A DNA stretch of 64,000 nucleotides from Crocinitomicaceae bacterium (lineage in GTDB: Bacteria > Bacteroidota > Bacteroidia > Flavobacteriales_D > Crocinitomicaceae), in contig JAURMI010000022.1 of the NCBI GenBank assembly GCA_030830785.1, positions 186,001-250,000 of the forward strand, read 5' to 3'. Both the position numbers and the translations under genes were made by a program. Position 1 is the stretch's first letter, and every line of letters begins with the position of its first letter. The notes beneath the pieces are model-generated. The model had not been told where the DNA came from. It saw only the letters and a list, made by a program, of their open reading frames with translations, and searched no databases. Positions 1-64,000 of the stretch are shown piece after piece.

Positions 1-83
1 GAGAGTGAGGGATTCGAACCCCCGGAACCTCTCGGTTCAACGGTTTTCAAGACCGCCGCAATCGACCACTCTGCCAACTCTCC
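1..83 (-). tRNA. tRNA-Ser(UGA), 3' end cut by window edge
   Basis: On the minus strand the sequence folds as a class II tRNA. The acceptor 5' arm GGAGAGT (77-83) pairs with ACTCTC at the window edge. The anticodon loop CTTGAAA carries anticodon TGA (plus positions 47-49). There is a long variable arm (GAACC-GAGA-GGTTC), as expected for serine tRNAs, and a T arm with GGTTCGAATCC. The last acceptor base, the discriminator base and any CCA lie outside the window. It reads serine UCA and probably other UCN codons. Confidence 0.95.
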
Positions 84-152
84 GGGGCAAAAGTAGTAAA
101 ACTTCGGTTTACTGCAAGGGGTTTTGAATTTAAAATAGCTAAAATTTTCGTG

Positions 153-794
153 CTATTTCATTTTCCAGGCCTCTTCCATGCCAATTCCTTTAAGGATGAA
201 AGGTTTATATTTTTCAATTCGAGCTGTTCTCGTAGCAGCCTGTTTTGCCTCAGAAAAATGCCGTACGTAATTTTTTTGCCTCCCCGGTGTTAAGCAATGA
301 AATGCTTTTTTGAAATGCTCATCGCTTTTAAAGATTTCTATCAATTCTTCTGGAAAAATTAAATCTTGTTGTGGTTTTGGGGCTACTTTTAATCCTGCTT
401 TTTCTATTTCCAAAGCTTCAAATAAGTAAGCTCTAATTAAGTCTTGTTTGTCGATGAGTTCAGCCAGATTTGTACAGCGCAACATGCGCGAAGCATGCAT
501 GTTTTCAGTTTGTTGAATTAATATTTTCTCCGGATCTGAAAGCAAAGCACCCTTGAAAAATGTAAATCCAGAAAAATCTTTAAAGCTATGTAAGATGACG
601 ACGTTTTTATTTTTGTAGCTATAACAGGGAGAGCCCCATTTCATATTTTCCTCTTCAAATACTTCTTTTGCCAATCTTCTGAGTAGTTGAATTTCAGCCT
701 GATGGCGTCTTACAGAACAAGCATCTGTGCCAAATTTGCTACATCTGCCACAGCCGTCTGATAAAAATACATCAATGGATTTGGTCATATTCAT
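153..794 (-). CDS. YdeI/OmpD-associated family protein
   Basis: This 213-residue soluble protein has the layout of the Bacteroidota YdeI-like (DUF1801-type) family. A central domain around residues 35-110 contains WGSPCYSYKNKNV and FKDFSGFTFFKGALL. The C-terminal part has the family-typical PEEL..IF.SDEHFKKAF and LTPGRQKNYVRHFSEAKQ..TR..RIEKY segment. The N-terminus carries C15-x2-C18-x7-C26-x4-H31, which could bind a metal; I recall similar cysteines in relatives of this subfamily. Biochemical function is unknown. No signal peptide or membrane segment is visible. It is transcribed divergently from the menaquinone run and appears monocistronic. Family assignment is fairly sure; role is not. 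Confidence 0.8.
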   Translation of the reverse strand: MNMTKSIDVFLSDGCGRCSKFGTDACSVRRHQAEIQLLRRLAKEVFEEENMKWGSPCYSYKNKNVVILHSFKDFSGFTFFKGALLSDPEKILIQQTENMHASRMLRCTNLAELIDKQDLIRAYLFEALEIEKAGLKVAPKPQQDLIFPEELIEIFKSDEHFKKAFHCLTPGRQKNYVRHFSEAKQAATRTARIEKYKPFILKGIGMEEAWKMK

Positions 795-817
795 GGGTCA
801 AAATTACAATTAACAAA

Positions 818-846
818 TTTGCGTGCCAAGACCTTGTGTATATTTG
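818..846 (+). promoter_or_regulatory. Bacteroidota-type promoter of the thioesterase-menF run
   Basis: TTTG at 818-821 and TATATTTG at 839-846 match the Bacteroidota -33 TTTG and -7 TAnnTTTG elements with a 17-base spacer. The -7 box ends four bases before the ATG at 851, so the transcript probably starts at or next to the start codon. Confidence 0.75.
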
Positions 847-850
847 TGTT

Positions 851-1273
851 ATGAAATTAAAACAGGTACCGCTTGATCGGCTCAATGCTCTGAATAAGGG
901 AACACTTATGGAGTCATTGGGTATAAAATATATCGAAATTGGCGAAAATTATGTGAGAGCAAGCATGCCTGTAAATGCACAAACAAAGCAACCCATGGGC
1001 CTATTGCATGGTGGAGCAAGCGCTGCGCTCATGGAAACCGTTGGTTCTTTAGGATCTTTGTTGCTTATTGATTCAAAAACACATTATTCTGTAGGCCTAG
1101 ACATCAGTGCTAACCATGTAGGCGCTATTGAAGACGGTGAGGTATGTGCCGAGGCCAAACTCATTCACGCAGGTAGAACGACCCATTTATGGAGCATAGA
1201 AATTAGAGATTTACTGACACAAAGACTCATTTGCCATGGCAAACATACCGTCATGATATTGCCAAAAAATTAA
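851..1273 (+). CDS. PaaI-family hotdog thioesterase, candidate DHNA-CoA hydrolase
   Basis: This is a 140-residue hotdog-fold acyl-CoA thioesterase. The hallmark stretch PMGLLHGGASAALMETVGS contains the HGG turn and the glutamate that serves as catalytic acid in the PaaI/YdiI group. It is followed by ANHVGAIEDGEVCAEAKLIHAGRTTHLW, the usual second half of the fold. I place the start at ATG 851; an upstream GTG at 836 lies inside the promoter -7 box. The stop is only four bases before menF, and menD follows. That context suggests it hydrolyses 1,4-dihydroxy-2-naphthoyl-CoA in menaquinone synthesis (the MenI step). The substrate is inferred from neighbours, not from residues. Confidence 0.85.
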   Translation: MKLKQVPLDRLNALNKGTLMESLGIKYIEIGENYVRASMPVNAQTKQPMGLLHGGASAALMETVGSLGSLLLIDSKTHYSVGLDISANHVGAIEDGEVCAEAKLIHAGRTTHLWSIEIRDLLTQRLICHGKHTVMILPKN

Positions 1274-1277
1274 TAGC

Positions 1278-2210
1278 ATGCTTAAGTACCGATTTCCGGG
1301 TCAAGAATTAATACAGCTAGAAGGTGACTTTGTACAAATTGAAGAACTTGGTGATCAATCATTTATTGTTAGCAGTTTCGACCAGACTTTAAATTACATG
1401 TGGTCTAAAACGGCAATTTGCAAACCAAAGCAAAGTGAGATACCATTTTGTATTGAGCAGCCTGCCTACCTTTCTCAAGCAGAACAAATTATTGCAGATC
1501 TAAGTCGTGGAATTGCAGACAAAATAGTTTATTCGAGAATTAAAAAATCAAATGCCAAAATAAAAGACCCCCAAAGGCTATTTGAACAACTCTTAGACAA
1601 ATATCCAAATGCATTGGTCTATTATTTTGAAAATACCATACTTGGTTCATGGATTGGTGCCAGCCCAGAAATTTTAATTGAACGCTATCAAGAAGGATTT
1701 AGAACCATGTCTTTAGCCGGCACCAAATTAAGTGCTGAAAACCGAGACTTTTCTTTCAAAGAATATAACGAACACGAGATGGTTAGTGAATTTATAGAGG
1801 GTCAATTGCGACAAATCCCGAATGCGAATATAAAAATCTCTGAAGTTCAGCATTACAATACAGGGCCTGTAACGCATCTGCTGCAAGAATTTACTTGGCA
1901 AATGCCAAATTATGTGCTACCCCTCTTAATCAAACACCTTCACCCTACACCAGCCGTAGCTGGCCTTCCAAAAAAAGTAGCACAAAATTATATTTTAGCA
2001 ATTGAATCTCATCAAAGAGAATTGTATTCGGGAATCATAGGAACAAGTATTTTGGGCAGAGAAAGGCTTTTCGTCAATTTGCGCTGCGCACAAATCATAG
2101 ACGGTTATTTATATTGCTATGTTGGAGGAGGTTTTACACCTGATTCAAAAGCACAAGATGAATGGCTAGAGACAGAAAATAAAAGTCAAACTTTGCTCGA
2201 TCTGCTTTGA
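1278..2210 (+). CDS. menF: isochorismate synthase
   Basis: A chorismate-binding enzyme of 310 residues that should convert chorismate to isochorismate, the entry step of menaquinone synthesis. Motifs of the family are visible in order: GASPE (127-131), SLAGT (145-149), NEHEMVSEFI (164-173), HPTPAVAGLP (222-231), RELYSG (247-252) and AQDEWLETENK near the C-terminus. It is shorter than enterobacterial MenF (about 430 residues) because the non-catalytic N-terminal part is reduced, which is common in Bacteroidota. Chorismate-utilising relatives (EntC, PabB, salicylate synthase) are possible in principle, but menD directly downstream makes isochorismate synthase the best call. Confidence 0.92.
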   Translation: MLKYRFPGQELIQLEGDFVQIEELGDQSFIVSSFDQTLNYMWSKTAICKPKQSEIPFCIEQPAYLSQAEQIIADLSRGIADKIVYSRIKKSNAKIKDPQRLFEQLLDKYPNALVYYFENTILGSWIGASPEILIERYQEGFRTMSLAGTKLSAENRDFSFKEYNEHEMVSEFIEGQLRQIPNANIKISEVQHYNTGPVTHLLQEFTWQMPNYVLPLLIKHLHPTPAVAGLPKKVAQNYILAIESHQRELYSGIIGTSILGRERLFVNLRCAQIIDGYLYCYVGGGFTPDSKAQDEWLETENKSQTLLDLL

Positions 2211-2217
2211 ATTGACG

Positions 2218-2225
2218 TAAATTTG
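2218..2225 (+). promoter_or_regulatory. -7 box in front of menD
   Basis: TAAATTTG (2218-2225) matches TAnnTTTG and ends four bases before the menD ATG. The nearest upstream TTTG (2192-2195) is 22 bases away, longer than the usual spacing. It may be an internal promoter giving a leaderless menD transcript in addition to read-through from menF. Confidence 0.5.
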
Positions 2226-2229
2226 CCAC

Positions 2230-3891
2230 ATGCTAAGTTCGGACAAACAACTCATTCAATTTGTGGTCTCAGCAATGGTGCATCATAATATTAAAAAGGT
2301 TGTTTTATCGCCAGGTTCAAGAAATGCACCTTTCGCAATTGCATTTGATGCCCATCCACAAATAGAAACGTTGGTTGTACACGATGAACGCTGCGCAGCT
2401 TTTATAGCACTAGGCTGGGTACAACAAAGCAAAACTCCAGTAGCGCTTTGCAGTACCTCTGGCTCTGCATGTTTGAATTATTATCCTGCCATTGCAGAAG
2501 CATACTACAGAAATATCCCACTTTTGGTTATCACTTCAGATCGACCATCAAAATGGATTAACCATGGTGACGGACAAACCATTGTTCAAAAAGATGTTTT
2601 CAAGAATCATGTTCATCAATATTTAGAATTTGACGAAGAAAACTTTGAATTAAATAACGCGTCTGTTGAGTTATTACAGAATTTTCTAAATCAACTAAAT
2701 CAAAATTGGAAAGGTCCAATCCATCTCAATACGGGGCTCAATGAACCACTTTATGGAGAGGCTAGACTAAAAAACATCATTTTTCCCGACCCAACTCGAA
2801 ATGAGCCAAAAAGAGATTTCCCCGATTTCCATCCACTTTCGGATCAAAAAATAATGATTTTGGTGGGCCAAATGGACCACAATCCAAAATTAGAAACGAG
2901 CCTTGGAATATTGGCACAATTTAGCAATGTCGTGGTATTAGTCGAAAATACCTCTAATCTTAAACATCCTTTATTTAATCACTGTATTGATCGGAGTTTA
3001 AACGGCATCGATAAAAGTGACAAGAAATATCATCCAGATATATTGATTACGCTTGGTGGCGCAATTGTTTCGAAGCGAATTAAAGCTTTTTTACGTCAAA
3101 TTCCATTGAAAATTCATTGGCGCGTTGCATTTGATTTTCCAAAAATGGACACCTATGGCCAACTAAGCGCTTGCATCTCAATAGAACCTGAGAAATTTAT
3201 ATCAGCTCTTTTAGAGGCCAGTTTATCGCTTAGCACAATTAATTTTCAAGGGTGTTGGAAAGCAATCGATTACCTTTCAAAAGACAAGCAAAATCTCTTT
3301 GTAACTAATCCAAAGGAGTTATACGACTATGACATTTTCAAGGCGCTTCAAAAGCTGATTTCAGGGCCTTATACCATACATTTAGCAAATAGCTCAGTGG
3401 TGCGTTACGCGCAACTTTTTGACCCGCTAGATGAGGTGACTTACTATAGCAATCGAGGCACGAGCGGAATAGATGGCTCGGTTTCAACAGCCATTGGTGC
3501 CGCCTTGGCTTCGCCTCAGTCTAAGCATATTTTGATTTGCGGTGACACTTCATTTATATATGACAGCAACTCCCTTTGGACCTCCCCATTTCCGAAGAAT
3601 TTAAAAATCATTCTAATCAATAATCGTGGCGGTGGAATATTTCAAATCATTGAAGGTCCGGCAACCTCCGTGTTGCGCAGTAAATATTTTGAAGCAAGCC
3701 ATGATAAATCACCGGGTAAAATCGCAGAGGGCTTCGGTTTTAAAGTCATGTATTCAACCCAAAAAGATTTAATAGATTCCGTATTAAATGAATTTTTATA
3801 TCACTCTTCTCATCAGATTATTGAACTAACCACACAGCAAGATAAAAACGCGCAAATTTTAAAAGATTTTTTTAATTTCATCAATTCATAA
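2230..3891 (+). CDS. menD: 2-succinyl-5-enolpyruvyl-6-hydroxy-3-cyclohexene-1-carboxylate synthase
   Basis: A thiamine-diphosphate enzyme of 553 residues that joins isochorismate and 2-oxoglutarate to form SEPHCHC in menaquinone synthesis. The N-terminal domain has SPGSRNAPFAIA (27-38) and HDERCAAF (51-58), where E53 corresponds to the glutamate that activates the cofactor. It continues with STSGSACLNYYPAIAEA. The C-terminal cofactor domain has SNRGTSGIDGSVSTAIGAA and the MenD-type metal motif GDTSFIYDSNSLW followed by NNRGGGIF. Length is normal for the family. It follows menF by 19 bases. menB, menC, menE and menA are not in the window. Confidence 0.97.
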   Translation: MLSSDKQLIQFVVSAMVHHNIKKVVLSPGSRNAPFAIAFDAHPQIETLVVHDERCAAFIALGWVQQSKTPVALCSTSGSACLNYYPAIAEAYYRNIPLLVITSDRPSKWINHGDGQTIVQKDVFKNHVHQYLEFDEENFELNNASVELLQNFLNQLNQNWKGPIHLNTGLNEPLYGEARLKNIIFPDPTRNEPKRDFPDFHPLSDQKIMILVGQMDHNPKLETSLGILAQFSNVVVLVENTSNLKHPLFNHCIDRSLNGIDKSDKKYHPDILITLGGAIVSKRIKAFLRQIPLKIHWRVAFDFPKMDTYGQLSACISIEPEKFISALLEASLSLSTINFQGCWKAIDYLSKDKQNLFVTNPKELYDYDIFKALQKLISGPYTIHLANSSVVRYAQLFDPLDEVTYYSNRGTSGIDGSVSTAIGAALASPQSKHILICGDTSFIYDSNSLWTSPFPKNLKIILINNRGGGIFQIIEGPATSVLRSKYFEASHDKSPGKIAEGFGFKVMYSTQKDLIDSVLNEFLYHSSHQIIELTTQQDKNAQILKDFFNFINS

Positions 3892-3894
3892 ATA

Positions 3895-4641
3895 ATGTCA
3901 ACAGTTACAGATTTTTTTAGCATTTTGGGCACCACTGTAGGTTGGGGATATTTATTTATCTTGACGCTTCTCGAAATTGTACTGGGGATTGATAATATCA
4001 TTTTTATTTCAATCATTACAGATAGCGTGCCTAAAAACAAACAAAAACGCGCAAGACTTTTAGGTTTAAGCTTAGCGTTCGTATTGAGAATTATTATGTT
4101 AGGGTTTGTTTCCTGGATAATGCTCGACAGAGCACCACTTTTTGAATTTGCCAATATAGAATTTACTGTCCATAGTTTAGTGCTTATTATCGGTGGACTT
4201 TTCTTAGTGTACAAGGCAGTGAGCGAAATGCATGTCAGTGTTAAAGGAAATTCACTAGAAAATGAACAAAAATCTTACTCTACCTTTACTGCAGCCGTGA
4301 GCCAAATTGTATTTATAGATTTCATTTTTAGTTTTGACTCAGTAATTTCTGCAATCGGTATGACCAATAATATTGCAGGCAATCCCATTGTTATTATTGT
4401 TTTATCGGTGTTGATTTCCATAGTAGTCATGATGCTTTTTGCAGGGCCTATCAGTAAATTTATCAATGAAAGGCCCACCATAAAAATGATAGCGCTGTCA
4501 TTTCTAGTGGCAATAGGTGTTATGTTGCTTGCCGAAGGTTTTGGGGAACATGTACAAAAAGGTTATATCTACTTTGCGCTTGTATTTGCAGTAGCAGTAG
4601 AAATGCTAAACTTGCGTGCGCGCAAGAACAATGCTAAATGA
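3895..4641 (+). CDS. TerC-family integral membrane protein (YkoY-like)
   Basis: A 248-residue polytopic inner-membrane protein with about seven hydrophobic segments. The TerC signature ILTLLEIVLGIDNIIFIS near residues 22-39 and the matching IVFIDFIFSFDSVISAIGM around 136-154 carry the conserved acidic residues within membrane segments. The family is linked to tellurite resistance and, in better studied members, to manganese export or metal loading of exported proteins. It starts three bases after the menD stop, so it is probably co-transcribed with the menaquinone genes without an obvious functional tie. A larger paralogue lies at 26491-27510. Confidence 0.88.
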   Translation: MSTVTDFFSILGTTVGWGYLFILTLLEIVLGIDNIIFISIITDSVPKNKQKRARLLGLSLAFVLRIIMLGFVSWIMLDRAPLFEFANIEFTVHSLVLIIGGLFLVYKAVSEMHVSVKGNSLENEQKSYSTFTAAVSQIVFIDFIFSFDSVISAIGMTNNIAGNPIVIIVLSVLISIVVMMLFAGPISKFINERPTIKMIALSFLVAIGVMLLAEGFGEHVQKGYIYFALVFAVAVEMLNLRARKNNAK

Positions 4642-4688
4642 CCGATAATTTTGGCATTATAAATTACTTAACTCGCCTTAATTTGGAC

Positions 4689-7157
4689 TTAAAAATCTGA
4701 GCCACCATTTGAATTGGTTATTTTAGCTTTCTTCAAATTTTCTAATTTGCCAAATTTATAGGATATAGAAAGGTAAACCCTTCGTGTGAGCCATTTGTAC
4801 TCACCCGATTGATAAATTCCGGGTCTATCAATAAAATAATAAAAGCCCTGCCTATTAAAAATATCGGTAACCCTAGTCCCTATGACCCAATTTCCATTGG
4901 CAAATCTTTTTTCAAAAGCCATATCTATAGGGCCTTTTCGCTGCACAGTGCCTTGTAAGGTAACTCTCGGACCATTATAATTTACGCTGAGCTGAAGGGT
5001 GGCCGTTTTATTCCAAAATTCATATGAAGAATTCCACTTTATATTGTGATTAAATCCCTTCCTATTGCCTAAGGTTGAATCTTGGCTATAAAACCAAGTG
5101 TAATTGCTATTGTAAGAAATTGTAGAACGAAATGCCTCAATTGGCTTGAGATTCATGATCATTTCATAACCCAAAGATTTGGTTTGTGCTATATTCATAA
5201 AAGTTACCGCGCTTGTATTGTCTGGATAAAACTCTTTGATTCTAGAAATTACATCGTTAGCCATCCTAAAATAGAGGGCCGTTGAAAAAACCAGCTTCTT
5301 TTTTTCCAAAGAATATGCAAGATCAAAGGAATGAATAAACTCAGGTCTTAAGTAAGGATTTCCGCGACGTAAATTAAAAGGGTCTGAATAATTGGTAAAA
5401 GGATTTAAATTGCCAGCAGATGCTCTATTTATTCTCTTTGAATAGCTCACGCTCAATTCAGATTTTTCTTTCATCTCATAACGCAAGTGAGCCGATGGGA
5501 ATAAATTAAAGTAATCATTGACAATCCGTATGCTATCAGAGATTAAATTTGGAATTTGAAATGCTTTTTCTGTGCGTAAACCAATTTGCGCTTTTATCTT
5601 ATTAAATTGTTTGGCTGCAACCCCGTAAGCACTATAAATCTGTTCTTTGTATCCGTAAAGAAAATTGGCCAAAGTATCTTCTTGAAAATCTACGGGAACC
5701 ACATAGGCCGATTCAGAATAAGTATCTACCAATTGATCTCTAAGTATGGCTTTCAATCCCGATTCGGTGCGTATTCCCAAATTTGGGAACAAATAAATTA
5801 AGTCTGCCTGAGCGGTGGTGATATTATTCTGTTCGGTGTTAAATAAACGCTGAAATTGACTTGGCTGAAAAGATATGAGCGTATCGACAGTATAATAAAT
5901 ATTGTCATAGTAACCTTCAATAAATTCTTTCCCTAAAGAACTACTCATATCAAAGACAAAATTTCCCTTTTCTGCTTTGAAGTCGTGCTTAAAGTTGAGG
6001 TTAATATCATAATTATGACGATGCGTAGGGTCATAGGAAATACGTTCCCATAAATCGGTAAGCTGATAGTTGGTATCCAATTGCCCATTCCATAGATCGC
6101 CGGTGCGATCTCTTGTTGCGAAGGCACTTGTCATGATCATCCCAAGGGTATTTTGTGGATTTAAATTTATATCTGTGCCAATTCGTATCGTTTGACCCGC
6201 ATCGAGATCTGTACCTATTCTATTTTGATCTAAAATAAAAGTGCCTGAACTCAAATCTTGGCGGATGTCGTTGTAATTGTTTCTATAACCTTCTAAATAT
6301 CGCGCATTATATGAACCAAAAACATTGAAATTGCCGTTTCGATAACTCAAACTTGCATTTCCTTCTCCAACATTGCCTCCGTTTAAATTACCTGTAGCCA
6401 GATTTGTTGAAAGCAGACCATTAAATCCGAGAAGTTTATTCTTCTTCAAAACTATATTAATTATTCCAGAGGAGCCATCAGGATCATATTTGGCAGAGGG
6501 GTTTGTTATTATCTCAACGCGCTCGATGGAATTGGCTGGTATAGCATCTAGAAGTGTTTTGCCATTTCCACCGCTCAATGAACTTGGGCGTCCATCAATG
6601 AGAATTGTGACTCCACCTTGACCTCTAAGTAAAACGCCTCCATCCTGGTCTACATCAACGGAAGGCAATTTATTGAGAATATCGTTAGCAGTTCCACCAT
6701 TCACATTCAAATCTTGTGCAACATTATAGACCTTCTTATCAAAAGCCGTTTCCATTAGATCTTTTTGCCCACGAACCGTGATATCTTTCACGTCTTGTGA
6801 TTTTATGGCAAGCAAACGGATGGTACCAAAATGGTAATTCTCTTGATCTTTTTTTAATTCAAAAGATTCAGATTGGAAGGTCTGGTATGAATTAGAACTT
6901 ATTTGAATCATGTACACCCCAGGGGCTGAAGTAAGATTAAATTTACCATCAGAAGAAATAATCCCACCCTGTATATAGGTAGTATCTGGCATCTGAAATA
7001 ATTTAAGCATAATTAGGGGATCATCTTGATCTTGAATTTGATCTAAAAGAACAACTTTACCAGAAATACTTATCTCATTTTGAGCATTTAGAGTATTAAC
7101 ACATAATGTAAATAATACAAAAGTTATTGCCAAAGGAAAGAACATGCGTTTTAACAT
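4689..7157 (-). CDS. TonB-dependent receptor-like outer membrane beta-barrel protein
   Basis: An 822-residue outer membrane protein. It has a signal peptide (about residues 1-25), then a carboxypeptidase-regulatory-like beta-sandwich (about 28-110, with GKFNLTSAPGVYMIQISS). A plug-like region (about 120-245) includes NDILNKLPSVDVDQDGGV, IDGRPSSL and PSAKYDPDGSSGIINIVLKK. The rest is a barrel rich in aromatic beta strands. This is the Bacteroidota receptor subgroup with an OMP_b-brl_3-type barrel; the substrate cannot be read from sequence. There is no adjacent SusD-like gene, so it is not a classical polysaccharide utilisation pair. It is divergent from the TPR-ribH-glmM run, and its -7 box ends four bases before the ATG. 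Confidence 0.9.
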   Translation of the reverse strand: MLKRMFFPLAITFVLFTLCVNTLNAQNEISISGKVVLLDQIQDQDDPLIMLKLFQMPDTTYIQGGIISSDGKFNLTSAPGVYMIQISSNSYQTFQSESFELKKDQENYHFGTIRLLAIKSQDVKDITVRGQKDLMETAFDKKVYNVAQDLNVNGGTANDILNKLPSVDVDQDGGVLLRGQGGVTILIDGRPSSLSGGNGKTLLDAIPANSIERVEIITNPSAKYDPDGSSGIINIVLKKNKLLGFNGLLSTNLATGNLNGGNVGEGNASLSYRNGNFNVFGSYNARYLEGYRNNYNDIRQDLSSGTFILDQNRIGTDLDAGQTIRIGTDINLNPQNTLGMIMTSAFATRDRTGDLWNGQLDTNYQLTDLWERISYDPTHRHNYDINLNFKHDFKAEKGNFVFDMSSSLGKEFIEGYYDNIYYTVDTLISFQPSQFQRLFNTEQNNITTAQADLIYLFPNLGIRTESGLKAILRDQLVDTYSESAYVVPVDFQEDTLANFLYGYKEQIYSAYGVAAKQFNKIKAQIGLRTEKAFQIPNLISDSIRIVNDYFNLFPSAHLRYEMKEKSELSVSYSKRINRASAGNLNPFTNYSDPFNLRRGNPYLRPEFIHSFDLAYSLEKKKLVFSTALYFRMANDVISRIKEFYPDNTSAVTFMNIAQTKSLGYEMIMNLKPIEAFRSTISYNSNYTWFYSQDSTLGNRKGFNHNIKWNSSYEFWNKTATLQLSVNYNGPRVTLQGTVQRKGPIDMAFEKRFANGNWVIGTRVTDIFNRQGFYYFIDRPGIYQSGEYKWLTRRVYLSISYKFGKLENLKKAKITNSNGGSDF

Positions 7158-7161
7158 AGCG

Positions 7162-7169
7162 CAAAAATA
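7162..7169 (-). promoter_or_regulatory. -7 box of the TonB-dependent receptor gene
   Basis: On the minus strand TATTTTTG (plus 7162-7169) matches TAnnTTTG and ends four bases before the ATG at 7157. No clear -33 TTG is seen at the usual distance. It implies a very short or absent 5' leader. Confidence 0.5.
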
Positions 7170-7193
7170 AGCATTTCATAAACGAAAATGATT

Positions 7194-7201
7194 TATATTT
7201 G
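7194..7201 (+). promoter_or_regulatory. -7 box of the TPR-ribH-glmM run
   Basis: TATATTTG (7194-7201) matches the Bacteroidota -7 consensus. Transcription would begin near 7206, about 15 bases before the ATG at 7221. A -33 TTG is not evident. Confidence 0.55.
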
Positions 7202-7220
7202 CGTTTCAAAAAAATGAAAT

Positions 7221-7853
7221 ATGATTGAGCAATTGAGCTTTGATGACATTAAAAACAAATTCAATAGCAACAAAAAATTTAAATTTGGCACGTATATTGT
7301 CGGTGGACTTATAGTACTAACTATTGTTTATTTTTCATATCGTCAGTTTATTTGGCTCCCTGCCAATGAAAAATCTAATGATGGTTGGTGGGTTGCCCTG
7401 AACTATATTTCTAAAGATTCTACTGATCAGGCCATTGGCATTCTCAAACCTTTTGTAAATAACAATGATGGTAAAACTGGTGGAGAAATTGCACAGTACT
7501 TATTGGCTACTCAATACATGAAAAAAGGAAAATATAGCGCTGCAATTAAAGAACTTAAGGGTGTTGATTTAGAAGATACCTATATTGCCACTTTGAGTGT
7601 TGGTCTACAAGGAGACTGCTACAGTCAAATGAAAAAATATAAGGATGCAATTGGGGCCTACCTTGAAGCAGCAGAAAGAGAAGATAATGACTTCACCACA
7701 CCTATGTATCTTTGGAAAGCAGGACTTGTCTGCGAAGAAATTAAGAAAAAAGCGGATGCCTTGACGCACTATCAAAGAATTAAAGATGATTATCCAAATT
7801 ATGCGAGCACTAAAACTATTGATCGCTACATTGCGCGTTGCGCCTCTAAATAA
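7221..7853 (+). CDS. membrane-anchored tetratricopeptide repeat protein
   Basis: A 210-residue protein with a short cytoplasmic N-terminus, one transmembrane helix at about residues 24-44 (TYIVGGLIVLTIVYFSYRQF) and a periplasmic domain of helical TPR-like repeats. The repeats are visible as GGEIAQYLLATQYMKKGKYSAAIKEL, QGDCYSQMKKYKDAIGAYLEAA and AGLVCEEIKKKADALTHYQRI. The layout resembles YfgM-type ancillary proteins of the secretion translocon, but no specific partner can be deduced. It begins a co-directional run with ribH (eight-base gap) and glmM. Confidence 0.82.
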   Translation: MIEQLSFDDIKNKFNSNKKFKFGTYIVGGLIVLTIVYFSYRQFIWLPANEKSNDGWWVALNYISKDSTDQAIGILKPFVNNNDGKTGGEIAQYLLATQYMKKGKYSAAIKELKGVDLEDTYIATLSVGLQGDCYSQMKKYKDAIGAYLEAAEREDNDFTTPMYLWKAGLVCEEIKKKADALTHYQRIKDDYPNYASTKTIDRYIARCASK

Positions 7854-7861
7854 TCTCATTT

Positions 7862-8356
7862 ATGGCTACTGCTGGGAATAACCTCTCCGCCTTTGAGCCT
7901 AAGAAACTCACCAACTGTGCCGGTTTTAGAATCGGCATTGTTGTTTCAGAGTGGCACCAAAATATTACAGACCAATTATTAGAAGGCGCGCTACAAGTAT
8001 TGGATACCATTGGTCATTCAAAAGATTTGAGACAAATTATTCGGGTTCCTGGCGCCTTTGAATTACCCTTTGGAGCTCAACAATTATGTAAAAAACATAA
8101 CATTGACGGGGTCTTGGCCATTGGTGTTGTTATTCAAGGTGAAACACGTCATTTTGACTTTGTTTGCAACGGGGCAACAAATGGACTTATGGAGGTCATG
8201 CTAAAATATGACAAACCCATTGGCTATTGTCTGCTAACAGATAATAATGAACAACAATCCATAGATAGATCTGGAGGAATCCATGGCAACAAAGGAATTG
8301 AAGCTATGGTTGCGGTTTTAAAAATGCTTCAAAACAAACAAAATGACACTCATTAA
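7862..8356 (+). CDS. ribH: 6,7-dimethyl-8-ribityllumazine synthase
   Basis: The penultimate riboflavin enzyme, which condenses a 4-carbon phosphate with 5-amino-6-ribitylaminouracil and normally forms large oligomers. Family motifs are clear: VVSEWHQNITDQLLEGAL near the N-terminus, RVPGAFELPFGAQQL, the GVVIQGETRHFDFVCN segment with the catalytic histidine, and PIGYCLLTDNNEQQ. The length of 164 residues is normal. Its last 14 bases overlap the start of glmM in another frame, suggesting translational coupling. No FMN riboswitch-like sequence precedes it. Confidence 0.96.
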   Translation: MATAGNNLSAFEPKKLTNCAGFRIGIVVSEWHQNITDQLLEGALQVLDTIGHSKDLRQIIRVPGAFELPFGAQQLCKKHNIDGVLAIGVVIQGETRHFDFVCNGATNGLMEVMLKYDKPIGYCLLTDNNEQQSIDRSGGIHGNKGIEAMVAVLKMLQNKQNDTH

Positions 8357-9728
8357 ATCGATTTCTGGAATTCGTGGCACGATTGGTGGGCGTGTAAATG
8401 AGGGCCTCACCCCTATTGATACCGTTAAATTTGCCGCCGCCTATGGGACGTGGCTAAAAAAACAGTTCCCAAATCAAAAAATCAAAGTCGTTTTAGGAAG
8501 AGATGCACGCATTTCTGGTGAAATGATTGGCGCTCTAGTTAGAAATACATTAATTGGACTTTCCATTGATATAATTGATCTTGGGCTTTCAACCACACCA
8601 ACTGTTGAAATCGCCGTTCCTATGGAAAAAGCGCACGGTGGAATTATTTTAACCGCTAGCCATAATCCAAAACAATGGAACGCCTTAAAATTGCTTAATG
8701 CTAAAGGAGAATTTATTTCAGGTAGCGATGGAGAACAATTGGTTCAAATAGCTGAAAAAGAAGATTTTGATTTTTCAGGTGTAGATGAACTAGGCATTGT
8801 CACTAATGATTCAAGTTATCAAGAAAAACATATTGAAGCCATTTTAAATCTTCCACTAGTCGATAGAGAATCTATTAAAGAAGCAAACTTTAAAATTGTA
8901 TTTGATGCAGTAAATTCTACTGGCGGAATCTTTGTTCCTGCTTTACTTCAAGCATTAGGAATTGAACAGATTATTGAACTTAATTGTGAACCTAATGGTC
9001 AGTTTGCTCACAATCCGGAGCCCTTACCAGAACACTTAACTGAATTATCTTCTTTGGTAATAAAAAATGGCGCCCATTTGGGCATTACCGTTGATCCAGA
9101 CGTTGATCGTTTGGCACTTGTTTGCGAGGACGGCAGTATGTTTGGAGAAGAATATACGCTAGTAGCGGTGGCTGATTACGTTATAAACAATACGCCTGGG
9201 CCTACGGTTTCTAATTTATCTTCAACAAGAGCGCTCCGCGACATTACAGAGGCAAGGTTACTCCCCTACGCAGCAGCTGCAGTGGGAGAAGTAAATGTGG
9301 TGGCAAAAATGAAAGAAGTCGGTGCCGTTATAGGAGGTGAAGGGAATGGCGGAATAATATACCCAGATTTACATTATGGACGAGATTCACTTGTTGGAAT
9401 TGCTCTTTTTCTAAGTTATTTGGCAAAGCAGAAAAAAAGCATGACTTTGCTCAGATCTAGTTTTCCAAATTATTTTATTTCAAAAAATAAAATAGATCTC
9501 GCACCAGGTACCGATGTAGATGCTATACTAAATGCCTTAGTAAAGAAGTATGAATCTCATGAAGTTGATACAACTGATGGTGTCAAAATCTACATCGATA
9601 AAGAATGGGTACATTTGCGTAAAAGCAATACAGAACCTATCATTCGCATTTATGCTGAATCTAAAGATCAAATAAGCGCCACAAACCTAGCACAACGCAT
9701 CATTTCAGAAATACAAGCATTCAGTTAA
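8343..9728 (+). CDS. glmM: phosphoglucosamine mutase
   Basis: An alpha-D-phosphohexomutase of 461 residues that should interconvert glucosamine-6-phosphate and glucosamine-1-phosphate for peptidoglycan and LPS precursors. The start has the typical ISGIRGTIGG. The catalytic serine lies in TASHNPKQWNA, the metal-binding loop is DPDVDRLALV, the sugar-binding loop is GEGNGGIIYPDLHYGRDS, and the phosphate loop near the C-terminus is RKSNTEPIIRIYAES. A phosphomannomutase activity cannot be excluded by sequence alone. It overlaps ribH by 14 bases and converges on the minus-strand gene ending at 9740. Confidence 0.9.
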   Translation: MTLIKSISGIRGTIGGRVNEGLTPIDTVKFAAAYGTWLKKQFPNQKIKVVLGRDARISGEMIGALVRNTLIGLSIDIIDLGLSTTPTVEIAVPMEKAHGGIILTASHNPKQWNALKLLNAKGEFISGSDGEQLVQIAEKEDFDFSGVDELGIVTNDSSYQEKHIEAILNLPLVDRESIKEANFKIVFDAVNSTGGIFVPALLQALGIEQIIELNCEPNGQFAHNPEPLPEHLTELSSLVIKNGAHLGITVDPDVDRLALVCEDGSMFGEEYTLVAVADYVINNTPGPTVSNLSSTRALRDITEARLLPYAAAAVGEVNVVAKMKEVGAVIGGEGNGGIIYPDLHYGRDSLVGIALFLSYLAKQKKSMTLLRSSFPNYFISKNKIDLAPGTDVDAILNALVKKYESHEVDTTDGVKIYIDKEWVHLRKSNTEPIIRIYAESKDQISATNLAQRIISEIQAFS

Positions 9729-9739
9729 GTTGAGAAAAT

Positions 9740-10450
9740 TTACTTGTTAAGTTGCTTAAAATGTTCGTATTTATCTTTGATAAATAGAACAAGTTCCATT
9801 TCAGTGGCAGTTTTAATAAACTGCTCATCGATATTTAAAAATGTTATAAAAGCATCGAATTGACTTTCTGTCAATTCGATGATGTCAAAAGCCACATATA
9901 ATCTTAAAAGTTCCTGAACAATGCGGCGCTGGTCATCTTTGAATTGTTGTTCGGCAATCCATCGTTTGTTCTGTTCTTTTTTAGAAAATGCCTGATAAAG
10001 CGCCGTTATTGGGCTCTCTAATACATTCACCCCTGTTACTAAACGCGTTTCGCGCATGGCTAAATTCTCGCGTTCTTCTTTAATTTGCTCCAAGGTTTTA
10101 AGTGGACGAACCACCACATCGGGAATTTCTTGAGGCAATCTCTCTACATAGGCCAATACTTTGGTCTGACAATTTTCATCTGGTGTAACTATAAATTGAT
10201 ATACAGGATAACCCTTTGTAGACAAGGCAATGAGATCACCTTGGTTGGCATATACCGAAAATTGACCACTCGGTTGGCCAAAAACACCACGACCAGTTGT
10301 TTTATTAACCACCATCAAATTATAAAAGTTTTGTAAACGTAAAGTATCCAGAATTCTCCCACTTACGAGTACTTGATCGCATTGAGCGCTTGAGTTTTTA
10401 GCAACTAAGCAGACAAAAATGAAAAGAAAGATTGTATTAAAATTCTTCAA
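9740..10450 (-). CDS. carboxypeptidase-regulatory-like domain protein, exported
   Basis: A 236-residue protein with an N-terminal signal peptide (hydrophobic residues 5-22, ending near SSAQ). A beta-sandwich follows at about residues 28-110 (SGRILDTLRLQNFYNLMVVN, GRGVFGQPSGQFSVYANQGD, STKGYPVY), as in carboxypeptidase regulatory-like domains of Bacteroidota surface proteins. The second half is charged and helical (LKTLEQIKEERENLAMRE). Function is unknown. It overlaps the M50 protease gene upstream by 14 bases and forms the end of the ffh-M50 run, so its product may be handled by or act with that protease; this is inference. Confidence 0.7.
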   Translation of the reverse strand: MKNFNTIFLFIFVCLVAKNSSAQCDQVLVSGRILDTLRLQNFYNLMVVNKTTGRGVFGQPSGQFSVYANQGDLIALSTKGYPVYQFIVTPDENCQTKVLAYVERLPQEIPDVVVRPLKTLEQIKEERENLAMRETRLVTGVNVLESPITALYQAFSKKEQNKRWIAEQQFKDDQRRIVQELLRLYVAFDIIELTESQFDAFITFLNIDEQFIKTATEMELVLFIKDKYEHFKQLNK

Positions 10451-11390
10451 AATACCAAGTGAAATCGAGAAGTGGGCCTAATAGCAAAAATACGGGCAAA
10501 AGCATAAAAAGTAACCAACTGGCAATTAACAATACTTTAAAAAGTAAGGTGGTATCGCGATGATATGGCACCGATAACACTGAATTTACATGGCTTGCCA
10601 CCAGCTCCTCAGCATTTTCTTGTTGATGCCCTATAAAGTCTACTAATTTTGGATTTTCTTGCAAAATCACCTGTTTAATTTGATGATAATTTATATCTGA
10701 AAGATCCTCATAATTACATTCATAATTTATTTGTCTTTCATCTAGAATTTTTCGATACAGAAAATTTCTTTGAAAACTCCGCACTTTAAACGACATTAAA
10801 AAACCAAAAATGATGAGTATCCAACTCCCAATCATATATCCAACAATGATCATTACCAAGGATGAAAGCAAAGAAAATATCAACAAAAACAAATCTCGTT
10901 TTCTGCGAACAAATAACTTAAAAAATTGGCCTCCATCCAAAGGATCCAATGGTAGCAAATTGACAACATTTAAAAACAAAAATAAAAAACTGAGTTTGAG
11001 CAGCCCGCTGTGTTGCATATTCTGGGCCAAGAACAAGAGAGAAATACCCAAAATTATACCAGGGTATGGACCAGCAGCAATAACAAAAAAACTTTCTTTT
11101 TGTGAATATTGTTTTTTGCTCCCTTGAACAAAGGCACCCATTAAGGGTATAAAAAGCATGCGAAGATTCTCATATTTATAAAATTTCATTATTAAATAAT
11201 GCCCTAGCTCATGAATAAAAAGCACCAAAACTAAAAAGAAAACAAAATCAACCTCGTCTGAAAATAAATACAAAAAACTTAAGGCAAATACCAAAATGGA
11301 GAAAACCGTCATGCCCCAATTGCTTTGAATCTTCACCTTCTCAAGCATAGGCTTTGGCGGGTACCATTCTGAAGGGCGTTCATTTTCCAT
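10437..11390 (-). CDS. site-2 protease (M50 family) membrane metalloprotease
   Basis: A 317-residue polytopic membrane protein with the zinc-binding motif HELGH at residues 60-64 inside a hydrophobic segment. The distal ligand motif NLLPLDPLDGGQFF lies near residues 143-156, the two-part active site of intramembrane M50 proteases. Hydrophobic segments sit at about 26-45, 49-66, 101-122, 130-147 and 166-200, with one more near the C-terminus. Members cut transmembrane substrates such as anti-sigma factors, but no anti-sigma factor is encoded nearby. It starts one base after the ffh stop and overlaps the next gene by 14 bases. Confidence 0.88.
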   Translation of the reverse strand: MENERPSEWYPPKPMLEKVKIQSNWGMTVFSILVFALSFLYLFSDEVDFVFFLVLVLFIHELGHYLIMKFYKYENLRMLFIPLMGAFVQGSKKQYSQKESFFVIAAGPYPGIILGISLLFLAQNMQHSGLLKLSFLFLFLNVVNLLPLDPLDGGQFFKLFVRRKRDLFLLIFSLLSSLVMIIVGYMIGSWILIIFGFLMSFKVRSFQRNFLYRKILDERQINYECNYEDLSDINYHQIKQVILQENPKLVDFIGHQQENAEELVASHVNSVLSVPYHRDTTLLFKVLLIASWLLFMLLPVFLLLGPLLDFTWYFEEF

Positions 11391-11391
11391 T

Positions 11392-12738
11392 TTACATACC
11401 AGGCATATTGCCCAGTCCTTTAAGTTTGCTCATCATACCCATCATATTTCTCGGATTGCTCATGACTTTCATCATTTTACGCATATCTTCAAATTGTTTG
11501 AGCAGTTTGTTTATTTCTTGGACATTGGTTCCACTGCCCTGGGCGATACGATTTTTACGCGATTGATTGAGCAGGGCTGGATTTGATCTTTCTTTTGGGG
11601 TCATAGATAAGATGATGGCTTCAATACCTTTGAAGGCATCCTCCGGGATATCGGCATCCTTTACAGCTTTTCCCATTCCAGGAATCATGCCCATAAGATC
11701 TTTGATATTTCCCATTTTTTTTATTTGCTGTAATTGCGCCAAAAAATCATTAAGATCAAATTGATCCTTCATGATTTTCTTTTGAAGGCGTCTAGCCTCC
11801 TCCTCATTAAATTGTTCTTGTGCCCGTTCTACCAAGGATACCACATCACCCATCCCTAATATTCTATCGGCCATTCGCTTAGGATAGAATACATCAAGCG
11901 CATCCATTTTCTCTCCTGTGCCAACAAATTTTATTGGCTTATTTACAACAGCCTTAATAGAAAGGGCCGCACCCCCTCTTGTATCGCCATCCAACTTGGT
12001 GAGCACTACACCATCAAAATCAATACGCTCATTGAATGATTTGGCCGTATTAACAGCGTCTTGCCCTGTCATGGAATCCACTACAAATAGGGTTTCAGAA
12101 GGATTCAAAGCAGTTTTAAGCGCATCTATCTCATCCATCATTTGAGCATCAACTGCCAAGCGTCCAGCTGTATCCACTATAACGACATTAAAGCCTTTGC
12201 TTTTAGCATGCGCAATTGCTGCATTTGCAATTGAGATTGGGTTTTTTTCTTCTTTATTTGAAAAAACTTCTATCGAGAGTTGCTCACCGAGCACATGAAG
12301 TTGATCAATTGCTGCAGGTCGATAAACATCGCAGGCTACCAAAAGTACATTCTTGCCTTTTTTGTTTTTTAAATAGGATCCTAATTTGCCACTAAAGGTT
12401 GTTTTTCCCGAACCCTGCAATCCTGACATTAATATAATGGCAGGCGAACCTTTCAGGTTAATGTCTACCTCATTTCCTCCCATGAGCTCAATGAGTTCTT
12501 CATGGCAAATTTTGATCATAAGTTGCCCTGGAGAAACTGCATTTAGGACATCACGTCCTAAGGCTTTTTCTTTAACCGTACCTGTAAATTGCTTGGCTGT
12601 ATTGAAGCTAACGTCAGCATCTAGTAATGCCCTGCGTACCTCTTTTAAGGTTTCGGCAACATTAATTTCGGTTATTTGGCCTTGTCCTTTAAGTACTTTA
12701 AAGGCTCTTTCAAACTTATCTGTAAGATTTTCAAACAT
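11392..12738 (-). CDS. ffh: signal recognition particle protein Ffh
   Basis: The SRP GTPase of 448 residues, which binds signal sequences of nascent membrane proteins and docks with FtsY. The N domain is followed by the G domain with GLQGSGKTTFSGKLG, DVYRPAAIDQL, DTAGRLAVD and TKLDGDTRGGAALS. The C-terminal M domain is methionine-rich (MMKVMSNPRNMMGMMSKL), as expected for signal-peptide and 4.5S RNA binding. Length is normal. It is the first gene of a minus-strand run with an M50 protease and an exported protein, under its own TAnnTTTG promoter. Confidence 0.98.
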   Translation of the reverse strand: MFENLTDKFERAFKVLKGQGQITEINVAETLKEVRRALLDADVSFNTAKQFTGTVKEKALGRDVLNAVSPGQLMIKICHEELIELMGGNEVDINLKGSPAIILMSGLQGSGKTTFSGKLGSYLKNKKGKNVLLVACDVYRPAAIDQLHVLGEQLSIEVFSNKEEKNPISIANAAIAHAKSKGFNVVIVDTAGRLAVDAQMMDEIDALKTALNPSETLFVVDSMTGQDAVNTAKSFNERIDFDGVVLTKLDGDTRGGAALSIKAVVNKPIKFVGTGEKMDALDVFYPKRMADRILGMGDVVSLVERAQEQFNEEEARRLQKKIMKDQFDLNDFLAQLQQIKKMGNIKDLMGMIPGMGKAVKDADIPEDAFKGIEAIILSMTPKERSNPALLNQSRKNRIAQGSGTNVQEINKLLKQFEDMRKMMKVMSNPRNMMGMMSKLKGLGNMPGM

Positions 12739-12755
12739 AACTTAGTGGTATCTTA

Positions 12756-12763
12756 CAAAGATA
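12756..12763 (-). promoter_or_regulatory. -7 box of the ffh run
   Basis: Minus-strand TATCTTTG (plus 12756-12763) matches TAnnTTTG and lies 17 bases upstream of the ffh ATG at 12738, giving a predicted leader of about 10-13 bases. No good -33 TTG is visible. Confidence 0.6.
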
Positions 12764-12790
12764 AGCAGCTTAATTGAATTTGAACTATGA

Positions 12791-13384
12791 CTAGACCATC
12801 GTTAGTGCATTGTCATCTATCATTTTTCGCAAATTTAATAATGCGTAACGCATTCTACCCAAAGCTGTATTTATACTCAAACCTTCGGATTGGGCTATTT
12901 CCTTAAAGGAACGCTCCTCAAAGAGTCTCATGTATACCATTTCTCTTTGACTTTCTGGTAGATAGGACATGAGATCGTGTAGTTGTGCAACAATCTCTTG
13001 ATTTGTTGCCTGTTGCAAATAATTGGCGTCCTCGGATGCTATTCTGTGGAAAATATTAAATTCCTCCGACCATGCATTTCTTTCGGAAATGAAACGTTGC
13101 TTATTTTGCTTACGAAAATGATCGATTATTAAATTGTGAGCAATTCTCAAAACCCAAGGCAAAAACTTACCTTCTTCCTGGTATGCGCCAAGTTTTAATT
13201 TTTGAATCACTTTAACAAAAGTTTCTTGAAAAAGGTCGTTGGATAATTCAGTTTCTTTGACCTTGTGGAAAATAAATTTGAATATTGCTTCTTTATGACG
13301 GTCTAATAAAACACCGAAAGCTTCTTCATTACCTGAAATATACGATTGAATTAAAACAGAATCGCTCAATTGTGAATAGTTCAT
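12791..13384 (-). CDS. RNA polymerase ECF sigma factor
   Basis: A 197-residue sigma-70 family protein of the extracytoplasmic-function type. Region 2 covers about residues 14-85 (LLDRHKEAIFKFIFHKV, DLFQETFVKVIQKL, WVLRIAHNLIIDHFRK). Region 4 covers about 125-185 (LPESQREMVYMRLFEERSFKEIAQ, SINTALGRMRYALLNLRKM), including the helix-turn-helix. Regions 1 and 3 are absent, as usual for ECF factors. No anti-sigma gene is adjacent, so control may be at transcription level or by a distant partner. It is a single gene, divergent from the aminotransferase. Confidence 0.92.
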   Translation of the reverse strand: MNYSQLSDSVLIQSYISGNEEAFGVLLDRHKEAIFKFIFHKVKETELSNDLFQETFVKVIQKLKLGAYQEEGKFLPWVLRIAHNLIIDHFRKQNKQRFISERNAWSEEFNIFHRIASEDANYLQQATNQEIVAQLHDLMSYLPESQREMVYMRLFEERSFKEIAQSEGLSINTALGRMRYALLNLRKMIDDNALTMV

Positions 13385-13520
13385 ACTTTACGCTTAGTGC
13401 AGAAATAATTTTTCAGCTGTTAAAGGTAAATTTGATCTATAAGCGCTTATGTTTTTAAATGATAGAGCGAATATATGTAAAAATTGAAAACAATAAAAAA
13501 AAATGACAAAAAAGATTGTT

Positions 13521-13528
13521 TACTTTTG
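13521..13528 (+). promoter_or_regulatory. -7 box of the aminotransferase-ispH run
   Basis: TACTTTTG (13521-13528) matches TAnnTTTG and lies 19 bases upstream of the ATG at 13548. It sits inside a longer in-frame extension starting at 13503, which argues that 13548 is the true start. A second match, TAAATTTG at 13427-13434, is farther upstream on the same strand. Confidence 0.55.
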
Positions 13529-13547
13529 GATTCAAATTACTACAGCT

Positions 13548-14747
13548 ATGCCCTTATTGTCATTAAAAGCTATTGAAATGCCTGCTTCGCCAATTCGTAA
13601 ATTGGTGCCTTATGCAGAAGCTGCAAAAAAATCAGGTAAAACAGTTTATCATCTTAATATTGGACAACCCGATATCGATACTCCACAAACGGCATTGGAT
13701 GCTATACACAACTTGGATCATCGTGTTCTTGAATACAGTCATTCAGCCGGATTCGAATCATACAGAATTGCTTTAGCAAAAAATTATCAAGTTGAAGGCA
13801 TCAACGTCAATGCCGAAGATATCATCGTAACCACTGGCGGATCAGAGGCTTTAATATTTGGCTTGATGAGTACTTGCAATCCTGGCGATGAAGTTATAAT
13901 ACCAGAGCCTTTTTATGCCAATTACAATGGCTTTGCAGTAATGGCAGGGTTAAAAGTTGTACCGGTTACTGCACATATTGAAAATGGCTTCGCATTGCCT
14001 CCAATTGATGCGATAGAGAAAAAAATCACACAAAAAACAAAAGCCATTATCATTTGCAATCCAGGGAATCCGACAGGGTATTTATATACTCAAGAAGAGT
14101 TAGAACAACTCAAAGAAATTGTTCAAAAGCATGATTTATATCTTTTTGCAGATGAAGTATATCGAGAGTTTTGTTACGATGGTGCAAAGCCATTTTCTAC
14201 TATGAATCTTCAGGGAATTGAACAAAACGTTGTCATGATTGATTCTGTTTCTAAACGATATTCTATGTGTGGAGCGCGCATCGGAGCCTTGATTTCTAAA
14301 AATAAGGATTTGATGCAGGCCGCTTTAAAATTTGGTCAAGCGCGCTTATCTCCCCCTACTGTCGAACAAATTGCAGCAGAGGCAGCGCTCCAAACGCCGA
14401 AGCGTTATTTTGACGAAGTAGTTGCAGAATACGTATTGCGTCGCAATATAATGGTTGAAGGACTAAATAACATTCCTGGCGTATTTTGCCCAAAACCAAA
14501 TGGCGCTTTTTATTGTGTGGCAAAATTGCCAGTTGAAAATGCCGCTCATTTTTGCCAATGGTTGTTGGAGGAATTTTCATTTGAAAATCAGACGGTAATG
14601 ATGGCTCCTGCAGATGGGTTTTATGCAACACAAGGCGCAGGTTTAAATGAAGTAAGAATCGCTTATGTACTTAAAAAAGAGCATTTAAAAGCTGCAATTA
14701 AATGCATTGCTGTGGCTTTAGAAGAATATATTGGTACAACGAATTAA
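13548..14747 (+). CDS. pyridoxal-phosphate aminotransferase, class I/II (aspartate aminotransferase-like)
   Basis: A fold-type I PLP enzyme of 399 residues from the chosen ATG. Visible motifs are YHLNIGQPDIDTP, TTGGSEALIFGL (cofactor phosphate), IICNPGNPTGYLYT, LFADEVYREFCYDG (cofactor-binding aspartate and tyrosine) and SVSKRYSMCGARIGALIS with the Schiff-base lysine. NEVRIAYVL holds the C-terminal arginine that binds the substrate carboxylate. It belongs to the aspartate-type subgroup I; the exact amino acid cannot be decided from sequence. The longer start at 13503 overlaps a promoter box and is not preferred. ispH follows. Confidence 0.9.
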   Translation: MPLLSLKAIEMPASPIRKLVPYAEAAKKSGKTVYHLNIGQPDIDTPQTALDAIHNLDHRVLEYSHSAGFESYRIALAKNYQVEGINVNAEDIIVTTGGSEALIFGLMSTCNPGDEVIIPEPFYANYNGFAVMAGLKVVPVTAHIENGFALPPIDAIEKKITQKTKAIIICNPGNPTGYLYTQEELEQLKEIVQKHDLYLFADEVYREFCYDGAKPFSTMNLQGIEQNVVMIDSVSKRYSMCGARIGALISKNKDLMQAALKFGQARLSPPTVEQIAAEAALQTPKRYFDEVVAEYVLRRNIMVEGLNNIPGVFCPKPNGAFYCVAKLPVENAAHFCQWLLEEFSFENQTVMMAPADGFYATQGAGLNEVRIAYVLKKEHLKAAIKCIAVALEEYIGTTN

Positions 14748-14784
14748 AACTGAACACTATCCAATTAAAAGCGTTTTAATTATA

Positions 14785-16005
14785 ATGAAACAATTTGAGG
14801 TTCCTACATTTTATCGTTCTAGCATTTTAGCTCGTGTAAAGGCGATACGAAAAGAATTAGATCCACGCAAAAAGGACTTCAGTCCTACTGAAGTTAATCT
14901 GGGTAGTTTTACTTTTATTCTTGGACGGCACTTTGGATTTTGTTATGGTGTTGAAAATGCAATTGAGCGCAGTTATAAAGCAATAGCAGAAAACCCTGGT
15001 AAACGAATTTTTTTACTCTCTCAAATGATTCACAATCCTGCAGTTAATGAAGATTTAAGAGCCAATGGAATTGAATTTTTACAGGATACACAAGGGAATC
15101 AACTTATTAATTTCGAGGAACTTTCTTCATCAGACGTGGTGCTTATTCCTGCGTTTGGAACAACAATAAAAACTCAAAATATTCTTGAGAATCTTGGTAT
15201 CGACGTTAAGACCTACAATACCACTTGTCCTTTTGTAGAAAAAGTATGGAACCGTTCGCAAAAACTTGCCCAAGGCGACCACACAATTATTATTCATGGA
15301 AAATTTGATCACGAAGAAACTAAAGCTACCTTTTCACATGCTCAGCAAAATGGTCATGTTTTAATCATTAAAAATATTCAAGAAGCTGCTTTTTTGGCTC
15401 AATGCATACGCCAAGAAAAAACTAGAGATGAGTTTGAGTTCTTTTTTAAAAGGAAGTTTACTCCTGGATTTAATCCATCAGTTCATTTAAGAAAAATTGG
15501 CGTCGTTAACCAAACCACGATGCTCGCTTCAGAAACACAGCAAATAACAGAATTTTTACGCAATACCTTGATATCTGTTTATGGTGCAGAAAATATTAAT
15601 AAGCATATGGCCGATACACGAGACACACTATGCTATGCGACAAATGACAATCAAACCTCAACATTGCAACTTCTCGAACAACGCGCCGATTTAGCCATTG
15701 TTGTTGGTGGTTATAATAGTTCGAATACCACACATTTAGTAGAGTTATTGGATCAGAATTTTAACACCTATTTTATAAAGGATGCCTCTGAAATAAAAGG
15801 AAATGATATTTCACATTATAATATTCATCATAAGGAAATGCAATTTAAAAAAGACTTTTTGTCTAATGAGAAAAGACAACGAATTGTCATTACCTCAGGT
15901 GCCTCATGCCCAGATAGTATTTTAGAGGATGTAATTAAGAACATACTTAAAATACGTTATAAAGATCAAGAGATAAATGAATTGATTAATAACTTTAAAG
16001 CATGA
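14785..16005 (+). CDS. ispH: 4-hydroxy-3-methylbut-2-enyl diphosphate reductase
   Basis: The last enzyme of the MEP isoprenoid pathway, an iron-sulfur reductase giving IPP and DMAPP. The three cluster cysteines sit in GFCYGVENA (C53), NTTCPFVEKVW and SGASCPDSILEDV. HNPAVNEDL, DTRDTLCYATNDNQ and GGYNSSNTTHL are further family motifs. At 406 residues it is longer than the roughly 315-residue E. coli enzyme. It has an N-terminal extension of about 40 residues and an insertion around the FFFKRKFTPGFNPSVHLRK segment, features I associate with Bacteroidota IspH. I chose ATG 14785, since the upstream in-frame start at 14731 lies inside the aminotransferase gene. Confidence 0.95.
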   Translation: MKQFEVPTFYRSSILARVKAIRKELDPRKKDFSPTEVNLGSFTFILGRHFGFCYGVENAIERSYKAIAENPGKRIFLLSQMIHNPAVNEDLRANGIEFLQDTQGNQLINFEELSSSDVVLIPAFGTTIKTQNILENLGIDVKTYNTTCPFVEKVWNRSQKLAQGDHTIIIHGKFDHEETKATFSHAQQNGHVLIIKNIQEAAFLAQCIRQEKTRDEFEFFFKRKFTPGFNPSVHLRKIGVVNQTTMLASETQQITEFLRNTLISVYGAENINKHMADTRDTLCYATNDNQTSTLQLLEQRADLAIVVGGYNSSNTTHLVELLDQNFNTYFIKDASEIKGNDISHYNIHHKEMQFKKDFLSNEKRQRIVITSGASCPDSILEDVIKNILKIRYKDQEINELINNFKA

Positions 16006-16550
16006 AAATTTATACCAAAAAAGGAGATAAAGGCATTACAGGACTTTTAGGGGGCACACGTGTTTCTAAAAATAACATACGCATTGAAGCCTATGGTACG
16101 ATTGACGAACTTAATTCATATCTTGGATTGATAAGCTCTTTGTCAATTTGTGGTTTTTATAAAGACCAAATTAATGAAGTACAAGACCGTCTTTTTACAA
16201 TGGGATCGCTTCTTGCTTCTGATCCGAATAAATCTAACTTGCAACTCCCAATGTTAGATTTAAAAGATATACAAAAACTAGAAGCGTGGATTGATGAATT
16301 TGAAAAAACAATTCCCGCACTCACTTCTTTCATACTTCCTGGTGGGCATCCTACTGGTGCGCATGTCCATGTAGCGAGATGTATTTGTCGCAGGGCGGAA
16401 AGAATAGTGGTTGCCCTCAGTGAAATTGATCAAGTGGACGAACGAATTCTATCTTATTTAAATCGTTTGAGTGATTATTTATTTGTATTATCAAGAAAAT
16501 TGAATTTTGAGCAAGGTTCAAAGGAACAACTATGGTTGCCTAGAAATTAA
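16002..16550 (+). CDS. PduO-type ATP:cob(I)alamin adenosyltransferase
   Basis: A 182-residue enzyme that adenosylates cob(I)alamin to make coenzyme B12. The N-terminal ATP-binding loop is YTKKGDKGITGLLGG. RIEAYGTIDELNSYLGL and FILPGGHPTGAHVHVARCICRRAERIV contain the conserved acidic and arginine residues of the PduO/MMAB fold, followed by LNRLSDYLFVLSRKLN. The gene overlaps ispH by four bases (ATGA), so the two are translationally coupled. The protein would supply cofactor to a B12-dependent enzyme such as methylmalonyl-CoA mutase, which is not in this window. Confidence 0.94.
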   Translation: MKIYTKKGDKGITGLLGGTRVSKNNIRIEAYGTIDELNSYLGLISSLSICGFYKDQINEVQDRLFTMGSLLASDPNKSNLQLPMLDLKDIQKLEAWIDEFEKTIPALTSFILPGGHPTGAHVHVARCICRRAERIVVALSEIDQVDERILSYLNRLSDYLFVLSRKLNFEQGSKEQLWLPRN

Positions 16551-16574
16551 TTTTCCTTGTTTTTTCAAATAGCT

Positions 16575-16605
16575 CTTGATTTTTTGGAAATAAAAATTAC
16601 TTTTG
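16575..16605 (+). promoter_or_regulatory. promoter of the DUF2795 gene
   Basis: TTG (16575-16577) and TACTTTTG (16598-16605) fit the Bacteroidota -33/-7 pattern with a 20-base spacer. The predicted leader is about 24 bases, ending at ATG 16635. Confidence 0.65.
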
Positions 16606-16634
16606 CCAAAAAATAATACTAAAATTAATCACTT

Positions 16635-16856
16635 ATGTACTGGACACTGGAACTTGCCTCCTATCTCGAAGATGCGCCGTGGCCTGCCACAAAAGAAGAA
16701 CTAATAGATTTTGCAATACGCACAGGTGCGCCGCTTGAAGTTGTTGAAAACCTACAAGATTTAGAAGATGAAGGCGATATGTATGATACGATTGAAGAAA
16801 TTTGGCCTGATTATCCTTCTAGAGAAGACTTCCTCTTCAATGAAGATGAATATTAA
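16635..16856 (+). CDS. DUF2795 domain small acidic protein
   Basis: A 73-residue acidic protein (MYWTLELASYLEDAPWPATK at the start, many D and E residues at the end) with the compact DUF2795 pattern: an ASYLEDAPWPATKEEL helix pair followed by AIRTGAPLEVVENLQDLEDEG. Function is unknown. It is a frequent stand-alone small gene in Bacteroidota. It has its own promoter and is separated from cob(I)alamin adenosyltransferase by 84 bases. There is no signal peptide, so it is cytoplasmic. Confidence 0.85.
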   Translation: MYWTLELASYLEDAPWPATKEELIDFAIRTGAPLEVVENLQDLEDEGDMYDTIEEIWPDYPSREDFLFNEDEY

Positions 16857-16902
16857 TTAGATCTTTAAATTTTCTTATGTTTAGTTCCATTGCGGAGCTT
16901 TA

Positions 16903-19659
16903 TTATCTGAGGAGGTGTACAAAACCCAAAATAGTTTTTGGGTCTCCATTTTCAGTTTGACGATACTCTAAAATATAATTATACGTACCATCAGGACATT
17001 TAGTTCCGTCCGCAAAAGAACCATCCCAGTAGGCGGTATAATCTGAGCTATAAAAAATTTCCTCACCCCAACGATTAAAAATACTAAAACTATAACCTTT
17101 GGGAATAAATCCTGTTGAAAACACCGGAAAAAAGACCGTGTTAAATTCGTTTTGGTCAGGAGTAAAAGCATTGGGTATATAGACAGCAATATTATTCATC
17201 ACTGTTGCACTAAGTAACATGGAATCTACACACCCTAAATCCGTTGAGCTAATTAATAAGACGTCATAAGTGCCTTCTATGAAAGGCAACTCAAAGTCAA
17301 AACTATTACTTGAATTCTCAAATTCATAACCATCGATGTTCCAATAATGATTTAAATTCCCGGAGGTTACGTTGTAGAGCGTTATTACAGGATCATCAAT
17401 TTCGACTTGATCGGGATTAATGTAAAAATTCACAACCGGGATTGGATCAATTTGAACTGTTGCTTGCACCGGAAGGCTTGAGCAAGCATTTTGATCTTGA
17501 CCAATTACCGTATATGAGGTTGTCAGAGACGGACAAACAGTTATACTGCCATTAGGTTCTTGCGGCACATTCCAATAATAATTAAGCGCACCACTAGGCA
17601 AAATATTAACACAGGTATTAGCACAAACAAAAGTATCACTCACAGTCACCACAGGTAAGGGCCAATTCGTAAGCGTTAATATAATCATTGAATCACATCC
17701 GTTTTGATTATTTAGGTGTACGGTATATACCCCAGCGTTTGTTAAATTTAAGCCATTGAAAGATAAGATTGAGTCTGCGCAAATTGTCATAGATAATAGC
17801 GTAGTATCCGCCTCCATTGAAACATTTAATATAACAAGTGAATCACATCCATTCTGATTATTCAGTAATGTAGAATATGTGCCTGCGCTAGTGATATTTT
17901 GTCCGTAAAAATTATAATTTGAACCGACACACAAACTATAAGCACTCGAGGTTGTATCTGCTAACCATAAACCAACGTCAATTTGGTCTTGAGCAGTGCA
18001 TCCTAAGCTATCTGTAAGCGTCAATGAATAGGTGCCTGGAGCACTTACATAAATATTTGGCGTAATTGCTCCTGTAGACCACAGATAAGACGTCACATTG
18101 GTGTTGGCTTGTAAAAATGAAGAATCACCAAGGCAATGAAATAAATCTGGTCCTAAATCCAAAAAAGGTTGCTGGGTGGTTACCACAATTGAGTCTCTTG
18201 CTAATCCGCATCCGCTCGGTACATCTAGCCAATACGTCCCTGCGTTGTTGATTGTAATTGACGATGTTGTCTCACCAGTGCTCCAAGTGTATGCACTAAA
18301 TGTCGAATCTGGTTCGAGAATCAAACTTGTTCCCGCACAAATCAAAGTATCCTGACCTAAATTTGGAGGTGAGCCAGGTGTTGGTGGTGTGTAATTGTAA
18401 ACAAGTATGCCCGCAGCGCCTGCTTCGGCGCCAAAATTTGTACCTGCACATGCAGGTCCTGTATGTAATACAGATCCGGCAATTCCGCCATTAAGTATAG
18501 GACTTATGTTGCTGGGAAGTGAGGCTTGCTCAAATACAATGGCACCTCCACCTCCACCTCCACCAGGGCCATGGCAGGCAGAAGACCACATCGTACTAAA
18601 AATATTTCCGCCACTCCCTCCAGAGACATTAATGTTTAAATTCGAGTTTATATTAGGACATAAAAGATAAACACAACCCCCTGCTCCGCCACCGCCAGCT
18701 CCTTCTGAATCAGTATTGCCAATAACATTTAGCCCGCTTGCGATAATTTGTTGATTATTTCCTTCAATCAAAGGAGTGACCAAAAATACAATGCCACCTC
18801 CATTCGATCCAGCAATACAAGATAAGCCATTATCCTTGTATCCACCACCGCCGCCACCGCCGAGAAAGGCACGATAAGTTGAATAGCTTAAAGCATAGGC
18901 ACCCATACCAAAAGCAGTATTCACTGGGCAGGATCCAGAAAATTGATTTCCTCCTCTACCACCAATACCTCCATTTGCTCCTCCGCCAGCACCTGGATTT
19001 CCTGTATTGGAACCACCCCCACCATTGGCCAATGGAGCTCTATTTCCGTCCATGTTAAGTGGTGCTTGGGCTATACCCTCACCCTTTTTTCCTGCACTCG
19101 TCCCGGGATTTGCATAGTTTGGATCGTTGCAAGCAAAAAAACCGGCTGTTACTGCACCTCCTATAAATCCTTTTCCACTCACATCTATTGAGTTATTAAA
19201 AGTGACACTATTTGTTGCCTCTATAGCAACAACTCCGCCAGTAGTACCATTCCAAGGACTTGCGGTAACTGAAGAATTAATGATTGCTTGAGAATAAACC
19301 GGGACTCGGATTAATTGCACTTTGCCAGCAATTGAAAATGCTTTACACAAATTGCTGACAAACGCAATGTTATTGCCGTTGATGGACGCAATATTGGTAA
19401 ATTCAAAATTACCAGCAGAACCCATAGCCACCACCTGACCGAAACTAGCCGTATTGGTTTGATTTATGGTTGCACCTTTCATTTGAATTAACAGCACTCG
19501 GTCGCCTACCGAAAAACCAGTCGAGCTCGTGACTGTAACACTATTGGGTGTTATATTGGTAACTGCTGTATAAATATTTACAACGCCACCAATCGATTGG
19601 CCAAGGACTTTTGTGTGAAGAAATAATAGAAATAATATGCCTAAAATTAAGTGCTTCAT
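16903..19659 (-). CDS. secreted glycine-rich protein with T9SS type B sorting domain
   Basis: A 918-residue exported protein. It has a signal peptide (1-20), then a region at about 160-420 very rich in glycine with runs such as GGGGGGG (268, 365). Ig-like repeats with WSTG motifs (about 435-560) follow, then two copies of a cysteine-containing module (about 575-615 and 625-665, each ending LNNQNGCDS), and two further beta domains. The C-terminus (about 825-918) is the gliding-motility-associated type B sorting domain: YIPNAFTPDQNEFN, FSIFNRWGEEIFYS, WDGSF, CPDGTYNYILEYR and GFVHLLR. It should be exported by T9SS and attached to or released from the cell surface. It lies six bases downstream of a similar gene, so the two are probably co-transcribed. 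Confidence 0.9.
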   Translation of the reverse strand: MKHLILGILFLLFLHTKVLGQSIGGVVNIYTAVTNITPNSVTVTSSTGFSVGDRVLLIQMKGATINQTNTASFGQVVAMGSAGNFEFTNIASINGNNIAFVSNLCKAFSIAGKVQLIRVPVYSQAIINSSVTASPWNGTTGGVVAIEATNSVTFNNSIDVSGKGFIGGAVTAGFFACNDPNYANPGTSAGKKGEGIAQAPLNMDGNRAPLANGGGGSNTGNPGAGGGANGGIGGRGGNQFSGSCPVNTAFGMGAYALSYSTYRAFLGGGGGGGYKDNGLSCIAGSNGGGIVFLVTPLIEGNNQQIIASGLNVIGNTDSEGAGGGGAGGCVYLLCPNINSNLNINVSGGSGGNIFSTMWSSACHGPGGGGGGGAIVFEQASLPSNISPILNGGIAGSVLHTGPACAGTNFGAEAGAAGILVYNYTPPTPGSPPNLGQDTLICAGTSLILEPDSTFSAYTWSTGETTSSITINNAGTYWLDVPSGCGLARDSIVVTTQQPFLDLGPDLFHCLGDSSFLQANTNVTSYLWSTGAITPNIYVSAPGTYSLTLTDSLGCTAQDQIDVGLWLADTTSSAYSLCVGSNYNFYGQNITSAGTYSTLLNNQNGCDSLVILNVSMEADTTLLSMTICADSILSFNGLNLTNAGVYTVHLNNQNGCDSMIILTLTNWPLPVVTVSDTFVCANTCVNILPSGALNYYWNVPQEPNGSITVCPSLTTSYTVIGQDQNACSSLPVQATVQIDPIPVVNFYINPDQVEIDDPVITLYNVTSGNLNHYWNIDGYEFENSSNSFDFELPFIEGTYDVLLISSTDLGCVDSMLLSATVMNNIAVYIPNAFTPDQNEFNTVFFPVFSTGFIPKGYSFSIFNRWGEEIFYSSDYTAYWDGSFADGTKCPDGTYNYILEYRQTENGDPKTILGFVHLLR

Positions 19660-19665
19660 AACACA

Positions 19666-22434
19666 TTATCTCATTAATAACACATGTCCGTTTACACGGA
19701 TAATTTCGTCAGAATTTAAAGTCTTAAAATCAATGAAATAGGTATAAACGCCTTCAGGAGCATTATAAATATCTATTTTACCATCCCAGCCCATACCGGG
19801 ATCATAAGATTCGAAAACTGGATTGCCCCAACGATTCATTACAGTGAGATGATAATTTTGAGGATCAAACCCAGAGGTAAATATTGGCATAAAAATATTA
19901 TTTAGCGCATCGCCATCAGGTGTAAATGTGTTTGGAATATAATATATAATTCCACCCTTAATCTGGATTTGAACTTGTTGTTGATCAGTACAACCCTCTG
20001 CACTCTCAACACTTAATGTAACTGTATAATTCTGATCTTCAACAAAAGGATAAGTGTAATCAATTTGAGATTGATTGCTTTGAAGTGAGGTGCCATCACC
20101 GAAATTCCAGACGCTAATTAAAGCATTGAGTGCATTTGAAGAAAATGAAACTGTCGGATTATCGTTTGTAAGAATTAATGGACTCGCCGTGAAATTGGCA
20201 CTTGGCATTGGGTAAACAGTAACGGTTGTTGATGCTGTATCTAAACAGCCAAAAGCATTGGAACCAACCACAACATATGTACTTGTTTGGTTTGGAATAA
20301 AATTGGCCTGCGCCCCACTAAATGAAGGGTTAGACCAAATGTAATTTAATGCCCCGCTCACCTCAATGCTCACTCCATAACCTGGGCAAACTCCTTGGTT
20401 AGGAGTAATTTCTAATTGTGGCGCGGGGTTCACGGTGATTTGAACGTTTGTGCTGTCCTGACAACCTTCAATTGTGGTGCCAATGAGTTGATAATTTCCA
20501 GATAATGGCCCTAAAATTTGTTGCGAAGAGTTGTTATTTGTGAATGCAACTGGGCCATTCCAATTTAGAATTTGCGCACCAGCACCCAGCAAATCAAGCG
20601 TGTCGTAATCACAAAGTGTTGTTTGATTGGCAATTATGCTCATCACTGGCAAGGGAACCACATCTATATTTACATTCTGAGTGTAGTTACACAAATAAGA
20701 GTCAACAGCAGTTATCGTATATATTGTGCTAGCGGAAGGGCTCACCACTAATTGTGGGGTAATAATTGGCAATGGATTTGTAGTACTTTGCCAAGCATAG
20801 GTGATATTGCTAAACGTTGAAACTGGGACCAACGATATTTGATCGCCAAAACAAATTAGGGTATCGTTAATTGTAAAAACTGGATCATTTGAGATGCTAA
20901 TATCAAGCGTTATAATGGAATCACATCCCGTTACGCTCAACGAGGAGTCAATATAAATTCCAGAATTAGAATAGCTTTGTCCATTGAACACAAATGGCCC
21001 ACCGTCACACAATGTATCTGTAAAATTAATTTGATGGGCTTCAAGTATAGTAACGTCCACTTGATCTGTGGCACTACAAGCTGTTGTATTTGAGGTATCT
21101 GTAACAGTAAGTGTGTAAGTCTGGGTAATTGCTGACCCACTATTAATATTTACAATCTGCAGGTACGGATTTGAAATATTTGAAGCACTTAAATTTAAAC
21201 TCGGTGACCAAGAATAAGCCAAACCTGAAACTGCATTAGCCCCAATAAAACCTTGTTCATCTGAACATAGTATTAAATCTGGCCCTGCATCTGCCACTGG
21301 AGTGTTCCCAATCGTAAGATCTAGAGTAACAATTGAATCACAACCAAAAACGGAGCTTAAGGTATCGAGGTAAATTCCAGATTGTGTAAGCGTAGTACCA
21401 TTAAAAACATATTGTCCAGAGCACGAAACTTCATTAGAGTTTATATCAAATTCAGGTTGGATAGTCACAACAATTTGATCTGTTGTAGGACATAGTCCCG
21501 GGGTACTTGCCAAGGATGTTGTTACGGTATATGTTTGGGTTATTGGCGCACCTGTAGTATTTGGGATTGTTACAATAGGATTTGCAATGGTGCTCGAAGA
21601 CAATCCAGTGCTTGGAGACCAACTATATATATTAGCTGCATTTGGCGCTGCCCCTATGGATACTGGGTTATTAGAACAAGTAGTAACATCAACTCCAGCG
21701 TTGGATTGTGCTTGGTCCGTATAAATAATTACATTGCGCAGTGAATGCTGATCTGTTGCACCTCCTGTACTGGCAGTGAAACCCATGTAACCCGTAAAAC
21801 CAACTGGGAAATTTGCTGTAAGATATTGAATGTTATTAATAAAAAGTGTGATTAGCCCGTTATCGTAAGTAATTTTAACCGGTTGATAATTATTACTGCG
21901 AATAAAATTTAAATTTCCTGTGGTATTCTCTAATTTAATAATTCCTGGCGCACACTCATAGTAGCCAATACCACTATAAATTTGCAACTCCGGATTCGGG
22001 CCGCCACAATTATTCCATGTATCCAAGACTACCTTAAGTCCATTAGCACTTCCAGGGATACCTACACCCCCTCCAGCTACAAAGCCAGTAGGAGGAACAC
22101 TTAAAAAGCAAAAAGCCAAACCATCGGCAGCACTACCACCCCAAATACGATACTCAAATTCGACTGTCCATTTTTGGCAAACTGATAGATTAATGGGCGT
22201 GTTGTAAAAGATTCCCCCCGATTGATTATTGAATGCATTGGTGAGGATAAGTTCATTTAAAAAATTATCCACATCGCCAGGAGTATCGCCAATTGTTGCA
22301 TTTCCATTTAAATTCCAGCCCGTTGTAATCATATTGGGCGAACCAGTTAACTGCCCAAAAACATAGTTTTGCGCATCTAAACTATTGAAAGTCAATAAGA
22401 AAATGGTGAAAAATAGAAATGCAAAAAGTCTCAT
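19666..22434 (-). CDS. secreted lectin-like, PKD-containing protein with T9SS type B sorting domain
   Basis: A 922-residue exported protein. A signal peptide (1-21) precedes a legume-lectin-like jelly-roll domain (about 24-240: FEYRIWGGSAADGLAFCFL, GIPGSANGLKVVLDTWNN, FTGYMGFTASTGG). Repeated Ig-like domains with YSWSP and AGPDL motifs follow. Two modules of the VFNG...SGIY...GCDSI type lie at about 330-375 and 468-515. A PKD domain sits at about 740-825 (SVWNFGDGTS). The type B sorting domain is at about 828-922 (YIPNTFTPDGDALNNIFMP, LTVMNRWGNPVFES, GWDGK, EGVYTYFIDFK). A role in surface glycan binding or adhesion is inferred from the lectin fold. It leads a two-gene run with the glycine-rich protein. 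Confidence 0.9.
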   Translation of the reverse strand: MRLFAFLFFTIFLLTFNSLDAQNYVFGQLTGSPNMITTGWNLNGNATIGDTPGDVDNFLNELILTNAFNNQSGGIFYNTPINLSVCQKWTVEFEYRIWGGSAADGLAFCFLSVPPTGFVAGGGVGIPGSANGLKVVLDTWNNCGGPNPELQIYSGIGYYECAPGIIKLENTTGNLNFIRSNNYQPVKITYDNGLITLFINNIQYLTANFPVGFTGYMGFTASTGGATDQHSLRNVIIYTDQAQSNAGVDVTTCSNNPVSIGAAPNAANIYSWSPSTGLSSSTIANPIVTIPNTTGAPITQTYTVTTSLASTPGLCPTTDQIVVTIQPEFDINSNEVSCSGQYVFNGTTLTQSGIYLDTLSSVFGCDSIVTLDLTIGNTPVADAGPDLILCSDEQGFIGANAVSGLAYSWSPSLNLSASNISNPYLQIVNINSGSAITQTYTLTVTDTSNTTACSATDQVDVTILEAHQINFTDTLCDGGPFVFNGQSYSNSGIYIDSSLSVTGCDSIITLDISISNDPVFTINDTLICFGDQISLVPVSTFSNITYAWQSTTNPLPIITPQLVVSPSASTIYTITAVDSYLCNYTQNVNIDVVPLPVMSIIANQTTLCDYDTLDLLGAGAQILNWNGPVAFTNNNSSQQILGPLSGNYQLIGTTIEGCQDSTNVQITVNPAPQLEITPNQGVCPGYGVSIEVSGALNYIWSNPSFSGAQANFIPNQTSTYVVVGSNAFGCLDTASTTVTVYPMPSANFTASPLILTNDNPTVSFSSNALNALISVWNFGDGTSLQSNQSQIDYTYPFVEDQNYTVTLSVESAEGCTDQQQVQIQIKGGIIYYIPNTFTPDGDALNNIFMPIFTSGFDPQNYHLTVMNRWGNPVFESYDPGMGWDGKIDIYNAPEGVYTYFIDFKTLNSDEIIRVNGHVLLMR

Positions 22435-22454
22435 TGATTACAAAACGTTATAAA

Positions 22455-22462
22455 CAAAGATA
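22455..22462 (-). promoter_or_regulatory. -7 box of the T9SS surface protein pair
   Basis: Minus-strand TATCTTTG (plus 22455-22462) matches TAnnTTTG, 20 bases upstream of the ATG at 22434. It is back to back with the zwf promoter. Confidence 0.6.
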
Positions 22463-22486
22463 GGTTGCTAAATTTAATATATTTAA

Positions 22487-22517
22487 TTGCATTTTCAATA
22501 TACTTAGTGTATTTTTG
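22487..22517 (+). promoter_or_regulatory. promoter of zwf-pgl-edd
   Basis: TTG (22487-22489) and TATTTTTG (22510-22517) fit the Bacteroidota -33/-7 pattern with a 20-base spacer. The predicted leader is about 16 bases to ATG 22539. The alternative TTG start at 22515 overlaps the -7 box and is rejected. Confidence 0.7.
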
Positions 22518-22538
22518 ACACAAACTAAACATTTTGGC

Positions 22539-24026
22539 ATGAAAGTCCAAACTAAAAATAAAATAAAACAAGAACGTTTCCAAGCCTTTAATATTGTTGT
22601 ATTTGGAGGTGACGGAGACTTATCTATTCGCAAAATATTACCGGCGATCTTTCATCGCGATCTCGATGGTCAGCTCGACATTCCATACAACATTATTGCC
22701 ATTACCAGAAAAGAACCCGACCTGCATTCATTTCACAATAAACTGATTCCTTTTTTGGAAGAAAGCGATCATTTGAAATATAGTAAAGAAGAAATTGAAA
22801 AATTCCTCAAAAAACTGATCATTATTAAGGCGGAAAATCCAACGGTAAATGATTATTCTGATTTAAGGCAATTTTTGGAAAAACATCCCGAAAGACAAAA
22901 TATATTTTATTACTCTACCCCATCTTCAGCTTTTGGCCCAATAACACAAACACTTAAAGCATGTGGATTAGTAAAACAGAGCAGTAAAGTTGTTTTAGAA
23001 AAACCGCTCGGGCATTCGCTTGAATCATCCATAGCAATCAACGCAGAAATTACCCAAGCCTTTAAGGAGCATCAGATCTATCGAATTGATCATTACCTAG
23101 GAAAGGAAACCGTTCAGAATCTGATGGTATTGCGCTTTGCAAATAATCTATTTGAACGTGCTTGGAATGCTGAAAACATTGAAAGTGTGCAAATCACTGT
23201 GGCTGAAAGTCTGGGTGTTGAAAAACGCGCATCTTATTATGACCAATCAGGAGCACTTTTGGACATGGTTCAAAATCATTTGCTCCAATTATTGTGTTTG
23301 GTAGCTATGGAACCACCAGTGGCATTAGAAGCCGACGAAGTGCGCAATGAAAAATTAAAAGTACTAAAAGCATTAAGGCCGTTTAATAAAAAAACAGTTT
23401 TAAAAGACTCTGTTAAAGGCCAATATACCATTGGAAAATCTAAATCCAATAAGGTGAATAGCTACTTGGAAGATATTGAAAAATACGAATCCAAGACAGA
23501 AACCTTTGTGGCTATCAAAACCTACGTCGATAATTGGCGTTGGAAAGGAGTACCCTTTTTATTACGAACGGGAAAAAGAATGGTGAAAAGATACTCGGAA
23601 ATTGTAATTAATTTCAAAGAAGTCAAGCACAACATATTTCCGTCCAAAGAAAAATTAAACAACAATAAACTTATCATCAGATTGCAGCCCGAGGAACGTA
23701 TAGAATTGATACAAATGACCAAGATTCCCGGCCCGGGTGGATACCGATACAAACCAATTGCGCTCAAATTAGATTACAATGATTCTTTCAAAGAGCGTTT
23801 TCCCGAGGCATATGAGCGGTTGATTGTCGATGTAATTCGTGGAAATCAAACACTTTTCATGCGTCAAGACGAACTTCAAGCGGCATGGAAATGGATTGAA
23901 TCAATAACTACCAATTGGACTGCAGTAAATATGCCAAATGTACTTTATGAGGCTGGTTCTTGGGGGCCTGGAGATAACATTTTGGAAGACGGAGAATCGT
24001 GGATTACAAAATCATGGCGAGAATGA
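22539..24026 (+). CDS. zwf: glucose-6-phosphate 1-dehydrogenase
   Basis: A 495-residue NADP-linked dehydrogenase that oxidises glucose-6-phosphate to 6-phosphogluconolactone. The Rossmann start is IVVFGGDGDLSIRKILPAI. The substrate and catalytic segment is IYRIDHYLGKETVQNLMVLRFAN. VLEKPLGHSLESS, DNWRWKGVPFLLRTGKRM and IPGPGGYRYKPIALKLDY are also typical. The last bases overlap the pgl start codon (ATGA). With pgl and edd downstream it feeds 6-phosphogluconate into the Entner-Doudoroff route and also into the oxidative pentose phosphate route if gnd is present elsewhere. Confidence 0.97.
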   Translation: MKVQTKNKIKQERFQAFNIVVFGGDGDLSIRKILPAIFHRDLDGQLDIPYNIIAITRKEPDLHSFHNKLIPFLEESDHLKYSKEEIEKFLKKLIIIKAENPTVNDYSDLRQFLEKHPERQNIFYYSTPSSAFGPITQTLKACGLVKQSSKVVLEKPLGHSLESSIAINAEITQAFKEHQIYRIDHYLGKETVQNLMVLRFANNLFERAWNAENIESVQITVAESLGVEKRASYYDQSGALLDMVQNHLLQLLCLVAMEPPVALEADEVRNEKLKVLKALRPFNKKTVLKDSVKGQYTIGKSKSNKVNSYLEDIEKYESKTETFVAIKTYVDNWRWKGVPFLLRTGKRMVKRYSEIVINFKEVKHNIFPSKEKLNNNKLIIRLQPEERIELIQMTKIPGPGGYRYKPIALKLDYNDSFKERFPEAYERLIVDVIRGNQTLFMRQDELQAAWKWIESITTNWTAVNMPNVLYEAGSWGPGDNILEDGESWITKSWRE

Positions 24027-24688
24027 TAACTTTCGAAAGTAAAGCTGAACTTGAAGTAGCCCTATCATTACAAATTGCCCAAGATTTAAAACGGGCCATT
24101 GATACAAAGGGAGGCGCTACCCTTCTTCTTTCAGGAGGATCTACGCCAAGTGGCCTATACAAGTTGCTTTCAAACGCTGAATTAAACTGGTCTTTAGTTA
24201 AAATTGGTTTGGTAGACGAACGCTTTGTGCCTTTAAAGCACCCTCAGTCCAATTTTAAATTGCTAGAAGAAACTATTGCTAAAAATCAAGCGAGCGCTGC
24301 AAGCATTTTACCTATGGTTTTGGATGAAAAAGATTATAAACAAAATTTAAAATTAATTGAGGAAAGCTATTCTATTTTTTCCCATCCTGATGTGGCCCTA
24401 CTTGGAATGGGGGCCGACGGCCATACGGCGTCTATTTTTCCAAATGACCCAGCATCACTTCAAGCAGATCAGCAAGAAAAATATGTAGTTTCCAATTGCT
24501 ATGCTCCAACTGAACCTAAACAACGCATCACATTAAACGGACCAGTGCTAAGAAAAGCCAATTCTTTGTATTTAATGATAACTGGCACACAAAAAAAAGA
24601 TATTTTAGAGCAAAGTTCTTCACTTCAATTGCCAATTGCATCATTTTTATCTAGTATAACAAATATCTATTATTCTTCTGCGTCATGA
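24023..24688 (+). CDS. pgl: 6-phosphogluconolactonase
   Basis: A 221-residue lactonase of the SOL/DevB family, hydrolysing 6-phosphogluconolactone to 6-phosphogluconate. Family motifs are LLLSGGSTPSGLYKLLS, GLVDERFVPLKHPQSNFKLLEE and ALLGMGADGHTASIFPND, with PKQRITLNGPVL near the C-terminus. I choose ATG 24023, which overlaps the zwf stop as ATGA; in-frame starts at 23999 and 24014 would lie deeper in zwf. It overlaps edd by four bases in the same manner, so all three genes look translationally coupled. Confidence 0.94.
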   Translation: MITFESKAELEVALSLQIAQDLKRAIDTKGGATLLLSGGSTPSGLYKLLSNAELNWSLVKIGLVDERFVPLKHPQSNFKLLEETIAKNQASAASILPMVLDEKDYKQNLKLIEESYSIFSHPDVALLGMGADGHTASIFPNDPASLQADQQEKYVVSNCYAPTEPKQRITLNGPVLRKANSLYLMITGTQKKDILEQSSSLQLPIASFLSSITNIYYSSAS

Positions 24689-26484
24689 TTCATCCGACCA
24701 TAGCACAAATCACAAAACGAATTATAGAAAGAAGTAAACACTCGCGCAATATTTACCTCAATCAGATAAATGACGCTTATTTAAACGGGGTTTATAGGAG
24801 TACACTAAGCTGCGGCAATCTTGCTCACGGTTTTGCAGCGTGTAATGAGCATGACAAAACTGCATTATCGAAAGATATTATTCCCAATCTCGGAATTATC
24901 ACCGCCTATAACGATATGCTTTCGGCACATCAAGTATATGAAGACTATCCAAAAGAAATTAAAAAATATGCTAAAGCTTTTGGTGGCGTTGCACAAGTTG
25001 CAGGCGCTGTTCCGGCTATGTGCGACGGGGTCACACAAGGTCAAGAAGGCATGGAACTATCGCTCTACAGCCGTGACGTTATTGCAATGTCGGCTGCAAT
25101 TGGCTTAAGTCACAATATGTTCGATGCCGGTCTATATTTAGGTATTTGTGATAAAATTGTACCGGGCTTACTTATGAGTGCTTTGAGGTTTGGGCATTTA
25201 CCCGCAATTTTTATACCTGGAGGCCCTATGCCTAGTGGAATTAGCAATGAAGAAAAGTCCTCCATCCGACAAGCTTTCGCAGAAGGAAAAATTGGTCGAG
25301 AAGAGTTATTAAAAGGAGAATCAGACTCCTATCATTCACCGGGAACTTGTACATTTTATGGGACTGCTAATAGCAATCAAATGCTCATGGAAATTATGGG
25401 ACTGCATTTACCTGGATCAAGTTTCGTAAATCCGCATACCCCATTAAGAAAATTATTAGACCAAGAGGCCGTGCGTATTGCTATCTTGAATTGCGAAAAG
25501 GGAAAAGATGGTAGTTTGGCCTCAATGTTTGATGAAAAAACAGTTGTTAATGGCATTATAGGACTTTTGGCAACAGGTGGTTCTACCAACCACACCATAC
25601 ATCTCATTGCCATTGCACGCGCAGCAGGAATCCTAATAAATTGGGATGATATGTCAGAACTTTCTGCAGTGGTACCTTTAATAACACGCATGTACCCCAA
25701 TGGCGCAGCCGATGTAAATCATTTTCATGCATCAGGCGGAATGAGCTTCGTTATTAGGACCTTACTCGAAAATCATCTATTGCACGAAGATGTACAAACA
25801 ATTTTAGGTAAAGGTCTTCAGAGGTATACTCAAGAACCCAAAATAAAGGACGGCTCACTAATTTGGGAAGAAGGGGTAAATAAATCGCTTAATACTTTAG
25901 TTATAAGACCAGCCAACGATCCTTTTACACTTGATGGCGGAATTAAATTATTAAAAGGAAACCTAGGTCGCGCGGTAATTAAAACGTCAGCTGTTGCAGC
26001 AGAACACCGCATAGTGAAAGCACCTGCTATTGTTTTTAATGAACAGAGAGATTTAATTCAAGCTTTTAAAAATGGTGAATTAAATAAAGACTTTATTGCT
26101 GTTGTACCATTTCAAGGCCCGAAATTTAATGGAATGCCCGAATTACATAGCCTGACACCAACCTTAACCATTTTGCAAAAAAAAGGGTTCAAAGTTGGCT
26201 TGGTCACCGATGGAAGAATGTCAGGTGCCTCTGGAAAAGTACCAGCAGCCATTCATCTTACACCTGAAGCTTATGATGGAGGATTGATTTCAAAAATTCA
26301 AACAGGGGATGTGATTATTTTAGACAGTGAAAATGGCATTCTTGAAGTATGCGATGAAGCAGTCATTGAAAAACGCAAATTCATCAATAAAAACAATTTG
26401 TTATCTAGTTTTGGAAGAGAGCTATTCAATAAAGTACGCGGTAGCGTAAGTCAAAGCGAAGAAGGCGCATCTTTTATTGTTTAA
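24685..26484 (+). CDS. edd: phosphogluconate dehydratase
   Basis: A 599-residue iron-sulfur dehydratase of the IlvD/Edd family that converts 6-phosphogluconate to 2-keto-3-deoxy-6-phosphogluconate, the committed Entner-Doudoroff step. Motifs are ITAYNDMLSAHQVYEDYP, PAMCDGVTQGQEGMELSL (cluster cysteine), GTCTFYGTANSNQMLMEIMGL (second cysteine), LLATGGSTNHTIHLIAIA and VGLVTDGRMSGASGKVPAAIH. Length and neighbours favour Edd over dihydroxy-acid dehydratase (IlvD). The aldolase gene eda, which would complete the pathway, is not adjacent; the next gene converges from the minus strand six bases later. Confidence 0.95.
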   Translation: MIHPTIAQITKRIIERSKHSRNIYLNQINDAYLNGVYRSTLSCGNLAHGFAACNEHDKTALSKDIIPNLGIITAYNDMLSAHQVYEDYPKEIKKYAKAFGGVAQVAGAVPAMCDGVTQGQEGMELSLYSRDVIAMSAAIGLSHNMFDAGLYLGICDKIVPGLLMSALRFGHLPAIFIPGGPMPSGISNEEKSSIRQAFAEGKIGREELLKGESDSYHSPGTCTFYGTANSNQMLMEIMGLHLPGSSFVNPHTPLRKLLDQEAVRIAILNCEKGKDGSLASMFDEKTVVNGIIGLLATGGSTNHTIHLIAIARAAGILINWDDMSELSAVVPLITRMYPNGAADVNHFHASGGMSFVIRTLLENHLLHEDVQTILGKGLQRYTQEPKIKDGSLIWEEGVNKSLNTLVIRPANDPFTLDGGIKLLKGNLGRAVIKTSAVAAEHRIVKAPAIVFNEQRDLIQAFKNGELNKDFIAVVPFQGPKFNGMPELHSLTPTLTILQKKGFKVGLVTDGRMSGASGKVPAAIHLTPEAYDGGLISKIQTGDVIILDSENGILEVCDEAVIEKRKFINKNNLLSSFGRELFNKVRGSVSQSEEGASFIV

Positions 26485-26490
26485 TCAAGG

Positions 26491-27510
26491 CTAGATTGAA
26501 TCTTTGGATTTGGCCTCTACTAATAATGAAAGTAAAATAGACGTAGCTAAAGCACCTAAGACTATCGACATAGAAAGGAAAGCATCTAGGTGAAAAAATG
26601 GTGCAACAATCATTTTTATGCCAATAAAACCTAAGATAAAAGCCAAACCATACTGAAGCATCTTGAATCGATGTATTGAATTGGCGAGTAAGAAATATAA
26701 TGACCTTAATCCGAGAACAGCAAAAATATTGGATGTATAGAGTATCATAGGATCGTTTGGCGCAATAGTCAAAACTGCAGGAATAGAATCTATAGCAAAA
26801 ATCAGGTCCGTGGTTTCAATAACGATAAGCACTAAAAACAATTTTGTAGCAAAGTGTTTTGCCCCTTTTTTAACAAAAAAGCGATCACTATGAAAGTCTT
26901 TAGTAACGGGAAAAACCTTGCGAACAAGTCGCGCACCAAAAGAACTATTATAGTCCTTTTCGTTAACATGATTGGAATTAAACATGCTTTTTATTCCAGT
27001 AAATAAAAGAAATGCTCCAAATAAGGTTAGGATTAAATTAGGCCTGTAAAAAAACCCGTCTTGCAAGTTCATTCCTTGATTTAAACTAAAATGATAACCA
27101 AATAAATCGAAGGAAGGCAAGTAAGTTAATTGAATGAGTCCGATTCCAGAAAAAATAAATATAGCTCTAAATATTAGTGCGCCAAGGATGCCCCAAAATA
27201 AGACCCTATGCTGTAATGATTCATCAAGTTTAAAAAACTTAAATACAAGAATGAATACGAACATATTATCAACTGACAGTGCCTCCTCAATCCAATAAGC
27301 TGACTGATATTCAGTAAATTTGGTGAAGCCTAAATTCCACCAAACCAATGCACTAAATCCCATAGAAAGACCTATCCAAATAAGCGTCCAGCGAAGGGCT
27401 ACTTGGTTTGAAATAGAGCTGTTTTTTTTATGTACTACTCCTAAATCAATTACAAGCATCGTCACAATAACGACACAAAAAATAAAGAGCAACCAAAAAT
27501 TGGAAAACAT
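26491..27510 (-). CDS. TerC/Alx-family integral membrane protein
   Basis: A polytopic membrane protein of 339 residues with about nine hydrophobic segments. TerC-family intramembrane acidic motifs are present: YWIEEALSVDNMFVFILVFKFF and LVLIVIETTDLIFAIDSIPAVL. The size and the FKLDESLQHRVLFWGILGALIFRAIFI segment fit the longer Alx/TerC subgroup, whose studied members export manganese or respond to alkaline stress. I use ATG 27510; the in-frame start at 27546 lies upstream of the -7 box. It converges on edd. It is a distant paralogue of the protein at 3895-4641. Confidence 0.9.
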   Translation of the reverse strand: MFSNFWLLFIFCVVIVTMLVIDLGVVHKKNSSISNQVALRWTLIWIGLSMGFSALVWWNLGFTKFTEYQSAYWIEEALSVDNMFVFILVFKFFKLDESLQHRVLFWGILGALIFRAIFIFSGIGLIQLTYLPSFDLFGYHFSLNQGMNLQDGFFYRPNLILTLFGAFLLFTGIKSMFNSNHVNEKDYNSSFGARLVRKVFPVTKDFHSDRFFVKKGAKHFATKLFLVLIVIETTDLIFAIDSIPAVLTIAPNDPMILYTSNIFAVLGLRSLYFLLANSIHRFKMLQYGLAFILGFIGIKMIVAPFFHLDAFLSMSIVLGALATSILLSLLVEAKSKDSI

Positions 27511-27524
27511 GCAATTTGTTTGTA

Positions 27525-27532
27525 CAAAGTTA
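27525..27532 (-). promoter_or_regulatory. -7 box of the TerC/Alx gene, abutting a terminator
   Basis: Minus-strand TAACTTTG (plus 27525-27532) matches TAnnTTTG, 14 bases upstream of ATG 27510. It begins where the T tract of the upstream subtilase terminator ends, so the -33 region would lie inside that hairpin. Confidence 0.6.
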
Positions 27533-27571
27533 AAAATGAAAGCCACATGAGTTTCATGTGGCTTTCATTTT
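27533..27571 (-). terminator. strong hairpin terminator of the subtilase gene
   Basis: A perfect 18-base-pair inverted repeat with a three-base loop (27551-27553) lies 16 bases after the subtilase stop. The outer pairs are A/T, so the minus-strand transcript has A-rich sequence, the stem, then TTTTT. The core stem includes AGCCACATGA and its complement. It could also stop transcripts from the plus strand, where edd read-through would be antisense. Confidence 0.85.
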
Positions 27572-27586
27572 AAGTTAATTAATGAA

Positions 27587-29179
27587 TTACTTTTTATTCA
27601 ATAGATAAGAGACGGCATTGGCGGCATTTACAAAACCTCCGGTTATGCAAAGATCTTTCATTTTATGCTTCTCACCATCCGGACCCACAACATTTTTCTT
27701 ATAAGTTGCTGTTGTTTCCATAAGCACTTCTCGGACTTGTGCAGCTGTTAATTCTGGGAAATAACTTCGAATCAAGGCTGCAACACCAACAACGGCCGGA
27801 CAAGCCATTGAAGTGCCGCTGGCATATGAATAATCAAAATCAGGGATGGTTGAATAAATATCGACACCTGGTGCGAAAAAATCCACACTGTTTGCACCAA
27901 AATTTGAAAAGGATGCCAATAAATCGCTACCATTTTTCGAACTACTACTTGCCCCTACCTCAATCCAATTTGGAGCAATGGTTTGGTTATTCATTATGCG
28001 TGTAGGATACGAGTCTTCAATATCTTTATCTTTAGCATCGTTACCTGCAGCATGCACAAGAAGTACATCTTTACTGAGTGCATATTGCACTGCTTCATCC
28101 ACGTAATATTTATGTGGTGTCCAATACTTTCCAAAAGACATATTGATCACCTTTGCGCCATTGTCAACGGCGTAAATAATCGCATTTGCTACGTCTTTGT
28201 CGCGTTCATCTCCATCTGGAACAGCTCTAACAACCATAATTTTGACATCATTGGCAATTCCATCAATTCCAATTCCATTAGCTCGAGAAGCAGCAATAAT
28301 CCCCGCCACATGTGTGCCATGAAAAGCATCTGGACCTTCATAACGGTTACAACCATAATATTTGTTGCTCAAATCATTTGGATCATCACCAACAATTGCC
28401 TGACGAATTGAGTCTGCATTTTGAGTGGAAAAAGCAATAGAACCTTCAATGGCCTCTATGGCACTTTCAATCTCTAAAGAAAGTTCTTCTGCTCCATACA
28501 TATCTAATAATTCACTCAAGCGCATCTGATAAAAGAAATCTAGTTCATTGGTAGAGTCGGGTACATATGCATCATTCGTTTCTTTCGAGAAGGTCTTTCC
28601 AGATTGTTCTTCCACCCTACCTATAAATTCGGAAATTGACCGAATATTTTCAAGCGTGCTTATTTGGTCCTCTAATTCACGTTCAAATTCAAATTTGATT
28701 TTTTCAAAGGTTGCAAACCTACCCTTGTCTTTGTCCGAAACATTTTCTGCAGTAACACCATTAAAATAAGCAGACTCTAAGTAATACATTCTTGCAATTT
28801 CATAGGCCTCTTTATCTATGTCTTGTGTAGCACCTCCCAAAAAAGACCAACCATGGACATCATCGATATATCCATTTTTATCATCGTCAATTCCATTGTT
28901 TGGAATTTCATCTTCATTGACCCAGATAACGTCCTGAAGGTCTGGATGATCAATTTCTACTCCAGAATCTATCACGGCAACAATAACAGTTGAAGATTTT
29001 TTACCTGCGGCATTGAGCATTTCATAGGCTTTAGTTGCACCAGTTCCGTATACGCCATCAGCTTTAGGATCTTTGAGATACCAATTAAGATTTTCTGTAT
29101 CTTCCTCAATTAGTTGTACTTGTGCAAAATTTAAAGCCGAAACACCAAGGAAGATCGATAAAAAGATATTTTTTGTCAT
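27587..29179 (-). CDS. S8 family subtilisin-like serine protease
   Basis: A 530-residue exported protease with a signal peptide (1-19). The catalytic triad is D71 in AVIDSGVEIDHPDLQ, H287 in HGTHVAGIIAASRANG and S457 in SGTSMACPAVVGVAAL, with oxyanion N380 in HAAGND. The D-to-H spacing is about 216 residues instead of roughly 30 in subtilisin. The intervening stretch is charged and probably helical (residues 105-265). There is no T9SS type A or B sorting domain at the C-terminus, so it is likely periplasmic or outer-membrane associated. A calcium-like site near NNGIDDDKNGYIDD (92-107) is visible. It appears to be monocistronic with its own terminator. Confidence 0.92.
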   Translation of the reverse strand: MTKNIFLSIFLGVSALNFAQVQLIEEDTENLNWYLKDPKADGVYGTGATKAYEMLNAAGKKSSTVIVAVIDSGVEIDHPDLQDVIWVNEDEIPNNGIDDDKNGYIDDVHGWSFLGGATQDIDKEAYEIARMYYLESAYFNGVTAENVSDKDKGRFATFEKIKFEFERELEDQISTLENIRSISEFIGRVEEQSGKTFSKETNDAYVPDSTNELDFFYQMRLSELLDMYGAEELSLEIESAIEAIEGSIAFSTQNADSIRQAIVGDDPNDLSNKYYGCNRYEGPDAFHGTHVAGIIAASRANGIGIDGIANDVKIMVVRAVPDGDERDKDVANAIIYAVDNGAKVINMSFGKYWTPHKYYVDEAVQYALSKDVLLVHAAGNDAKDKDIEDSYPTRIMNNQTIAPNWIEVGASSSSKNGSDLLASFSNFGANSVDFFAPGVDIYSTIPDFDYSYASGTSMACPAVVGVAALIRSYFPELTAAQVREVLMETTATYKKNVVGPDGEKHKMKDLCITGGFVNAANAVSYLLNKK

Positions 29180-29307
29180 AGTTAAAAGTTTATTGGAACG
29201 AATTTACACTTATTTTTTTGCCAACGCTAAACATGTTGAAAAGTTACAATGTGAAGAAAACGTTTATAACAAGTCGCCTCGATTTTACAATAAATAGTTT
29301 CAATGCT

Positions 29308-29315
29308 TAATTTTG
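29308..29315 (+). promoter_or_regulatory. -7 box of trxB
   Basis: TAATTTTG (29308-29315) matches TAnnTTTG and lies 17 bases upstream of ATG 29333. It overlaps the alternative upstream start at 29303, which is therefore rejected. Confidence 0.6.
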
Positions 29316-29332
29316 CACTAAAAACTATTGAA

Positions 29333-30283
29333 ATGAGTCAAATTGAAAGAATATCTTGCTTAATTATTGGTTCTGGACCGGCAGGATATACGGCTGCAAT
29401 TTATGCTGCAAGAGCAGATATGAAACCCATAATGTATCAAGGTTTACAACCTGGAGGCCAATTAACAACTACCAATGAAGTAGAGAACTTTCCGGGATAT
29501 CCCCAAGGTGTAACTGGACCAGAAATGATGCTGGAATTAGAAGCGCAGGCAAAACGATTTGAAACAGATGTTCGCAGTGGTTTTATTACCAAAGTTGATT
29601 TTACAGGCCCCATTCATAAATGCTGGACGGAAGACGGACATGAAATTCATACAGATACCGTGATCATTTCTACAGGAGCATCGGCAAAATACCTTGGATT
29701 GGACAGCGAGCAACATTACTTGCGTTTAGGAGGGGGTGTATCTGCATGTGCAGTGTGTGATGGATTTTTTTACAGAAATCAAGAAGTGGTAATTGTAGGG
29801 GCTGGCGATTCTGCCTGCGAAGAGGCGCACTATCTTTCTAAATTATGCACGAAAGTTACCATGTTAGTCCGTCGAGATGAATTTCGAGCCTCCAAAATTA
29901 TGGTGGAGCGTGTTAAAAAAACTACCAACATTGAAATACTATACAATTCAGAAACAATAGAGGTATTAGGAGACGGACAACTCGTTACTGGAGTTAGGGT
30001 CGTCAACCGAAGTTCGAATCTTCAAACGGAAATTCCATGTACTGGTTTTTTTGTCGCAATAGGCCACCAACCTAATACAGAAATTTTTAAAGAATTTATC
30101 GACTTAGACCAAACTGGTTATATAAAATATGCCCAGCCTGGAACTAGCAAAACCAATGTTGAAGGTGTTTTTGTAGCAGGAGATGCTGCGGATAAAACAT
30201 ACCGGCAAGCTATTACAGCTGCTGGCACTGGATGCATGGCGGCTTTGGATGCCGAACGTTATTTAGCGTCTTTAGAACACTAA
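29333..30283 (+). CDS. trxB: thioredoxin-disulfide reductase
   Basis: A 316-residue FAD/NADPH flavoprotein that reduces thioredoxin. The FAD motif is IIGSGPAGYTAAIYAARA near the start. The redox pair is C139-A-V-C142 in SACAVCDGFFY, the NADPH motif is VIVGAGDSACEEAHYL, and the C-terminal FAD motif is GVFVAGDAADKTYRQAITAAGTGCMAALDAE. Length is normal. The start at 29333 follows from promoter placement. It is a single gene ended by a hairpin terminator at 30306-30332. Confidence 0.97.
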   Translation: MSQIERISCLIIGSGPAGYTAAIYAARADMKPIMYQGLQPGGQLTTTNEVENFPGYPQGVTGPEMMLELEAQAKRFETDVRSGFITKVDFTGPIHKCWTEDGHEIHTDTVIISTGASAKYLGLDSEQHYLRLGGGVSACAVCDGFFYRNQEVVIVGAGDSACEEAHYLSKLCTKVTMLVRRDEFRASKIMVERVKKTTNIEILYNSETIEVLGDGQLVTGVRVVNRSSNLQTEIPCTGFFVAIGHQPNTEIFKEFIDLDQTGYIKYAQPGTSKTNVEGVFVAGDAADKTYRQAITAAGTGCMAALDAERYLASLEH

Positions 30284-30305
30284 AAATTACTGAGCTCATA
30301 ATTTT

Positions 30306-30332
30306 AAAAGCAGTGATTAACGCACTGCTTTT
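30306..30332. terminator. bidirectional hairpin terminator shared by trxB and the GNAT gene
   Basis: AAAAGCAGTG (30306-30315) and CACTGCTTTT (30323-30332) form a 10-base-pair stem with a seven-base loop. T tracts lie on both sides. It ends trxB on the plus strand. On the minus strand the 30323-30332 arm is made of the last sense codons of the GNAT gene, whose stop at 30317 lies in the loop. Confidence 0.85.
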
Positions 30333-30763
30333 TTATTTAATAATTTGATAAAATGAAAGCCCTTTGGCGAGAAGCCTTTATTGTAAAAAAATTTGTGTGC
30401 TTTAAAATTCGAGGTATACGAATCTAGCGCCAACATATTGCAATTTTCCTCTTTTGCTTTTTGCTCAATTATTTTAAACATATATTCTCCGACTCCACTA
30501 CTTCTGTAGGACGCCCGAACCACTATATTGTCTAATTCTAAATATTTTCCAATCCAAAGTTTATTCCCGATCCAAATGCCACAAATTGCAATACAGTGAT
30601 CTGCATCATAAATTGCTAGCTGCGAATAATTATGCGCAATCATCAAATCTAATTCATCTTGATAAGCTTCTTTAGTTAATTCTGGATACAATTCTTGTAA
30701 TACATCCAGATGATCAAGCATGCGGTGTTTTTCTTTAATTATTTCACTCCTTAGTAAAAGCAT
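30317..30763 (-). CDS. GNAT-family N-acetyltransferase
   Basis: A 148-residue GCN5-related acetyltransferase. The acetyl-CoA binding region is YLELDNIVVRASYRSSGVGEYMFKIIEQKAKEENCN, where the usual R/Q-x-x-G-x-G/A loop reads RSSGVG. It is followed by MLALDSYTSNFKAHKFFYNKGFSPKGFHF. The acceptor is not predictable. It starts three bases after the S9 peptidase stop, so the two are probably co-transcribed. Its last codons form one arm of the shared terminator. Confidence 0.88.
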   Translation of the reverse strand: MLLLRSEIIKEKHRMLDHLDVLQELYPELTKEAYQDELDLMIAHNYSQLAIYDADHCIAICGIWIGNKLWIGKYLELDNIVVRASYRSSGVGEYMFKIIEQKAKEENCNMLALDSYTSNFKAHKFFYNKGFSPKGFHFIKLLNKKAVR

Positions 30764-30766
30764 AAT

Positions 30767-33013
30767 TTATTTTAAATAAGTTTCGAATAAGTTGTAGATA
30801 CGTGAATATTCATCAACCCATGATGAGCTATATATAAAACCATGTCTTTCAACCGGATATAAAGCCATCCACCAATTCTTTTTTCCCAATTCTATTAACC
30901 GTTGATTAAGACGGACCACATCCTGAAACTGTACATTATCATCAACCATACCATGAAGAATTAACAAGGGATCTTGCAGACCTTCAGCAAAAAATATAGG
31001 TGAGCTTTGACGATAAGCTTCAGGGTCTTTTTTTGGAGTATTCAAAATATTTGAGGTGTATTCATGATTGTAATGTGCCCAATCTGTCACAGCGCGAAGC
31101 GCCGCGCCACATGCAAACTCTCCTGGAGCAGTAAATAAGGCCATAAGCGTTATAAAGCCTCCATAAGAACCGCCATAAATACCTATTCGATTTTCATCAA
31201 TACCATAAGTAGAAACCAAGAGATTTTTTGCATCTAAAAAATCTTCTAAATCCCTGCCACCCATATGTCTATAAATTGCTGTTCGATAATCCCTGCCATA
31301 CCCCTCGCTTGCGCGATAATCGACATCCAAGACGGTATATCCTTCATCCAAGAGCATTTGATGGAACATGTACTCCCTGTAATATTGACTCCAAAAATGA
31401 TGCGCATTTTGCAAATAACCTGCGCCATGCACAAAGAGTATTGCAGCGCCATTTTTAATTTTATCGTCAGGCTTGTATACCCTTGCATAAACTTGATTGC
31501 CATCGGAAGCTGTGAAATTTATCACTTGAGGAGCCTGCCAATCATGTAGCTCAAAAGCACTAGTCGTAGAATGAGTTATTTGCTTGACTTTTTTTAAATT
31601 ATTCATTTCTACTAAATAGATCTCCCAGGGCTTCAAAGAAGTGCTAAATCGATAAGCAATTTGCTTTTCATTAGGTGACAACTTTATTTCATAGGCACCT
31701 GTATCAACTAAAAGTGGAACTAATTTTTGAGAGGCGATATCTAAGATCCAAAAATCACGCACCCCCGGATGATTTATATTGCAGGTTAAATAAAATGACT
31801 GTGCATTTTTTGATATAACCGCCTCATGAACTTCAAAATTACCGTTTGTTAATGCTTTTTTGTTTTTGGTATCTAAATCTAAAAGGTATAAATGTGAAAA
31901 CCCTGTTTGTTCAGACTGAAAAAAAATACTTTCTCCATCTGAGACCCAACCTAAAGTTGCAATCTGAAAATTCCAAGAAGATATCCCGGGCCCGCCAATC
32001 CAAGCGCTGTCTTGTTGATGCTCTAGCTCAATAATGGAACGGCTTATTAAATCTATCAATACAATCCAACGGTCCTTATTGTCTGCACTTCTAATATCGC
32101 AAAGGGCTATTGGTTTTGAATTGGAAAAAATAACAGGATGAAAAATTAACGCTCTATCTTTTGAATTCAAATCTGATAAATTATTATAATCTAATTCAAC
32201 CAAAGAATCTGATTTCAAATCATGTAAGTAAAGTTTTTCTGAGGGTTCATCATCATGAACCTTTGCGCGTGCCTTTTGATTAAAAACATAAGCATCATCT
32301 GCGATGAAATGTGGAACTTCTGTAAGGACCTCTTTTGGCTCCGACTCACTTTTTAAAATAACATATTTTCCGGTGGGGTCTAATTGTAAAGCGCCAGATG
32401 GATCAAAATCCGTGATTTTTATCCGATTTTTCTGCCCTTTATTTTGCACATTATTTGCTGAGCTAATGCTCTCAAATAACTCAACTTCAGCTGCGGCTAA
32501 AACTGATTTAGGTTTTTTATTTTGCGCTTTTTGATAGCTAACTACCTGAGCTGAAATACCATTGACAAGATCAATTTGCACAAGGTTGTTCCCTCTTTGA
32601 ATTATAACCTGACTTGGGTCTGTTTGGTGTTGTAAATTCCAAAAATCATCTGAAAACAAACTTATTCGTTTAGTTGCTTGTGTCTTTAAATCGAGTAATT
32701 CTACATGTTGATCGTTAATTCTAACATTTTGCAATTGAGCTAAATTTGAATTCCAAACCCATCGATTGTTCCATTCATCTTGACCCAAAACCCTAGTCTT
32801 ATCATTTAAGGTCTGGTATACATAAAATGTTTTTTGAGCCGAGTCAGGGTATTGTTTCCAGTAATAAATTAATTTCCCATCGATAGACCACTCGGGATTT
32901 TGTGGCAAGGCGCCAATAAATCCTTCTCCCTTCATGATTTGATCAAGTTTTAATTGAGCTTTGCACCAAGGGAAAAACAAAAAATAGAGTAAAAAGAACA
33001 AGGCAGTTTTCAT
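30767..33013 (-). CDS. S9 family prolyl oligopeptidase-like serine peptidase (DPP-IV-like)
   Basis: A 748-residue exported peptidase with a signal peptide (1-19). An N-terminal beta-propeller (about 30-480) has blades such as SWNFQIATLGWVSDGESIFF and HLYLLDLDTKNKKAL. The alpha/beta hydrolase domain follows, with the nucleophile serine in GIYGGSYGGFITLM, the aspartate in HGMVDDNVQFQDVV and the histidine in VERHGFIYSS. This arrangement fits dipeptidyl peptidase IV-like or acylaminoacyl peptidases that degrade peptides in the periplasm. Substrate specificity cannot be fixed. Confidence 0.92.
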   Translation of the reverse strand: MKTALFFLLYFLFFPWCKAQLKLDQIMKGEGFIGALPQNPEWSIDGKLIYYWKQYPDSAQKTFYVYQTLNDKTRVLGQDEWNNRWVWNSNLAQLQNVRINDQHVELLDLKTQATKRISLFSDDFWNLQHQTDPSQVIIQRGNNLVQIDLVNGISAQVVSYQKAQNKKPKSVLAAAEVELFESISSANNVQNKGQKNRIKITDFDPSGALQLDPTGKYVILKSESEPKEVLTEVPHFIADDAYVFNQKARAKVHDDEPSEKLYLHDLKSDSLVELDYNNLSDLNSKDRALIFHPVIFSNSKPIALCDIRSADNKDRWIVLIDLISRSIIELEHQQDSAWIGGPGISSWNFQIATLGWVSDGESIFFQSEQTGFSHLYLLDLDTKNKKALTNGNFEVHEAVISKNAQSFYLTCNINHPGVRDFWILDIASQKLVPLLVDTGAYEIKLSPNEKQIAYRFSTSLKPWEIYLVEMNNLKKVKQITHSTTSAFELHDWQAPQVINFTASDGNQVYARVYKPDDKIKNGAAILFVHGAGYLQNAHHFWSQYYREYMFHQMLLDEGYTVLDVDYRASEGYGRDYRTAIYRHMGGRDLEDFLDAKNLLVSTYGIDENRIGIYGGSYGGFITLMALFTAPGEFACGAALRAVTDWAHYNHEYTSNILNTPKKDPEAYRQSSPIFFAEGLQDPLLILHGMVDDNVQFQDVVRLNQRLIELGKKNWWMALYPVERHGFIYSSSWVDEYSRIYNLFETYLK

Positions 33014-33035
33014 AGGCTAAAAATAGAAATAATTG

Positions 33036-33043
33036 TACTTTTG
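33036..33043 (+). promoter_or_regulatory. -7 box of the FkbM methyltransferase gene
   Basis: TACTTTTG (33036-33043) matches TAnnTTTG and lies 14 bases upstream of ATG 33058, giving a predicted leader of under 12 bases. No -33 TTG is evident. Confidence 0.55.
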
Positions 33044-33057
33044 AATGAATTGTTTAT

Positions 33058-33807
33058 ATGAAGAAACTTCTTTACCTCATTTTACCTGAAAAAACTTATC
33101 TAGCTACGCTCCATCTCTTTTTTTACCTACTTTATGATTTAAGATTTTTAAAGGGAAAAGAAGCTTTCAAATTTCACTATTTTGTTAAACGCATCATTGA
33201 GCCCGAATTTGTCGTTGTGGATATCGGAGCCAATTTAGGTTATTTTACAAAAAACTTCGCGCGTTTAGCAAATAAAGGAAAAGTAATAGCCATTGAACCC
33301 CTTCCACAATTTCACCAAGTTTTGAAGCGTTTTTTGAGAAAAAAACCAAACGTTGAATTGCATAATGTAGCTTTAGGTGCTAATGAAGGAAGTATAACAA
33401 TGGTGCTTCCACAGACTAACGGAATGTTGCGTACTGGCTTGCCTCACATTATGCGTGCTGAAGAAAAAAGTACTACAGAAAAAACGCAAATAGTTCAAAT
33501 GCTTAAAACTTCTGCATTCTTTAATAAGCTAGAACAAATCGATTACATAAAGTGTGATATTGAAGGACATGAATGGGAAGTATTTTCAACAATTAAAGAG
33601 ATATTGGCCAAAAAAAGACCGATCGTTCAGCTAGAAATCGATCCTCGAAATGAAGAAAATATGTTTGCCTTATTTGAAGGCCTCGATTACATCAGATGTG
33701 GGTTAAAGACAAACCAATGCCTTGTTGAACAAAAGGATCATTTTGGTGGTGACTATCTTTTTGTACCCAGTGAGAAATCTAATTTAATTGCAATATGGAA
33801 CGGCTAG
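33058..33807 (+). CDS. FkbM-family SAM-dependent methyltransferase
   Basis: A 249-residue protein with a class I methyltransferase core. The SAM-binding motif I is FVVVDIGANLGYFTKNFARL (residues 54-73), followed by GKVIAIEPLPQFHQVLKRF, the FkbM-type NVALGANEGSITMVLP and YIKCDIEGHEWEVFSTI. FkbM enzymes O-methylate sugars or small molecules. No glycosyltransferase lies next to it, so the target is open. It overlaps the next gene by 13 bases. The hydrophobic N-terminal stretch may contact the membrane. Confidence 0.88.
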   Translation: MKKLLYLILPEKTYLATLHLFFYLLYDLRFLKGKEAFKFHYFVKRIIEPEFVVVDIGANLGYFTKNFARLANKGKVIAIEPLPQFHQVLKRFLRKKPNVELHNVALGANEGSITMVLPQTNGMLRTGLPHIMRAEEKSTTEKTQIVQMLKTSAFFNKLEQIDYIKCDIEGHEWEVFSTIKEILAKKRPIVQLEIDPRNEENMFALFEGLDYIRCGLKTNQCLVEQKDHFGGDYLFVPSEKSNLIAIWNG

Positions 33808-34418
33808 TATTATTTTCAATGGTTATCTTGCTCCTATTTGGTTGTCATAAAGGAACCGGAAATTTTATCATTAAAGGAGAGGTCTTGGATGAAACTTTTA
33901 ATATAGGCTTACAAGACGCGGTGATTTCCATTTACAAAGTTCCAATTGGCACCTCTGACCAACAATTCATTGAAAGTATCGTTTTACCAAGTTCAGGACA
34001 ATATCAATTCACAGTTCCTAGAGAAAAAATGGAACGCTATGTTTTAAAAATTGAAAAGGAAAAATATTTCCCCCTGGAAAAGGATCTTTATTATTCTCAA
34101 CTTAGTCTTGCACAAGATAATATTTGTGATTTAAGCACTAGAGCCAAAGCATGGGCTAAAATTCATTTTAAAAATATCAATCCTGTGGCGTCAGATCATT
34201 TTAGATACATCAAACAAGAAGGATTGGCCGCATGTGATGAATGTTGTCCAATTACTACCCAAAATTTTTATGGCCCATTAGATACCACCTTTTATTGCTT
34301 GAATAATGGCAATTCAATTTATTCCTTATTTTATTGGGAAATGAACACCAATAACAACGGTCTTAAATCAGCCAATACTAGCGCATTTGACACTACACTA
34401 ATCGAGGTCATTTATTGA
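33795..34418 (+). CDS. predicted lipoprotein of unknown function
   Basis: A 207-residue protein that starts with a lipoprotein signal peptide (MERLVLFSMVILLLFGCHKG, lipobox LLFGC with the cysteine at residue 17). A beta-sandwich of carboxypeptidase-regulatory type follows at about 24-100 (IIKGEVLDETFNIGLQDAVISIY, GQYQFTVPREKMERYVLKIEK). A second region has CDECCP near residue 150. Function is unknown. It overlaps the FkbM gene by 13 bases and converges on the LolA-like gene six bases later. Confidence 0.72.
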   Translation: MERLVLFSMVILLLFGCHKGTGNFIIKGEVLDETFNIGLQDAVISIYKVPIGTSDQQFIESIVLPSSGQYQFTVPREKMERYVLKIEKEKYFPLEKDLYYSQLSLAQDNICDLSTRAKAWAKIHFKNINPVASDHFRYIKQEGLAACDECCPITTQNFYGPLDTTFYCLNNGNSIYSLFYWEMNTNNNGLKSANTSAFDTTLIEVIY

Positions 34419-34424
34419 TCTGAC

Positions 34425-35102
34425 TTAGTTTTTAAAATGACTAGATCCAACGCCTTTATTTACTATATAATTGCGCATACTGATGATAATTGTTCCTTTT
34501 TGACTTGTATTAGATGGAGACTTTTTATTTTGATGTAAATCTGCGGCAACGCTCTTGGGAAGCTTGAAATTTTTAACATCAATAGTAAATACCATTTTAT
34601 AAGGCAACCCATACTTGGCTTGATCACCATAATAATAGGTTACATCCAAGGTGCCATTGCTTTTTGTTGTTACTTGAGATTTCATAATGAGTTCTTTTTT
34701 GGGGTCTATCCAAAGTTTAACCAAAATAATATCGGATTGATCGCCTAGGGGAATAACCGAAACAACAGCTGTATTTACATTATTGAGCATTTTATTGCCA
34801 TTCATTGCACAAGTATATGCTTTCTCATCAGAAAGAAAATAATTGAGTTCTGCCATTCCTTGTTTGGGTAGAATAGCAATTCCTTTAGATTCTACTTTGA
34901 TTCGATTTGGTTTTTTAAAATACATCTTAGCATCAACCTCATCTATTTTAATCATCGGCACCTGTGCTTTTATATGGATATCTACACTGTAATCATTCAC
35001 TTTTTCAAGTTTTAATCTGATGGCTTTAACTAATTGTGATGCGTTTTGGGCATAAAAAGCCTGTCCAATAAAAAGTAAAGAAAATAGAAATAAAATTTTC
35101 AT
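34425..35102 (-). CDS. LolA-like outer membrane lipoprotein-sorting family protein
   Basis: A 225-residue exported protein with a signal peptide (1-18, ending YAQ). The body resembles the LolA/LolB half-barrel family: ASQLVKAIRLKLEKVNDYSVDIHIKAQVP, then KMYFKKPNRIKVESKGIAILPK, KLWIDPKKELIMKSQVTT and ADLHQNKKSPSN. Relatives bind lipid acyl chains in the periplasm. The start ATG overlaps the upstream permease stop by four bases (ATGA), the last link of an ATPase-permease-LolA-like operon. Whether it carries lipoproteins or another hydrophobic ligand is unknown. Confidence 0.75.
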   Translation of the reverse strand: MKILFLFSLLFIGQAFYAQNASQLVKAIRLKLEKVNDYSVDIHIKAQVPMIKIDEVDAKMYFKKPNRIKVESKGIAILPKQGMAELNYFLSDEKAYTCAMNGNKMLNNVNTAVVSVIPLGDQSDIILVKLWIDPKKELIMKSQVTTKSNGTLDVTYYYGDQAKYGLPYKMVFTIDVKNFKLPKSVAADLHQNKKSPSNTSQKGTIIISMRNYIVNKGVGSSHFKN

Positions 35103-35941
35103 GATGTAATGTCCTTTTTTTGAAATTTATATACGGCAATCGTTACAAACAAAACATTATGTGCCAATAAGATCCAAACAGATTCTTTAATATCCGACCA
35201 CGGAACTGGATTGTTAAATAAAGAACGCCAGGAGGCCATATGCGTTGTGAAAAGCCATGGTTTCACGTGGTCGAAAACACTTACATCCAAGGCACCTATA
35301 ATAGTAAAAAGAATGATAACAGCCATTGTTGAAACAATTGGGCCAATAGAATTATTTGCAAAAGCTGAAAATGCCAATGATAAGGTGGAGATTGTCATTA
35401 GTGCCAAAAAAGCAACAAGAAATGCCAAACCATATCGCCATAAAACATCAGCATTTTTAAGAATTACCAAACCATCCGAATTTAGAACAATTAAATCTCC
35501 TGTACCGAAAACCCACCTCCCAACAATAAAGGCTAGAAAACCTAACCATAGCACGAGAATCAAAGTATAAACAGCCGCTGCAATGAGTTTAGAAAAAACC
35601 ACCTGTTTACGAGAAATTGGCTTAGTAAGTAGCATACGTAGCGTTCCCATTGCTGCTTCACCCGAAAGTAAATCTCCAGTAACTAGAGCAACGAGTAAAG
35701 GGATATGCACGATTAGCATTTGCAAAATAATAAAGGCGATTAAGTTTCCGTTTAAAATATTTCCATTAAAACTCAGCGTCTGCTCGAATGAAGAAGTCAC
35801 AAAAGAAATATACTTTGATCCATCTGCCTTCATGGCAAATAAAATGATCGCAATGAGCAAAGTGAGCGCGGCAATTCCTATGTAGCTTCTTGGTTTTGCA
35901 GAAATTTTTATCAGCTCATTATATGTATTTTTCCAGAGCAT
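35099..35941 (-). CDS. ABC-2 type transporter permease
   Basis: A 280-residue polytopic membrane protein with about six hydrophobic segments. The layout is that of ABC-2 permeases: a cytoplasmic start with NTYNELIKISAKPRSYIGIAALTLLIAIILFAM, a large loop, GDLLSGEAAMGTLRMLLTKPISRKQVVFSKLIAA and four C-terminal helices. The E-A-A-M-G-T-L-R segment is the typical ATPase-contact region. It begins at the ATPase stop (TAATG, one-base overlap) and overlaps the LolA-like gene by four bases. Confidence 0.9.
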   Translation of the reverse strand: MLWKNTYNELIKISAKPRSYIGIAALTLLIAIILFAMKADGSKYISFVTSSFEQTLSFNGNILNGNLIAFIILQMLIVHIPLLVALVTGDLLSGEAAMGTLRMLLTKPISRKQVVFSKLIAAAVYTLILVLWLGFLAFIVGRWVFGTGDLIVLNSDGLVILKNADVLWRYGLAFLVAFLALMTISTLSLAFSAFANNSIGPIVSTMAVIILFTIIGALDVSVFDHVKPWLFTTHMASWRSLFNNPVPWSDIKESVWILLAHNVLFVTIAVYKFQKKDITS

Positions 35942-36858
35942 TATGATTTGGTTATTTGGATGAAAAAATCCTCTAATTTTCTTTTTGGTTCTATGGCAAC
36001 AATCTCAAACCCAGCACCTACTAAGTTTTGATTTAAAATAGCAATGCGCGATTTCTCGATTTGCAACTGAAGCGTTTTAGGAGAAGTAATTTGAATATCC
36101 TGACCTGGCCATAACTTCGCAATAAATGCTGCTGCTTCTGTAGATTTAGCATCAAGAAATTCTAAATGCAACAAAGTTTGTTGCGTATTCATTAATTCGG
36201 ACACACTGCCTTCGATCAACGTTTCACCTTTGTGAATAATTACCATTCTGTTGGCAACAAGTTCAATTTCAGAAAGTTGATGAGAAGACAAAATTACAGT
36301 TTTTCCCTGTTCATTTTTAAGTCTTAGAATTAGGTCACGAACTTCAATTATACCCTGCGGGTCAAGACCAGTTGTAGGTTCATCGAGCACGATTAATTCG
36401 GGCTGATGCATTAAGGTTTGAGCAATTCCAAGTCGTTGACGCATACCGTGTGAAAAGCCACTTACTTTATCATTTTCTCTGCCAGCTAACCCCACGAAAT
36501 CGAGCGTTTTTAGAATTGTTTTTCTTTGAACATCTGCCCCCGAAATTCGCGCAAAAAGCTCTAAATTTTTTAAAGCCGATAAATATTTATAAAAATCCGG
36601 CTTCTCAACGATACTCCCAACGCGTGAAAGAATGGCATTACGCTCATTTATTAAGTCTTTACCAAACAGGCGAATCTGACCAGCATTTGGCATTATCAAT
36701 GATAACATGCAGCGCATTGTTGTACTTTTGCCTGCACCGTTAGGACCCAAAAAGCCGAATACATCTCCCTTTTTGACTGTGAAATTGACATCTTTTACCG
36801 CTTGAAATCCACCAAAAGATTTTTGAAGGCCCTTGATTTCAATAATTGCTTCTTCCAT
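35941..36858 (-). CDS. ABC transporter ATP-binding protein
   Basis: A 305-residue ATPase. The Walker A motif is FLGPNGAGKSTTMRCMLSL, the signature is SGFSHGMRQRLGIAQTL, the Walker B is LIVLDEPTTGLDPQGI and the switch histidine is in VILSSHQLSEIE. The C-terminal 80 residues are the extra domain seen in ABC-2 drug and bacitracin-type exporters. I use ATG 36858; the TTG at 36867 is an unlikely start. It is the first gene of the three-gene operon with the permease and the LolA-like protein. Confidence 0.95.
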   Translation of the reverse strand: MEEAIIEIKGLQKSFGGFQAVKDVNFTVKKGDVFGFLGPNGAGKSTTMRCMLSLIMPNAGQIRLFGKDLINERNAILSRVGSIVEKPDFYKYLSALKNLELFARISGADVQRKTILKTLDFVGLAGRENDKVSGFSHGMRQRLGIAQTLMHQPELIVLDEPTTGLDPQGIIEVRDLILRLKNEQGKTVILSSHQLSEIELVANRMVIIHKGETLIEGSVSELMNTQQTLLHLEFLDAKSTEAAAFIAKLWPGQDIQITSPKTLQLQIEKSRIAILNQNLVGAGFEIVAIEPKRKLEDFFIQITKS

Positions 36859-36892
36859 ATGCTGCAATTTACTTTTTATTTTTAAGTGAGCG

Positions 36893-37345
36893 CTATGCGT
36901 TAAATATTTGCTTCACTTTTTGAAAGCGATATGCAAATATTTGTTCGAGTTTAGGCTGAACGATTAAAGGATGAAGCAATCTGCCTATAAATCCAAAAGG
37001 CAACACATATGTGACAATATCTGTCATCTCTACGCCGCCTTCAATTTCCTTGAAATGATGTTCATGATGCCATATTTTGTATGGGCCAACACGCTGCTCA
37101 TCGACAAAAAATTCCAAATCTTGGACTGTTTTGATTTCAGTAACCCAATTGAGTGGAATGCCGAGAAGCGGCTTTACGGTATATGATATCATGAGGCCTT
37201 CATACATTTTTTGAGGAACTTCTGAGTGTACGACGAACCCCATCGATGGCGGTGTAATTTCTTTTAAATTGTGTGGAGAAGAGAAATAATCCCAACATGC
37301 CTCAATACTTGCCGGGATAAATTGCGTTCGTTTGAGCTGATACAT
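36893..37345 (-). CDS. SRPBCC-family (START-like fold) protein
   Basis: A 150-residue cytoplasmic protein with the helix-grip pattern RTQFIPASIEACWDYFSSPHNLKEITPPSMGF at the N-terminus, a WVTEIKTVQDLEFFVDEQRVGPYKIWHHEHHF strand pair and DIVTYVLPFGFIGRLL. It belongs to the ligand-binding SRPBCC group with cell-division-inhibitor-like annotation (YfcH-type); its ligand is unknown. The in-frame TTG at 37354 is discarded in favour of ATG 37345. It lies 30 bases after GH92 and may be the last gene of the thiolase-GH92 run. Confidence 0.82.
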   Translation of the reverse strand: MYQLKRTQFIPASIEACWDYFSSPHNLKEITPPSMGFVVHSEVPQKMYEGLMISYTVKPLLGIPLNWVTEIKTVQDLEFFVDEQRVGPYKIWHHEHHFKEIEGGVEMTDIVTYVLPFGFIGRLLHPLIVQPKLEQIFAYRFQKVKQIFNA

Positions 37346-37375
37346 GCTAAACAAACAGATTATTAGAAAAAAAGT

Positions 37376-39664
37376 TTACTTTATTATAAATGCATTTTTA
37401 TTGGGCTTTGGCCCCATTTCAAAAACCAAATTTCCACCAAGTAGCAACTGTTCATGTTCAATAAAAGGTGTGGTTAATCTTGCCCCATTGAATGAAACTT
37501 TCTGAATGAATACATTTTCAGCAGAATTTCCAGGCGCACTAATGTGTAGTATTTTACCATTGTCTAAATGTAGGGTAGCATTTTTTATCAATGGTGAAGT
37601 AAGAGAATAATAGCTCGCACCTGGAGCAAATGGATAAAATCCTAAGGCTGAAAATAAATACCAAGCACTCATCTGCCCACAGTCATCATTTCCACCCATA
37701 CCTGCAGAAGATAAACGATACTGATCTTTGAGAATCAATCGTGTTGTTTCTTGTGTTTTCCATGGCTGCGAAGTAAAATTATAAAAGTACGGGATGTGAT
37801 GCGAAGGTTCATTTCCATGTACATAGTTGCCTATAATACCTTCGCGCATGATATCTTCAGTATGGGCAAAATAGACATCCGGCAATTCCATAGTAAATAA
37901 AGAGTCAAGATGGGCAATAAATTTTTTTTGACCGCCCATCAATTTAATCAATTCAAGGGGCGCATGGGGTACATAAAAACTATAATTCCAGGCATTGCCC
38001 TCAATAAATCCTTGGTCATGGGTGGAGAGTGGATCGAAAGTATTTTTAAATGCACCACTCGACATCCTTGGGCGCATAAATCCTGAACCTTCATCATAAA
38101 CATTTTTATAATTTTCTGATCGCTTTAAGTAGTAAGTGGCCAAAGTATCATTACTCATTTTTTTTGCCATTTGCGCAATGCACCAATCATCATAGGCATA
38201 TTCTAAGGTTTTTGAAACCGAGCTGCCACTTACATCTTCGGCAACAAAGCCCAGATCCATATATGCACCTAAGCCCTCATAAAACCGTTGATTGGCAGTA
38301 CTTTGAGCCGCATCTAAATAATACTTAGGATTCTTTAAATACGGATTGTTTTTTACTATAGCATCGGCCAAGACAGAAACGGCATGATAACCAATCATAC
38401 ACCAATTTTCATTGGCATAATGTGACCAAATAGGCAACATATGATGTGCACTTTGCTCAAAATGTTGCTGCATCGATTCTACCATGTCAGCATTTTGCTT
38501 GGGGTAAAATAAATTTAAAAAGGGATGTTCCGCTCTGTAGGTATCCCATAAAGAAAAAGTAGTATAATTTGTATACCCATCGGCTTGATGAATGCGTTGA
38601 TCGATTCCTCGATATTTACCATCGACATCCATATAGATTGTTGAACCTATAAGGGCATGATACCATGCAGTGTAGAAATTGATGGCGTCATCAGGTTCAA
38701 TAAATTCAACATTATTTATTACAGAAAAAGCCTTTTCCCAGCTTGCAGAGGCCAATTTGTGATAATAAGTAAAATCCGAAATTGGCGCTTCGCTTTGTAA
38801 ATTTAGCAATGCACCATCTATAGAAACACCAGAAATGGCCACTCTTAATTGGATCTCATCAGCAGCGCCAAAAAACAAGGCCGCTTTAATACCTTGACCA
38901 GCACCTTCTGCAAAATTATTCTCTGTATCAAATTTACGCCAGAATCCTTTGTAGGTACTAGGCTTCACATCTTTTATGTGATAAGTGCTAATTGGTTTTG
39001 AAGTCGCGATAGCAAAATAAATGGTTCGAGTTCTTCCCCAACCATTGGTTTGTTTGTAACCGGTGATTAAAGTATCATTCTCAACCCTAATAAAACACCA
39101 CACATTTTTTCCATCATAATTGTAAATGCCATGCGTTAAATCCAAGATTAAATGTGATTGTTTTTCTTCGTTAAAGCGATATTTATGGATTCCAACCCTT
39201 TCTGTGGCAGTTAGTTCTACAGCAACTTTTGGCTCATCAAGGTATACAGCATAGTATCCCGGTTCGGCAATTTCTTCGTGACGATATAATGATCGATATC
39301 CCTTTTGTGGTTCACTTGAGGTACCAGGATTCCATTGAATAGGGCCCGAATTGGGCATGATTAAAATGTCGCCTAAATCTGAATGACCTGTTCCAGAAAA
39401 ATGCGTATGAGAAAATCCTACAATTGAGGAATCTTTATATTGATATCCAGCGCAATACCTATAAACATCAGCTTGATACTTTCCATTAATAGAAAATGGA
39501 ATTGTATCTGTATCTGGACTTAATTGAACAGCACCAAAGGGCAGCGTTGCTCCCGGATAGGTATGCCCTACATCTTGTGTGCCTATGAAGGGACGCACAA
39601 ACTCCATTGGTTTTTGTTGGCCAAAAGCTACAGAAAATCCCAAAAAGCATATTAAGATTCGCAT
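37376..39664 (-). CDS. GH92-family alpha-mannosidase
   Basis: A 762-residue exported glycoside hydrolase with a signal peptide (1-15). The family signature at the N-terminus is FVRPFIGTQDVGHTYPGA, followed by PFGAVQLSPDT and YKDSSIVGFSHTHFSGTGHSD. The catalytic (alpha/alpha)6 domain has SLWDTYRAEHPFLNLFYP, EGNAWNYSFYVPHAP and GNDDCGQMSAWYLFSALGFYPFAPG. GH92 enzymes are calcium-dependent exo-alpha-mannosidases acting on N-glycans and mannans. No SusC/SusD pair is next to it, so it is not in a standard utilisation locus. Its ATG overlaps the thiolase stop (TAATG). Confidence 0.95.
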   Translation of the reverse strand: MRILICFLGFSVAFGQQKPMEFVRPFIGTQDVGHTYPGATLPFGAVQLSPDTDTIPFSINGKYQADVYRYCAGYQYKDSSIVGFSHTHFSGTGHSDLGDILIMPNSGPIQWNPGTSSEPQKGYRSLYRHEEIAEPGYYAVYLDEPKVAVELTATERVGIHKYRFNEEKQSHLILDLTHGIYNYDGKNVWCFIRVENDTLITGYKQTNGWGRTRTIYFAIATSKPISTYHIKDVKPSTYKGFWRKFDTENNFAEGAGQGIKAALFFGAADEIQLRVAISGVSIDGALLNLQSEAPISDFTYYHKLASASWEKAFSVINNVEFIEPDDAINFYTAWYHALIGSTIYMDVDGKYRGIDQRIHQADGYTNYTTFSLWDTYRAEHPFLNLFYPKQNADMVESMQQHFEQSAHHMLPIWSHYANENWCMIGYHAVSVLADAIVKNNPYLKNPKYYLDAAQSTANQRFYEGLGAYMDLGFVAEDVSGSSVSKTLEYAYDDWCIAQMAKKMSNDTLATYYLKRSENYKNVYDEGSGFMRPRMSSGAFKNTFDPLSTHDQGFIEGNAWNYSFYVPHAPLELIKLMGGQKKFIAHLDSLFTMELPDVYFAHTEDIMREGIIGNYVHGNEPSHHIPYFYNFTSQPWKTQETTRLILKDQYRLSSAGMGGNDDCGQMSAWYLFSALGFYPFAPGASYYSLTSPLIKNATLHLDNGKILHISAPGNSAENVFIQKVSFNGARLTTPFIEHEQLLLGGNLVFEMGPKPNKNAFIIK

Positions 39665-40842
39665 TATACAAGTTCAACAACCATGGCTGAAGCTCCACCT
39701 CCCCCATTGCATATACCGGCGGCACCTAGCTTTGCGTTTTTATTTTTAAGAACATGCAAAAGAGTAACAATAATTCTAGATCCTGAATTCCCCAATGGAT
39801 GGCCAAGTGCAACTGCACCACCATTTACATCTACTTTATTGGGGTCAAGGCCAAGAATCTTAATATTTGCTAATCCGACCACTGAAAATGCTTGGTTGAG
39901 TTCCCAAAAATCAATATCTGCAACCTGAAGATTGGCCTTTTCAAGCGCTTTGGGAATAGCCAAAGAAGGAGCTGTTGTAAACCACTCTGGTTCTTGAGCC
40001 GCATCCGCATAAGAAACAATTTTTGCCATCGGCTTTAAACCATATTTTTCAACAGCTTGTTCAGAAGCAAGCACCAAAGCAGATGCGCCATCATTTAAGG
40101 TAGATGCGTTTGCTGCAGTGATGGTCCCTTCTTTGTCAAATGCTGGTCTGAGGGAGGGTATTTTATCAATGAAAACATTTTTGAACTCTTCATCTTCACT
40201 TATTACAACTGGATCCCCTTTACGTTGAGGAACACTCACAGGTACCACTTCTTGAGAAAATTGACCAGTTTGCCACGCCAAAGCTGCACGCTGGTATGAA
40301 GTGATGGCAAATTCATCTTGGTCTTGTCTAGTAATATTGTACTTGGTTGCACATAACTCTGCACAATTGCCCATGGGCACCTTGCTATAAACATCGAGTA
40401 AGCCATCTTTTGATATGCCATCTAACAATTGAATGTTTCCGAATTTTGTTCCATTTCTGCCTTCGACATAATGCGGAGTTTGCGACATATTTTCCATACC
40501 TCCAACTACTACCAAATGGTTATCTCCAGAAAGGATACTTTGAGCGCCTAACATGATAGATTTCATTCCCGAAGCACAAACCTTGTTTATGGTTGTACAT
40601 GGCACATGCTTTGGCAACCCTGCCGCAAGGGCTGCTTGCCTTGCAGGTGCTTGACCAACGCTCGCCTGAAGCACATTGCCCATAAACACTTCATCGACAT
40701 TGGCTGGATCGATGTTTCCTTTAGATAAAGCCCCTGATATGGCCGTTGCGCCCAAATGAGTCACACCAACACTTGAAAAAGCACCCATAAAAGAACCTAT
40801 TGGAGTTCTTACTGCTGAAATGATATAAACGGTTTTTGACAT
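39664..40842 (-). CDS. acetyl-CoA C-acetyltransferase (thiolase)
   Basis: A 392-residue thiolase. The nucleophile cysteine is in INKVCASGMKSIMLG, the histidine in GGAVALGHPLGNSGSRI and the acid/base cysteine in AAGICNGGGGASAMVVE. The conserved ELNQAFSVVGLA is present. The length suits the biosynthetic/degradative acetoacetyl-CoA thiolase subgroup. No fatty-acid oxidation partner is adjacent, so the pathway (acetoacetyl-CoA formation or beta-oxidation) is not settled. The minus-strand upstream region has TACTTTCG, a weak -7 box, facing the VWA gene promoter. Confidence 0.94.
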   Translation of the reverse strand: MSKTVYIISAVRTPIGSFMGAFSSVGVTHLGATAISGALSKGNIDPANVDEVFMGNVLQASVGQAPARQAALAAGLPKHVPCTTINKVCASGMKSIMLGAQSILSGDNHLVVVGGMENMSQTPHYVEGRNGTKFGNIQLLDGISKDGLLDVYSKVPMGNCAELCATKYNITRQDQDEFAITSYQRAALAWQTGQFSQEVVPVSVPQRKGDPVVISEDEEFKNVFIDKIPSLRPAFDKEGTITAANASTLNDGASALVLASEQAVEKYGLKPMAKIVSYADAAQEPEWFTTAPSLAIPKALEKANLQVADIDFWELNQAFSVVGLANIKILGLDPNKVDVNGGAVALGHPLGNSGSRIIVTLLHVLKNKNAKLGAAGICNGGGGASAMVVELV

Positions 40843-40882
40843 GTAGTTAAATTTTAACTACGAAAGTACGTAAAAATGTATG

Positions 40883-40890
40883 TAATTTTG
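40883..40890 (+). promoter_or_regulatory. -7 box of the VWA-YiiX-GNAT run
   Basis: TAATTTTG (40883-40890) matches TAnnTTTG and ends four bases (GGAG) before ATG 40895. The transcript would start at or within a few bases of the start codon. A -33 TTG is not evident. Confidence 0.5.
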
Positions 40891-40894
40891 GGAG

Positions 40895-42976
40895 ATGCAT
40901 TTGCTATCCTCGTTCTCCCTTTGGTGGATATTGCCAATATTTTTTACAACCATACTGGTTAGTTGGCTTTTTTATAGAAATGAAAGTTGGCTAGAAAACA
41001 AATCTAAACAACTAAAATACAGCTTAATAACAATTCGCACATTAAGTTTAAGTTTAATAATTATTTTACTCTTGGGCTTACTTTTAGAGCAAAGCCATTT
41101 TCAAACCCAAAAGCCCATCATTCTAACATTGATAGATAGATCATCTTCAATGTTGAACTATAAAGACAGTAAAAATTTAGATAAAACCATCAATGAATTT
41201 CAAAATGAATTAGAGCTGCAACTTGGGAAAAAATTCAACCTTAAAACATGGAATTTTGGACATAAATTACATTGGCCTAGCAAAGGATTTGATGCGCAGC
41301 AAACAAACATGCAAATCCCCTTTGAAGCTGCATCAAATTTATTTCTAAATGCTAATTTGGGCGCTGTTGTGCTTATTTCAGATGGCAATTACAATGCTGG
41401 TTCGCATCCTATGTATGCGGCAGAACACCTACCCCTTTCTACGGTTTATAGTTTAGCCGTAGGCGACACTAACCTAAAAAAGGACCTTGTGCTCACCGAT
41501 GTTGCTTATAATGACCTCACTTTTTTAAATAACAATTTCCCTATAGAAGTTGACATTGAAGCTCAAAGATTTGCAGGTAAAGCGATACAAGTTGATTTAT
41601 ATGAAAATGGGAAAAAGATTCAAAGCAAAAATTTAACGCTTCCCAACAAAAGAATTAGTCGTCAGACATTAGCTTTTGAATGCAATGCGTCGAAAATTGG
41701 AATTCAAGAATACAAAATCCAAATTCAAGGTCAGAATGGCGAATTTTCATTTGATAATAATCACAAAACCATTTACATAGAAGTGCTCGACAGTAGAAGT
41801 AAAATTTTGATTTACAGTTTTGCACCACATCCAGACGTAGCTGCACTACAACAAGCGCTCAGCGCAAATCAACTCAATGAGGTTGTTGTGGCGCATTCCA
41901 GACAGATCAATGAATTGAAAATCAATGCCTTTGATTTACTCATTTGGCATGATCCAGGACTCAATTTCAACAATCAGCTTTTTTCGTCAATTGAGAAAAA
42001 TAACCTACCCGTTTGGTATATTCTTGGAACACAAACTGACCAAATTATTGCCTCCAAAATTGGCAAAGGGCTAATTTTTGACATAAAGCAACAGAGTGAA
42101 GAAGTACAAGCCACTACAAATCCGGGCTTTTCAATTTATGAACCCGATCCACTTTGGCAAAATCTCATGGGCTCACTCCCTCCTTTAACCAAAAGATTTG
42201 GTGATGTAAAAGCAAAAAATGGGCTTCAAGTTTTATATAAACAGCGCTTGGCAGAAATTATCAAAGATCAACCTCTTCTCGGATTTTATCAAAATCAACA
42301 AAGAAGGGAGGCTTACTTAATAGGTGAAGGGATTTGGCGCTGGCGTTTAATTGCCTACCTCAAAAAGCAACAACATGCATATTTTGATGCTTTTGTAAAT
42401 GAAATTTCGAGCTATTTAATGATTAAAAAAGAAGGCAGCGGACTTAGAGTAAAAGCGCCTAAAAAAATAAGCACCTTAGAAAATTGTATACTTAATGCTT
42501 CATTTTACAACGAGGCTTTGAAGCCCATTTCTAGCCCAGTAATTGAATGGGAATTAAAAGATGACAAAAATAAAGTACGAAAAGGCACCTTTCTCAGCAA
42601 AGGTGATTATTTCCAGCAACAACTTGGAAAACTAAAGCCTGGCCGTTATTATTGGAAGGCCAGCACCACTTTTAATCAAAAAAAATACATGAAAACAGGT
42701 GCATTCATTGTTGAGGACATTTGGCTCGAACAACTAGAATCTACTGCAAGGCATGGGACACTTTATCAACTCGCAAAACAAAGTTCAGGTGAAGTTTATC
42801 CCATAAAAGCTTACCGCGACCTTATCCAAACTTTAAAGCGCAAGCCCGATCTTGTTGAAGTTCGAACTGAAACACACCAATTTGACCCCGTAATTGATTT
42901 GCTTTGGATATTAATCTTAATACTTGGCTTACTTTTTGTAGAATGGTTCTTAAGAAGATATAACGGTTCTTATTAA
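40895..42976 (+). CDS. membrane protein with BatA-like N-terminus and von Willebrand A-type domain
   Basis: A 693-residue protein. Two transmembrane helices open it (about 9-27 and 44-64), as in BatA-type aerotolerance-related proteins. A VWA-like domain follows with the metal-site motif ILTLIDRSSSM (D-x-S-x-S, around residues 74-84) and AVVLISDGNYNAGSHP. Extended beta-rich regions lie beyond, and a final helix (about 668-684) sits near the C-terminus. The large middle part is probably periplasmic. Similar genes occur in Bacteroidota without known function; a structural or assembly role is inference. It leads a run with a YiiX-like hydrolase eight bases downstream. Confidence 0.75.
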   Translation: MHLLSSFSLWWILPIFFTTILVSWLFYRNESWLENKSKQLKYSLITIRTLSLSLIIILLLGLLLEQSHFQTQKPIILTLIDRSSSMLNYKDSKNLDKTINEFQNELELQLGKKFNLKTWNFGHKLHWPSKGFDAQQTNMQIPFEAASNLFLNANLGAVVLISDGNYNAGSHPMYAAEHLPLSTVYSLAVGDTNLKKDLVLTDVAYNDLTFLNNNFPIEVDIEAQRFAGKAIQVDLYENGKKIQSKNLTLPNKRISRQTLAFECNASKIGIQEYKIQIQGQNGEFSFDNNHKTIYIEVLDSRSKILIYSFAPHPDVAALQQALSANQLNEVVVAHSRQINELKINAFDLLIWHDPGLNFNNQLFSSIEKNNLPVWYILGTQTDQIIASKIGKGLIFDIKQQSEEVQATTNPGFSIYEPDPLWQNLMGSLPPLTKRFGDVKAKNGLQVLYKQRLAEIIKDQPLLGFYQNQQRREAYLIGEGIWRWRLIAYLKKQQHAYFDAFVNEISSYLMIKKEGSGLRVKAPKKISTLENCILNASFYNEALKPISSPVIEWELKDDKNKVRKGTFLSKGDYFQQQLGKLKPGRYYWKASTTFNQKKYMKTGAFIVEDIWLEQLESTARHGTLYQLAKQSSGEVYPIKAYRDLIQTLKRKPDLVEVRTETHQFDPVIDLLWILILILGLLFVEWFLRRYNGSY

Positions 42977-42983
42977 TATAAAA

Positions 42984-43568
42984 ATGCGGGCATTAGCTTT
43001 TTTAATCTTTTTTGGCTTTAACTTATACATTACGGCACAGACCTTTAAAGATGGCGACGTTATTTTTCAGCACAGCCAATCTACTCAGAGTACAGCGATA
43101 CAATTGGCAACCAATTCTTATTTTTCGCATTGTGGTATAATTTTTTTCTTGGGAAATAAGCCCTATGTATTTGAGGCCATAGAGCCCGTTGGCGTTCGAT
43201 CACTAGAAGATTGGATTAAAAGTGGAGAAAATAGTGAATATGCCATATATCGTTTGAAGGGTGAGCAATTGTCCGAGGAGAATTTAACCCAGATGAGAAA
43301 TTACCTCAAACTTCAACTCGATAAGCATTACGATTTAGCTTTCAACTGGTCTGACAAGGAAATGTATTGTTCAGAATTGGTGTATAAAACCTACCTTAGT
43401 ATTGGCGTTAAATTATGTGAACCCAAAGCATTAAGAGATTTTAATTTGGATAGCCCTCAAGTGCGAAAAATAATGCAATTGCGATATGGTCCTGACATAC
43501 CCTATGACGAACCAATGATTTCACCTGGTCAGCTTTCCGATTCTGATTTATTTTTTAAAGTTATTTAA
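42984..43568 (+). CDS. YiiX/YebB-like NlpC/P60-superfamily hydrolase, exported
   Basis: A 194-residue protein with a signal peptide (1-18, ITAQ). The permuted papain-like fold of the YiiX group is indicated by FKDGDVIFQHSQSTQSTAIQLATNS at the start, SHCGIIFFLGNKPYVFEAIEPVG with the likely catalytic histidine, and DKEMYCSELVYKTYLSIG with the likely catalytic cysteine. Members act on peptidoglycan-type peptides or lipids; the substrate here is unknown. It is between the VWA and ElaA-like genes, directly abutting the latter. Confidence 0.88.
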   Translation: MRALAFLIFFGFNLYITAQTFKDGDVIFQHSQSTQSTAIQLATNSYFSHCGIIFFLGNKPYVFEAIEPVGVRSLEDWIKSGENSEYAIYRLKGEQLSEENLTQMRNYLKLQLDKHYDLAFNWSDKEMYCSELVYKTYLSIGVKLCEPKALRDFNLDSPQVRKIMQLRYGPDIPYDEPMISPGQLSDSDLFFKVI

Positions 43569-44018
43569 ATGGAAAACAATTTTAGTTTTTCTGAATTTAA
43601 CCAACTATCAACGCTACAGTTATACGACTATTTACAATTGCGAAGTGAGGTATTTGTCGTGGAGCAAAACTGTGTGTACCAAGATCTCGATAATTTAGAT
43701 AAAATTGCCTTCCATGTACTCCTTCACAAAGGTGATAATCTTATTGCTTGTGCCCGGATTATACCTGCTGGAATTACATACGATGAAATTTCAATTGGAA
43801 GAGTAATTGTTGCTGGTCATGAGCGGCAAAAAAACATTGGGATGCAGCTCATGAATTATTGTATTGATAGAATCAAGGAGCACTTTGGCCCTCAAACCAT
43901 TGTATTATCGGCTCAAGCCCACTTACAAGAATTTTATCAAAAATTGGGTTTTGAAGCGCTAGGGGAAAGTTATTTAGAAGACGGCATACCTCATATTAAA
44001 ATGCGACGCAACAAATAG
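43569..44018 (+). CDS. ElaA-like GNAT N-acetyltransferase
   Basis: A 149-residue acetyltransferase of the ElaA subgroup: LYDYLQLRSEVFVVEQNCVY then QDLDNLDKIAFHVLL at the N-terminus, ARIIPAGITYDEISIGRVIV in the middle, and the acetyl-CoA loop RQKNIGMQLMNYCIDR. The C-terminal AQAHLQEFYQKLGFEALGE is also typical. It begins immediately after the hydrolase stop and ends one base before the convergent hisS stop. The acceptor is unknown. Confidence 0.9.
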   Translation: MENNFSFSEFNQLSTLQLYDYLQLRSEVFVVEQNCVYQDLDNLDKIAFHVLLHKGDNLIACARIIPAGITYDEISIGRVIVAGHERQKNIGMQLMNYCIDRIKEHFGPQTIVLSAQAHLQEFYQKLGFEALGESYLEDGIPHIKMRRNK

Positions 44019-44019
44019 T

Positions 44020-45399
44020 TTAAGACAAAGTTGAAGCACATCTATCTAAAAAAGCGTCTCTGGTCAGCAATTCCTGATGACCTGTTTGCATGTTTTTTAA
44101 TCCTACCATACCTGTCTTCATTTCATCCTCACCAATCATTACAACATTGGATACATTTCGATCATTGGCGTATTTGAGTTGTTTTTGCAATTTACTTGCT
44201 TGCGGATATAGTTCTGCTGCGATGCCAAGGTTGCGCACCTCTCTGAGCAGTTTTAAAGAGTGTTTTGCTTCTCTATCGCCAAAATTTACGAATAAAATAC
44301 TCAAGGTCTGGTTCAAGGCCTTTGGGAATAAATCGAGCTCAGTCATCACATCATAAATGCGATCCGCACCAAAAGAAATGCCGATTCCCGATAAGTCTTT
44401 TAAGCCAAACAGTGCGGTCAGGTCGTCATAGCGCCCACCTCCACAAATGCTTCCCATTTTTACTCCATGTGCTTTGACTTCAAATATGGCACCGGTATAA
44501 TAATTCAGACCTCGAGCCAGCGTAAGATCAAAAATGAGTTCACCTTTGTGAAGCCCAAGTGCAGCCACATCAGCCAAGACCTCATTTAATTCATCGAGTC
44601 CCTTTTGACCAATCTCGCTTTGGGCCAAATATTGGCGAAGCATTGCTATCTTTTGCTCATTATTTCCTTGCAATGAAAAGAGCGGCGTAATTTTCTCAAT
44701 TGATTTTTGAGTAAAACCCTTTCGAAGCAATTCATCAATCACACCTTGCTCTCCAATTTTATCCAACTTATCAATAGCGACGGTTAAATCAACAATACGG
44801 TCAGCTTCACCACTTAGCTCGGCAATACCGCTTAAAATTTTTCGATTGTTGATACTGATACTGAATTTAGGCAAACCGAGATTGCTCAAAACTTCATCAA
44901 AAATCTGGATCATTTCTACCTCGTAAAGCAAGGAATCGGAACCTACTACATCCACATCGCATTGCGTAAATTCTTGATAACGGCCGTGTTGAGGTCGATC
45001 TGCCCTCCAGACTGGCTGAATTTGATAGCGTTTAAAAGGGAAAGTGAGTTCATTTTGATGCTGCACCACAAAACGTGCAAAGGGCACAGTCAAATCATAG
45101 CGCAATGCTTTCTCAGCAAGGGAGCTGGCAAATCGAGGTAAATTATCTGCTGCGAGGGCCTTTAAATCGGCTTTTCTCATTTTCTCTCCAGAATTTAAAA
45201 TGCGAAATATCAACCGATCTCCTTCATCGCCATATTTCCCCATTAGCGTAGAAGACAATTCAAAGCTTGGGGTCTGTATAGGCGCATAACCATATCGTTT
45301 AAAGACTTCATCTATTTTACCTAGCATATAGGTGCGTTTTGCAACCTCTACAGGTAAAAAATCTCTAGTGCCTTTTGGAATTGTTGGTTTTTGAGCCAT
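44020..45399 (-). CDS. hisS: histidyl-tRNA synthetase
   Basis: A class II aminoacyl-tRNA synthetase of 459 residues that charges tRNA-His. Motif 1 is around GTRDFLPVEVAKRTYMLGKI, the histidine-binding region is LRYDLTVPFARFVVQHQ and motif 2 is RYQIQPVWRADRPQHGRYQEFTQCDVDVVG. The HisA signature is LARGLNYYTGAIFEV, and motif 3 is GGGRYDDLTALFG then GISFGADRIYDVM. The anticodon-binding domain closes the protein (about 365-450). Length is normal. It is a single gene, convergent with the ElaA-like gene and divergent from yqgE. Confidence 0.97.
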   Translation of the reverse strand: MAQKPTIPKGTRDFLPVEVAKRTYMLGKIDEVFKRYGYAPIQTPSFELSSTLMGKYGDEGDRLIFRILNSGEKMRKADLKALAADNLPRFASSLAEKALRYDLTVPFARFVVQHQNELTFPFKRYQIQPVWRADRPQHGRYQEFTQCDVDVVGSDSLLYEVEMIQIFDEVLSNLGLPKFSISINNRKILSGIAELSGEADRIVDLTVAIDKLDKIGEQGVIDELLRKGFTQKSIEKITPLFSLQGNNEQKIAMLRQYLAQSEIGQKGLDELNEVLADVAALGLHKGELIFDLTLARGLNYYTGAIFEVKAHGVKMGSICGGGRYDDLTALFGLKDLSGIGISFGADRIYDVMTELDLFPKALNQTLSILFVNFGDREAKHSLKLLREVRNLGIAAELYPQASKLQKQLKYANDRNVSNVVMIGEDEMKTGMVGLKNMQTGHQELLTRDAFLDRCASTLS

Positions 45400-45595
45400 T
45401 TTTTGCTAATCCTTGTTGTAAAAATAATGCAATAATCACACCCTCCGACAATTCCAAATAAGGAATTTCTTTAGTATAGCGATATATTAGTCCTTTGAAG
45501 TGGCCTTCTAAGATTACTACAAAAAACTGAAAACAAAAGTAAACAATGCCTCTTGCAAAGCGTCAATTTATTTTGTTTATTTGTTTACCAAGCAA
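45400..45595. other. spacer between divergent hisS and YqgE genes
   Basis: This 196-base AT-rich stretch is the longest gene-free piece of the window. On the minus strand TATTTTTA (plus 45419-45426) is a near match to the -7 box for hisS. A small inverted repeat TTCC...GGAA occurs near 45453-45465. The region near 45571-45587 has TTATTTTG and TTTATTTG, imperfect -7 candidates for the YqgE gene. I see no coding sequence or clear RNA gene in it. Confidence 0.4.
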
Positions 45596-46177
45596 ATGAA
45601 ATTTCAACAACAACACATATTCAAATCTAAACTTGATCCAAAAAAAGGCTGTATGCTCCTAGCCGATCCGCTCTTGGACGAGGCTTTTTTTCAAAGGGCC
45701 GTGGTGTTGCTCATAGATCATAGTGTTGAGGAAAGTTTTGGTTTAGTTTTAAATCATGTCACCGATGTCAAATTAAGTGAATTATTTGAAGACATTGATC
45801 TGGATTTAGCTGTATTCAATGGGGGGCCTGTTTCTCCACAGCAATTGTTCTATTTACATCGCTTTTCTCAAATTGAAGGAAGCTTAAAGGTTGGAAAAGA
45901 CTTATATTTTGGCGGCAATTGGCGGCAAGTCATAGAACGTGCAAATAAAATGAACAAACCACATTTATACTTACGCGTTTTTGCTGGATATTCAGGTTGG
46001 GGAGCTCAACAACTTGAAAATGAAGTGTCTGAACGAGCATGGCTATGCATTTCTCAGGCAGAGAATGATTCAATTTTTAAAATCAAAGTAGAAGATCTTT
46101 GGAAACGACTTTTATTGAACCAAGGGCCAGAATTTAAAATTTTTGCACACTTTCCGCTGCAAGTATCAGATAATTAG
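45596..46177 (+). CDS. YqgE/AlgH family protein
   Basis: A cytoplasmic protein of 193 residues in the UPF0301 family. Characteristic segments are GCMLLADPLLDEAFFQRAVVLLIDH, EESFGLVLNHVTDVKLSELF, NGGPVSPQQLFYLHRF, DLYFGGNWRQVIE and RVFAGYSGWGAQQLENEVSERAWL. The biochemical role of the family is not established. The in-frame non-ATG start about 15 bases upstream is rejected. rpsA follows on the same strand but with its own promoter. Confidence 0.92.
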   Translation: MKFQQQHIFKSKLDPKKGCMLLADPLLDEAFFQRAVVLLIDHSVEESFGLVLNHVTDVKLSELFEDIDLDLAVFNGGPVSPQQLFYLHRFSQIEGSLKVGKDLYFGGNWRQVIERANKMNKPHLYLRVFAGYSGWGAQQLENEVSERAWLCISQAENDSIFKIKVEDLWKRLLLNQGPEFKIFAHFPLQVSDN

Positions 46178-46211
46178 CCCCCTTTTTAGTATAATTTCAA
46201 GTATTTATACC

Positions 46212-46219
46212 TACCTTTG
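46212..46219 (+). promoter_or_regulatory. -7 box of rpsA
   Basis: TACCTTTG (46212-46219) matches TAnnTTTG. Transcription should begin near 46224, leaving an untranslated leader of about 90 bases before ATG 46315, much longer than for other genes in the window. Confidence 0.7.
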
Positions 46220-46232
46220 CACTCTCGAAATT

Positions 46233-46286
46233 AAAAGTGTTCCCTGAAAACACCTTTTATGTTTAACATCTTTCTGATATTCAGGG
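46233..46286 (+). promoter_or_regulatory. candidate structured rpsA mRNA leader with possible pseudoknot
   Basis: AAAAGTGTT (46233-46241) pairs with AACAcCTTTT (46249-46258), giving a nine-pair stem with one bulged C at 46253 and a seven-base loop CCCTGAA (46242-46248). The whole loop is perfectly complementary to TTCAGGG at 46280-46286, 31 bases further on. A hairpin-loop pseudoknot, or a switch between two pairings, is therefore possible upstream of the rpsA start. Autoregulation by S1 is inferred from other bacteria; nothing here proves it. Confidence 0.5.
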
Positions 46287-46314
46287 TATTAGAAATACAA
46301 ATTTTTATAGCCTT

Positions 46315-48102
46315 ATGGCAAAAAATATCGAACCCCACGGAACAGTAGATTTCGATTGGGAAGCCCTACAACTTGATGGTTACAATCAAATTGAGCGCTC
46401 CGAACTAGGAGATCGCTACGAAAAAACCCTTACTTCTATTATGGAAAAAGAAGTAATTCAGGGCACTGTTGTAATGATCAACAAAAAAGAGGTTATCATT
46501 AACATTGGTTACAAATCAGAAGGTGTCGTAGCTGCCAATGAATTTCGTTACAATCCAGATTTAAAAATTGGTGATACAGTTGATATCTATGTAGAATGCT
46601 TAGAAGACAAAACTGGTCAATTAATCGTTTCACACAAAACAGCACGTATGCATAGTGCTTGGATTAGAGTGAATGATGTATTGAAAACTGGTGAAATTAT
46701 CACTGGTTATGTAAAATGCAGAACAAAAGGCGGGTTAATCGTTGATGTTTTCGGAATCGAAGCCTTTTTACCAGGTTCTCAAATTGACGTTAAGCCTATC
46801 CGTGACTACGACGTTTATGTAGGAAAAAACATGGAATTTAAAGTTGTTAAAATCAATGAGGAATTCAGAAATGTTGTTGTATCTCACAAAGCCCTTATCG
46901 AGGCAGAACTCGAAGAACAAAAGAAACAAATTATCTCTGGCCTAGAAAAAGGTCAAGTTTTGGAAGGGGTTGTCAAAAACATCACTTCTTATGGTGTATT
47001 TATAGACCTAGGTGGTGTTGATGGACTTATCCATATTACTGATCTTTCTTGGGGCCGTGTTACACATCCTGAAGAAATGTTAGAGCTCGATCAAAAAATC
47101 AATGTTGTAATATTGGATTTTGACGATGATAAAAAACGCATTGCACTCGGATTAAAACAATTACAACCGCATCCATGGGATTCTTTAGATGCAAATTTAA
47201 ATGTTGGAGATAAAGTTTCTGGTAAAGTAGTAGTAATGGCCGACTACGGTGCATTCATTGAAATTGCTGCTGGTGTGGAAGGTCTTATCCACGTCTCTGA
47301 AATGAGTTGGTCTCAGCACTTGCGTTCTGCTCAAGATTTCCTAAAAATTGGTGATTCAGTAGAGGCGGTGGTTCTGACTTTAGACCGTGAGGAGCGAAAA
47401 ATGTCCTTGGGTATCAAACAATTGATGCCAGACCCATGGAATGACATTGAAACAAAATATGCCGTTGGGACTAAGCACAGTGCCAAAGTACGCAATTTCA
47501 CCAATTTTGGTGTTTTTGTTGAACTCGAAGAAGGTGTTGATGGACTCATCCACATTTCAGATCTTTCTTGGCAGAAAAAAATCAAGCATCCATCAGAATT
47601 CTGCAAAGTTGGTGATGCTATGGAGGTTCTAGTTCTTGAAATTGATCGTGAAAACCGCAGAATTTCTTTAGGTCACAAACAACTTGAAGAAAATCCGTGG
47701 GACGTTTTTGAATCTACATTTGCAGAAGGCACCACGCACAGTGGAACGATTATTGAAATGAAAGATAAGTCTGGTATTGTTGCCCTACCATACGGTGTTG
47801 AAGGGATTTGTCCTTCTAAACATTTAAAGAAGGAAGATGGCACCAATGCAAAGGTGGAAGATACCCTAGAATTCAAAGTTATTGAATTCAATAAAGAGGC
47901 TAAAAAAATCGTTCTTTCGCATACAAGATTATTTGAGGAAGGTGATACAATGCCAAGCAATAACAGCAAAGGCAGCAAAAAATCATCCACAAACAATACT
48001 GATAAAGCAGTTAAAGCCATTAATCAAAATGCTGAGAAATCAACGCTTGGCGACCTCAATGCACTCGCTGAATTGAAGCAAAAAATGGACCGTGGCGAAT
48101 AA
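46315..48102 (+). CDS. rpsA: 30S ribosomal protein S1
   Basis: A 595-residue RNA-binding protein with six S1 (OB-fold) domains at about 48-115, 125-195, 213-285, 297-371, 384-457 and 470-540. Domains 3 to 5 show the strongest repeats (YGVFIDLGGVDGLIHITDLSW, YGAFIEIAAGVEGLIHVSEMSW, FGVFVELEEGVDGLIHISDLSW). A low-complexity serine/asparagine/lysine tail follows. S1 binds mRNA and helps initiation, which matters in Bacteroidota because Shine-Dalgarno sequences are weak. It has a dedicated promoter, a long structured leader and a strong terminator, so it forms its own transcription unit. Confidence 0.97.
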   Translation: MAKNIEPHGTVDFDWEALQLDGYNQIERSELGDRYEKTLTSIMEKEVIQGTVVMINKKEVIINIGYKSEGVVAANEFRYNPDLKIGDTVDIYVECLEDKTGQLIVSHKTARMHSAWIRVNDVLKTGEIITGYVKCRTKGGLIVDVFGIEAFLPGSQIDVKPIRDYDVYVGKNMEFKVVKINEEFRNVVVSHKALIEAELEEQKKQIISGLEKGQVLEGVVKNITSYGVFIDLGGVDGLIHITDLSWGRVTHPEEMLELDQKINVVILDFDDDKKRIALGLKQLQPHPWDSLDANLNVGDKVSGKVVVMADYGAFIEIAAGVEGLIHVSEMSWSQHLRSAQDFLKIGDSVEAVVLTLDREERKMSLGIKQLMPDPWNDIETKYAVGTKHSAKVRNFTNFGVFVELEEGVDGLIHISDLSWQKKIKHPSEFCKVGDAMEVLVLEIDRENRRISLGHKQLEENPWDVFESTFAEGTTHSGTIIEMKDKSGIVALPYGVEGICPSKHLKKEDGTNAKVEDTLEFKVIEFNKEAKKIVLSHTRLFEEGDTMPSNNSKGSKKSSTNNTDKAVKAINQNAEKSTLGDLNALAELKQKMDRGE

Positions 48103-48122
48103 GCTGAATTTTCTATCGATTT

Positions 48123-48146
48123 AAGGGGGTCTCGGCCCCCTTTTTT
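48123..48146 (+). terminator. rho-independent terminator of rpsA
   Basis: AAGGGGG (48123-48129) pairs with CCCCCTT (48136-48142) around a six-base loop, followed by a run of T (48141-48146). It lies 21 bases after the rpsA stop and separates rpsA from the Fur-STAS-purA run. Confidence 0.92.
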
Positions 48147-48187
48147 ATTGTCTGTGTCCCAAATTTATAATTAACTTTAGCGTCTGA

Positions 48188-48637
48188 ATGATGAGTAATT
48201 TTAAATTGTCAACTACAGTTAAAGATATTTTTGCTGCGTATCTAGAGCAGAATGGGCATCGTAAAACACCTGAGCGCTTTGCAATATTAGCAGAAATATA
48301 TGCTTACAGCGGTCATTTTGATATTGAATCATTATATATTAAAATGAAAAATCAAAATTATCGCGTTTCTAGGGCTACATTGTACAATACCATAGATTTA
48401 TTACTTGCATGTAACCTGGTACGAAAGCACCAATTTGGTAAAAACATTGCGCAATTTGAAAAAGCTCATGGATCCAAACAACACGACCATCTTATTTTGA
48501 CAGACACTGGGGAAGTGATTGAATTTTGTGATCCACGCATCCAACAAATTATGGGTACTATTGAAGATCTATTTGGCGTTGAAGTACAACATCATTCCCT
48601 ATATTTTTATGGTATCAAAAAATCAAAAGTTAACTAA
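48188..48637 (+). CDS. Fur-family transcriptional regulator
   Basis: A 149-residue metal-sensing DNA-binding protein. The winged-helix domain is about 10-85 ([53 protein letters not shown]). The dimer domain has [24 protein letters not shown] with likely zinc or iron ligands; the CxxC pair of classical Fur is absent. It may sense iron, zinc or peroxide. TAACTTTA (48172-48179) just upstream is a near match to the -7 box. The stop overlaps the STAS start (TAATG). Confidence 0.9.
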
Positions 48638-48975
48638 TGGAAGTACATTTGATAGAAAATGGACCACTGAGCATACTCAAGTTCAAAGGTCGTTTTTTCA
48701 CAGAAAGCGATCGAGATAATGCGATTGAAAAATTAGATCATATCGAGAACTGGAATCTTGTAATTGATCTTTCAGACTTAGAATACATTAATTCTACTGG
48801 AATTGCATTTTTGGTAAAGACACTTACAAGATCAAGGCTCAATTTAGGAGATACCGTTTTATATCAACCCAATGAACAGCTCGGCAAAATATTTGAACTC
48901 ACAAGAATGGAGCATATTTTTAGTATTTATCAAGACTTCGAACAAGTAAAAAAGTTTTTTGAACAAACAACATGA
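48637..48975 (+). CDS. STAS-domain anti-sigma factor antagonist-like protein
   Basis: A 112-residue single-domain STAS protein. The core is LKFKGRFFTESDRDNAIEKLDH, NLVIDLSDLEYINSTGIAFLVKTLTRSRLN and LTRMEHIFSIYQDFEQVKKFF. S53 in NSTG is at the position phosphorylated in SpoIIAA-type antagonists, though the preceding residue is N rather than D. No partner kinase or phosphatase gene is nearby. It overlaps Fur by one base and purA by four (ATGA), so it is embedded in a coupled operon. Confidence 0.85.
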   Translation: MEVHLIENGPLSILKFKGRFFTESDRDNAIEKLDHIENWNLVIDLSDLEYINSTGIAFLVKTLTRSRLNLGDTVLYQPNEQLGKIFELTRMEHIFSIYQDFEQVKKFFEQTT

Positions 48976-50240
48976 AAGTAGATGTACTATTAGGTTTACA
49001 ATGGGGTGACGAAGGCAAAGGTAAAATTGTAGATGTCCTCACCCCCTCTTACGATATTATTGCAAGGTTTCAAGGAGGCCCAAATGCTGGGCACACCTTA
49101 GAATTTGAAGGAATTAAACATGTATTACACACCATTCCTTCGGGTATTTTTCATCCAAATGTTATAAATATAGTTGGCAATGGTGTGGTTATTGATCCTG
49201 TGATTTTTAAAGCTGAATTAGATAAACTCAAACCATTTAACATCAATTTTGAAGCCAGATTGTTGATTTCTAAAAAAGCACACCTCATTTTACCTACACA
49301 CAAGCTCTTAGATGCTGCATCAGAACAAGCGAAAGGTAAAAACAAAATTGGATCAACCCTAAAAGGCATAGGCCCGACATATATGGACAAAACAGGGCGA
49401 AATGGACTTCGCGTTGGGGATATTTTTTTACCGAATTTCCAGGATAAATATTCAGCTCTTGTTGAAAAACATATTGGAATTTTGGAGCATCACACTGATT
49501 TCACATATGATTTAGAAATGCTTGAAAAGCCATGGTTTGAAGCTATTGAGGATCTCAAGACATTAGAAGCAATAGATTCTGAACATTACTTGAATTCTGC
49601 CTTAATTCATGGCAAAAAGGTATTGGCTGAGGGTGCTCAAGGAACCATGCTTGACATTGATTTTGGAACCTATCCATTTGTTACTTCCTCAAATACTGTG
49701 ACTGCTGGAACTTGTACTGGATTGGGAATTGCGCCTACAAAAATTGGAAATGTTATTGGTATTTTTAAGGCTTACTGCACGCGCGTTGGAAGCGGTCCAT
49801 TCCCAACGGAGCTATTGGATAACGATGGTGAACTAATGCGAAAGGAAGGAAATGAATTTGGTGCAACAACCGGCAGACCTAGACGCTGTGGTTGGCTAGA
49901 CCTTGTACAATTGCGTTATGCCATAATGGTGAATGGTGTTAGCGAACTTGCCATGATGAAGAGCGATGTATTAGGTATTTTTGACCACATCAACATTTGT
50001 ACACACTATAAAATCAATGGGCAAGAAGTTCGCGATTTTCCTTACGATGTTACTGATTTAGAAATCGAGCCTATTTACCAACAACTTGAAGGTTGGCGAT
50101 GTGACTTAACAGAACTCGATGACTTTAAAAATGCGCCCTTAGCGCTTAAAAACTATGTTTCCTATCTAGAAACACAATTATCGATTCCTATTCGCGTTAT
50201 ATCTGTTGGGCCCGATCGCAAACAGACACTTAACAATTAA
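48972..50240 (+). CDS. purA: adenylosuccinate synthase
   Basis: A 422-residue enzyme that joins IMP and aspartate using GTP, the first step from IMP to AMP. Motifs: GLQWGDEGKGKIVDVL (P-loop with the catalytic aspartate), FQGGPNAGHTLEFEG (catalytic histidine), GTYPFVTSSNTVTAG, GATTGRPRRCGWLDLVQLRYA and ISVGPDRKQTL at the end. The start overlaps the STAS stop by four bases. OstA-like protein follows one base after the stop. Confidence 0.97.
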   Translation: MKVDVLLGLQWGDEGKGKIVDVLTPSYDIIARFQGGPNAGHTLEFEGIKHVLHTIPSGIFHPNVINIVGNGVVIDPVIFKAELDKLKPFNINFEARLLISKKAHLILPTHKLLDAASEQAKGKNKIGSTLKGIGPTYMDKTGRNGLRVGDIFLPNFQDKYSALVEKHIGILEHHTDFTYDLEMLEKPWFEAIEDLKTLEAIDSEHYLNSALIHGKKVLAEGAQGTMLDIDFGTYPFVTSSNTVTAGTCTGLGIAPTKIGNVIGIFKAYCTRVGSGPFPTELLDNDGELMRKEGNEFGATTGRPRRCGWLDLVQLRYAIMVNGVSELAMMKSDVLGIFDHINICTHYKINGQEVRDFPYDVTDLEIEPIYQQLEGWRCDLTELDDFKNAPLALKNYVSYLETQLSIPIRVISVGPDRKQTLNN

Positions 50241-50241
50241 A

Positions 50242-51777
50242 ATGAATATTCGCATCCTTAAACATTTTGCATTATTTATCGGTGCATTATTTTTTTGGAA
50301 GTCATCTTTTGGACAAGGCAGGCTACAACTCTTACCTGGGACGCAAAAAATATATGCAATTCAAAATAATGTGCACAGACTAGTAGGAAGTGTTAGTTTT
50401 GAATACCAAGGCAATACTATGTATTGCGATTCTGCCCATTACAACGATAAAGCCAAGGAGGTAAGAGCGTATGGAAACGTTCATATTCAAAAAAATGGCG
50501 TCAATTTATATGCAGATTCAATCTATTATTCTGAAAGACAAAAGTTCGCTAAACTCTGGGGTCATGTAAGGGCAAGAGATAATGCGTACAAAATGATTGC
50601 AGATTCTATGGATTATGACGCTAAAAAAGGTAGAGCTATATTTCGAAGTTCAGGATCAATTTCCTCAACGGTTTCCGATGAAAAAATTACTTGCCTTCGG
50701 GGTTATTTTTACCCTTCTAATGGTTCGTTCTTCTTTAGTGGTGAGGTCCATTACACTAAAGCCGACCTGGATGTTAAATCCGATACACTGCAATTTGCAT
50801 ACGAACAACAGAAACTTTATTTCATGGGGAACACGCAAATGCGAAATGACAGTACCCAATTGTTTTGTGAGAATGGTTGGTACGATTTAGAGCATCAAAC
50901 TGGCGCGCTTTTTAATCATGCGCAAATTTTTGAAAAGAATAATATTTTAAAAGGGGATACCTTATTTATCAATACCAAATTAAATGACTTCGAAGGCCGT
51001 GGAGATGTCTACTATAAAGATGTAGATCAAAACATTGCTTTATTAGGTAATAAAGCGATTTATAGCTCCACTGATCATTATGCCTATGTTTGTGGTAATA
51101 GCCTTTGTTTTATAAAATATAAACAAGACACGCTCTACTTGCATTCAGATACGCTCTACTTAGAAAAAGATAGTCTCAATAAATCACAATTTCTTTATGG
51201 TCATAAAAATTTTCGATTCTTGCATCCCACTCTTCAAGGAATTGGCGACAGCACTCGGTTTTGCTTTGAATTACAAACTTTAGAAATAAATAAAAATCCA
51301 ATAATGTGGTCACAGCGCGGTGAACTTAAAGGTGCACAGGCCATTGTTTTTTTTAAAGATTCACTGCTTAAACAAATAGAACTAAAAGACAATGCTACAG
51401 TGCTACTTGAATTGCAAAAAGATAGTCTTTATAATCAAATGGCAGCAAAACATATTTATGCTTTATTTGACACAAGTGGTGTACTCAGCAGTGTTGATGC
51501 TGAAGGGCAAGCAAAAACCATATTTTATCCCGAGACTTCAAAGAAGGTCAATGACACTTTAATTGAACAACGACGCGAAGGCCTCAATAGATTAATTTCC
51601 GAACAATTACATCTGGATTTAAAAAATGGGGAGGTCACCCAAATAAGTTATTTGCATCACCCGGACGGGGTGTTTTACCCTATGGATAAAATTGATCAAA
51701 AAGAGCGTTGGATTCAAGGATTTAATTGGAATCCAGATTTAAGACCAACCAATCCAAATTTTTTACGAAAAGACTAA
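50242..51777 (+). CDS. OstA/LptA-like outer membrane biogenesis protein
   Basis: A 511-residue exported protein with a signal peptide (about 1-25, ending FGQ). The first 220 residues follow the OstA/LptA jelly-roll repeat pattern, with SVSFEYQGNTMYCDSAHYNDKAKE, VRAYGNVHIQKNGVNLYADSIYY and DVKSDTLQFAYEQQKLYFMG. Such domains bridge lipopolysaccharide across the periplasm. The C-terminal half repeats the same strand pattern less clearly. I use ATG 50242; the longer in-frame start at 50206 is inside purA. Confidence 0.82.
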   Translation: MNIRILKHFALFIGALFFWKSSFGQGRLQLLPGTQKIYAIQNNVHRLVGSVSFEYQGNTMYCDSAHYNDKAKEVRAYGNVHIQKNGVNLYADSIYYSERQKFAKLWGHVRARDNAYKMIADSMDYDAKKGRAIFRSSGSISSTVSDEKITCLRGYFYPSNGSFFFSGEVHYTKADLDVKSDTLQFAYEQQKLYFMGNTQMRNDSTQLFCENGWYDLEHQTGALFNHAQIFEKNNILKGDTLFINTKLNDFEGRGDVYYKDVDQNIALLGNKAIYSSTDHYAYVCGNSLCFIKYKQDTLYLHSDTLYLEKDSLNKSQFLYGHKNFRFLHPTLQGIGDSTRFCFELQTLEINKNPIMWSQRGELKGAQAIVFFKDSLLKQIELKDNATVLLELQKDSLYNQMAAKHIYALFDTSGVLSSVDAEGQAKTIFYPETSKKVNDTLIEQRREGLNRLISEQLHLDLKNGEVTQISYLHHPDGVFYPMDKIDQKERWIQGFNWNPDLRPTNPNFLRKD

Positions 51778-51796
51778 TTATTCGTGCCTAAGCATT

Positions 51797-54040
51797 TTAA
51801 TCGAGTTCATCAGAATCACTCTCTGTATCCCATCGCGTAACGCTTTTAACCCCCTCAACTTGTTCGAATTTTCTAGTTAATTGTTCCAATTGGGCCGTAT
51901 CATAAACCAATACTTTTATTCTACCTTCAAAAACACCATCATTGGTTTCAAATGAAATACTTTTCATATTGATGTTGTTTTGTTTGGAAATAATTTCTGT
52001 AAGTCTATTTACAAGACCTATTTGATCGATGCCTATAATTCTAATAGCCGCTTCGCGCTCAACTAATGCGCTAGACTGCCATCTGGCCTTAAGACACCTA
52101 TAGGCCAATTTTGATAATAAATGCACTGCATTGGGGCAGTTAAAACGATGTATTTTAATACCACTAGAAATGGTGATGAATCCAAAAATAGAATCACCAG
52201 GAATTGGGCTACAACATTTTGCCAGCGTGTAATCAAAGCCCTTAAAATCTTCTCCAATAACAATTGTATCGGTATCTGTGTTGATTCCCTCATTTAAAAG
52301 TGCATCTTCTGATCCTTTTATTTTTTTTGAACGTATTTTGCGTTCAATGACAATGCTACCACCGACCACATTGAATTCGCGTAATTGTGTGAGATCCAAT
52401 TTACCTTTGGCAATTTTATAGTATAACGAAGTTGTAGTATCTACCTTAAAGTGTTTTTCTAAACATCGTAAATTTTCAGAATTGAAGTTAATGTTATACT
52501 GCTTAAGTTTGCGTTCCAATATTTCTTTGCCATCAGCAGCTACAGACTTATAGGCCTCGTTTAGGGCTTGTTTTACGCGTTGTTTGGCCTTAGCTGAAAC
52601 CACAAAACGCAACCACTCATCATTTGGTTTTTGTTTAGATGAAGTTAATATCTCTAGTTGATCTCCGTTTTGCAATTGATAACTGAGCGGCACCAATCGA
52701 TTATTCACCTTGGCTCCTATACATTTGTTGCCAATTTCAGTATGAATATCATATGCAAAATCAAGAATTGTTGAGCCGGTTGGCAATACCCTCAATTCTC
52801 CTTTTGGTGTAAAAACATAAATTTCATCGTTGAACAAATTCAATTTGAAATCATTGACAAAATCTAATGCACTTGAATCGGGATTATCTAGTAAGTCTCT
52901 AATTTCTGCAACCCAACGATCAAATTTATTCTCATTTGCCCTTGCTTCTTTATACTTATAATGTGCCGCCAAACCATATTCGGCAATATCATCCATGCGC
53001 TTACTTCTTATTTGTACTTCTACCCATCTGCCTTGTGGCGACATCACGGTGGTATGCAGCGACTCGTAACCATTTGCGCGTGGAGTTGACACCCAGTCGC
53101 GAAGACGTTCAGGACTTGGCTGATAAAAATCTGTAACAATGGAGTAAACCCTCCAACAATCAGATTTTTCCCGTTCTGGTGGAGAATTTAGAATAATGCG
53201 CAAAGCAAAAACATCAAACACCTCCTCAAAGGGAACTTCCTTTGTTTGCATTTTACGCCAAATAGAAGCCAATGATTTGGTGCGTGCCTTTATTTCGAAT
53301 TGATAACCTTGGGCTTGTAATTCTGATCTTATTGGCGCTACAAATCTTCTAATAAACCGATTGCGAACATCTTGAGTAGATTTTAATTTGGAAACGATTT
53401 CATTATATTTTTCGGGTTCGCAATATTTCATCGAAAGATCTTCTAATTCCGATTTTATTGGATATAATCCCAAACGATGTGCTAATGGAGCGTATAAAAA
53501 CCTAGTTTCAGATGCAATTTTAAGTTGTTTTTCAGGCTTCATGCTTACCAGCGTGCGCATGTTGTGTAATCTGTCTGCAAGTTTAATAAGTACAACCCTG
53601 AAGTCATCAGAAATGGTGAGAATCATCTTTCGAAAATTCTCAGCTTGAATTGAGGTGTTTTCATCAAAAACCTCGGGTATTTTTGTGAGGCCATCAATAA
53701 TTTTTCTTACCGTGCTTCCAAAAATATCTTCTAAATCTTGAAGGGTTATATGCGTATCCTCTACTGTGTCGTGAAGCAGCGCACAGACAATTGCCGTAGG
53801 TTCTAGACCCATTTCTTCGGCACAAATTCTAGCCACAGAAATTGGATGATATATGTAAGGTTCGCCAGATTTTCTTCGCATGTCTTTATGCGCTTCAAGA
53901 GCAATGTCAAAAGCCTTTCGAATCATCCTTGTTTCATCGCGTGAGCGGTCTTTAGTAGCACGCAATAATCCTTTAAATGCGTTGAGAATTTCAATGCGCT
54001 CTCTCTCAAGATCAATAGCAGTATTTTGGTCGTAGTACAT
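51797..54040 (-). CDS. bifunctional (p)ppGpp synthetase/hydrolase (RelA/SpoT family)
   Basis: A 747-residue stringent-response enzyme. The hydrolase domain has YIYHPISVARI and the HD motif ALLHDTVEDT (H90-D91), so hydrolysis should be functional. The synthetase domain has ARTKSLASIWRKMQ and NGYESLHTTVMSPQGRWVEVQIR. A TGS domain (VFTPKGELRVLPTGSTILDFAY) follows at about 395-455, and an ACT domain at the C-terminus (about 660-740). Zinc-finger-like CCSPIPGD is present before it. I start at ATG 54040, which shares its A with the fahA stop (TGATG); the preceding TTG is not needed. Confidence 0.96.
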   Translation of the reverse strand: MYYDQNTAIDLERERIEILNAFKGLLRATKDRSRDETRMIRKAFDIALEAHKDMRRKSGEPYIYHPISVARICAEEMGLEPTAIVCALLHDTVEDTHITLQDLEDIFGSTVRKIIDGLTKIPEVFDENTSIQAENFRKMILTISDDFRVVLIKLADRLHNMRTLVSMKPEKQLKIASETRFLYAPLAHRLGLYPIKSELEDLSMKYCEPEKYNEIVSKLKSTQDVRNRFIRRFVAPIRSELQAQGYQFEIKARTKSLASIWRKMQTKEVPFEEVFDVFALRIILNSPPEREKSDCWRVYSIVTDFYQPSPERLRDWVSTPRANGYESLHTTVMSPQGRWVEVQIRSKRMDDIAEYGLAAHYKYKEARANENKFDRWVAEIRDLLDNPDSSALDFVNDFKLNLFNDEIYVFTPKGELRVLPTGSTILDFAYDIHTEIGNKCIGAKVNNRLVPLSYQLQNGDQLEILTSSKQKPNDEWLRFVVSAKAKQRVKQALNEAYKSVAADGKEILERKLKQYNINFNSENLRCLEKHFKVDTTTSLYYKIAKGKLDLTQLREFNVVGGSIVIERKIRSKKIKGSEDALLNEGINTDTDTIVIGEDFKGFDYTLAKCCSPIPGDSIFGFITISSGIKIHRFNCPNAVHLLSKLAYRCLKARWQSSALVEREAAIRIIGIDQIGLVNRLTEIISKQNNINMKSISFETNDGVFEGRIKVLVYDTAQLEQLTRKFEQVEGVKSVTRWDTESDSDELD

Positions 54041-55311
54041 CAATACGCAGGCAGCAATTCACTTGTCACTTCTCCAAATCCAATTTTTATGCCATTTTTT
54101 TGACTACATCCTCGAATCACAACTTTATCATGATCCTGGATAAACTTTCTTTGAGAACCATCTGGCATTTGCACTGGTTTGGTGCCTTTCCAAGCAATTT
54201 CCAACATAGATCCATATGAATCAGGTGTCGGACCAGAGATGGTGCCAGAGCCCAATAAGTCGCCACAGCGAATATTACAACCATTGACAGTATGATGCGC
54301 CAATTGTTGGGACATATTCCAATACATATATTTAAAATTCGAAGTACTCACTATTTTTTCGCTACAATTTGGCGCTTGGATTGCGACCTGAAGTTCAATG
54401 TCATAGGATTTTAAACCCTCAAATTTTAAATACGATAAAACTTCGGGTTGTTGAATGGGAGTTTCACAGGCAAAGGGCTGTAGTGCATCGAGGGTGACAA
54501 TCCAACACGACATTGACGATGCAAAGTTTTTGGCCAAAAAGGGGCCGAGTGGAACATATTCCCACTTTTGAATATCTCTTGCAGACCAATCATTGAATAA
54601 ACAAAGTCCAAAAATAAAATCTTCGGCCTCTGCAGTAGTGATACTTTGCCCTAGGTCTTTACCTTCAAAAGTAATGAAACCCATTTCAAGTTCGAAATCT
54701 ACTTGTCGCGATGGTGCAAATATGGGGTCTGAATTTTCATCGATTTTGAGTTGGCCCTTTGGCCGTATTACAGATTGTCCAGATGGTATCACAGAGGAAG
54801 ATCTTCCGTGATAACCAACAGGAATCCATAACCAATTGGGTAAAAGCGCATTGGAAGGATCTCGGAACATCATCCCCACATTAGTGGCGTGCTCCTTTGA
54901 TGAATAAAAATCAGTATAATCTCCAATTTGTACCGGTAACGACATCCTCACCTCAGTTACTGGAATTAAGGCGCTATGATGGGCGGAATTGTTCTGAAAT
55001 GTTGGATTTTGCACGTCTAATAAAACTGCTAGTCGATTTCTCAATGAACGAATAGCAAGTTTGCCATAGCGCATAAGGGGGTTCAAAAATTCATTTTCAT
55101 AAACTGAATGGTCAATTTGAATATCTGTTAAATAACCATAAGCAGCCATTTGAGCTAAATCGAGAACAAAATCGCCAATTCGAACACCCACCCTTTTGCT
55201 TGAATGAATTGTAGAGAAAATTCCAAAAGGTAGATTTTGAATCGGGAATTCTGTTAATTCTGCACCTTTAATCCAAGTGCTCAAAGCGGGGTTATTGGCT
55301 GTAATTTCCAT
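54040..55311 (-). CDS. fahA: fumarylacetoacetase
   Basis: A 423-residue hydrolase that splits fumarylacetoacetate to fumarate and acetoacetate, the last step of tyrosine degradation. The N-terminal domain starts with NLPFGIFS and has RVGVRIGDFVLDLAQMA. The catalytic domain has IGDYTDFYSSKEHATNVGMMFRD, PVGYHGRSSSVIPSGQ, PIFAPSRQVDFELEMGFITFEGK, FNDWSARDIQKWEYVPLGPFLAKNFA and HTVNGCNIRCGDLLGSGTISGP. The metal-binding acidic residues and the catalytic histidine are in place. Other tyrosine-degradation genes are not in the window. It sits between ychF and rel. Confidence 0.97.
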   Translation of the reverse strand: MEITANNPALSTWIKGAELTEFPIQNLPFGIFSTIHSSKRVGVRIGDFVLDLAQMAAYGYLTDIQIDHSVYENEFLNPLMRYGKLAIRSLRNRLAVLLDVQNPTFQNNSAHHSALIPVTEVRMSLPVQIGDYTDFYSSKEHATNVGMMFRDPSNALLPNWLWIPVGYHGRSSSVIPSGQSVIRPKGQLKIDENSDPIFAPSRQVDFELEMGFITFEGKDLGQSITTAEAEDFIFGLCLFNDWSARDIQKWEYVPLGPFLAKNFASSMSCWIVTLDALQPFACETPIQQPEVLSYLKFEGLKSYDIELQVAIQAPNCSEKIVSTSNFKYMYWNMSQQLAHHTVNGCNIRCGDLLGSGTISGPTPDSYGSMLEIAWKGTKPVQMPDGSQRKFIQDHDKVVIRGCSQKNGIKIGFGEVTSELLPAY

Positions 55312-55322
55312 TTCTTGAATTT

Positions 55323-56420
55323 TTAAACATTGAATCTGAAGTGCATTATATCTCCATCTTCAACTATGTAATCTTTTCCTTCAACTTTAAATCTTCCGGC
55401 GTCTTTGATGGCTTGTTCGGATCCAAACTCAATGTAGTCATTATATTTCATTACCTCTGCACGAATGAAACCTTTTTCAAAATCAGAATGAATTACACCT
55501 GCTGCTTGTGGTGCAGTCATTCCTTTTCGAATGGTCCATGCGCGTACTTCTTTAACGCCAGCTGTAAAATAAGTTTGAAGATTCAAAAGATTATATGCCT
55601 GTCGGATAAGTCTATTTACCCCTGGCTCTTCTAAACCTAACTCTTCCAAAAATAATTGACGTTCGTCATAGGTATCAAGTTCTGTAATATCAGCCTCAAT
55701 TTTTGCACCAATGACAAGTACTTCTGCATTTTCGTTTTTCACTGCTTGTTGAACTTGCTCAACATGAACATTTCCAGATTTTACAGATGCTTCATCTACA
55801 TTACAGACATACATTACCGGTTTAGATGTGATTAAATTGAAACCTTTGACAATATCAAATTCCTCTTTAGAAAAGTCCAAAGCGCGAACAGAAGTCCCTT
55901 TTTCTAATCCAATTTTAATTTTGGTGGCCAAGTCATTTTCTTTAATTGCATCCTTGTCACCAGATTTTATTACCCTTGATAAACTCTGTATTTTTTTTTC
56001 AATAGTCTCCAAATCTTTTAATTGCAACTCCACATCAATGATTTCTTTATCGCGAATAGGATTTACCTGCCCATCTACATGTACTATATTATCATCATCA
56101 AAACATCGTAGCACATGTAATATAGCGTCGGTTTCACGAATGTTGGCTAAAAATTGATTGCCCAAGCCCTCCCCTTTTGATGCGCCTTTTACCAAACCGG
56201 CAATATCTACAATCTCCATCGTAGTTGGAATCACTTTTTGTGGGTTTACTAGATTCTCGAGTTTTTCTAAACGCGAATCGGGAATAGAAATGGTGCCCAA
56301 ATTTGGTTCAATAGTACAAAAAGGAAAGTTTGCTGATTGCGCTTTAGCATTAGACAAGCAATTAAATAGGGTTGATTTTCCAACATTGGGCAACCCGACA
56401 ATACCGCATTTTAAGGCCAT
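55323..56420 (-). CDS. ychF: redox-regulated ATPase YchF (Obg-like)
   Basis: A 365-residue P-loop protein that prefers ATP over GTP and associates with ribosomes. G1 is GIVGLPNVGKSTLFNCLSNA, G3 is VDIAGLVKGASKGEGLGNQFL, and the NVDE segment replaces the usual NKxD guanine motif, which fits ATP specificity. The C-terminal TGS domain has YFTAGVKEVRAWTIRKGMTAPQAAGVIHSDFEKGFIRAE. Length is normal. Its own -7 box lies at 56446-56453. Confidence 0.97.
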   Translation of the reverse strand: MALKCGIVGLPNVGKSTLFNCLSNAKAQSANFPFCTIEPNLGTISIPDSRLEKLENLVNPQKVIPTTMEIVDIAGLVKGASKGEGLGNQFLANIRETDAILHVLRCFDDDNIVHVDGQVNPIRDKEIIDVELQLKDLETIEKKIQSLSRVIKSGDKDAIKENDLATKIKIGLEKGTSVRALDFSKEEFDIVKGFNLITSKPVMYVCNVDEASVKSGNVHVEQVQQAVKNENAEVLVIGAKIEADITELDTYDERQLFLEELGLEEPGVNRLIRQAYNLLNLQTYFTAGVKEVRAWTIRKGMTAPQAAGVIHSDFEKGFIRAEVMKYNDYIEFGSEQAIKDAGRFKVEGKDYIVEDGDIMHFRFNV

Positions 56421-56445
56421 TAGTTTATTGAATTATTTCTTAAAG

Positions 56446-56453
56446 CAAAGATA
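56446..56453 (-). promoter_or_regulatory. -7 box of the ychF run
   Basis: Minus-strand TATCTTTG (plus 56446-56453) matches TAnnTTTG and lies 25 bases upstream of ATG 56420. Its -33 region overlaps the divergent M28 peptidase promoter. Confidence 0.6.
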
Positions 56454-56476
56454 GCCAAAAGGAGAAAGCATCTGTC

Positions 56477-56484
56477 TAAATTTG
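56477..56484 (+). promoter_or_regulatory. -7 box of the M28 peptidase gene
   Basis: TAAATTTG (56477-56484) matches TAnnTTTG and lies 23 bases upstream of ATG 56508. Only 23 bases separate it from the divergent ychF -7 box. Confidence 0.55.
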
Positions 56485-56507
56485 GTATTTTTACCCAAAC
56501 TTTAGAC

Positions 56508-57872
56508 ATGAAAAGAATTTTCTTTTTTCTCCTGGCAATTATTCTAAGCATAAGCAGTTTTTCTCAAGATAGCCTCTTTATTCGAAGAATTTATGATGAA
56601 GCACTTTTAAGGGGACATGCGCATGAAAACTTGCGACAGTTGTGTAAAGACATAGGCCCTAGGCTTACAGGCTCATCAGAAGCGCAAATGGCGATAGACT
56701 GGAGTTATGAGAAAATGCTTTCTTATGATTTTAATCGCGTTCAAAAACAGGAAATAACGGTTCCCCATTGGGAACGTGGAAATACAGAAAGTGCATGGTT
56801 TAAAACCAATGATGGCCAATTACACAAAGTGCATCTTTTGGCACTCGGTGGATCAATAGGTACAAATGGACTGTTGGATGGAGAAATCATTGAATTTAAA
56901 ACTCTTGAGGCGCTTAAAAATAGTAAGGCATCAAAAGTCGAAAATAAAATAGTTTTCTTGAATCAATCAATGGATGCAGCCCAAATTCAAACTTTTAAGG
57001 CCTATGGTGCGTGTTATGCAATTAGAGGAAGCGGGGCTGTTGAAGGCGCAAAATTAGGCGCTAAAGCCGTTGTTATTCGCTCTTTGGGTTTACCACAAGA
57101 TGAATTCCCACATACAGGATCGATGCATTATGAAAATGACGTTCATAAAATTCCTGCAGCGGCCCTTTCGACAAAAGATGCCAATATGCTATCAGATGCG
57201 CTTTTTAAAGGGAAAGTAAACTTTTTCATGGAATTAGATTGCAGAGATTATGAAGATGTTCCATCCTTTAACGTAATGGGCGAATTAACAGGAACAAAAA
57301 AAGCAGACCAAATCATTACAATTGGAGGCCATTTGGATTCATGGGATACTGGTGAGGGGGCACATGACGATGGAGCTGGTGTTATTCATTGTCTTGAAGC
57401 GCTGCGTATATTAAAAGTTTTAGGCTTTCACCCCCAACATACAATACGTCTTGTTTTCTTTATGAATGAAGAAAACGGAAACCAAGGTGGTCAGCAATAT
57501 GCACAATGGGTGGCAGCACATAATGAGAACCAAATTGCGGCATTAGAAAGTGATCGCGGAGGATTTGCACCTAGAGGATTTGGCATTGATGGTCCAGATG
57601 AATATCTCGAACTCATTAAAAACTTTGAAGCATTATTAAAACCCTATGACCTGCATATTTTTGAAAAGGGATATGGCGGAGTGGATATAGGGCCGCTTAA
57701 AAAACATTTTCCCGAGATTCCGCTTTTTGGATTTGTACCGGATTCCCAACGATATTTTGATTTCCATCATGCACCTTCAGACATATTTGAAAATGTCAAT
57801 AAACGCGAATTAGAATTGGGTGCAGCAGCCATAGCTAGTTTTATCTACCTTTTGGATCAACAAATTAGATAG
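56508..57872 (+). CDS. M28 family metallopeptidase (carboxypeptidase Q-like)
   Basis: A 454-residue exported zinc peptidase with a signal peptide (1-19). A PA-type insert covers about 120-240. The two-zinc site is visible in GGHLDSWDTGEGAHDDGAG (histidine and bridging aspartate) and FFMNEENGNQGGQQYA (catalytic and metal glutamates). Later ligands are ALESDRGGFAP and FDFHHAPSD. The pattern fits the plasma glutamate carboxypeptidase/CPQ subgroup, acting on dipeptides in the periplasm. It is followed eight bases later by asnB, so the two may be co-transcribed. Confidence 0.93.
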   Translation: MKRIFFFLLAIILSISSFSQDSLFIRRIYDEALLRGHAHENLRQLCKDIGPRLTGSSEAQMAIDWSYEKMLSYDFNRVQKQEITVPHWERGNTESAWFKTNDGQLHKVHLLALGGSIGTNGLLDGEIIEFKTLEALKNSKASKVENKIVFLNQSMDAAQIQTFKAYGACYAIRGSGAVEGAKLGAKAVVIRSLGLPQDEFPHTGSMHYENDVHKIPAAALSTKDANMLSDALFKGKVNFFMELDCRDYEDVPSFNVMGELTGTKKADQIITIGGHLDSWDTGEGAHDDGAGVIHCLEALRILKVLGFHPQHTIRLVFFMNEENGNQGGQQYAQWVAAHNENQIAALESDRGGFAPRGFGIDGPDEYLELIKNFEALLKPYDLHIFEKGYGGVDIGPLKKHFPEIPLFGFVPDSQRYFDFHHAPSDIFENVNKRELELGAAAIASFIYLLDQQIR

Positions 57873-57880
57873 ATTGATTA

Positions 57881-59749
57881 ATGTGTGGTATAAGCGGCCT
57901 TGTATGTAAAACAGAATCGGCATTAAATGATGCCCCAGACTTATTGAATCAAATGAGTACGCGCTTAGCGCATCGGGGCCCAGATGGTAGTGGTACTAGT
58001 TGGTTTGAAAACGATTATATCGGTATTGCACACAGGAGGCTTGCCATCATTGATTTAAGCCCATCTGCTTCCCAACCGATGCAAATTAATGATCGTTATT
58101 GGCTTACTTTCAATGGTGAGATTTATAATTACATAGAACTACGCAATGAATTGGGCACACTCGGCGCTACATTCAAAACGGAGAGTGACGCTGAGGTACT
58201 ACTTCAAGCTTATCATTTTTGGGGCAAAAATTGTTTGGATAAATTCAATGGAATGTGGGCATTTGCAATCTATGATACAGTGAATAAAACGCTTTTTTGT
58301 GCCAGAGATCGTTATGGGGTTAAACCTTTCTATTTTCTTGACAACGCTATTCATTTTGCATTCGCCTCTGAAATAAAAGCCCTGCTCTGTATTAAAAGTC
58401 AAGAAGTTGTTGCCAACAAAAAGGCCTTACAAACCTACTTTGCCTCGAATCAAATTGAAACAGAGAGTGAAGGTTTTTTTAAAGGAATCTTTGAATTACC
58501 ACAAGGGCATTTCTTGGAATATGACTATTTAAGCCATTGCAAGAAAATCACAAAGTATGAATCGTACGCACCCATTTGTTTAAAAATTACTCGCGAAAAC
58601 TTGGTGGATAGTTTGTTTAATGCCATAGAATTGAGACTTAGGGCTGATGTCCCTATCGGGTTTTGTCTTTCTGGTGGTATTGATTCAAGTTCCATTTTAT
58701 CCATTGCTTCATCAATCAACAATGAGAAAAAGCTAGCCACATTAAACACTGGTTTACATGCCTTCACAGCCGTTCATCAAAGTGAGGAAGATGAAAGTCC
58801 GTGGGCACAAAAAATGATTGAGGCTACCCAAGCTTCATGGCATACCATCACCCTTAAAAGTGAAGAGCTCACCGAACAGATAAAAAATTTGATATATTAT
58901 CAAGACATTCCACTTTTGAGTACAAGTACCTTTGCCCAAAGCAGTGTAATGCGCTGTGCGTCTGAAAATGGCGTTAAAATACTAATTGATGGTCAAGGAG
59001 GAGATGAATTGTTTGGAGGTTACCAAATATTTTATCCAACCTTTTTCAAAGAACTTTTTTTTAGAGGCAGATTTCGCTTATTTTTAAAAGAATGGCGTCA
59101 TCTTAAAAATTCGCCTACGACTAAAAAGTATATTTTAAAAGAATGGACAATGGATTTGCTAAGTTTCTTGCCCAATCCACTTCAAGCACTGCTTTTAAGG
59201 AAAAAAAGAAAGTCTTTAAAATATGTCAGAAAAGTGCCTAAAATTGTCCGAAGACGTTTCAATTCATTACAATCACACTTGGCTTTTTTCTGTCAAGAAT
59301 TTGAACTCAAGAATTTATTGCGCTGGGAAGACCGCTGCTCCATGCAATACGGCATTGAATCAAGAACACCTTTTGCCGACGACAGCAATTTAATACAAAT
59401 TGCCCGCTCGCTGCCAATTACCGACTTGATTCAAAATGGGTATTCAAAATTTGTATTACGCGAATCGCTCAAAGGGCAAATTCCTAAAGAAATTTCCTGG
59501 CGACGAGACAAAAAAGGTTTCTCAGTTCCAGAGAGCCAATGGCTAAAACAAAGCAAAGATTTTTGGAAAAAAACAATTCGAGACAAAGTCCACCTCGATT
59601 CAAGTGGGCTAATTGATACAGAAAAACTTTTAAACGATCTCGACACCCTTTTTATGGAACCCACTCATTCATCTCAACTGAACTTTATATTCAAATATGC
59701 CTGTTATTTAATTTGGCTAGATGAATTTGGCATTTGTAAATTCTGCTGA
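57881..59749 (+). CDS. asnB: asparagine synthase (glutamine-hydrolysing)
   Basis: A 622-residue two-domain enzyme. The glutaminase domain begins with MCGISGLVCKTES, in which C2 is the nucleophile, and has HRGPDGSGTSWF, AHRRLAIIDLSP and LTFNGEIYNYIELR. The synthetase domain has the ATP loop PIGFCLSGGIDSSSILSIAS, then ILIDGQGGDELFGGYQIFYP and ESRTPFADDSNLIQIA. It converts aspartate to asparagine, but AsnB-like enzymes in glycan clusters also amidate sugar acids; a polysaccharide-type cluster lies just beyond on the other strand. Its last 46 bases overlap the convergent methyltransferase gene. Confidence 0.93.
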   Translation: MCGISGLVCKTESALNDAPDLLNQMSTRLAHRGPDGSGTSWFENDYIGIAHRRLAIIDLSPSASQPMQINDRYWLTFNGEIYNYIELRNELGTLGATFKTESDAEVLLQAYHFWGKNCLDKFNGMWAFAIYDTVNKTLFCARDRYGVKPFYFLDNAIHFAFASEIKALLCIKSQEVVANKKALQTYFASNQIETESEGFFKGIFELPQGHFLEYDYLSHCKKITKYESYAPICLKITRENLVDSLFNAIELRLRADVPIGFCLSGGIDSSSILSIASSINNEKKLATLNTGLHAFTAVHQSEEDESPWAQKMIEATQASWHTITLKSEELTEQIKNLIYYQDIPLLSTSTFAQSSVMRCASENGVKILIDGQGGDELFGGYQIFYPTFFKELFFRGRFRLFLKEWRHLKNSPTTKKYILKEWTMDLLSFLPNPLQALLLRKKRKSLKYVRKVPKIVRRRFNSLQSHLAFFCQEFELKNLLRWEDRCSMQYGIESRTPFADDSNLIQIARSLPITDLIQNGYSKFVLRESLKGQIPKEISWRRDKKGFSVPESQWLKQSKDFWKKTIRDKVHLDSSGLIDTEKLLNDLDTLFMEPTHSSQLNFIFKYACYLIWLDEFGICKFC

Positions 59750-60537
59750 GACAGGCTTAATTCAAAAAATCTTGTTGGCAAAGCGTTGATTTGCATTTCT
59801 TGATATTGATTATTATTTGGCAAATACACCGCGCACAATGAATTTCTAACCAAGAAAACATGTTGATGCATTTCTTTTGGTAAGCCATTTAAAATTCCCA
59901 TAAGGACTTCGTAACGCGGATATTCTGTATCTGATTTTGCATCGTGCCAAACAATGATTGAATCTAAAGATTTTTGGAGTTTAAGCGCTGTTTGCGTATC
60001 GCGTTGAACAGCCTTTAAAGAATGATCGCCATCAATAAATATTAAATCCATTCGGCCATAGAATTCGCTAAAATCAAAAGTTGCGGAGTCGCCAAATAGG
60101 TGTGTTACATTGGATAATTTTTTTGAAAAGTAGCGATGAGAATCAATGTAGGCTTGCGTATGCCCTAATTTGCGCATTGTTTCATCAGGCAAGTTTAAGG
60201 TATAGGCCCCAGTAACAAATGGCGACACATTGGCAACACTCTCACCTCGCCAAGTCCCAATTTCAAAATAGGTTTGCACCTTATAATGGATTGAAAGAAT
60301 TTGGAGCAAGGCAAAATCTGTCACGAGCGATGATCCCGATAAAAATGACATCGGGCTCACATTTAGTTGCTGTGCTTGAGGCCAATCAAAAATATCTATT
60401 TCTTTTAGTGGTATAGAACCATAGCGCTTCTCAAATTTTTTCTGCAACACGCTTTGATCATTGACAATAAGATTCAGAAGAACTGGTCTTTGAATGATAA
60501 GCTTTATAGCCTTAAAAAGTTTTGCAATTTTATTCAT
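59704..60537 (-). CDS. class I SAM-dependent methyltransferase
   Basis: A 277-residue protein with a SAM-binding core: motif I is TYFEIGTWRGESVANVSPF (about 88-106), the acidic/histidine motif is MDLIFIDGDHSLKAVQRDT, and VWHDAKSDTEYPRYEV follows. The pattern resembles Methyltransf_24-type enzymes found in glycan and secondary metabolite clusters. The C-terminal 46 bases overlap asnB on the opposite strand. It starts at the flippase stop (TAATG, one-base overlap). The target is unknown. Confidence 0.8.
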   Translation of the reverse strand: MNKIAKLFKAIKLIIQRPVLLNLIVNDQSVLQKKFEKRYGSIPLKEIDIFDWPQAQQLNVSPMSFLSGSSLVTDFALLQILSIHYKVQTYFEIGTWRGESVANVSPFVTGAYTLNLPDETMRKLGHTQAYIDSHRYFSKKLSNVTHLFGDSATFDFSEFYGRMDLIFIDGDHSLKAVQRDTQTALKLQKSLDSIIVWHDAKSDTEYPRYEVLMGILNGLPKEMHQHVFLVRNSLCAVYLPNNNQYQEMQINALPTRFFELSLSQQNLQMPNSSSQIK

Positions 60538-61799
60538 TACTTATTTTGTCTGAAGAGTTGGAATAATTGTAATTGCAATTCCTTCCAGTCTTCTTTTTTT
60601 GGAAAAAATAATACCTTCCCTCCATCCTTGTGAAAGTACCAAAATACAACAAAACTTGTGACAAAATAGGAAAGACTTGCAGCAATTGCGGCGCCAGCTG
60701 CTTTAAAATCTGGTATTAGAACAAAAGCACCCAAAATACTTATTACTAAGCCGAACCCAGAAGCCAATGCATTTATATGGTAGCGACCATGACCCGAAAA
60801 ATAGTGCCCCACAATTAATGCATAGCTAAAAATCCAACAACCTGGAGCTAACAACCACATAATCGAGTGTAACGATGAAAAATCTGATCCAAAAATAAAA
60901 CCATAAAATGATGAAGGTAAAAGGACCAATAATAGACATGCAAAGAAGGCAGCAGTCATTCCAAATGCTGCTAATTTTTGGGTCAATTGTATCGTGTAAT
61001 GACGATCATCTGAATTAGAAATGACTGCATATTGCCACAAAGAAATACTAGTTGCGATAAGCCAAACCGATTCTGAAAGAGAACTTGCATTTGAATACAA
61101 ACCTACAGTACCCTTGCCATGAAAGAATTCTAAAAAATAAAAAGCTGCCCTAAAACTTAAAAGCTGAAAGACATGTGCCAATTGATTAAAAGTGCCATAG
61201 GTCAATAATTTTTTAAATAAAAACCAAAATTGTTCTACTACCCGATTACTTTTTGGATAATGTTTGCAGACCAAATAGCAACTCGAAAGAAATGCAAAGC
61301 CATAGGCTATATACAAGGCAATTTCATAAATCAATACCCCTTTAAGAAAATATTGAAAGAGACATACCAACAAAGTAATCAACGGGATACTGAGCTGAAT
61401 AAAATTATAGGCAAAAAAACGCTTTTGCCCCAATAATAAAGAAGTGTGGACCGCAACAACAGCACTCAATATACTGATCATCAATACATTGCCTAAATAT
61501 ACAGGTTCAAACACGCTAAAAAGCCAAAATCCCAATCCGGCAAATGCGGTCATTAAAATTATCCAGATATATGACGTAGTAAGTAAGGTACGCCATGCAT
61601 ACTTAGATGAAAAATTAACAAGTGAAGCCCCGCCAATTAAAGCATCAAAAATCGTCAAGATAGCTACCGTCGTTAACAATAAACTCTGCTCACCTTTTCC
61701 TATAAGGCCTCCAACCTGAGAAAATAAGATGACCAATCCCAAATTTAACAGTGCAGAGAGCACGCGAACCCCGAAATTTCCGAAAATACTACGCCACAT
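60537..61799 (-). CDS. polysaccharide (Wzx-type) flippase
   Basis: A 420-residue polytopic membrane protein with about 12 predicted helices, beginning MWRSIFGNFGVRVLSALLNL, and with the repeated small-residue helices of the MOP exporter superfamily. LLGQKRFFAYNFIQLSIPLITLL, YGTFNQLAHVFQLLSFRAAFYFL and ALASGFGLVISILGAFVLIPDFKAAGAAIAASLSYF are typical. It would move lipid-linked oligosaccharide across the inner membrane. It overlaps the glycosyltransferase gene by 11 bases and the methyltransferase gene by one base. Confidence 0.88.
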   Translation of the reverse strand: MWRSIFGNFGVRVLSALLNLGLVILFSQVGGLIGKGEQSLLLTTVAILTIFDALIGGASLVNFSSKYAWRTLLTTSYIWIILMTAFAGLGFWLFSVFEPVYLGNVLMISILSAVVAVHTSLLLGQKRFFAYNFIQLSIPLITLLVCLFQYFLKGVLIYEIALYIAYGFAFLSSCYLVCKHYPKSNRVVEQFWFLFKKLLTYGTFNQLAHVFQLLSFRAAFYFLEFFHGKGTVGLYSNASSLSESVWLIATSISLWQYAVISNSDDRHYTIQLTQKLAAFGMTAAFFACLLLVLLPSSFYGFIFGSDFSSLHSIMWLLAPGCWIFSYALIVGHYFSGHGRYHINALASGFGLVISILGAFVLIPDFKAAGAAIAASLSYFVTSFVVFWYFHKDGGKVLFFPKKEDWKELQLQLFQLFRQNK

Positions 61800-62940
61800 C
61801 CTTACTTAATACCATGTGATATGCTTCAATAAATAATTGAGAAATAGCTTCTGACCCGAATTTTTGAATCATTTCATTATGAAGATCTAAAGTGTTAAAT
61901 TCTTTATTCTGAATGTCGCGCATTGCTCCTATTAGAGAAGTCAAATCCTCAGAGGGAATTAAAATCCCATTTTGATCGTGAACGATTTCTGCAACACCTC
62001 CAACATTTGTCGATATAACGGGGGTGCCACAGGCCAATGATTCTATAAGAACGCATGGTAAATTTTCATATCTGCTACTTAAAACAAAGGCATCGGCAAA
62101 TTGTAAAATACTTGCCACACCCCCTTGGTCTTGTTGACCATGAAAATGAATCGAATTAGCAAACGAAAAATCTTTAATCAAATCCATGTAAATAGAATGA
62201 TTTCCATCAGAAACAACATGGAGCTCTACGTGAGGCTGAAACTTTTTAATTTCATAAAACGCGCGAACGAGAAGATGAAAATTTTTTTGCTCCGGATCTA
62301 AAGAAGAAATGTGAACAAAGCGAAAAATACGATGATTTTGTTTTTGTTTTGCGTTGAATATCTGATGATTAACAACGTTGGGGATAACTTTCATTGGACT
62401 TGTTATTCCAAAATTTTTCATTGCTACAGCCAAATCAAGAGATACAGGCAGAATTAAATTTGACCTATTGCCTATCCACCGCATGAACTTGGCAACTATA
62501 CGGCTTATCCGAGGTTTTGCATATGGATGATAGGCGGTCCAATGTTCAGAGAAAATCAATGGTATACGCCATCTCCATTTCAATAAAAGAGCAACAATTC
62601 CAATCGGATATAAAACATTTGCGTGAATTATATTTGGTTTTCTTAACTTGGTTTTGCGCGCAAATTTTAAATAACTAATGATCACCCAAAGATAATTAAT
62701 ACAAATTCCTAATAATGGAATCGTATTTTTAGGTAAATAGACAATATGGGTCTCAAAAGTTTCATTTGTAATCTCGTGCGTAAGCTTCTTATGTTTTTGA
62801 CTTAAAACGACATGCAATACCGCAACGTCTGCAATTTGCTGAGCAGCCAAGATGTGTTGTTGAACAAAATTCCCTTGAGTTGGGTGCAGCACACTTGGAT
62901 ACCAACTTGAAATGAACAAAACCTTAGGTCGCTTTTGCAT
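61789..62940 (-). CDS. glycosyltransferase family 4 protein
   Basis: A 383-residue GT-B glycosyltransferase. The N-terminal half has VLFISSWYPSVLHPTQGNFVQQH and NIIHANVLYPIGIVALLL. The nucleotide-sugar side has VHISSLDPEQKNFHLLVRAF and the E-x7-E motif SSRYENLPCVLIESLACGTP, followed by VISTNVGGVAEIV. The sugar donor and acceptor are unknown; with the flippase and methyltransferase it points to a capsule, O-antigen or exopolysaccharide pathway. It starts nine bases after the cysteine desulfurase stop. Confidence 0.92.
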   Translation of the reverse strand: MQKRPKVLFISSWYPSVLHPTQGNFVQQHILAAQQIADVAVLHVVLSQKHKKLTHEITNETFETHIVYLPKNTIPLLGICINYLWVIISYLKFARKTKLRKPNIIHANVLYPIGIVALLLKWRWRIPLIFSEHWTAYHPYAKPRISRIVAKFMRWIGNRSNLILPVSLDLAVAMKNFGITSPMKVIPNVVNHQIFNAKQKQNHRIFRFVHISSLDPEQKNFHLLVRAFYEIKKFQPHVELHVVSDGNHSIYMDLIKDFSFANSIHFHGQQDQGGVASILQFADAFVLSSRYENLPCVLIESLACGTPVISTNVGGVAEIVHDQNGILIPSEDLTSLIGAMRDIQNKEFNTLDLHNEMIQKFGSEAISQLFIEAYHMVLSKDVA

Positions 62941-62949
62941 TGAATGAAT

Positions 62950-64000
62950 TTACAGATTCTTTTGGTACACTTCTTCTAATTGCTTTAAGGCATAATCGAT
63001 TTCTTTTTTAGTCGTATAACGAGAGAAAGAAAATCGTGCGTTGGGTCTGCTCGCATTGGCTTTAATACCTTCCAATACATGCGAACCTTTAGCGGCACCA
63101 GAGGTACAGGCTGAACCTCCACTAACTGCTACACCTTTAAGGTCCAAAGTGAATAGCAATAATCCTGCTTTTTCACTTTGGGGTAAACTTACATTCAATA
63201 CCGTGTATAGTGACTTTTCAAAGCTGGTTTCTCCCAAAAATGCCACATCTGCAAAGAGCCCTTGTAATTGATCCATCATGTAGGATTTTAAACCCCACAC
63301 ATGTTTTTGATGCTTGGATAGATCCTCATAGGCGAGTTCCATAGCTTTAGCCAAGCCAACAATACCTGCAATATTTTCTGTGCCACCGCGCAATCCGCGC
63401 TCTTGAGAACCCCCATGAATAAATGAATTGGCTCTTGCATTTTTATTTACATATAAAAATCCTACGCCTTTTGGACCATGAAATTTGTGAGCAGCACAAG
63501 TGATAAAATCAATGTCTAAAGCTTTTAAATCAAATTGATAATGGCCCATAGTTTGAACGGTGTCTGAGTGGAAAAAAGCACCATATTTTCGACACATTTT
63601 TGCCACATCACTCAGTGGCAGCAAGGTGGCAATTTCATTATTGGCATGCATTAATGAAACCAAAGTTGGCACATTATGATTTAACAAGCCCTCGAGCTCC
63701 ATTAAATCAATGTTTCCCTTTTGATCTAGATTCAAGAAAACTACGTCGATGGCATCATTATGCTGTCTTGATTCAACAGTGTGCACAACCGCATGATGTT
63801 CAATAGAAGTAGTAATTATGCGTTTAACACCAAGTTGAGTTACAGCAGCATGGATGGCCATGTTATCGGCCTCTGTTCCTCCTGAAGTGAAAATAAGTTC
63901 AGAAGGGGCACAATTGAGAAGCTGGGCAATATATCTTCTCGAATTTTCTATCAAGGCTTTTGCCTGACGACCAAATGAATGCGTAGATGAAGGATTTCCA
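62950..64000 (-). CDS. cysteine desulfurase (IscS/NifS-like), 5' end beyond window
   Basis: A PLP enzyme that removes sulfur from cysteine for iron-sulfur cluster or thio-cofactor synthesis. The reading frame stays open to the window edge, where GNPSSTHSFGRQAKALIE, a typical N-terminal motif, is still in frame. The first internal methionine (63954) is therefore not the start, and about 25 residues are missing. Motifs are FTSGGTEADNMAIHAA, SIEHHAVVHT, HSDTVQTMGHYQFDLKALDI, SAAHKFHGPKG-like CAAHKFHGPKGVGFLYV with the PLP lysine, GGSQERGLRGGTENIAGIVGLA, and the cysteine loop GGSACTSGAAKGSHVL. It is the short-loop class I type. Confidence 0.95.
   Translation of the reverse strand, partial: GNPSSTHSFGRQAKALIENSRRYIAQLLNCAPSELIFTSGGTEADNMAIHAAVTQLGVKRIITTSIEHHAVVHTVESRQHNDAIDVVFLNLDQKGNIDLMELEGLLNHNVPTLVSLMHANNEIATLLPLSDVAKMCRKYGAFFHSDTVQTMGHYQFDLKALDIDFITCAAHKFHGPKGVGFLYVNKNARANSFIHGGSQERGLRGGTENIAGIVGLAKAMELAYEDLSKHQKHVWGLKSYMMDQLQGLFADVAFLGETSFEKSLYTVLNVSLPQSEKAGLLLFTLDLKGVAVSGGSACTSGAAKGSHVLEGIKANASRPNARFSFSRYTTKKEIDYALKQLEEVYQKNL

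Follow-up and report, generated by a model that had tools for sequence, protein, structure and literature searches.

A candidate ribosomal protein S1 leader with covarying kissing loops upstream of rpsA in Crocinitomicaceae and their order

The leader of Escherichia coli rpsA forms several hairpins, as does the leader described here. Gammaproteobacterial bS1 is reported to repress its own SD-less leader specifically and autogenously, in competition with 30S-bound bS1 (PMC10931766). The two leaders have in common the gene, the lack of a canonical SD, the presence of a specific fold in the initiation region and AU-rich single strands. The gammaproteobacterial operator belongs to another phylum, however, and is set apart by its description, the accessible part of which does not mention kissing loops (PMC10931766). 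Autogenous control is described there, whereas for the present leader it is a prediction.

The rpsO (uS15) operator of mycobacteria and E. coli also places a leader pseudoknot upstream of a small-subunit protein gene. On the E. coli 30S, S1 is reported to melt the rpsO leader pseudoknot and S15 to repress by hindering this melting (PMC3858243), while a compact kissing-loops form has been proposed for the Mycobacterium tuberculosis leader (PMC8470358). Gene and protein differ from those considered here and an SD is involved there, whereas the kissing pairs of the present element have covariation support.

Two described groups belong to the same phylum. The conserved r-leaders of Bacteroidia and Flavobacteria listed by Eckert and Weinberg (2020) serve L13, S4, S15 and S16, but none serves S1: neither S1 nor rpsA stands among the 20 rows of the summary table and bS1 occurs zero times in the main text, the two parts that this negative spans, 35 earlier leaders being placed in the supplement. 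Autoregulation of rpsU by bS21 in Flavobacterium johnsoniae is likewise reported as r-protein control at initiation in an SD-avoiding phylum, but there it operates via an extended SD and ribosomes without bS21 (PMC9976891).

The window analyzed here is the whole stretch of 64,000 nt from a Crocinitomicaceae bacterium (GCA_030830785.1, JAURMI010000022.1:186,001-250,000, forward strand). Its rpsA gene stands between a DUF179/AlgH-like gene, which ends upstream at 46177, and a FUR-family gene downstream; among solved structures, the closest chain to the encoded bS1 is 9zcd_A (E 6.2e-242). The features of the leader, with the evidence for each, are as follows.

46212-46219, + strand: promoter -7 element TACCTTTG, of the Bacteroidota TAnnTTTG type (sequence)
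46233-46258, + strand: hairpin 1 (H1), 5 bp plus 4 bp with one bulged C (sequence; closing stems of relatives against shuffles)
46242-46248, + strand: loop 1, CCCUGAA, kissing strand K1 (sequence and comparative tests)
46259-46270, + strand: AU-rich single-stranded linker from H1 to H2 (sequence)
46271-46295, + strand: hairpin 2 (H2), a stem of 9 bp whose outer CUUUC...GAAA is conserved (pairing and two-sided changes in 58 sequences)
46280-46286, + strand: loop 2, UUCAGGG, kissing strand K2, complementary to the whole of loop 1 (sequence and comparative tests)
46295-46300, + strand: AUACAA motif, at -20 to -15 relative to AUG (motif count near the start against shuffling)
46301-46309, + strand: AU-rich single strand, -14 to -6 from the start codon (sequence)
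46310-46319, + strand: start-codon mini-hairpin (H3), GCC-UUAU-GGC, whose loop includes the A and U of AUG (energy against shuffled upstream)
46315-48102, + strand: rpsA, encoding ribosomal protein bS1 (595 aa with six S1 domains)

Since the TAnnTTTG box would place the transcription start near 46224, the rpsA leader is predicted to be about 90 nt long. In F. johnsoniae, -7 boxes are reported to lie often 4 or 5 nt upstream of the transcription start, and predicted leaders to average 33 nt (PMC6847099). No canonical SD was found upstream of rpsA, 46296-46314 being without a purine-rich SD when inspected by eye. A likely intrinsic terminator, AAGGGGGTCTCGGCCCCCTTTTTTATT, is visible downstream of the gene at 48121-48147.

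The stem of H1 is formed by GTGTT (46237-46241) with AACAC (46249-46253) and by AAAA (46233-46236) with TTTT (46255-46258), C46254 being bulged. In H2, TTTCTGATA (46271-46279) pairs with TATTAGAAA (46287-46295) over 9 bp, one of them G-T. The first-pass annotation had proposed a pseudoknot in the rpsA leader between the loop CCCTGAA of a hairpin at 46233-46258 and TTCAGGG at 46280-46286. These coordinates are exact, and the proposal holds in that the pairing is conserved and covaries, but it missed that TTCAGGG makes up the entire 7-nt loop of another hairpin (46271-46295). Because K1 and K2 are both complete 7-nt hairpin loops, the contact would be an intramolecular kissing-loop complex; the topology is thus one of kissing hairpins, and the element reaches past the region first delimited to take in the AUACAA strand and the start-codon mini-hairpin at 46310-46319. 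An H-type pseudoknot was ruled out, the 3′ partner being itself a conserved hairpin loop. The 7-nt loops of ColE1 RNA I and RNA II are fully paired in the same way; they form an intermolecular antisense pair, whereas here both hairpins lie in one leader.

A plain nested fold of the leader contains both H1 and H2, the latter with two extra U-G pairs inside loop 2 (-19.2 kcal/mol, z -1.81; 11 of 200 shuffles equally good). As to the kissing pair, one of 300 shuffles of the window sequence was as good, and this p of only about 0.007 (p=0.007), uncommon and not decisive, is what can be said for chance complementarity. When the same test was applied to the upstream regions of 59 window ORFs (≥100 aa), three reached p≤0.05 and two p≤0.01, these two being the rpsA leader and an intrinsic terminator beside a mis-set ORF start. 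This terminator, AATGAAAGCCACATGAAACTCATGTGGCTTTCATTTTT, is a strong one at about 27531-27570 on the minus strand, and it overlaps the GTG start given for ORF 26491-27546.

The comparison covered 267 rpsA loci from the genus, the family, the order, the other orders of the class, further classes of the phylum and named contigs. The last group comprises 80 loci with S1 82-94% identical, the best 80 of 449, and these named relatives are mostly Crocinitomicaceae and Flavobacteriales MAGs. Usable 100-nt leaders without N were obtained from 260 of the 267 loci, and removal of near-duplicates left 176 representatives; L085, L155 and L160, which have no usable ATG, were left out. L098, a clipped region within a gene, was kept among the order representatives. 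L065 (from genome G032) is an order member, which counts with n=34 for the order and n=60 for the class place in the class.

L228 (CP034120.1), titled as a complete chromosome of Glaciecola amylolytica, and L177 (VHBC01000001.1), titled as a Sphingomonadales MAG, encode rpsA proteins 83% and 92% identical to the window S1, respectively, each behind a kissing leader, and the organism names on both records look wrong. A long Lys/Glu/Ala-rich N-terminal extension is carried by bS1 at several order-level loci, among them L027, L028 and L029. The rpsA open frames of order-level loci reach 919 aa, against 611 in the window.

In an alignment-free test, the best-scoring hairpin pair with complementary loops in each representative was compared with 300 dinucleotide shuffles. 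Values of p≤0.01 were obtained for 20/22 genus, 21/23 family, 14/17 named-contig and 27/35 order representatives; together, 82 of 97 non-redundant leaders reached p≤0.01 and 85 reached p≤0.05. The twelve above 0.05 are L013, L015, L027, L093, L095, L098, L100, L111, L113, L115, L196 and L225, and in some of them (L013, L015) a counterpart outside the stem rules used is visible by eye. Among other orders of the class, 15/59 passed p≤0.01 and 22/59 p≤0.05. Outside the class the figures were 2/20 and 7/20, and the distance of the hairpins from the start varied widely there; the 7/20 exceeds expectation, so either the shuffle test by itself is a little too permissive or structure of another kind is present in these leaders.

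A loop-swap test was made with H2 fixed by the AUAC motif and H1 by stem energy alone, both choices blind to kissing. It covered 111 representatives, the 65 of 176 without AUAC-anchored annotation being left out. Own loops paired with a mean of -9.45 kcal/mol, against -3.69 for loops swapped between genomes, and none of 2000 permutations reached the own mean; energies of -7 kcal/mol or below were found for 94/111 own pairs and 12.3% of swapped pairs. The stem closing the kissing strand averaged -7.7 (genus), -8.1 (family) and -7.9 kcal/mol (order), compared with -0.8, -1.2 and -0.9 in shuffled upstream sequence. A complement of loop 2 alone was significant at p≤0.05 in about half of the upstream regions (11/21, 9/21 and 15/32 for genus, family and order, respectively), and the complement together with its closing stem in 17/21, 16/21 and 28/32.

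Covariation, suggested by the first-pass annotation as a check, proved abundant in H2 and in the loop-loop helix. In A1, a MAFFT alignment of 58 leaders with AUAC among its selection rules, 71.3% of the kissing-helix cells are paired with two-sided changes at 7/7 pairs, and 88.0% of the H2 cells with two-sided changes at 8/9; the whole-structure score is 0.471, against 0.208 when shuffled and 0.07-0.24 when slid. A1 misaligns H1 (49.8% of cells paired), so the support for this hairpin comes from the alignment-free tests, which uphold it. A2 contains 67 leaders, matches from 94 sources, aligned on a model that includes the hairpins and omits the kissing. In its kissing helix, taken alone, 69.1% of cells are paired versus 52.7 in shuffles, the score is 0.458 (0.236 shuffled, 0.07-0.35 slid) and two-sided changes occur at 7/7 pairs. 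Two A2 measures, pairs changed on both sides and further pair types, showed no excess (476 and 214 of 500 shuffles as high, respectively); three other covariation measures exceeded the shuffles (0/500 as high).

Whereas these alignment shuffles ignore relatedness, a count on an S1 tree keeps it. With 54 proteins in the tree, the minimum numbers of exchanges between Watson-Crick pairs at the seven kissing positions are 7, 5, 6, 8, 13, 9 and 8, at least 56 in total; the tree is a quick one with weak inner branches, and rows that are non-Watson-Crick at a pair were omitted. Variants of the pair include CCCUGAA/UUCAGGG (window), CCCUGAU/AUCAGGG (L002), CUCCUUU/AAAGGAG (L018), GUUCGG/CCGAAC (L017) and, in another family, GCGGCA/UGCCGC (L026). 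Against chance complementarity thus stand the shuffles, the loop swap, the covariation, the closing stems and the exchanges on the S1 tree, and we give that reading practically no credence; the first-pass annotation had called the loop match unlikely to be incidental, and the comparative evidence puts the pairing far beyond chance. The two-hairpin kissing fold of the rpsA leader is, on this comparative evidence, very likely a genuine regulatory RNA element.

The spacing of the parts bears on how they may pair. Counts of linkers, helices, U tracts and promoter boxes refer only to leaders with H2 14-25 nt from AUG (20/22 genus, 21/23 family, 15/17 named contigs, 26/34 order). In these four groups the linker between H1 and H2 measures 8-21 nt (up to 30 allowed; medians 13-16) and the kissing helices 5-11 bp (median 6-7). 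Covariation is blind to pairing in cis or in trans, which leaves room for loop-loop pairing between molecules as an mRNA dimer; linkers of 8-21 nt are as expected for a cis contact, however, and between neighboring hairpins the cis contact would probably form first, so that we hold dimerization to be very unlikely. The complementarity of the K1 and K2 segments would also suit a mutually exclusive switch, in which they form an alternative long hairpin replacing H1 and H2. Yet H1, H2 and the kissing pairs use separate bases and are therefore mutually compatible, and the pairing shows no extension into the stems above chance: at helix ends abutting a stem, 29/91 could extend, where random bases expect 6 in 16. 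Helices stopping at the loop borders are as expected if H1, H2 and the kissing helix coexist, and we regard such a switch as extremely improbable.

With the AUAC-anchored annotation (91 annotated leaders; about 7-45 nt allowed), the distance from the end of H2 to AUG is 16-20 nt (genus), 16-22 nt (family), 17-23 nt (named contigs) or 16-25 nt (order). A terminator or attenuator was ruled out by the lack of a conserved U tract 3′ of H2: U5 within 14 nt was found in 3/20, 1/21, 0/15 and 2/26 leaders of these groups, respectively, the window leader having U5 at 46302-46306. A site acting at the DNA level is unlikely, since the loops pair with each other and the stems hold G-U pairs (142 versus 1298 Watson-Crick), a count that is weak as RNA-level evidence because the hairpin search itself allows G-U. 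A TAnnTTYG box was scored 0-40 nt upstream of H1 in 20/20 genus, 20/21 family, 15/15 named-contig and 26/26 order leaders; these are raw counts for representatives scored as bearing the element.

The AUACAA motif follows H2. The invariance of AUAC in A1 proves nothing, because AUAC was a selection rule of that alignment; the AUACAA count was made without this rule. No more than 45 nt from the start, the motif occurs in 21/22 genus, 22/23 family, 16/17 named-contig and 34/35 order leaders, hence 93/97 from genus to order, as well as in 24/59 from the rest of the class and 0/20 from outside it. Shuffling predicts AUACA in 1.0, 0.7, 0.4, 2.6, 4.1 and 0.4 leaders of these six groups, respectively, and AUACA precedes 2/48 window ORFs.

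Past the AU-rich strand lies the start-codon mini-hairpin. The GCC-nn-AUGGC start hairpin appears conserved inside the order, with weaker support than the kissing loops. Energies of -2.5 kcal/mol or below were obtained for 22/22 genus, 21/23 family, 16/17 named-contig and 26/34 order leaders (the clipped L098 being one of the order leaders), against 15-30% in shuffled-upstream controls for these groups. Elsewhere the counts were 22/60 for the class (control 23%) and 8/20 outside it (control 35%). In the window, GCC stands 2-4 nt upstream of 7/162 occurrences of ATGGC, and by the same measure 13/48 window ORFs have a comparable start hairpin.

Codon 2 is constant within Ala2 leaders, so covariation of the start hairpin rests on the contrast between Ala2 and Ser2. 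Some Ser2 leaders from other orders have an upstream strand altered to match AUGUCA or AUGUCU, as in UUCAGA-AUG-UCUGAG and UUGACGUA-AUGUCAG. Own pairing was found in 79% of Ala2 (n=112) and 41% of Ser2 leaders (n=27), against 16% and 14% upon cross-swapping, and a swap within Ala2 left the hairpin unchanged (0.79 own, 0.80 swapped). Four leaders from other orders of the class (L082, L087, L131 and L147) have no AUACAA and a strong start hairpin, UUGAC..AUGUCAG or UUCUGAUGUCAGAA, preceded by a common TTTAACCATTT or similar stretch. They may represent another type of S1 leader.

The distribution of the element was surveyed with R1, a covariance model built on family leaders, scoring up to 113 (genus) or 75 (order) first-look candidates per genome. 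The best match lay directly upstream of rpsA in 25/25 genus genomes, the present one included. Among 60 order genomes, matches at E≤0.01 were found in 17/18 family members and 1/42 others, all 18 at rpsA. As many of the scanned genus leaders were in the training set, the informative part is the absence of matches elsewhere: no credible match away from rpsA was found among the candidates scored in the 25 genus and 60 order genomes, those off rpsA (G025, G036, G039 and a second match in G003) having E 0.27-0.86 and being taken as chance. The silence of R1 beyond the family does not mean absence, since most such leaders show the element directly (27/35 in the order at p≤0.01).

Judged from these leaders, the kissing element is patchy outside the order and not recognizable outside the class. 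In other orders of the class, 12/19 motif-annotated representatives have an own loop energy of -7 or below, against 6.6% of swapped pairs (in a set of 20 including L065). By eye, L151 and L152 apparently keep the element with longer loops, and no trace of it was seen in L150, L153, L166 and L167. Comparison of the relatives establishes the fold, its conservation, its restriction to one gene within the scope of the R1 scan and its fixed distance from AUG. Three properties of an r-leader are found together here: a structure between the promoter box and the rpsA start, a consistent position at rpsA among the candidates scored, and covariation.

Kissing hairpins are found in metabolite sensors, a precedent for a leader that senses something other than bS1, be it a different ribosomal component, for instance uS2 or 30S without bS21, or a small molecule. 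The reported control of rpsU initiation by bS21 in F. johnsoniae points the same way (PMC9976891). Credible model matches occur at rpsA only, however, and at no metabolic gene; and the loop letters vary while their pairing is kept, so no fixed SD-like loop strand is conserved. A signal of this kind seems unlikely to us.

A search of the whole window with Rfam 15 returned tRNA only; a tRNA truncated at the window edge occupies positions 1-83 of the minus strand. For 46150-46400 at E≤5, Rfam gave three snoRNA matches far under gathering, so the region, as the first-pass annotation had proposed to check, matches no Rfam family. Among 18 of the 267 related loci searched, only Flavo-1 was returned: in L151, from another order, a Flavo-1 RNA (RF01705, 58.1 bits) lies at 674-749, upstream of the rpsA promoter box. 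An S1 leader is not named in the accessible parts of PMC8040213, PMC11109978 and PMC2704228. No published description of a Bacteroidota S1 leader was found among the matches listed, which present titles and the beginnings of abstracts and include few subscription journals or preprints. The earlier suspicion that such a leader is new has held so far, with no Rfam family and no S1 row in the table of the r-leader survey. The element appears to be a so far undescribed r-protein leader candidate for S1, with covarying kissing loops as its core.

We hypothesize that the rpsA leader is an autogenous translational operator sensing bS1, a reading that we consider probable. The leader would fold into two kissing hairpins (7 bp in the window), followed by the AUACAA strand and the start-codon hairpin. 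Free bS1 in excess would bind the kissing complex and the AU-rich flanks upstream of AUG, denying 30S-carried bS1 the single strand needed for opening the start-codon hairpin, and a surplus of bS1 would halt its own synthesis. With bS1 as ligand, repression as effect and translation as level, this operator model is drawn by analogy; it is favored because of the bS1/S1 leader precedents and the placement of bS1 domain 4 near the AUACAA/AU-rich strand. In Bacteroidota, SD pairing is reported to be unused and bS1 domain 4 to lie near mRNA positions -12 to -15 (PMC6847099), which adjoin that strand in the window leader.

Some observations speak against a bS1 operator. bS1 is mostly a single-strand binder, which leaves a kissing complex as its target unexplained, and many other orders of the class have rpsA but no recognizable element. 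McNutt et al. report only marginal effects of bS1 on rpsU mRNA, and the accessible part of their paper reports no test of an rpsA leader.

The main rival to the operator would be a positive element, that is, a 5′ stabilizer or a platform that keeps AUACAA open as a standby site for 30S-bound bS1. The kissing complex begins about 10 nt past the predicted transcription start and at a fixed distance from AUG, the start codon lies within a hairpin that must be opened, and in E. coli tisB a pseudoknot is reported to be essential for standby-mediated translation (PMC7708055), all of which would suit such a role. Specificity for one gene fits feedback better than a general enhancer, and we regard the positive element as doubtful, if less so than sensing of another signal.

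If the leader is indeed a bS1 operator, it might form a switch specific to Bacteroidota, in which rpsA starts only on bS1-carrying 30S and is shut off by free bS1. This stronger version is plausible, although we would put it at somewhat under an even chance. Structured r-protein leaders are already familiar as regulators, and in the literature searched none was found for Bacteroidota S1, nor any leader with a covarying kissing-loop helix as its core. The role of bS1 in Bacteroidota initiation is described as an open question (PMC6847099), for which the rpsA leader offers a ready, mutable test case. The switch, if true, would be a direct assay of the selection of SD-less mRNA by bS1.
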